IMG/VR virus record: IMGVR_UViG_3300034073_000893
Coordinates: 1-22,016 of that record
Strand: one strand, 5' to 3'
Length of the DNA stretch: 22,016 nucleotides
Origin: a virus
Shown: piece by piece, positions 1 through 22,016 of the stretch
Layout: each line of letters starts with the position of its first letter
Numbering within the stretch: position 1 is the first letter of the stretch
Program-made: the position numbers and the translations under genes
Notes under the pieces: model-generated
What the model was told of the DNA's origin: nothing
Database searches by the model: none
The model's input: only the letters and a program-made list of their open reading frames with translations

Positions 1-251
1 CATTTGTCGGCTTATCCCCATCCACATCAATCAAATCTGACACACCTGTAATATCTACATCGCTTACAACACCTTCAAAAGTAATTTTCTGGTTATTGCT
101 TATGAAATGGTCGGAGATGTTAACACCACTATCCACAGGGAAGGAAGTAACCTTCCCCCCTAGTGTTTTTGTGTAAGCTGTGACAGCATCAAGATAAATG
201 AACCCTTTAACTTGACTATCTTCATTTCCAATCTTTAATGCTATTGTCATT
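1..251 (-). CDS. Dit-like tail/baseplate protein, N-terminal part (runs off the window)
   Basis: The first 83 residues of a gene that continues beyond the left edge. The visible protein starts MTIALKIG, then a beta-rich stretch with FPVDSGVNISDH (about residues 38-49) and ITFEGVVSD (about 56-64). This 'SGV.ISDH....I.FEG.VSD' pattern is typical of the N-terminal domain of Dit-like (distal tail/baseplate) proteins of contractile-tailed phages. The position directly downstream of the tape measure gene fits, since baseplate and tail-tip genes usually come next. The ATG lies 17 bases after the tape measure stop. The exact role cannot be settled without the C-terminus. Confidence 0.6.
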
Positions 252-268
252 AACTTCCTTTACATTAT

Positions 269-2638
269 TTAGCGTGAGCCAGAGATTGGGGCATTAACCA
301 CTTGTTTTGCAATCTCACTAGACAGTAGAACAGGGAAAGCGGCCTTAGCTCTTTCATCCATCAATGCCGCAATCAATTCTTGATTACCTTGCACGTCCAG
401 TCTAACATCGAGTTTACTTACTCTAGGTATTTCAGGATTTACATCCGATGGTCTAGTAGCCAATTCAGAAGGTGCTGTAGGAATCCAAGTCTTGTTGTTA
501 TACCCACCCTTCCCATTGCCAAACAAGGAGTAGTCGGTTCTGGTCGGGGATGTCACGCCTACTTGGTCTGTAAAAACCCCAGCAGCAGAAGTTGTTGCAC
601 CAGTAACCCCACCAACTGCTTGCATAATACCCCCAGCAGCTTCTCTGCTTCTTTTCGATAAATCAGAGAATGGGTTTAGTAGGGCGTAACTCTCATACCA
701 TTTCTTCTCAGACAACCCTCTCGTTGCTTCGATGAATCTTGCAATCCCTGCCAAAACTACGTTGACTTCCGCTAGAATTTCTTGCAGTCGTAATCCAAAG
801 TTTTGAATCCTTGTTTTGAGGTCTGTCTCTTCACCAACACCGCCGAAAATTCGACTAATGTTCTCAAACATCTTAACGAATTCAACACGGAAGGCTTCAA
901 GGTTGATACCAAAACCACTTACCCACTCGACAAAAGAATTTGTCTCTCCGGTCTTAGTAAATTGGAAAAACTCGTAAACACCTAGTCTAAAAGTGTCAAG
1001 CCACCTTACCGCAGACTCGAAATAACCTCCGAGTGTGGCACCATTATCAACCCACCAAGTACCCATTTTCTGCATCATTTGCCAGAAGAAAGCAACACCT
1101 TGTTCACCACCGCCAGATGAGAAATTCTTCCAGCCTTGATCAACCTGATTTCTAAATCTGTTTTGCTCTGCGATTGATGAAGTTCTAGCTTGCGAAAGTC
1201 CAGGAGCACTATCTCTTCTCATCAACTCTTCTAGGTATGGCAAGACTTTGGCGCTTTTTACAGCCCCTTTCTTCATAGCATCTGCTAATTCAGTGATGGC
1301 TTTTTCACCCTTCAGTAAAGCATTCCCAGTTCTACCTAAAGACATTTGATACGCCTCTGCAAAGAGTTGCTTCATGCCAGAATAACCAACAGCTTCCGCC
1401 ATCTGCTGATTTAATTCTTCCGACATAACTGTCCCTTTAGAAGCGATCTGACTTAACGCATACATAGCACGGCCAGAAGATTCTTTATTGGCTCCGTGTG
1501 TGCTTCCGTATTGATTGAATGCCTCGAAAATACCCCTCGTTCTGCTAACCCCGAGTGCTGGAGCTGCTGCAGCCATAAAAGAAGTGTAAGGGTCAATCAT
1601 TGTAGAATAAGCCATACCTTCGCGGTTAGCCATACTCATTAGCCAAGAAGACTCTGTGGCAGCATTACTTCCAAACCTTCCTGCTGTGGTGTTTAGAGCA
1701 ATCTCTCTAGACTTTACTTGTTGAACGTTTTTGTTCACCATGTTGAATCCAAAGACAAGCGGGATAGCCGCCGTAGCAATCCTATAGAAAGCTCCTGTTA
1801 CTGCACTTGCAGCGGTTGAAATCGCTTGAAATGGAAGGGTGATAACCTTACCCAATGTGCTCCAAATTCCTGTAAAAGCAGTACCAGCCATCGACATAAT
1901 TCCACCAGCACCTAACCCCAGCGTACCCCCTACCGGGCCGCCAAATGCCAGACCTGCCATACCGGCTGCTCTTCCAAGAACACTTCCACCACCCAGCCGA
2001 GCTAGTCCACCTACACCGCCTTGGATAGCCATTCTAGACAAAGGGCTTGCTCCTACACCACCTGTAGCTTTTCCTACGATAGCGTCTAGGTAGCGTCTAT
2101 TTCCAGCAGACAGGCTAGACTTATCTGGCCTACCCATCAGGAATTCTTGTAGAGAGGGGTCACCTCTCCCTGTTAGAGAAGCTCTGCGTCTTGCTGATTC
2201 ACTTCCATCCCCGCCCCTGTTGCTCACACCTCTAGAACTTACATTACCAACTCTAATGTTGATCGGGAGTCCTTGAAGTGCAGCAGCTACTTGAGCACGA
2301 ACATTCTGCAAAGAAGCTCTAGTAACTATCGCTGAGATAGGAGCTTTGAATTGTGCTTTAGCTAGTGTCTCTCTTACACTCTTAGAAAATGCCGCAGGGT
2401 CGATTGTGACGTTTGCAAGTTTCAAAGGGGAGGACTTACCAACCCTGTTCATAACACCTTGAAGGTGCTTATGGAACTTAGCCTCATCTACAAAGAGGTT
2501 TACTTGTAATCCCTTCTTACCTGTAGACTTAGATAGCCTTGCTTCAATCTTGCGAAGATAGTCATCTACCTTCTTTAAATCTTTTTCGTCAGTACGGATT
2601 CCAACCGATGCCCAGTATTGACTTATGGGGCCTGCCAT
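269..2638 (-). CDS. Tail tape measure protein
   Basis: A 789-residue protein that should set tail length, occupy the tail tube lumen and be ejected with the DNA. It begins with a charged helical segment (about residues 15-45). A Gly/Ala-rich hydrophobic stretch (about 200-295) follows and could insert in a membrane. A helical tape-measure domain comes next (about 305-475), with SSWLMSMANREGMAY and a conserved-looking SGRAMYALSQIASKGTVMSEE segment split over about 390-410. Being the longest tail gene and lying just after the tail assembly chaperone pair is the standard position. At about 0.15 nm per residue, 789 residues suggest a tail near 115-120 nm (inference). The start has a clear upstream gap of 21 bases after the chaperone stop. 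Confidence 0.92.
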   Translation of the reverse strand: MAGPISQYWASVGIRTDEKDLKKVDDYLRKIEARLSKSTGKKGLQVNLFVDEAKFHKHLQGVMNRVGKSSPLKLANVTIDPAAFSKSVRETLAKAQFKAPISAIVTRASLQNVRAQVAAALQGLPINIRVGNVSSRGVSNRGGDGSESARRRASLTGRGDPSLQEFLMGRPDKSSLSAGNRRYLDAIVGKATGGVGASPLSRMAIQGGVGGLARLGGGSVLGRAAGMAGLAFGGPVGGTLGLGAGGIMSMAGTAFTGIWSTLGKVITLPFQAISTAASAVTGAFYRIATAAIPLVFGFNMVNKNVQQVKSREIALNTTAGRFGSNAATESSWLMSMANREGMAYSTMIDPYTSFMAAAAPALGVSRTRGIFEAFNQYGSTHGANKESSGRAMYALSQIASKGTVMSEELNQQMAEAVGYSGMKQLFAEAYQMSLGRTGNALLKGEKAITELADAMKKGAVKSAKVLPYLEELMRRDSAPGLSQARTSSIAEQNRFRNQVDQGWKNFSSGGGEQGVAFFWQMMQKMGTWWVDNGATLGGYFESAVRWLDTFRLGVYEFFQFTKTGETNSFVEWVSGFGINLEAFRVEFVKMFENISRIFGGVGEETDLKTRIQNFGLRLQEILAEVNVVLAGIARFIEATRGLSEKKWYESYALLNPFSDLSKRSREAAGGIMQAVGGVTGATTSAAGVFTDQVGVTSPTRTDYSLFGNGKGGYNNKTWIPTAPSELATRPSDVNPEIPRVSKLDVRLDVQGNQELIAALMDERAKAAFPVLLSSEIAKQVVNAPISGSR

Positions 2639-2659
2639 ATCTACCTCACACTCTTATTA

Positions 2660-3246
2660 TCAACGCTTTCGCTGTTGTTGCTCTCGCATCTTGTTCTCAT
2701 GCTCTTGTCGGGCTTCAAGCTCTCCTTGAGCTTTAATTGCTTCCCAAACATCTAGATATTCAAGGAATTCAACTGTTGTCTGATAGGGAATAGCTTCACC
2801 ACCACCCTTCATCATGTGGTATATTAGGAGAGGGTCTTTGTTAGCAAAGAGCACCCTCAAGACTGTCATATCCCCTGAGAAGTCTCTCTCAATGTCTTGG
2901 TAGACCTTGGGGATTTTCTTGTCTGGCTCCGAAGGAGGACTTACTCTCCGGAACCTTCTACGTTTCCCTCTTCTCCGTCTGATTCTGGGAACAAGTTGTT
3001 ATACTTCAAAATCTCAGCAAACAACTCCATCATCTCACGATACTTGCCACGGAAATGTGTATCAAACTTAGCTTCCGTCATAGCCGTAGAACCAATACCG
3101 CACCCCTTCACAATAGTGTCCCGAATAGTCTCAGGAGTAAAACCATCACGTTCCAAGCTCTGCATGATACGCAGACCTGTGATGGTTGGGAACAGCTTCA
3201 AAACATAACCTGTGCCACCAATTTCTTTAACAACTACTTCGCTCAT
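2660..3246 (-). CDS. Tail assembly chaperone, long form made by -1 ribosomal frameshift
   Basis: Analogue of lambda gpGT. Ribosomes start at 3246, slip back one base at GGGAAAC (2962-2968), and then read an open frame to the stop at 2660. I translated the join by hand. 95 residues of the short form are followed by 100 new residues, 195 in all, with no stop between the slip site and 2660. The extension starts with an Arg-rich stretch (RRRFRR), then SPPSEPDKK, and includes YQTTVEFLEYLDVWEA near the end. An ATG at 2869 lies inside this frame, but nothing resembling a ribosome binding site was weighed as strongly as the slip site. The extension should recruit tape measure protein during tail assembly. 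This is the well-known conserved frameshift of long-tailed phages. Confidence 0.85.
2941..3246 (-). CDS. Tail assembly chaperone, short form
   Basis: A 101-residue protein made without frameshifting, analogous to lambda gpG. It starts MSEVVVKEIGGTGY and ends in an acidic, low-complexity tail (ESDGEEGNVEGSGE), as many gpG-type proteins do. The middle, LKLFPTITGLRIMQSLERDG, is helical and resembles the core of contractile-phage tail chaperones. The gene sits between the tube-like genes and the tape measure gene, as expected. The slippery heptamer is six to seven codons before its stop, so both products share the first 95 residues. Assignment rests on position, size, acidic tail and slip site together rather than on one motif. 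Confidence 0.8.
   Translation of the reverse strand: MSEVVVKEIGGTGYVLKLFPTITGLRIMQSLERDGFTPETIRDTIVKGCGIGSTAMTEAKFDTHFRGKYREMMELFAEILKYNNLFPESDGEEGNVEGSGE
2962..2968 (-). promoter_or_regulatory. Programmed -1 frameshift slippery heptamer GGGAAAC
   Basis: On the minus strand the zero frame reads G GGA AAC at 2968-2962. That is a canonical X XXY YYZ heptamer and is almost the lambda G/T site (GGGAAAG). After slippage the next codon is CGT at 2962-2960, and the -1 frame stays open to 2660. No strong downstream stem was obvious by eye. Purine-rich sequence upstream (GGAGAAGA, about 2976-2969) could act as an internal Shine-Dalgarno stimulator (inference). Confidence 0.85.
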
Positions 3247-3267
3247 TTCAATTCCTCATTTATGTGT

Positions 3268-3741
3268 TTAACCAACAAAACTCTTCAGTCTTGAGATTCC
3301 ATTTTCAACAATACCAACAGCAGCACTTCTAGCACACCCAATAAACACTTGAGATTCATCACAACTCAATGTCCATGTGTTAGAGCCAATACTATTGGAG
3401 TAAGACAACTCTGGATACGCAGTAATATACGCAGTTGTCGTAGAGAAGAAGCTAGTACCTGTAGTCTCTTTTAAAGTGATCTCCAGTCTAACTGCCCCTG
3501 TTTCCAAATCTGCTTCAAGACATTTACTCAACACCTCATTCACTAGGGATGTTTGTGGAGTTTCAATTGTCAGTGTAGCAGAAGAGTCTTTAATTCTTGT
3601 TCTCGTATTCTTACCTCTGATGCCTCTAATTTGTCTAAAGGCAGGAGCATTACGAGAAATCCTAATGTTGTTCCATCCTTGAATCTGTAGACCAGAAATA
3701 AGTAAAACAACGTTGGAGGGTACATAAGATAAAACTTCCAT
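3268..3741 (-). CDS. Tail tube-like structural protein, paralog 3
   Basis: 157 residues. It shares with its two upstream neighbours an N-terminal '(Y)VPSNVVLLISG' block and a later 'Q(T)S..N.VLSKCLEAD' block, followed by an extended beta region. The pattern (S-P/N-x-D/V-VV near the N-terminus, a LTIETPQTS segment around residue 55-65, then W-T-L near residue 122) resembles the DUF3277-type phage structural proteins. These sit next to DUF3383 sheath proteins and are generally taken as tail tube proteins. This copy is the most divergent of the three, has Cys residues the others lack, and ends with a longer helical tail. It could be a tube variant, a tube initiator or a tail-completion protein. 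Confidence 0.65.
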   Translation of the reverse strand: MEVLSYVPSNVVLLISGLQIQGWNNIRISRNAPAFRQIRGIRGKNTRTRIKDSSATLTIETPQTSLVNEVLSKCLEADLETGAVRLEITLKETTGTSFFSTTTAYITAYPELSYSNSIGSNTWTLSCDESQVFIGCARSAAVGIVENGISRLKSFVG

Positions 3742-3750
3742 AACCTCTCC

Positions 3751-4248
3751 TTACAACAGTCCACTAAAGTCAGCGGCAATAAAGCCTAATGAAGCTAGGT
3801 TAGTTGGGAAAGTAGCACCTTCTTCATTACCGCCAATTAGAGAAGTAGCGCCTACTGCTTTAATAATCCATTCTCTTGACTCTACGTCCCCGCTAAATGT
3901 TGCAGAAGGAACCTTCTCAATCCAGCTAACAGGGGCGTAGAACATAGAGTTTCCGTTTGTGTCTTTGATAAAGATGGGAAACATTGCTCCGTAGAGAATT
4001 CCATCAGCACTTGCCCAAGCAGACAAAATGCTGTTATCATCAGCAACAGAAGAAAGTGTCAGAGATATGGAGTGAGTCATCAGCTTGTTGTGTGTCCTGC
4101 TAACTTGCCCATCTGGGGTAACAGATGTTGTCCACCTGTCCCCATCCTCTGCAATAGAAATGAATGACCCTTCATGAAGTCCTTCAATTTGATAGATTCC
4201 TCCTAAAAGAATTACTACATCCTCCGGACTATAAAGAGCCACTGCCAT
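3751..4248 (-). CDS. Tail tube-like structural protein, paralog 2
   Basis: 165 residues, beginning MAVALYSPEDVVILLGG. It matches the neighbouring 4269-4793 gene block by block. Both have YSPEDVV near the N-terminus, a segment with DGTFIS or EGSFIS, an 'HSISLTLSSVADDNSILS' region (about 85-102), FIKDTNGNSMFYAPVSWI (about 115-133), and an acidic 'GDVESREWIIKAVGA' end (about 137-152). This is the beta-sandwich layout expected of a tail tube monomer (DUF3277-type). The spacing of 9 bases to the next gene and 20 bases from the previous one indicates co-transcription. Tube protein is the best call, but which paralog forms the bulk of the tube is not decided by sequence. Confidence 0.72.
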   Translation of the reverse strand: MAVALYSPEDVVILLGGIYQIEGLHEGSFISIAEDGDRWTTSVTPDGQVSRTHNKLMTHSISLTLSSVADDNSILSAWASADGILYGAMFPIFIKDTNGNSMFYAPVSWIEKVPSATFSGDVESREWIIKAVGATSLIGGNEEGATFPTNLASLGFIAADFSGLL

Positions 4249-4268
4249 TTCTTATTCCTTACTAAGCT

Positions 4269-4793
4269 TTAGTTGCTTTTCCACTTATCTTCCACCGTAT
4301 AACCCAGAGCAGTCAGAGTTGCTTCATTCTCAGGGTTCAGCTTGGAGTTACCACCAAAGTGACGGTCAACACCGATTACAGTGATAGTCCAGTCACGAGT
4401 TTCCAGGTCGGTGCCATAAGTGACCGTTGGGTCATTACCAATGAATGCTTGTGGAGCGAAGAATACACTTCGTCCCGTCAAATCCTTGATAGTGACAGAG
4501 AACAACATGCTGTTGTCGTGAGCTTCCTCGTCCAGCATTGCAATGCGAGAGAGAACGTCATTAGATTCAGCGGATTGATGCAGTGTCAGACTAACAGTAC
4601 CAGACTTGTTACGACGCAGAACGCGTGCGGCAGAGAGGTCAGAACCCACATACAGAGTAGCTCTATCTACAAGACGCTCATATGAAATGAACGTACCGTC
4701 TGCCATGCCAGAGATTGTGTGACTGAATTGATCGTTAGCGATAATCATCACAACATCTTCTGGGCTATAATTACCTAGATTTTCAGATGCCAT
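4269..4793 (-). CDS. Tail tube-like structural protein, paralog 1
   Basis: 174 residues, MASENLGNYSPEDVVMII at the N-terminus. It has the same ordered blocks as paralog 2: GTFISYERL (about 33-41), SGTVSLTLHQSAESNDVLS (about 63-81), TIKDLTGRSVFFAPQAFIG (about 100-118) and TDLETRDWTITVIG (about 127-140). It is nearest to the sheath gene, separated only by the inserted HNH endonuclease, and sheath followed by tube is the normal order in contractile tails. This makes it the best candidate for the main tube protein. The codon choice is richer in C/G at third positions than in paralogs 2 and 3, which fits high expression (impression by eye, not counted). Confidence 0.75.
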   Translation of the reverse strand: MASENLGNYSPEDVVMIIANDQFSHTISGMADGTFISYERLVDRATLYVGSDLSAARVLRRNKSGTVSLTLHQSAESNDVLSRIAMLDEEAHDNSMLFSVTIKDLTGRSVFFAPQAFIGNDPTVTYGTDLETRDWTITVIGVDRHFGGNSKLNPENEATLTALGYTVEDKWKSN

Positions 4794-4812
4794 TTTTATT
4801 TTCCAATTAGAG

Positions 4813-4832
4813 AAGGGAGTCTAAGCTCCCTT
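4813..4832. terminator. Hairpin between homing endonuclease and tube gene, possible terminator
   Basis: AAGGGAG (4813-4819) pairs with CTCCCTT (4826-4832) around a 6-base loop. On the minus strand it is preceded by an A-rich stretch and followed by TCTCTAATT, a weak T-tract. On the plus strand it is followed by TATTTTTA, a better one. It lies just after the HNH-AP2 gene stop, so it may limit transcripts from that gene's private promoter, or act on antisense transcription. Confidence 0.5.
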
Positions 4833-4844
4833 TATTTTTATGTA

Positions 4845-5705
4845 TCAAGTATCAGGAAAGTTCTTTCTGACACCATAGTGCTCAAAACAAGCGTCATCGT
4901 AGGCTCTCGCAGCGGCTTCCTCAGAAACGAAACGTTTCTGCAACACTATTAGACCCTCTTTGTTCAGACGTGCCACCCACTTCTCTCTTGCAGCATCCCA
5001 ATACACTCCAATATATTTTGAAGTACAATCTTCTATTTTACGTCTATTGAAGTTCTGGATTGTGGTGGTGGTCCAGCGGCAATTCTCTTTACAATAGTTG
5101 CCATTAACATCTATGCGGTCTAGTGACATGCCGTCGGGGCGTTCTCCCATGTCTGCGTAAAAAGCCTCAAAAGATTCCCAAGAAGAGTCATAAGAAATCC
5201 CCCTACCGCCATAGTTTTCATACGCCGGAGATAGAGGATTTCGACAACGTTCTTTCATGGATTGCCACGAACTGTATTCCGGTGTTCCAGACATTCCATG
5301 TTTTTGTTTAAGAAGAGCTGCAGATTCTTTCTGGATACAACCACAAGATTGCGTATGTCCACTTTTTAAATTTTTATAAGGGAACTCCTTGATACCACTA
5401 CCACAGGAACAACTGGCAAGTACTCTGCGTTTATTCTTCAACACCCCCAGGTCTTGCACAATTGTCAGTCTACCAAAAACTTCTCCCACAGTTACATCCG
5501 TCTTGAGCTTGACTGCTGCTTTTATCTGCAAACATCCACAAGATTTGGTAGGATTCTTTGTCTTAGTGAGAGATACGCATCGGTATTCTCTCTCACCAGA
5601 GCCACAAGAGCAAGTACACATAACAAAGTACGGATACTGCGTTGGGTCTCGTTTGAACCTAGCAGACACCACAGTCAGTTCGCCAAATTTATCACCTACC
5701 TCCAT
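4845..5705 (-). CDS. HNH homing endonuclease with AP2 DNA-binding domain
   Basis: 286 residues from the ATG at 5705. The order is two related zinc-ribbon-like repeats (about residues 5-60 and 74-124), each 'G..FG.LTV/I...C.CGSG......SCGC', then an HNH nuclease (about 136-222; YSSWQSMKERCRNP, YGGRGISY, SLDRIDVNGNY, NCRW), then an AP2/ERF-type DNA-binding domain (about 229-286; YIGVYWDAAREKW, AARAYD). Such free-standing enzymes cut intron- or gene-less alleles and spread their own gene. A longer open frame reaches 5780, but a consensus promoter lies inside that extension and GGAGG sits five bases before 5705, so 5705 is the real start. The gene is wedged between sheath and tube genes that normally adjoin. 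Confidence 0.92.
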   Translation of the reverse strand: MEVGDKFGELTVVSARFKRDPTQYPYFVMCTCSCGSGEREYRCVSLTKTKNPTKSCGCLQIKAAVKLKTDVTVGEVFGRLTIVQDLGVLKNKRRVLASCSCGSGIKEFPYKNLKSGHTQSCGCIQKESAALLKQKHGMSGTPEYSSWQSMKERCRNPLSPAYENYGGRGISYDSSWESFEAFYADMGERPDGMSLDRIDVNGNYCKENCRWTTTTIQNFNRRKIEDCTSKYIGVYWDAAREKWVARLNKEGLIVLQKRFVSEEAAARAYDDACFEHYGVRKNFPDT

Positions 5706-5732
5706 AATTACCTCCATTAAGTTGAAAGCATA

Positions 5733-5761
5733 ATCATAGCATAGGGTCTGTCGCTTGTCAA
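5733..5761 (-). promoter_or_regulatory. Consensus sigma70 promoter of the HNH-AP2 gene
   Basis: On the minus strand TTGACA (5761-5756), 17 bases, then TATGAT (5738-5733), with TGC just before the -10 giving an extended -10. The expected transcript start is near 5726, about 20 bases upstream of the ATG at 5705. It lies in the short gap after the sheath stop codon (5777). Confidence 0.85.
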
Positions 5762-5776
5762 CTGTTAGAGCTACTG

Positions 5777-6856
5777 TCAATAACTCACGGTCGCGCGCAC
5801 AACTACGGAGCCCGTGGAGCCCTGCATCCTATACGAAACCTTAAAGTCCCCTAGAATACGATTAGCACGCTGTACTTCAGGGATAGACAAAACATCTGGA
5901 GAAATTACAGTGGGTGCGGGGGCATCGGCAATAAAGCCATTTGCAATACCTTGAGCATTAACACTGCGAATTTCAGCTTCCACGATCAACGCTCCGGTCT
6001 GGGTCATGGGCAACTTTTTCTTAGTAGCTAGGCGGTAGAATACTTGTTCTTGAACACGGGCTGTCCACCAGTCAATACCAATAATGTCCGCAATTTGCGT
6101 ACCTTCAGAACTCCAACCTCTACGGAAGATGTTAATGCCAGCCACTTTGATAAAGTAGTTTACATGTTTTGCGTCAAGTGCAGAGATTTGAGTTTGCGTC
6201 AGCTTGCTAACTTGTACACCAGAAGCACCCTTAAAGTCCCAAGTATTAGAGCCAGGGACTTCTGCAATCTGACCACCCATCCAGCCGATTTCAGGGTGGT
6301 TTATGGCTGCTTCAGGGTGGTACACCAGTACAACTCGGTCATAGCTACCATCCGCAAGGAAAGAGCCAATATCATTTGTCACAGCAGGATTAGGAACGTC
6401 AGAGTCTGCTGTAGAAGCTACAAAGATTTTCTTCAAAGCTTGAATAACAGCAGCAACTTCCTTAATATCGCCTTCTACCTTGGAATCAATACCAATTGCA
6501 TACCACTCGTCGTTATATGCTAGGATAGCCTGCAAACCTTGGGTGTAAGTCTCTGTAGAATTCTTCACGCCAATCATGAACGAAGCTGGACGAATGTCGT
6601 TACCAAGCAGCTTTTGAGCCATCTTATAAGCTTCGCTGGTAGTGCCAAAATCGTCGCCAACGGCAGTAAGACCCGTATACTCACGAACACGCAAAGTAAC
6701 GTCAGCAGGGACAGTTACGGGACTCATTGGGTCTGTATTGTCGATAGTGTCTGGAAGATTCACCATCAACAGAGGGATGTCAAAAGAAGCAGTATCAATC
6801 TGTGCAGTTTCACGAGATACATAAACCTCTACAATTTGACTAATATCATCAGCCAT
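5777..6856 (-). CDS. Tail sheath protein (DUF3383 type)
   Basis: 359 residues that should polymerise as the contractile sheath around the tail tube. The N-terminus MADDISQIVEVYVSRET and the segments GWMGGQIAEVPGSNTW (about 193-208), NIFRRGWSSEGTQIADIIG (about 242-260) and DWWTARVQEQVFYRL (about 262-276) match the pattern of DUF3383 sheath-like proteins. Those replace the classic sheath family in a group of proteobacterial myoviruses. The length is typical. It lies downstream of the tail terminator and upstream of the tube genes, and it ends just before a promoter that serves the inserted homing endonuclease. Confidence 0.9.
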   Translation of the reverse strand: MADDISQIVEVYVSRETAQIDTASFDIPLLMVNLPDTIDNTDPMSPVTVPADVTLRVREYTGLTAVGDDFGTTSEAYKMAQKLLGNDIRPASFMIGVKNSTETYTQGLQAILAYNDEWYAIGIDSKVEGDIKEVAAVIQALKKIFVASTADSDVPNPAVTNDIGSFLADGSYDRVVLVYHPEAAINHPEIGWMGGQIAEVPGSNTWDFKGASGVQVSKLTQTQISALDAKHVNYFIKVAGINIFRRGWSSEGTQIADIIGIDWWTARVQEQVFYRLATKKKLPMTQTGALIVEAEIRSVNAQGIANGFIADAPAPTVISPDVLSIPEVQRANRILGDFKVSYRMQGSTGSVVVRATVSY

Positions 6857-6889
6857 ATTATTTCCTTATGTTATTTTTATGGAAATCCC

Positions 6890-7414
6890 TCATGGAAGAG
6901 GAATCAAATTACCATTGACCGTGATGTAATCTGCCCAGTCAATATCTTGCGCCGTTCTAACGGCAAAACCAAGCGTCAGGTCAAAAGCGTAGGAGTTAAC
7001 CCAAACATTCTCTCTTAGCTGTGGTGCTCTTCTAACGTCAGTTTTTCTTCTGATAGCTAGGTTATTTTTTGTGAAGCATTCTCGTACAACAGTGTTTCCA
7101 CTTAACTGACTATGTAGGGTCATTGCATTATTAGCAGCACCAGTACCATAGAAATTCAACTGAATCAACACTTCATAGTTTTGTACAGAGTATTGCTTTG
7201 TCTGTACATTATCCCAAACCAAAACACCTCTTTGATAATCAGCACCTCCGGTAGCAATCATCTGAAGGGTGTTAATCATTACATAATCACCTTTAGGCTG
7301 TGGAGCATTTTGATGAGAGATGATAGGAATACATTGCATTGAAAGGACGTTGTTTGTTTGTTGAATAGTTTTTACAAACGAACTTTCAAAATCTGTATAA
7401 ATTGTATAAGCCAT
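6890..7414 (-). CDS. Tail terminator / neck protein (gp12-like)
   Basis: 174 residues, MAYTIYTDFESSFVKTIQ onward. The segments PKGDYVMINTLQMIATGG (about 40-57) and WDNVQTKQYSVQNYEVLIQ (about 67-85) followed by beta-rich sequence resemble the phage neck terminator gp12-like domain found beside DUF3383 sheaths. The protein should cap the top of the tail tube and sheath and connect it to the head. It sits between the HK97 gp10-like gene and the sheath gene, the usual place. Family recognition is from memory of pattern and position, so the functional name is probable rather than certain. Confidence 0.72.
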   Translation of the reverse strand: MAYTIYTDFESSFVKTIQQTNNVLSMQCIPIISHQNAPQPKGDYVMINTLQMIATGGADYQRGVLVWDNVQTKQYSVQNYEVLIQLNFYGTGAANNAMTLHSQLSGNTVVRECFTKNNLAIRRKTDVRRAPQLRENVWVNSYAFDLTLGFAVRTAQDIDWADYITVNGNLIPLP

Positions 7415-7422
7415 TTCACTCC

Positions 7423-7950
7423 TTACACAAAGCTAAGTGTTTGTGGTTTATAATCTCTAGAGGAATATGCTTTCATTGGCATTACATCAAATCTTGCATT
7501 CTCAATCAATGTACCTGTCTCAACCCACGGATCGTTAAACCCTTTAGCTTTCACTGTAGATGGCTTGTTAGGAACAATGTCATAACTCTTTAGTGTGTAC
7601 TTGAAGAGATAAAGCATCTTAGGGGCTAACTTGACATGAAGCTGTTTCCATGTCAAACTACCTCTTGCTACCAAATCAATCATCGGGATAGCAGCTTTTA
7701 CAAACTCATCAGCTTCTGCAATCGTAGGAATGAACATCGTTCTGATTGCTGGACGTGGAGGTTGGTTATTAGAAGGCTGACCTTCTTCCACCCACTGAGC
7801 AACCTGAGCCATAGGTAGATTACCATTATCAGGCCCGTAATTTTGACCTTCAAACCAACCAAGATTAATTTGATACTTTTGCTTCCTCAGATTCTTTTTC
7901 ATCTGAGTCCACACTTTAACGTCTTTGGTATATCCTTTATTGCGAGACAT
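7423..7950 (-). CDS. HK97 gp10-like neck/minor tail protein
   Basis: 175 residues. The core reads INLGWFEGQNYG (about 28-39), then MAQVAQWVEEG (about 47-57) and QPPRPAIRTMF (about 63-73). That is the 'GWFEG..Y.....A.VA...E.G....PPRPF.R' signature of HK97 gp10-like proteins involved in head-tail joining. It overlaps the preceding head closure gene by 14 bases, which suggests translational coupling. The N-terminus is basic (MSRNKGYTKDVKVWTQMKK). Confidence 0.72.
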   Translation of the reverse strand: MSRNKGYTKDVKVWTQMKKNLRKQKYQINLGWFEGQNYGPDNGNLPMAQVAQWVEEGQPSNNQPPRPAIRTMFIPTIAEADEFVKAAIPMIDLVARGSLTWKQLHVKLAPKMLYLFKYTLKSYDIVPNKPSTVKAKGFNDPWVETGTLIENARFDVMPMKAYSSRDYKPQTLSFV

Positions 7951-8362
7951 AGACAGCCTGATTCTGTGGTGTTTCTGGAAGTCTGTAGCAGATTGTCTTT
8001 GTGTGATCTAGAACACCCATCTTGTAAGTTAGGGTCTTTACTGCCTGATATTTCTTACCTTCCCAGATAATCAAATCAGCTTTTGTTTGACCAACTTCAC
8101 TTAAAGTTCTTAGAGTTTCTTCACAATAAACCTTAATGCTTTCTTTAGTTCTATCCACCTCTGGCAGAGACATGAGTTCATAACCCTTCAGAGGTTGCAC
8201 GTTAGCTTCAATACTCACGGAGGTATCTGTACCATCCTTCCAATACCCATCAACCCAAGAGCCTTCACCTTTTCTAAGCACAGTGACAGTCACCTTATGA
8301 GTTAGGAGAAAGTTAGGAACTGTCCTTCCAATCTTGCTGTTTGGATTAGGCTTCATACTCAC
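7937..8362 (-). CDS. Head closure protein candidate
   Basis: 141 residues, predicted small beta protein with VTVTVLRKGEGSWVDGYW (about 24-41) and IEANVQPLKGYELMSLPE (about 51-68). Small beta-barrel proteins with an 'i.anvQP.....l..lp.g.r....i.v' pattern occur as head closure or stopper proteins (SPP1 gp16-like) next to the connector gene. It starts with an ATGA overlap with the connector stop (8359-8362) and overlaps the next gene by 14 bases. The name rests on position and fold pattern. Confidence 0.6.
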   Translation of the reverse strand: MSMKPNPNSKIGRTVPNFLLTHKVTVTVLRKGEGSWVDGYWKDGTDTSVSIEANVQPLKGYELMSLPEVDRTKESIKVYCEETLRTLSEVGQTKADLIIWEGKKYQAVKTLTYKMGVLDHTKTICYRLPETPQNQAVYVSQ

Positions 8363-8880
8363 TCCTCGACAATCACAACAGGAACACCTGAGATCGGGGA
8401 AGGAGGAAACTCTCGCTTATAGTGTTCATCCAAGAACATCTGTGTGCTTGTAGTAGCTCCAGAAATTTGTGGCACGGTATGAGATTCCCAAGTAAGAGAA
8501 CTTCTGACTTGATCGGAGTTGTTATTAATTTCACCAACCTTGCACCAGCTAATACCGCCAAAATAGGGCATTAGGCCAATATCCAGAGTTGTAATACTCT
8601 TGTCATTAATGAGGTCTTGTAGAGCTTTTTGATACTGCAAGGAAACGTTATTCCAAACCTCAATATCCCCTGTGCGCTCTCTATACGTCATCTGTGCAAA
8701 TTGCATAGAAGCGGAGATAGCTGTAGCTCTAACACCCTTTTTCAAGTCCCAGTTGTAGTATTCTAGGATAGACCCAATCTCAATGTCTGTAAAGATGGGA
8801 TAGAATGGGCTACTGGTAGTATCGCCACAGAACAATCTGACAAGATTGATCTTACTTTGTTGTTCAGGTGTGAATGCCAT
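8359..8880 (-). CDS. Head-tail connector (adaptor) protein
   Basis: 173 residues. The N-terminal two-thirds is helical, with FTDIEIGSILEYYNWDLKKG (about 30-49) and ATAISASMQFAQMTYRERTG (about 53-72). This fits the gp6/gp15-type adaptor that binds under the portal, where a helical bundle carries a conserved early 'D.ei...l' motif. The C-terminal third is Ser/Thr-rich and of unknown fold. It lies between the small coiled-coil gene and the head closure gene in the standard neck order. Confidence 0.65.
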   Translation of the reverse strand: MAFTPEQQSKINLVRLFCGDTTSSPFYPIFTDIEIGSILEYYNWDLKKGVRATAISASMQFAQMTYRERTGDIEVWNNVSLQYQKALQDLINDKSITTLDIGLMPYFGGISWCKVGEINNNSDQVRSSLTWESHTVPQISGATTSTQMFLDEHYKREFPPSPISGVPVVIVEE

Positions 8881-8895
8881 TCTTCCCTCTGTTCC

Positions 8896-9054
8896 TTATT
8901 CTTCTACAGCCTTCTTAGCTGCTTTCTTAGCAGGTTCTGTAAGCTTTAGCTTCTCAATCTCAATTTGCAGCTTTTCAACCAAAGCTTCTAGCTGGTTGAT
9001 ACGCTCTGCTACCACTGGGCGTGGTTCAAAACCACTCAGCTTTTCTTTACTCAT
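8896..9054 (-). CDS. Small coiled-coil protein, function unknown
   Basis: 52 residues read directly from the sequence. A short N-terminus is followed by a heptad-rich helix (about 16-40, RINQLEALVEKLQIEIEKL) and a Lys/Ala-rich end (PAKKAAKKAVEE). The ATG at 9054 has AAGGA about six bases upstream. It lies between the terminator that follows the major capsid gene and the connector gene. Short coiled-coil proteins of this kind are common in phage head modules without a known role; they may help capsid assembly. Not a recognised family. Confidence 0.65.
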   Translation of the reverse strand: MSKEKLSGFEPRPVVAERINQLEALVEKLQIEIEKLKLTEPAKKAAKKAVEE

Positions 9055-9076
9055 CTTATCCTTCCTGTATAATAGA

Positions 9077-9114
9077 CAAACAAAATGGGGAGGGAAGAAT
9101 TTCCTCCTCTCCCC
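9077..9114 (-). terminator. Rho-independent terminator after the major capsid gene
   Basis: On the minus strand GGGGAG and GGAA arms pair with TTCC and CTCCCC (plus 9087-9096 with 9101-9104 and 9109-9114) around an ATTC loop. One arm carries a 4-base bulge. ATTTTGTTTG follows. It lies 13 bases beyond the capsid stop, so it should reduce read-through from highly expressed capsid genes into the neck and tail genes. Confidence 0.7.
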
Positions 9115-9126
9115 CTTCTATGCTAA

Positions 9127-10206
9127 TTAAGTATTAGTGAAGTTAACAGTACGAACCAGATAAGGCTTTGCCAGCACAGCAGCAAAGTTCGATTCAGACA
9201 TCAGCACCAGCTTGTCATCGTCTTCGCTCATCTTCTCAAAGAAGTAAGCAAACTGAGCAGTTTGGTTGATGTGGCTGAAGCGTTGTGCTGGAGCGTGTTG
9301 CAGGAAGCCCAGAGCCTCACCGATTGGCATTGCCACACCCGTGTTAGCAGGGATCACAGGGCTACCAGCCACCACACCAGGATACTCAATGAATAGAATA
9401 CCGCCGTAGTTAAACTGGCGATAACGAGCACCCAGCGAAGAACGCAGACGACCAACCAGCAGAGATTCTGCTTGAGGGAAGTTGGAGGCTTGCATGTAAA
9501 TATCACGCACATAGGGGTGAGAAGTCAGCTCACTGAACAGACCAGTAGAGCACAGCACCACGTAACCTTCCAGGGCGTCACCAGCGTAAGCAGAACCTTG
9601 CATTGCACCATACAGCGCATCAACAGTAATCTTAGGGTCAACCGTAGGAGCCAGATTCAGGGTAGAAGTCTGACGAGTGATACCCCACTCTTGGTACATA
9701 TTGATGGTGTTACCATAAGAGGTCTTCAGCGTGCCGCTAGGAGCATACACGTCACCAGTCACCAGGGCCAGACCACGGGCGTACTCCTTAGTCACAGCAT
9801 GACGGCGCACAATGCCTTCCATCTTCTGAGCACGCAGGCGTGCCACAGTTTCCAGTTGGCTACCAGCTTCCAGAACCACACCAGGAGCCAACTGACCATC
9901 CAGGTCAGCAGGGCGAATAGCGTCATCCAGAGGGAAGTGAGGAATCTTAGCCATCAGGCCTTCATACTTACCTTGCAGTTGGGTGTTGCGACCACCTTCA
10001 TAGGAACGGTCAACAATAGGGCCAACATCGGTTTCAGTGTAGGTAGGGATAACGAAAGTCTTTTGAGTACCTGCGGTATCGTTGAACACGCCCAGTTCGC
10101 CAATCAAACCCCAAGTCATAGGGATTTGGTTGATTGCTGGAGTTAGGTCAGCAACACGACCCATCACGTTAGGGATGTTGGTCAGGGCTTTGTTAATATC
10201 AGTCAT
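9127..10206 (-). CDS. Major capsid protein (lambda gpE-like)
   Basis: 359 residues with the layout of the lambda gpE/phage capsid family E. The N-terminus is MTDINKALTNIPNVMGRVAD. Then come FVIPTYTETDVGPIVDRSYE (about 51-70), a long helix with ETVARLRAQKMEGIVRRHAV (about 118-137), and the C-terminal segments FNYGGILFIEYPG (about 263-275) and FAYFFEKMSEDDDKLVLMSE (about 320-339). The length is normal for the family (about 340-360). It forms the capsid shell, probably with the decoration protein encoded just upstream. Codons look richer in C/G at third positions than in the accessory genes, as expected for a very abundant protein (by eye). Confidence 0.92.
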   Translation of the reverse strand: MTDINKALTNIPNVMGRVADLTPAINQIPMTWGLIGELGVFNDTAGTQKTFVIPTYTETDVGPIVDRSYEGGRNTQLQGKYEGLMAKIPHFPLDDAIRPADLDGQLAPGVVLEAGSQLETVARLRAQKMEGIVRRHAVTKEYARGLALVTGDVYAPSGTLKTSYGNTINMYQEWGITRQTSTLNLAPTVDPKITVDALYGAMQGSAYAGDALEGYVVLCSTGLFSELTSHPYVRDIYMQASNFPQAESLLVGRLRSSLGARYRQFNYGGILFIEYPGVVAGSPVIPANTGVAMPIGEALGFLQHAPAQRFSHINQTAQFAYFFEKMSEDDDKLVLMSESNFAAVLAKPYLVRTVNFTNT

Positions 10207-10246
10207 TTAAATAATCCTTCTTGTTCTTTATTATTACGTGTTACTA

Positions 10247-10696
10247 TTAGGCGATGGTGGTTTCAGCCACGATGTCTTGAGCCTTCAGCAGATGGATCAG
10301 GTTAGCTTGATCGGCAGCAGCAGTCAGACCAATAGCTGTGCAAGCAGCCTTCAGAGTTGCATCCTTAACAGCAACATTGCCACGAACCAGAAGAGTTACC
10401 ACATGGTCGCCAGTACCAGACACGTCATATTGTTCGCCCAGGCCGTTAGCAATCACCAGAGCAAATTCGTTGGTGGTGGCAAGAGCGGTGTTCAGCTTTA
10501 CAGGTGCCCACTTCGTACCAGAGACAGCGTTCTTGGCGCGGAATACAGGAGTACCCAGAGTCAGCACATCGCCACTAGCCAGAGTGACGGTAGCGTCAAC
10601 AGCCTTGTCAGCACGGGTGTAGCCAATGTAAGCGGAGTCAGCTTCGTGCAGAATCAGATCAGACAGCTTACGAGCTTGGTAAGTAAATTTTGCCAT
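10247..10696 (-). CDS. Head decoration protein
   Basis: 149 residues, beta-rich and Ala/Thr/Val-rich. It contains ASGDVLTLGTPVFRA (about 40-54) and GDHVVTLLVRGNVAVKDATL (about 96-115). This pattern of 'G..L..GTVL....', a central 'A.V...G' and 'V.vlv.G.a.v.....' is that of lambda gpD-like decoration proteins that bind capsid three-folds after expansion. It lies directly upstream of the gpE-like capsid gene, the same pair as in lambda. The exact family is inferred from pattern and place. Confidence 0.7.
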   Translation of the reverse strand: MAKFTYQARKLSDLILHEADSAYIGYTRADKAVDATVTLASGDVLTLGTPVFRAKNAVSGTKWAPVKLNTALATTNEFALVIANGLGEQYDVSGTGDHVVTLLVRGNVAVKDATLKAACTAIGLTAAADQANLIHLLKAQDIVAETTIA

Positions 10697-10746
10697 TTTA
10701 TTTCCTTATTGAGAATTTATTGTTTTGTGTTTTAATCTACCAAGCT

Positions 10747-11676
10747 TTACTTAGCAGCGTACTTCTGTTTCAGAATGGCCGCAGTGGCTTCTTCTGCTTG
10801 AGGAGCTTCAGCATTGGGGTCGCTCACTTGCTTCATTAGGTCAGACTGTTCAACAGCCTCCTTTTGACTCTTTAGAGCCTTCACGATTTCAGCAAACGCT
10901 TCGTCAGACAGAGCTTCCGTAGACTTCACCAGTTCAACAGAACCAGTTTGGATCAGAGCAGCAACTTCGACCTCACGAGCCTTCAGCACTTGTGCCTTAC
11001 GAGCATCTTCAGCGGCCTTGACAATTTCTTGTACCTTAGCCAGTTCTTCCTTGCTCTTTGCGATTTCTGCTTGCAGAGCCGTAATCTCCGCATCCTTAGC
11101 TGCAACAGCTTTTTGGATTTCTTCTTGCATTTTTTCTTTCTTTTCTGTAAATGCAGCCAATGCTTTTTGAACACGGCTGTTTGTTTCAGGATTGTTCAGA
11201 GCTTTATTTACTAGAACATACTCCCCATCCTCCAACTTATCCTTCGCTTGCTCAGAAATAACAACCTTACCTGTTTCCACGTAAAACCATTCCTTCTCAA
11301 CACTCTTGGCTTCGTCTGCAATAACATACTCTTCGTTTTGTCCGAGAGAATATGCCACCATGTACAAACTGTTTTCACGCCAAAAGAAAGCGTTGGCATC
11401 ATCGAAGTCTTCTAAATAAAGCCACTCATCGTCATCCTGAAACTTCTGCTTAATAGCAGCAGAAAGCTCCTGTTGAACTTGAGAATTAAGTTTGGCTTTC
11501 TCAATAAGAGCTAGTTGACTAGTCACTTGTTGATCTGTAATACCACTGGTACTCTTTGTAAGTAGAGTGGTTTTTAGGTTTGCTGGGCCTCCTTGGTCTT
11601 TATGCACCAGTGCAATGTGAGCACCTTCATGGTCAAAAGAAAAATTAGACAACCTGTTTTTTGCTTTATTAGTCAC
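10747..11676 (-). CDS. Capsid assembly (scaffold-like) protein with long coiled coil
   Basis: 309 residues from the GTG at 11676. That start overlaps the protease stop by 8 bases and has GGAG seven bases upstream. An ATG at 11730 in the same frame is possible, but its extra 18 residues only re-read the conserved end of the protease gene. The N-terminal part contains NFSFDHEGAHIALVHKDQGG (about 11-30), which resembles the C-terminal continuation of XkdF-type proteases in other phages. A mixed domain follows (about 80-160), then a Lys/Glu/Ala coiled coil (about 168-242) and an acidic-to-basic tail. The coiled coil and the position between protease and capsid genes suggest a scaffold. It is not a firmly recognised family. 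Confidence 0.68.
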   Translation of the reverse strand: MTNKAKNRLSNFSFDHEGAHIALVHKDQGGPANLKTTLLTKSTSGITDQQVTSQLALIEKAKLNSQVQQELSAAIKQKFQDDDEWLYLEDFDDANAFFWRENSLYMVAYSLGQNEEYVIADEAKSVEKEWFYVETGKVVISEQAKDKLEDGEYVLVNKALNNPETNSRVQKALAAFTEKKEKMQEEIQKAVAAKDAEITALQAEIAKSKEELAKVQEIVKAAEDARKAQVLKAREVEVAALIQTGSVELVKSTEALSDEAFAEIVKALKSQKEAVEQSDLMKQVSDPNAEAPQAEEATAAILKQKYAAK

Positions 11677-12112
11677 TAAGTTTCTCCACGGTTGCACGGC
11701 AACCAACGCTAATTCCTGTAATCTCTTCATTCAGCACGGCTTGCCACAAAGCTTCACCAACCTCTGTTTCAGGGAAATACCATTCGGTGAGCCAAGTACC
11801 TTTTGAGATAAACTTGTCACCAATATACATATCCACAGGGGTTGTATAGGACTGGATAATCTCAGCGTCTTGTGTTTCAACCATGTGGAAGAGGTTAGCC
11901 TTCATGCAGTGTCGATTGAAATTCTGCATACCCTTTTCAATTTCTTTAGCAGAGTATGTATCCCCATGAGCATCCACCTCATCTGGAGCAAGAACAACAA
12001 ACAAAGCTTTTCTTTCAACCTCGTTTGCTGCCTTTTCAATCTTCACAACTTCCTTCTTGAACAGAGGCTCAAGCACATCAGAAAGAGCTTTCTTCAAATC
12101 TTCAATATTCAC
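11669..12112 (-). CDS. XkdF-like prohead protease
   Basis: 147 residues. The core reads VDAHGDTYSAKEIEKGMQNF (about 46-65), ANLFHMVETQDAEIIQSY (about 72-89), SKGTWLTEWYF (about 103-113) and NEEITGISVGCRA (about 128-140). This closely matches the XkdF-type putative serine protease domain that processes capsid assembly proteins. His76 in LFHMV and Ser135 in GISVG are candidate catalytic residues (inference). It starts with GTG at 12112, sharing one base with the portal TAG stop, and its stop overlaps the next gene. The whole protein is little more than the protease domain; in many relatives the chain continues, and here that continuation is in the next frame. Confidence 0.82.
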   Translation of the reverse strand: MNIEDLKKALSDVLEPLFKKEVVKIEKAANEVERKALFVVLAPDEVDAHGDTYSAKEIEKGMQNFNRHCMKANLFHMVETQDAEIIQSYTTPVDMYIGDKFISKGTWLTEWYFPETEVGEALWQAVLNEEITGISVGCRATVEKLSD

Positions 12113-13596
12113 TATGCTGACCCTTCCGCGTTCAATGCTGTGTTATCACGCCCACTCACTGTTTTTCTAGTTCCTTCTCCAGATGGGCTAGCTAATCCTT
12201 CAGAAGCACCAGATTGGTACTGTGTAAGCTCAGACAAGAATTCTTCTCTATCTTGATCTTCCTTGAATTGAGGAGTAATACCTCCCAACCTAGAAGTGAC
12301 AAAGTTTACAGCTTCTGGAGTCTTGGGGAACAATCCAACAGCAGCAGTACGTTGAATGTACTTACCAATCTCATCAAGTGATTCTTCGCTGACTTCGCCA
12401 TATTCAAACTTAGGAGTGTCTGTAGTATCCCACCCGTTCAAGGCAAACAACTGAGGAATCAGGTCATGATTTAGTTGTTCCTGAATCTGTGTAAGACGAG
12501 CTTGAACCACCATCTTAGTGACGCTATCCAACGACTCGGCTAGAGAGAACGACCCACCACCTTCTTGACCCAGAATCAATTGAGAAGCCATCAATCCAGT
12601 GACGATTTCTTTGCGGAAGCGAGAGATAATCTTGTCCGTGTCATTGGCCTTCTGTCCCATCACGGAGATAGCTTCAAACTCAAACATCTTATGTCCCTTT
12701 TCATCTCTGAACATAGGGAGAATGATGCTAGACTGTTCGTTGTTATTGACACTCGACATACCACGCTGGTAGTGAGCATAAACAGCCTTGTCTTCCTCTG
12801 AAGCCTCTGGGTTTAGATATTGCGGAGGAAGGTACAACACCTTCATACCACGAACATCGTTGCTTACAGACATAGCCTCGAACTCTTCAAGGGAAGTTTT
12901 ATAGCGCCATGCTCTGTAAACACTCTTCAAAGGACTAACACCTTCTGGAGAATTCTTGTTAGAATTATTCTTCACCAGAAGGAACTTCTTACGAGGAATG
13001 AATGTTGGTTGATCTGTAGTGACAGAAGTAAAATCATTTCTGTTACTCACCATCGCCGGAGACTGATAAAGTCCATCCAAGTCTCTTCCATTGTTCTTGA
13101 AATTCCAAGACACAATAGTTTCTTGAGGGATAGGGGCTAGTTTCTTTAGACCAATCAAGCCATCATTAAACTTGCTACCCTTAGACTTCTCTCTGTACCG
13201 AAACACCTTCTCGGATACAGCGAATCCATATGAGTTATGTGTTCCAAGGTAACGAATAGCTTCAGCAAAAGGATGATCCATATCAATCATCACTTGCTTC
13301 AAGAAGTTCACCTGTCTTGCTTGTTCTTCTTCCTTACCAGGAGTGGCTGCAACAGTCCAAGGAACTCTAGCAATAGCCATTTCTACAGCAGCAACAGCAG
13401 GGGCAATTGTTGCATCCTTGAGCATGAGGGAATATGTTTGCATTGCAAAGGGCCATCGTAGAGCACGATTTTCTTCTTCTGCAATATTCCCTGCAATAAC
13501 TCTCACCCCGTTATTACCTGTTTGGCTAAGGCGAATTTTAGGCGCTCCTTCTCGACTTTCTTGGAAGCCGTTTTCAGGAACAATGTCTTCTTCCAT
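12112..13596 (-). CDS. Portal protein
   Basis: 494 residues, forming the dodecameric ring at the capsid vertex through which DNA enters. A conserved N-terminal region has LRWPFAMQTYSLMLKDATIA (about 46-65) and VPWTVAA (about 79-85). The middle has FAVSEKVFRYR (about 124-134) and the helix EEFEAMSVSNDVRGMKVLYL (about 237-256). The stem and crown part contains SRFRKEIVTGLMASQLILG (about 323-341) followed by SFSLAESLDSVTK. The 'A.......A...V.W.v....' start and the 'G.SFSLAES' segment are typical of DUF935-related portal proteins. It lies directly after the large terminase gene (21 bases), the usual order. Confidence 0.87.
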   Translation of the reverse strand: MEEDIVPENGFQESREGAPKIRLSQTGNNGVRVIAGNIAEEENRALRWPFAMQTYSLMLKDATIAPAVAAVEMAIARVPWTVAATPGKEEEQARQVNFLKQVMIDMDHPFAEAIRYLGTHNSYGFAVSEKVFRYREKSKGSKFNDGLIGLKKLAPIPQETIVSWNFKNNGRDLDGLYQSPAMVSNRNDFTSVTTDQPTFIPRKKFLLVKNNSNKNSPEGVSPLKSVYRAWRYKTSLEEFEAMSVSNDVRGMKVLYLPPQYLNPEASEEDKAVYAHYQRGMSSVNNNEQSSIILPMFRDEKGHKMFEFEAISVMGQKANDTDKIISRFRKEIVTGLMASQLILGQEGGGSFSLAESLDSVTKMVVQARLTQIQEQLNHDLIPQLFALNGWDTTDTPKFEYGEVSEESLDEIGKYIQRTAAVGLFPKTPEAVNFVTSRLGGITPQFKEDQDREEFLSELTQYQSGASEGLASPSGEGTRKTVSGRDNTALNAEGSA

Positions 13597-13617
13597 TATT
13601 TCTCCTTATTGCAAATA

Positions 13618-16107
13618 TTAGAGAGAAACAACTTTAGGTTCTCCAATTGCTTGTTGAAAATTTTGAATACTTCCGAGGAAGTTTGGTAGAATCTGTTTAG
13701 ATGCTAGGTAAGCGAAACAATCCGAAACGCAGTCAACAAGATCATCGTGTCCTGTCTCACCTCTTCTTCTTTGCCCATCGAAGGCTTCAAGCTCCCTATA
13801 GAAGAAGTTGTTATCTCCTCGAATATTATTATCTAAATCGTGAGCACAATTCTTTAAGAACTTTATTCCGCCGTTTTGAGCCATTGAGGAGGCTGGTCTA
13901 AATCTGTCAAGTTTCGACGTTGAAGCCCTCATTTTCTGTGCATACAACCCTGATTCCGCTAAATCTCTGATTAACAGAGTACATGCTGCCGCTGCCGCTG
14001 GGTTAGGGTCGCTTGGAATAAGAATATCCACATTTCTATGGAGTTCTTTATCTTCCATAGCATTGTCTATGATAAACTTCTGCCATTCCCCGAATCTTAT
14101 TCTAGTCCTCTTAGCGTCCAAGATAAGATAATCTCCATTCCGCATCTTTGCCATCTTAACAGTTGCCGTATAATCGGGGCTTGGATTGCTATCACTTTTT
14201 AAAGTTCCGGCAAAGTCATATGCTCTAACTATCTTAACAATCTGTGATTCATCATAACTAGACAACTCTTCACACCAACTTCTTTGAAAGAATGATGAGC
14301 TTTCGGGTCTTGCTTCCCAATTCCCAAACAACAGAATCTCTCGCTCTACACGAGGCAGTCCGTTTAGAAATGCAATGTAAGAAGGTTGAATGTATGGATT
14401 ATCATATACCGAGGCACTAATGAATCTGAAAGAGAGAGGAATATCGTTAGGATATTTTTCTTCCAACTCCTCTTTAGTATCCGCCCAAATAAGTCCATCA
14501 CTTGTTCTTATGAACCACCGGATGACTCCTTGTTTAGAAGGATCAGGTCTTCCATGATTTTCATGACCTTCTGGAAACAAATACCAGTCCACGTACTGTC
14601 TGACCCAGCTATCGGGATCGGGGTTCATAGTTGCCCGCATATTGGGCTTCATGTTAGCTTTTGTACGTAAACGAGACAGAATATAGTTAAACTGACTCTC
14701 TTCAAACTGACACAATTCCTCCATTACGCAGGAAGAAATTTGAGCACCTTGGAAGTTTCGAGTATCTTCTACTCTCTCAAAGTGGGAAAACGCCACTTCA
14801 GCACCACTACTAAACTGGTACTTTAAATCTTTAATCTTAATCCTACCACCGGGATCAATATCGGTGTAGATTGTTTTACTTTCGTCCCACACAGCCCCTG
14901 ATTTAAGTAACATAGGAGTTGTTCTACGCAATGTAAGCCCACGATATAGAGGGTCGTGAGTATATTTCAAGTGGTGCATAAGACCTGCAAAAGTGTTGTG
15001 GGTTACTACAAAATCGGTAGTAACAAACAATCTATCTCCTGTTACAGAAATGCATGTAGCTTCACCTTTACCTGCACACTCAATACTCTCAATTCGATTC
15101 CCAACATCTTTTTTAACTGTACGAGATTTTTTACGAGGTAGTCTGAATAGTTCTGTTTGATTTTTACCACGAATATAGAGTACGTAGGCATCCTTACATA
15201 CTACCTTTTCACCATCCTTATTGTAGAACGTTTTCTTGAAAGTTGTGGTTACTGTAAACCCAAGACTTCTGAGAATTTCGGTAACATCAGAGGCTAAAGA
15301 ATTACTTACTGTACAGAAATATGTTTTACCGTCTTTTGAGACATATCCGTCTGAGTCCATTAGACCTTGGATAAGGGAAAACCTATCTTCAATACTTGCT
15401 GTAAAATAATCTTGTGGAATAAATTTATCATGACTCTTTTTCATATATAAGTCATATCCGATAACCGAATCTTTTACTCCGTCAACTCTATAGGAAATCC
15501 CTCCAGAGCTTTCCCACACAACAGTAGCATACCCATCATCGTTAACACTCTGAATAATCTCCTGATCTGTAGTTGTCAGAGATATGCAATCTCCTCGGAA
15601 ACAACCATCTCCAAGCAAAAGACCCATAGTGTACGGTTTGATCTTCAGTGCTACCTTTTCACCAAATTCCAAAGGTTCTGATAACTGCACAATCGGTAAA
15701 TATTTTCTACCTGATTTCAAGTTTTGTCTGTCAATATATTCTTTAATCTCGATAGTAGTTTGAACAAGTTTCTTACCATCCTGACCAGCTTTATGAAACT
15801 TCCAAAGATGCTGTCCACAGCATTTTACTTTTCTACCGTCTTGGAAAATAACTTCATAAATATCGACTTCGCCTTGTGGGAATACCCCTGTGATATACTG
15901 GACAGAGTTATCTGGTGCCACAATTTCTTGACCAATCTCACAACTTTCGATATTGACAAACCCCCTTGGAGTCAACACCTTCTCACCATGGAGGAGTGCT
16001 TTTCCGCCACCTGCTTGTCCACCGTAGAAACAAATATCTACCCAATCTGGAGTTGTAAGAAACATCTCCTGTGGTTTGGAGGCTGGTGCGTATACTTTAC
16101 GACTCAT
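13618..16107 (-). CDS. Terminase large subunit precursor containing an intein
   Basis: 829-residue precursor; 494 residues remain if residues 37-371 splice out. The spliced protein is the DNA-packaging motor. Walker A is rebuilt as GGQAGGGK (29-36) joined to TFAGL (372 on). Walker B is CVMEEL (460-465), with Met-Glu-Glu in place of the common Asp-Glu. The coupling motif is ATMNPDPDSW (492-501). The RNase H-like nuclease has Asp631 in RAYDFAG, an IPSDPN segment (697-702) and GHDDLVD (786-792). The gene has its own upstream promoter (16162-16190), and a Shine-Dalgarno-like AAGGG lies eight bases before the ATG. Packaging should depend on splicing because the intein breaks the P-loop. Confidence 0.93.
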   Translation of the reverse strand: MSRKVYAPASKPQEMFLTTPDWVDICFYGGQAGGGKALLHGEKVLTPRGFVNIESCEIGQEIVAPDNSVQYITGVFPQGEVDIYEVIFQDGRKVKCCGQHLWKFHKAGQDGKKLVQTTIEIKEYIDRQNLKSGRKYLPIVQLSEPLEFGEKVALKIKPYTMGLLLGDGCFRGDCISLTTTDQEIIQSVNDDGYATVVWESSGGISYRVDGVKDSVIGYDLYMKKSHDKFIPQDYFTASIEDRFSLIQGLMDSDGYVSKDGKTYFCTVSNSLASDVTEILRSLGFTVTTTFKKTFYNKDGEKVVCKDAYVLYIRGKNQTELFRLPRKKSRTVKKDVGNRIESIECAGKGEATCISVTGDRLFVTTDFVVTHNTFAGLMHHLKYTHDPLYRGLTLRRTTPMLLKSGAVWDESKTIYTDIDPGGRIKIKDLKYQFSSGAEVAFSHFERVEDTRNFQGAQISSCVMEELCQFEESQFNYILSRLRTKANMKPNMRATMNPDPDSWVRQYVDWYLFPEGHENHGRPDPSKQGVIRWFIRTSDGLIWADTKEELEEKYPNDIPLSFRFISASVYDNPYIQPSYIAFLNGLPRVEREILLFGNWEARPESSSFFQRSWCEELSSYDESQIVKIVRAYDFAGTLKSDSNPSPDYTATVKMAKMRNGDYLILDAKRTRIRFGEWQKFIIDNAMEDKELHRNVDILIPSDPNPAAAAACTLLIRDLAESGLYAQKMRASTSKLDRFRPASSMAQNGGIKFLKNCAHDLDNNIRGDNNFFYRELEAFDGQRRRGETGHDDLVDCVSDCFAYLASKQILPNFLGSIQNFQQAIGEPKVVSL
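14995..15999 (-). mobile_element. Intein with LAGLIDADG homing endonuclease, class 3-type
   Basis: Residues 37-371 (335 residues) of the terminase precursor. It starts with Ala37 rather than Cys or Ser and ends His370-Asn371, followed by extein Thr372. The block B region reads CCGQHLWKF, giving His100 and Trp102. Block F has Cys352 in GEATCISVTGDRLF, and block G has Thr369 in VVTHN. Ala at position 1 together with this Trp-Cys-Thr set is the hallmark of class 3 inteins. These splice through the internal block F cysteine. The endonuclease has two dodecapeptide motifs, TMGLLLGDG (160-168, Asp167) and IQGLMDSDG (246-254, Asp253). Both acidic residues are present, so it looks able to home. Confidence 0.9.
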
Positions 16108-16161
16108 CCTACTTTCCCTTCATAAATTACTTCTACAACATTACGTTGTGCGATAAATACA

Positions 16162-16190
16162 ATTTTATCATTAGTCATAGAATTTGTCAA
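16162..16190 (-). promoter_or_regulatory. Sigma70-type promoter of the head/packaging operon
   Basis: On the minus strand TTGACA (16190-16185), 17 bases, TAAAAT (16167-16162). The predicted start is near 16155, about 48 bases before the terminase ATG at 16107. A small hairpin (ACAAC/GTTGT, about 16141-16155) lies in the leader. This explains the 114-base gap between the terminase gene and the preceding gene. Confidence 0.85.
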
Positions 16191-16221
16191 TAGGGTATTC
16201 ACTTTATTTTGATTATTTCTA

Positions 16222-16587
16222 TCAAATACTTTGTTGAATATTCTTTACAGCTTCAAGATAATCCCTCACCATCTTGTCGCGTTCCCTCCCCTTAATACCA
16301 AGCAAAGCAACAGACTCACGAAATTCCTCAAAAGTCATGCAATTTAGCTCAGACTCTGTATAAATTCGATGATCTGGAGGATAAGCACGAATAGCTTCAT
16401 TACTCACCAAAGGCTTCTTAGGGTCTACCAGCAAATCCAACTCAGCAGAGAATGGGGCGAACAAACGTGGTACTGTATTCTTACGCATCTTAGCACCCAT
16501 AGCACCAAGTCTAATTAGCTCTTCCACAAATCGTACTCTGTCTGCTGTAAACACCGTAATCTTCTGATTTACTTTTTCAAATTCCAT
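16222..16587 (-). CDS. Conserved-looking phage protein upstream of the terminase, function unknown
   Basis: 121 residues from the ATG at 16587, which has AAGGA just upstream. The open frame extends to 16653, but that part is occupied by hairpins at 16611-16629 and 16642-16661, so I take it as leader. The N-terminus is helical and charged (MEFEKVNQKITVFTADRVRF), then ELIRLGAMGAKMRK (about 25-38) and RLFAPFSAEL (about 42-51). The C-terminal half has YTESELNCMTFEEFRESVAL and ends in a helical segment (VRDYLEAVKNIQQS). Position before the large terminase makes it one candidate for the small terminase subunit, but I see no helix-turn-helix signature. Not a family I recognise. Confidence 0.7.
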   Translation of the reverse strand: MEFEKVNQKITVFTADRVRFVEELIRLGAMGAKMRKNTVPRLFAPFSAELDLLVDPKKPLVSNEAIRAYPPDHRIYTESELNCMTFEEFRESVALLGIKGRERDKMVRDYLEAVKNIQQSI

Positions 16588-16608
16588 AACTTCCTTTTTA
16601 TAAACAGC

Positions 16609-17007
16609 TAAAGCTCCGCGAAGGAGCTTATTGAAATTAATCCCGCTTACCATCCTGCGGGGCTATTCTTTAGCGATAGCGGATTAATAAAAGCTGTACA
16701 TTTGAATCACGGACTAATGTACAAATGCCGGGGAAGTTACAAATAATTATTCTTTCTGATAGTTGGCGCTATTCAGTCTAAGTAATTTGGTAGCGTATAA
16801 CTTCCCACCTTAGCCGTAAGTTTTGGTCCTAAGGCTTATTAGATTTCAAGGGCAGGTACTGAACTCCTGCATGATCCTACTAAGATTAGCAATGTCTTAA
16901 TACTCTCCGAGACACACCCAGCCTCTATCAGAGTTGCAAGCTATTTGCGGTAGCTTTTCTCTGGTCATATCAGCCTATGCATTCCTTGAAAAATCTGCAA
17001 TTTTCAA
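16609..17007 (-). ncRNA. Hairpin-dense non-coding stretch, candidate structured RNA
   Basis: About 400 bases with no convincing gene. Successive inverted repeats fill it: 16611-16617/16623-16629 (7 bp), 16642-16646/16657-16661 (5), 16662-16666/16676-16680 (5), 16695-16702/16716-16723 (8), 16731-16739/16798-16806 (9, enclosing 16767-16771/16791-16795), 16808-16813/16829-16834 (6), 16852-16856/16866-16870 (5), 16938-16943/16951-16956 (6, with an outer AGAG/CTCT) and 16986-16992/17001-17007 (7). No tRNA fold or promoter was found inside. A 23-residue frame starts at about 16966 (MTREKLP..), with poor Shine-Dalgarno support. The function is unknown: leader, processed small RNA or remnant. Confidence 0.4.
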
Positions 17008-17153
17008 AACACAGTGTCAATACACTCTTCAACCGTCTTGCCATCAAGATAAGCTTCTTGAATATCTGAAATGAAGATATTAACTTGCTTCTCTGTATAG
17101 CCGTACTTTACAGCCATTGTCTTTACGCTCTCGTAATAGTCTTTAAACGTCAT
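17004..17153 (-). CDS. Small protein, 49 residues, function unknown
   Basis: Starts at the ATG at 17153 (MTFKDYYESVKTMAVKYGY) and ends ECIDTVF. It is a compact, probably helical protein with a repeated 'KT.....Y.' flavour and the segment TEKQVNIFISDIQEAYLDGK (about 20-39). A longer frame to 17273 exists but would overlap the well-supported 87-residue gene by more than 100 bases, so I reject it. The ribosome binding site is weak (TAAGTG), so translation may be coupled to the gene 8 bases upstream. No family recognised. Confidence 0.6.
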   Translation of the reverse strand: MTFKDYYESVKTMAVKYGYTEKQVNIFISDIQEAYLDGKTVEECIDTVF

Positions 17154-17161
17154 AACACTTA

Positions 17162-17425
17162 CTAAATTAACGAGTATCCGCCCTCGAAAGCATCGGCGGG
17201 CGAGTACGACTTGTAGCCGTCCTCGTAGACCACGTAGTAGCCGCCAACCTGGGGCTTGTGCTTGAAATACCAATCCGCTGACACAGGAAGCGGACCATAG
17301 TCTGCATCCTCAAACTTCAGAATGGCGAACTCGCTATTCGAAGAACCTTCTCCAATGGCTTTGATCTTCAGCGCCCACACCTTCTTGTGACACTGGTATT
17401 TTGGCATTTCTCTTTGTACATTCAT
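17162..17425 (-). CDS. Conserved small phage protein (CHKKVWALKI type), function unknown
   Basis: 87 residues with AAGGA before the ATG at 17425. Residues 7-22 read MPKYQCHKKVWALKIK, and the C-terminal half has KHKPQVGGYYVVYEDGYKSY (about 55-74) and ends AFEGGYSLI. This 'K.y.CHK.V.A.KI......P.vGGYyV.YeDGY.S..p...FE.GY' pattern is a widespread small phage and prophage protein whose job is unknown to me. Its base composition stands out: the coding stretch is clearly GC-rich, with codons such as GGC, GTC and CTG, while neighbours on both sides are AT-rich. This suggests recent acquisition. Confidence 0.8.
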   Translation of the reverse strand: MNVQREMPKYQCHKKVWALKIKAIGEGSSNSEFAILKFEDADYGPLPVSADWYFKHKPQVGGYYVVYEDGYKSYSPADAFEGGYSLI

Positions 17426-17435
17426 AATTGTCCTT

Positions 17436-17783
17436 TCATTCCTTCTTAGGCATGTGAAGCTGGAACACTACAGCTCTCTCTGTCTCTTCTTCCTCTACAA
17501 TGGAGGCTTCTGCTCTAGCGTCATCAATCTCAGACTTCTTGCCCTCCTCCTCAGCTTGAACAACCTTGTGGAACTCCTTAGCAGAAGTGATTGTCCATTT
17601 AGCTGTGGAAAGCTGTTCCTTGTCTACAGGCTTTCCGTCAAGACTATCTTGCACAAGCTCCATAGCCGTTGTCTCAGCCAATTGCTTGAGCCTAGCTGCC
17701 ACTTTACGTAGCTTAGAGGCTTTAGTTCCTACAGAACCAAATGGGCGTCCACGAGGACGTTTTTCTTGTTGTACTGCTGTCAT
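17436..17783 (-). CDS. Basic N-terminus protein, candidate small terminase subunit
   Basis: 115 residues. The N-terminus holds KRPRGRPFGSVGTKASKLRK (about 8-27), an AT-hook-like RGRP plus basic patch suited to DNA contact. Helices follow (VAARLKQLAETTAMELVQD), then KPVDKEQLSTAKWTITSAKE (about 51-70), and an acidic tail rich in Glu. DNA-binding N-terminus, helical middle and acidic C-terminus would fit a small terminase subunit, which must exist and is not otherwise found in the window. The start overlaps the previous gene by 4 bases. The assignment is tentative; a general DNA-binding protein is equally possible. Confidence 0.7.
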   Translation of the reverse strand: MTAVQQEKRPRGRPFGSVGTKASKLRKVAARLKQLAETTAMELVQDSLDGKPVDKEQLSTAKWTITSAKEFHKVVQAEEEGKKSEIDDARAEASIVEEEETERAVVFQLHMPKKE

Positions 17784-18088
17784 TGTTGTTCAAACAGTCT
17801 AGATTTCAACTCGTATCCCATATAACCCCAGAGGTCATTCTTAGAGTTCTCTACAGCGATTTTCTCACCAATCTCCGCATTGTCGTTGGCGCTAGAAGCA
17901 CTAGCAGATGGCTTTCCTGCAAGGGAGAAACCATTCTTTGTAGTCAACACAGCCCAGCGCAAGACTTGCCCTGAAACAGATACATGCTTAACAATCTCTA
18001 CTGATACGATATTATCTTCCAAGTCCTTTAATGAAACTCTAGGAGCTGTAAGATTCTTGTTAACAATTTCTTGTTCGATATTTTCCAT
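17780..18088 (-). CDS. N4 gp49 / Sf6 gp66 family protein
   Basis: 102 residues. It contains APRVSLKDLEDNIVSVEIV (about 15-33), LRWAVLTTKNGFSLAGKPSA (about 43-62), DNAEIGEKIAVENSKNDLW (about 69-87) and GYMGYELKSRL (about 88-98). The order 'P.v....ie..I......L..kNGF...G.s......n.d..iG...A..na...lW...GY.L' matches the N4 gp49/Sf6 gene 66 family. It is common in phages of Proteobacteria and of unknown function. The length is normal for the family. It is 3 bases after the helix-turn-helix gene and overlaps the next gene by 4, so these form one operon. Confidence 0.88.
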   Translation of the reverse strand: MENIEQEIVNKNLTAPRVSLKDLEDNIVSVEIVKHVSVSGQVLRWAVLTTKNGFSLAGKPSASASSANDNAEIGEKIAVENSKNDLWGYMGYELKSRLFEQQ

Positions 18089-18091
18089 AAT

Positions 18092-18334
18092 TCATTCCTC
18101 AAAATCTAGCGTCACTTCTAGCACTTCAGCAACCTGAACAAATTCCGACTTCTTTGGAGTGTCAACTCCGTAAAAGAATTTGTCCACTTTGTTTCTATTC
18201 CAACCAAGCTCTAGGGCCAAGTCGCTAGTTGACATTCCTCTATTACGGAGAACACTAATGAAATCGGAAATAGCTGCTTCAGCGTCTAGAGGATCAACAA
18301 GCTCTGCTCGCTTTTCTTCTATATTCTTATTCAT
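18092..18334 (-). CDS. Small helix-turn-helix DNA-binding protein
   Basis: 80 residues from the ATG at 18334, preceded by AGGAAA. Residues about 34-56 (MSTSDLALELGWNRNKVDKF) form a Cro/C1-type helix-turn-helix, and the following segment (TPKKSEFVQVAEVLEVTLDF) fits the rest of such a domain. It probably regulates phage transcription. The open frame runs further upstream to 18538, but that part is the antisense of nothing: it covers the tRNA-Gly gene and a terminator read in an open frame, so it is not coding. A small hairpin (TCCCT/AGGGA, about 18352-18364) lies just before the ribosome binding site. Confidence 0.75.
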   Translation of the reverse strand: MNKNIEEKRAELVDPLDAEAAISDFISVLRNRGMSTSDLALELGWNRNKVDKFFYGVDTPKKSEFVQVAEVLEVTLDFEE

Positions 18335-18394
18335 GTTATTTCCTATTGTAATAATCCCTATGAGGGAATGCTCTTTGCATTGCACAAAGAAAAT

Positions 18395-18419
18395 GGGAGA
18401 GAATAAAACAAGCTCTCCC
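18395..18419 (-). terminator. Rho-independent terminator after tRNA-Gly
   Basis: On the minus strand GGGAGAG (18419-18413) pairs with CTCTCCC (18401-18395) around an 11-base loop and is followed by ATTTTCTTTG. It lies 13 bases after the tRNA 3' end, so it likely ends the tRNA-containing transcript. No clear promoter was seen between it and the helix-turn-helix gene, so some read-through is probable. Confidence 0.75.
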
Positions 18420-18432
18420 TCTTGTATAAATA

Positions 18433-18508
18433 TGGAGCAGACGATCGGAATTGAACCGACAACCACTGATGTGGAAAAACAGCGCTCTGCCAATTGAGCT
18501 ACATCTGC
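18433..18508 (-). tRNA. tRNA-Gly (anticodon UCC)
   Basis: Folds by hand on the minus strand. Acceptor GCAGATG/CGTCTGC has one G-U pair, and TA follows at positions 8-9. The D stem is GCTC/GAGC, the anticodon stem CTGTT/ATCAG with one T-T mismatch, the loop TTTCCAC giving anticodon TCC, a 5-base variable loop, and the T arm GTCGG/CCGAT with loop TTCAATT. CCA is encoded. The anticodon-stem mismatch slightly lowers confidence in full activity. It reads GGA codons. Confidence 0.85.
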
Positions 18509-18718
18509 AATAAAACAGGAGTTTTGCACATTAACCAATACCGAAATATTGAAGTGTCTCCTGTGTGTTAAATATGCCCCGTAAATAGCCGCAAAGAACT
18601 ACTCTGCCGAGGACTTTAGCTTACGTCTAAGCCTTCTTTCTTAAATATTAAAGTTCAACCCCTGTCCAAAACAACAATTGAAGTTTATACAGGTGTAGAG
18701 GCGACATCAGAAAGAACA
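18509..18718 (-). other. Spacer with hairpins, no convincing gene
   Basis: About 210 bases between the 95-residue gene and tRNA-Gly. Inverted repeats include CAATA/TATTG (about 18537-18552), GCTTA/TAAGC around CGTC (about 18618-18631) and CCTGT/ACAGG (about 18661-18693). A 23-residue hydrophobic frame (MFFLMSPLH..) starts in a TGATG overlap with the upstream stop but has no ribosome binding site. No promoter of good quality was found. It may be part of a tRNA precursor. Confidence 0.35.
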
Positions 18719-19006
18719 TCACCGAATACTCTCATAAGGGAGAATTGACTCTCCTCGATAATACAGAAATGCACAGTAGTTAGCAACATCCACTACATTT
18801 CCCTTTTCTACACTAATATGAAGAAGATTGCTTAGATGTTGTTGGGTACATTCCTCCGTATTAAATCCTGAGTACCCTTGCTTACTCTTCTGGACTAGCC
18901 GAATCTTTTGCACCTGACTAAGATTGTCTACTGCATCCTTTTCAATCTCAGCTTCTACAATTTTCTCAGGTTCCCAAGCTTCTCGTTGTGCATCATAATG
19001 TCCCAT
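18719..19006 (-). CDS. Small acidic phage protein, function unknown
   Basis: 95 residues from the ATG at 19006, with AAGGAG at good spacing. The open frame extends to 19030, but the internal start is favoured by that site. It starts MGHYDAQREAWEPEKIVEAE and is acidic and helical to about residue 45. NTEECTQQHLSNLLHISVEK (about 49-68) and GNVVDVANYCAFLYYRGE (about 69-86) follow. The 'G...DVANy..fl..RG' ending recurs in many small phage proteins of unknown role. It overlaps the preceding gene by 14 bases. No enzyme signature visible. Confidence 0.72.
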   Translation of the reverse strand: MGHYDAQREAWEPEKIVEAEIEKDAVDNLSQVQKIRLVQKSKQGYSGFNTEECTQQHLSNLLHISVEKGNVVDVANYCAFLYYRGESILPYESIR

Positions 19007-19184
19007 TATACAACTCCTTAGCAAAACCATCTACAATTGCTGTGTAGCCATACTTCTTCTTAGCATCGGCGTAGCTATCGGCCTTACCAATTTCCTTCAT
19101 TGTAACTTCGTATTGTGCCTCACCTTTGTGGTCAACACCTGCCTTACGATAGGTCGGCATATATACGGCGATTTGCTTCTTCAT
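18993..19184 (-). CDS. Small basic phage protein, function unknown
   Basis: 63 residues, MKKQIAVYMPTYRKAGVDHK at the N-terminus, then an alternating charged segment EVTMKEIGKADSYADAKKKYG (split about 27-47) and a hydrophobic-helical end. AAGGAG lies eight bases before the ATG at 19184. It is the last gene before the overlapping 95-residue gene and follows the 49-residue frame by 22 bases, in the tRNA transcript. No family recognised. Confidence 0.68.
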   Translation of the reverse strand: MKKQIAVYMPTYRKAGVDHKGEAQYEVTMKEIGKADSYADAKKKYGYTAIVDGFAKELYNGTL

Positions 19185-19206
19185 TTACTTTCTCCTTTGT
19201 TAATAA

Positions 19207-19356
19207 TCAAACTTCTTTTTCAGATAAACTTAAATTGAATTGAATGGGATAGGTGGATTCGACACCACAACATCCTATTAGCCCGGTACTGTTTTCATTG
19301 ACACAATTGCCGTACTCGCGTAATACAACTAATAAGTTTGCATTAGTTTTAGACAA
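19207..19356 (-). CDS. Possible small protein with TTG start, 49 residues
   Basis: An open frame from the TTG at 19356 to TGA at 19207, read by hand. It includes NLLVVLREYGNCVNENSTG (about 7-25), GCCGVESTYPIQFNL (about 28-42) and ends SEKEV, a composition that looks like real protein. No ATG or GTG is available, because a TAA lies three codons upstream. The site before the TTG is only a weak AAGA. It lies between tRNA-Arg and the 63-residue gene in the same direction. It could be a remnant of a longer gene. Function unknown. Confidence 0.4.
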   Translation of the reverse strand: MSKTNANLLVVLREYGNCVNENSTGLIGCCGVESTYPIQFNLSLSEKEV

Positions 19357-19459
19357 GACATCTTATCATGCTTTGGAGATTAATGCATCTCTCCTAACAA
19401 TACTTTCAATCTTTCTACTATCCCAAACAGAAGAACTCTCGGTAAAGAATGCTTTTGTT

Positions 19460-19536
19460 TGGTGGGCGGCGAGGAATTCGAATCCCCATAGTTCGAGGTA
19501 GAAGCTCGATTCATTGTCCAGTTATGATAGCCGCCC
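19460..19536 (-). tRNA. tRNA-Arg (anticodon UCU)
   Basis: On the minus strand: acceptor GGGCGGC/GCCGCCC (7 bp), TA at 8-9, D stem TCAT/ATGA, anticodon stem TCGAG/CTCGA with loop CTTCTAC giving anticodon TCT, variable loop ACTAT, and T arm GGGGA/TCCTC with loop TTCGAAT. Discriminator A and encoded CCA follow. All stems are intact. It reads AGA, a codon that is rare in many gammaproteobacteria. Confidence 0.93.
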
Positions 19537-19541
19537 AAAAC

Positions 19542-19616
19542 TGGTATGGCGTGTTGGTTTCGATCCAACTACCAAAGTCTTATGAGGACTCCACTCTCCC
19601 ATTGAGTTAACGCCAC
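19542..19616 (-). tRNA. tRNA-Met (anticodon CAU)
   Basis: On the minus strand: acceptor GTGGCGT/ACGCCAT (one G-U), TA at 8-9, D stem ACTC/GAGT, anticodon stem GAGTC/GACTT with loop CTCATAA giving CAT, variable loop TGGTA, and T stem GTTGG/CCAAC with loop ATCGAAA. Discriminator A and encoded CCA follow. The T-loop starts with A instead of T. It could be elongator Met or an Ile tRNA with modified C34; sequence alone does not settle this. Only 5 bases separate it from tRNA-Arg. Confidence 0.9.
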
Positions 19617-19701
19617 TTCCTAAATGGAAGACTCTACCACAGAACTTAGGAGAAAGGAGAATGAAAACCTAGTTCTCTTTGTGTGTAAAGCCTTCTATTT
19701 A

Positions 19702-19721
19702 AGAGACTCTTTCGAGTCTCT
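19702..19721 (-). terminator. Strong hairpin with GAAA loop between the micro-gene and the tRNAs
   Basis: AGAGACTC pairs with GAGTCTCT (8 bp) around GAAA on the minus strand (TTTC on plus). It begins 5 bases after the stop of the 30-residue gene. Downstream on the minus strand is TTAAATAG, a poor T-tract, so it may be a leaky terminator, a 3' stabiliser of the micro-gene message or a processing signal before the tRNAs. On the plus strand the flank GTATTTTAT is a better terminator tail. A second imperfect hairpin (AGAACT/AGTTCT) lies at about 19641-19676. Confidence 0.5.
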
Positions 19722-19726
19722 GTATT

Positions 19727-19819
19727 TTATAGTCGAATTGGATTCAGGTCAATTCCGAGCCCGTACCCTTCAATCAAACCCCATCCCTCGTTTGTAATAC
19801 TATCCCAACCGTCATTCAT
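19727..19819 (-). CDS. 30-residue micro-protein, first gene after a perfect promoter
   Basis: Read by hand: ATG at 19819, stop TAA at 19727. It starts MNDGWDSITNEGWGLIEG and ends GIDLNPIRL. It is acidic with two WG-type repeats (DGWDSI, EGWGLI). The start has AAGGA six bases upstream, and a perfect consensus promoter (19854-19882) lies 35 bases before the ATG. A stable hairpin begins just after the stop. These signals together make it a real gene despite its size. No known family. It could be a small inhibitor of a host protein, but nothing in the sequence shows the target. Confidence 0.7.
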   Translation of the reverse strand: MNDGWDSITNEGWGLIEGYGLGIDLNPIRL

Positions 19820-19853
19820 AAGAATTCCTTTGTTTTTGTTGTCTATACTTACA

Positions 19854-19882
19854 ATTATATCATCCACTTCTATATTTGTCAA
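19854..19882 (-). promoter_or_regulatory. Perfect consensus sigma70 promoter
   Basis: On the minus strand TTGACA (19882-19877), exactly 17 bases, TATAAT (19859-19854): a full match at both hexamers. The predicted start is near 19847, about 28 bases before the micro-gene ATG. It should drive the micro-gene, tRNA-Met, tRNA-Arg and the small genes downstream. A perfect match suggests early, host-polymerase-driven, high expression. Confidence 0.93.
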
Positions 19883-19931
19883 GTGTTTTATTACAGTTTG
19901 GTACAATTATTTACCTAAATGTACTTACTTA

Positions 19932-20417
19932 TCAATCCCAGAATGTATTCAGATATAGTCCAAACAAACGACACCCATTTTGAATACGAGCATGGTAGGC
20001 ATCGTATAGAGCACGCTTATCTGGAATTTCTTTAAGACCGGAAGAAATCATTGTAACACAACCACGCTCGTCTGGCTCACTCCATTCAATTTCACCAACA
20101 ACATCGTAAGGCTGAGGCTCATTTGCATTGTCTGTGGCAATCTCATTCATTGCCCACACAACCTCATCCAACACCCAATCCCACGCATCTTTAGAAAATC
20201 TTTCTTGATAAGTACCATGAAGTTCTTCTGGAACATCTTCCTTTGCAATAGCTCCGTATCCGTGAGAAGTCTCCTTCAGTTGCTTTAGGAGTGGTCCTGC
20301 AATCTGAGCAATAGTCCAAGCACAGCTCCAACTATCTTCCTTGTCAATCACAACATTGTTTGTCTTTACAGAGCCTTTCTCCTTACCACTCTTATAACGT
20401 TTAATCTTTACTTCCAT
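19932..20417 (-). CDS. Conserved phage protein of unknown function
   Basis: 161 residues. A basic start (MEVKIKRYKSGKEKG) is followed by DKEDSWSCAWTIAQIAGPLL (about 26-45), QLKETSHGYGAI (about 47-58), KEDVPEELHG (about 60-69), KDAWDWVLDEVVWAMNEIA (about 76-94), and a C-terminal ARIQNGCRLFGLYLNTFWD (about 143-161). The order 'D.WS....iA.ii.P.L..lK....G........DVP', 'rWdwvldEmiwaf' and 'ri.nG..LFG.Y...LWD' recurs in conserved hypothetical proteins of many tailed phages. I know no function for it. A GGAG seven bases before the ATG supports the start. It is the last gene of the right-hand operon. Confidence 0.85.
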   Translation of the reverse strand: MEVKIKRYKSGKEKGSVKTNNVVIDKEDSWSCAWTIAQIAGPLLKQLKETSHGYGAIAKEDVPEELHGTYQERFSKDAWDWVLDEVVWAMNEIATDNANEPQPYDVVGEIEWSEPDERGCVTMISSGLKEIPDKRALYDAYHARIQNGCRLFGLYLNTFWD

Positions 20418-20432
20418 CTATAGACTCCATCC

Positions 20433-20612
20433 TTACGAAACTGTCACTTCATTTGTGCATACCGGGCAAACAATATATCTCCAAGTATCCCTGCCGCCAT
20501 CAATATCAACTGTGTTTTGTTCTTTCACATCGGTGAATACGTAACTTAGCTTACTTCCGCACTTTCTGCAAGATACTTCTCGTTCTGTCTGAGGACTTAC
20601 AACTTTAACCAT
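20433..20612 (-). CDS. Small zinc-ribbon protein
   Basis: 59 residues, read by hand. Cys15 and Cys18 (SCRKCGS) and Cys49 and Cys52 (VCPVCTN) form a four-cysteine zinc site, with about 30 residues between the pairs as in zinc ribbons. ATG at 20612 has AAGGAG about eight bases upstream, and the start overlaps the stop of the preceding mini-gene by 8 bases. It may bind nucleic acid or a host protein. No specific family recognised. Confidence 0.75.
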   Translation of the reverse strand: MVKVVSPQTEREVSCRKCGSKLSYVFTDVKEQNTVDIDGGRDTWRYIVCPVCTNEVTVS

Positions 20613-20781
20613 TCTTCATCTCCTTCTTTGGTTTAAATTTCTCAATGACTTCCATTAGCTTTCTGTGTGCAACGTCTTGCTCAAGGAGACATCCACCACA
20701 AATAAGCCAATAACCTGTGAACTGACCACCTTCTTCTATAAGGTTTTCTGTAGCACCACAATGCACACAACATTGTTCCAT
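20605..20781 (-). CDS. Small cysteine-pair (zinc-binding) protein
   Basis: 58 residues, read by hand. The N-terminus MEQCCVHCGAT supplies Cys4/Cys5 and Cys8, and Cys28 and Cys31 in LICGGCLLEQ complete a CxxC...CxxC site. A charged helix follows (HRKLMEVIEKFKPKKEMK). AAAGGA lies about eight bases before the ATG at 20781. It overlaps the next gene, which has a similar layout, and follows the 121-residue gene by 3 bases. Probably a small zinc protein; target unknown. Confidence 0.75.
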   Translation of the reverse strand: MEQCCVHCGATENLIEEGGQFTGYWLICGGCLLEQDVAHRKLMEVIEKFKPKKEMKNG

Positions 20782-20784
20782 TAT

Positions 20785-21150
20785 TTATTCCTTTCGGTAA
20801 TTAAATCCATACTCTGTCCAATGCTCACCATCTACAACATCAGAAAATTTCTTAATCAGTTCTACACGCCACTCTGGTACGTTAGATGGAACACTCTTAA
20901 TTCCCATTATCCAAGGAGTGTTTCGTTCTTCTTCAGCCTCTTCCTTAGCTCCCCAGTAGTGTTGATGTGAAACAACAACCGTCATCCCGTGGCAAGTTTG
21001 AGTCTCTAAGTCCGTTCCAGGGTACTTTACATGCCACAAGAGTACAATATCCCCTGTGTGCAGTTCTTTTTCTTCTCCCCAACGGCCATTCAGTGTAACT
21101 GGAGTCCCAACATCACACAAGCAACATTCTCCACTATAAACACGTAACAT
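20785..21150 (-). CDS. Phage protein of unknown function with N-terminal cysteine cluster
   Basis: 121 residues with AGGAGG just before the ATG at 21150. The N-terminus has Cys9, Cys10 and Cys12 (SGECCLCDVG). GDIVLLWHVKYPG (about 33-45) follows, then MTVVVSHQHYW (about 56-66) and a charged segment AKEEAEEER. The C-terminal half has PEWRVELIKKFSDVVDGEHW. The middle beta region (TGDIVLLW..V.....HGMTVVV) suggests a small barrel-like domain of the kind that carries a regulator or binding function, but I do not recognise the family. It begins the cysteine-rich mini-gene set. Confidence 0.75.
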   Translation of the reverse strand: MLRVYSGECCLCDVGTPVTLNGRWGEEKELHTGDIVLLWHVKYPGTDLETQTCHGMTVVVSHQHYWGAKEEAEEERNTPWIMGIKSVPSNVPEWRVELIKKFSDVVDGEHWTEYGFNYRKE

Positions 21151-21178
21151 ATTTCCTCCTTTGTTTGAACATGACTGT

Positions 21179-21208
21179 AGTGTAGCACAGATTTCTAGAA
21201 CACAACAA
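21179..21208 (-). promoter_or_regulatory. Possible extended -10 promoter
   Basis: On the minus strand TTGTTG (21208-21203), 18 bases, then TACACT (21184-21179) preceded by TGC, which gives an extended -10. It lies about 29 bases upstream of the ATG at 21150, in the 74-base gap after the 76-residue gene. It is weaker than the other promoters in the window. Confidence 0.4.
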
Positions 21209-21224
21209 AGTCACTAAGTATTAG

Positions 21225-21455
21225 TCAAGAATTATACACAAGAACACCATTGCTATCTGTTTTGAATCCGTGTGAAGCCAACTCCTCTTCCCACAAGGAC
21301 TTCCACTTGGTAAGCTCTTTCATAGCCTGTATGTGGCTTTCTCTTTGCGATCTTGTGATGTATGTGATGTACCTATACCACTTCAACTTCTTGAAAGAGT
21401 TTGAACTTACTCTAAGTTTTTGTACAAATAGCTCATCTTCTTTAGATACATTCAT
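21225..21455 (-). CDS. Small basic helical protein, function unknown
   Basis: 76 residues from the ATG at 21455, which has AAGGAG six to seven bases upstream. The frame is open to a GTG at 21605 and the added part is hydrophobic, but there is no ribosome binding site there and hairpins end just before it, so I use 21455. The protein has SFKKLKWYRYITYITRSQRE (about 20-39) and KELTKWKSLWEEELASHGF (about 46-64), rich in Lys, Trp and Tyr, and ends GVLVYNS. It may bind nucleic acid. Family not recognised. Confidence 0.7.
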   Translation of the reverse strand: MNVSKEDELFVQKLRVSSNSFKKLKWYRYITYITRSQRESHIQAMKELTKWKSLWEEELASHGFKTDSNGVLVYNS

Positions 21456-21611
21456 ATCTACTCCTTTATATTTAATATAACTATATCTCTTATCCCTTGG
21501 TGAATCTTTTGAAGATACAGTTCGCCCTACTCTCATCAGCATTACCTGTATGAAAGCAGAACCTGTAATCAAAAGAGTCACCAAGAGCTTATCCCCCGGA
21601 GCCACATGTTG

Positions 21612-21845
21612 TCAAGCTTTAGGCTTGATGTGTACATTTCTAGTTGTAGGTACACAGACACAGTTGAGAATTTCTTGTCAGGTCTTCTCAAACACAATAG
21701 AGTAGGCTACAATCCTGTCTACTGCACATACTTACCTCAGTCCCTCCGCGTCTTGGACGTAGAACTTACACCGACTGTCTAGTACCTGTTGTTAAGAGAT
21801 ACACTACCGAAGTGTAAGAGCTATGAATGCTTTTACACATTCAAT
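21612..21845 (-). ncRNA. Chain of hairpins starting at a promoter, candidate structured RNA or leader
   Basis: About 234 bases from the predicted start of the 21852-21880 promoter. In transcription order the inverted repeats are 21838-21843/21824-21829 (6 bp), 21811-21816/21800-21805 (6), 21773-21777/21738-21742 (5, enclosing 21756-21759/21749-21752), 21685-21691/21664-21670 (7), 21650-21656/21629-21635 (7) and 21623-21628/21612-21617 (6). The first hairpin begins about two bases from the predicted 5' end. Short frames exist, such as MCSRQ.. of 13 codons with GAGGT before it near 21727, but none is convincing. It may be a small RNA or a regulated leader of the 76-residue gene. Confidence 0.45.
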
Positions 21846-21851
21846 ACCTAA

Positions 21852-21880
21852 ATTGTACCACGACTATGCTAAAAAGTCAA
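21852..21880 (-). promoter_or_regulatory. Sigma70-type promoter upstream of the hairpin chain
   Basis: On the minus strand TTGACT (21880-21875), 17 bases, TACAAT (21857-21852), with GTGG in front of the -10. The predicted start is near 21845. No gene with a good ribosome binding site begins for almost 400 bases downstream, so the product is either a long leader or a non-coding RNA. Confidence 0.8.
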
Positions 21881-21951
21881 TACATAGTAAGGTAAAATGA
21901 CTAAATTTGTTGCAAATATAGGTAGAGTTATGCTACAATAGGTCTTATTTC

Positions 21952-22016
21952 TTAAAACCCTGTACAGAACGCTCTAAAAACGATTTTAACCTCGTACCCT
22001 ACCTCGGGTATTCCTG
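21952..22016 (-). CDS. Possible C-terminal end of a gene beyond the right edge
   Basis: One minus-strand frame is open from the window edge to TAA at 21952-21954. It gives about 20 residues, GIPEVGYEVKIVFRAF and a few more. The composition looks coding, and the following gap with a strong promoter would suit the end of an upstream operon. Too short for a name. Confidence 0.35.
   Translation of the reverse strand, partial: GIPEVGYEVKIVFRAFCTGF

Follow-up and report, generated by a model that had tools for sequence, protein, structure and literature searches.

The DNA analysed here, a 22,016-base stretch referred to as the window, is the complete IMG/VR record of a tailed phage and probably represents a genome fragment. 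Its head, portal and tail-sheath genes all lie on the minus strand. The same strand carries a large terminase gene (position 13618 to 16107), an ORF for an 829-aa precursor that matches Terminase_6N, Terminase_6C and phrog_979 (E-value = 2e-151). Directly after the tail-sheath gene is a gene (4845-5780, minus strand; phrog_374, E-value = 6e-75) for a free-standing endonuclease of the HNH type, the C-terminal domain of which is AP2-like and scores slightly below the Pfam AP2 cut-off. Genes for tRNA Gly(tcc) (18433-18508), Arg(tct) (19460-19536) and Met(cat) (19542-19616) are also found on the minus strand. A gap of about 350 bases between coding regions (16654-17003) contains no listed ORF of 80 aa or more and no Rfam match at the gathering threshold.

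The terminase precursor is interrupted by a 335-aa intein (14995 to 15999, minus strand) of class 3 type with a LAGLIDADG endonuclease, as recognised from intein-free alleles, a family alignment and an AlphaFold model. It occupies precursor residues 37 to 371, in-frame between the lysine and the threonine of the Walker A motif, and separates a 36-aa N-extein ending in FYGGQAGGGK (Walker A; 16000 to 16107, minus strand) from a 458-aa C-extein starting with TFAGLM (13621 to 14994, minus strand). The junctions read GGQAGGGK/ALLHGEK... and ...DFVVTHN/TFAGLM. Given the base composition of the window, a 335-codon open stretch would arise by chance at P ≈ 4e-12, and stops number 16 and 34 in the two remaining frames across the insert, which is therefore not a chance open frame. 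An earlier reading of this DNA from its letters (hereafter the sequence-only reading) had given these coordinates and residue numbers, the cut after the P-loop lysine and the length of 335 residues, all of which proved exact on recheck. It had also named a product of 494 residues; the 494 residues left after removal keep the Walker B-like CVMEEL, the C-motif MNPD and the nuclease motifs, the terminase being otherwise intact. As is usual for inteins, taking out the in-frame insertion gives back a conserved host protein, as seen from ten uninterrupted alleles with the identical junction (below). Judging from these motifs, the 494-residue spliced product should be a functional terminase. The first C-extein residue, Thr372 (+1), completes the Walker A motif and is expected to be the second branch point.

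A search of viral contigs with the C-extein yielded ten intein-free terminases (L006-L015), 59-66% identical, all of which (10/10) read uninterrupted across the site (...ICFYGGQAGGGK/T, then W or F). These alleles, continuous at GGQAGGGK/T, fix both splice junctions to the residue and make alanine position 1 of the intein; they thus confirm the earlier statement that the insert starts with Ala and ends with His-Asn. Being missing from the nearest terminase relatives, the insert shows a patchy occupancy of its site. The joined flanks of the window differ from the intein-free alleles at 12-18 of 48 bases, and a pattern search found no empty copy of the insertion site elsewhere in the window. When genome contigs were scanned with the C-extein, one 39% relative was obtained, in a Bacteroidota metagenome bin.

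Class 3 inteins have no nucleophile at position 1 and exhibit Trp at B:12, Cys at F:4 and Thr at G:5, usually with Ser or Thr at +1 (PMC5222942, PMC5050341); the biochemistry of their branch points has been reported (PMC5222942, PMC4031507). The insert exhibits every sequence feature by which class 3 is recognised. Position 1 is alanine rather than Cys, Ser or Thr, the triad is provided by Trp66, Cys316 and Thr333, and Thr372 occupies +1, where nearly all members have Ser or Thr. The features expected of inteins in general, namely blocks A, B, F and G, a C-terminal His-Asn and a Cys, Ser or Thr at +1, were all identified. Intein residues His64/Trp66, Cys316 and Thr333-His334-Asn335 correspond to precursor residues His100/Trp102, Cys352 and Thr369-His370-Asn371. 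Alignment of precursor residues 37-371 places Trp102 in block B, Cys352 in block F and Thr369 in block G, and the class 3 type proposed in the sequence-only reading (Ala1, Trp B:12, Cys F:4, Thr G:5) is upheld by alignment to about 90 relatives and to solved class 3 inteins. Among 93 aligned inteins, His64 of block B (15808-15810, minus strand) is His in all 93, Trp66 at block B position 12 (15802 to 15804, minus strand) is Trp in 92, and Cys316 at block F position 4 (15052 to 15054, minus strand), the predicted initiating nucleophile, is invariant (93/93). Thr333-His334-Asn335 at block G positions 5-7 (14995 to 15003, minus strand) reads THN in 93/93, a count partly built in, as the ends of the inteins in the contig set were selected by THN. 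Alignment of the window intein with 14 other phage inteins likewise gives invariant His-x-Trp, Cys and Thr-His-Asn columns. An intein profile matched the solved class 3 inteins 6rix, 6riy and 6bs8 with E-values of 3e-18 to 3e-19, and PI-SceI with an E-value of 2e-21.

It seems scarcely tenable that the insert belongs to class 1 or class 2 and has the Trp-Cys-Thr combination by coincidence. The class 1 gp41-1 intein, a top PDB match, resembles it in block B and likewise has Thr-His-Asn (PMC12245125). However, the ten empty alleles set position 1 of the window intein as Ala, which rules out class 1 with its Cys, Ser or Thr at that position. Class 2 inteins, reported to be confined to KlbA orthologs, have Cys at +1 and Ser at G:6 (PMC4031507), whereas the window intein has Thr and His, respectively; these residues and the terminase host rule out class 2. 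Furthermore, the block F residue is Cys in the window intein, in contrast to Asp in classes 1 and 2.

Inside the insert, the Pfam LAGLIDADG_3 and Hom_end domains score well over their curated cut-offs. The two motifs with acidic residues that characterise LAGLIDADG endonucleases are both present. Asp131 is at the catalytic position of the first motif (GLLLGDG; 15607 to 15609, minus strand), where the aligned inteins have D in 89, N in 3 and E in 1 of 93; Asp217 is at that of the second (GLMDSDG; 15349 to 15351, minus strand), with D in 92/93. The GLMDSDG motif aligns with GLIDSDG of PI-SceI. Both aspartates, reported as intact in the sequence-only reading, do lie in the LAGLIDADG aspartate columns. 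An AlphaFold model of the intein is confident across its full length (pLDDT 95.5, pTM 0.93), and the predicted fold is of the hedgehog/intein (HINT) type. In a Foldseek search with this model, the best PDB matches were PI-SceI and other endonuclease-bearing inteins, and the splicing part matched the class 3 DnaB inteins 6riy, 6rix and 6bs8.

A decaying element, with a dead endonuclease and splicing kept, or with splicing lost, is an unlikely description of the window intein. Such decay occurs in the family, four relatives (L004, L068, L070 and L094) having lost one LAGLIDADG Asp, and no near-identical copy of the window intein was found elsewhere. Against this, the window intein keeps both Asp residues, its reading frame and all splicing residues, and was modelled at high confidence in its entirety.

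We consider it nearly certain that the insert is a full-length intein of class 3 that carries a LAGLIDADG homing endonuclease and sits inside the Walker A loop of the phage's large terminase, the most conserved site of this packaging-motor gene. Its anatomy, junctions and signature residues, the predicted fold, the intact frame and motifs, and the patchy site occupancy are directly established. By analogy with studied relatives, the intein would be capable of splicing in the following order of steps, and its nuclease would be active and the element mobile. Cys316 of block F would attack the Lys36-Ala37 bond, giving the first branched intermediate, after which the N-extein would be transferred to Thr372 (+1). 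Asn371 would then cyclise, assisted by His370, and ligation of the exteins would yield the 494-aa terminase, its P-loop intact. For homing, the endonuclease would cleave terminase alleles that lack the intein, at those same conserved codons.

Earlier work has described both mycobacteriophage terminase inteins at the Lys/Thr position of the P-loop and class 3 inteins of terminases (PMC5050341). Five terminase inteins, some of them class 3, spliced quickly, and cutting of intein-free alleles was seen for two (PMC5050341). The mycobacteriophage TerL class 3 inteins resemble the window intein in having no position 1 nucleophile, Trp at B:12, Cys at F:4 and Thr at G:5 (PMC5050341), as well as a LAGLIDADG endonuclease and a terminase host. 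At the published site TerL1-a an intein lies between Lys and Thr of the P-loop (PMC5050341), as in the window. In contrast, the mycobacteriophage TerL proteins are from another terminase family and phage group, and sequence identity is low, with matches in the 25-30% range. The nearest in sequence of those found, at 40% identity across the intein, is an intein in a "terminase large subunit" of the Salmonella jumbo phage SPLA3 (OR413581), which shares the GK/T insertion point and the signature residues, but the extein of which has no match to the window C-extein. The most similar intein-bearing terminase found is the large terminase of Acinetobacter phage TaPaz (MZ043613), a homologue annotated as intein-containing; its C-extein is 34% identical, and the insertion point is again GK/T. 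The TaPaz intein is merely 31% identical to the window intein, so that the two need not stem from one insertion. The mycobacterial DnaB-1 class 3 mini-inteins (6bs8, 6rix, 6riy) share the splicing fold, the Trp-Cys-Thr triad and the P-loop insertion, but unlike the window intein they have no endonuclease domain. PI-SceI, the yeast VMA intein, is the best structural match and has the same architecture of splicing and LAGLIDADG domains; it splices by the class 1 route from Cys1, whereas the window intein is of class 3 type.

The sequence-only reading suggested that splicing could act as a switch on packaging. Its premise stands to the extent that a precursor with an interrupted ATP-binding loop should be inactive; the switch itself is speculation. 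A post-translational switch, in which delayed or conditional (for example redox-dependent) splicing would time packaging, appears quite improbable. A class 3 P-loop intein of mycobacterial DnaB is redox-responsive via a Cys pair, a lock in which another Cys takes part (PMC6195587), and the window intein has a second cysteine, Cys61 at B:7, expected near the splice junction. However, previously assayed terminase inteins spliced fast (PMC5050341), ten close terminase relatives work without any intein, and we identified neither a regulatory partner nor a conserved control element. The window gives no hint that splicing is conditionally controlled. DnaB class 3 inteins, as exemplified by M. smegmatis DnaBi1, have Asp at B:7 (PMC6195587), whereas the window intein has Cys; we counted this departure against the class 3 reading. 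Among the collected inteins Cys is the commonest residue at B:7 (34/93), the position changing about 15 times on the tree, and 51/90 have Cys at B:6. A still slightly less probable proposal is that Cys61, expected near Cys316, forms a disulfide bond with it and renders terminase splicing redox-dependent. If true, a frequent subset of phage class 3 inteins, Cys being at B:7 in about one third of those collected, would possess an inbuilt thiol lock on DNA packaging or helicase activity.

The class 3 intein of the window has numerous relatives. Its description as a member of the rarest class is not borne out: class 2 is narrower, being reported from KlbA orthologs only (PMC4031507), and 779 phage records match the window intein at an E-value of 1e-3 or better, these being matches and not verified class 3 inteins. 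A scan of viral contigs with an alignment profile confirmed at least 580 matching stretches, again not verified as class 3; a single-sequence search of viral contigs with the window intein returned zero relatives. The residues preceding the intein are ...GK in 15/15 of the first aligned set and in 64 of the 79 contig inteins, and Thr or Ser is at +1 in 78 of the 79 contig inteins examined. The proteins carrying related inteins include terminases and several annotated as helicases. Inteins like that of the window are thus common in phages, and the present copy is a further example of a well-described type. It is fairly divergent, with at most 40% identity to known inteins, and no intein nearer than about 40% identity was found. 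The intein tree, which contains no class 1 outgroup, is weakly supported near the window intein (17 of 90 inner branches are starred, none of them enclosing it), and therefore no donor lineage is claimed.

More distant relatives of this terminase harbour group I introns (Rfam RF00028, 59-71 bits) in the P-loop codons, at positions 2713-2955 in L016, 2729-2955 in both L018 and L019, and 2693-2955 in L020. The introns are located between ...YGG and AMGGGK/S, which places them about 18 bp upstream from the insertion point of the intein. The terminase of L017, a sister of the intron-bearing ones, is uninterrupted. In L016 and L018 a long ORF, resembling an HNH-type endonuclease by eye, directly precedes the intron-bearing terminase gene. 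The presence of introns and an intein near the same P-loop codons indicates that splicing elements acting at the RNA and the protein level share a short stretch of this gene family.

The window intein and the wider set leave the known picture of inteins unchanged. In the wider set, inteins of class 3 type prove common among phages and strongly linked to P-loop GK/T or GK/S junctions, and B:7 is often Cys. The window contributes one more class 3 intein, full-length and apparently intact, from a terminase lineage of which the ten nearest relatives are empty. Together with these empty relatives, it provides a clean donor/recipient pair for splicing and homing tests.
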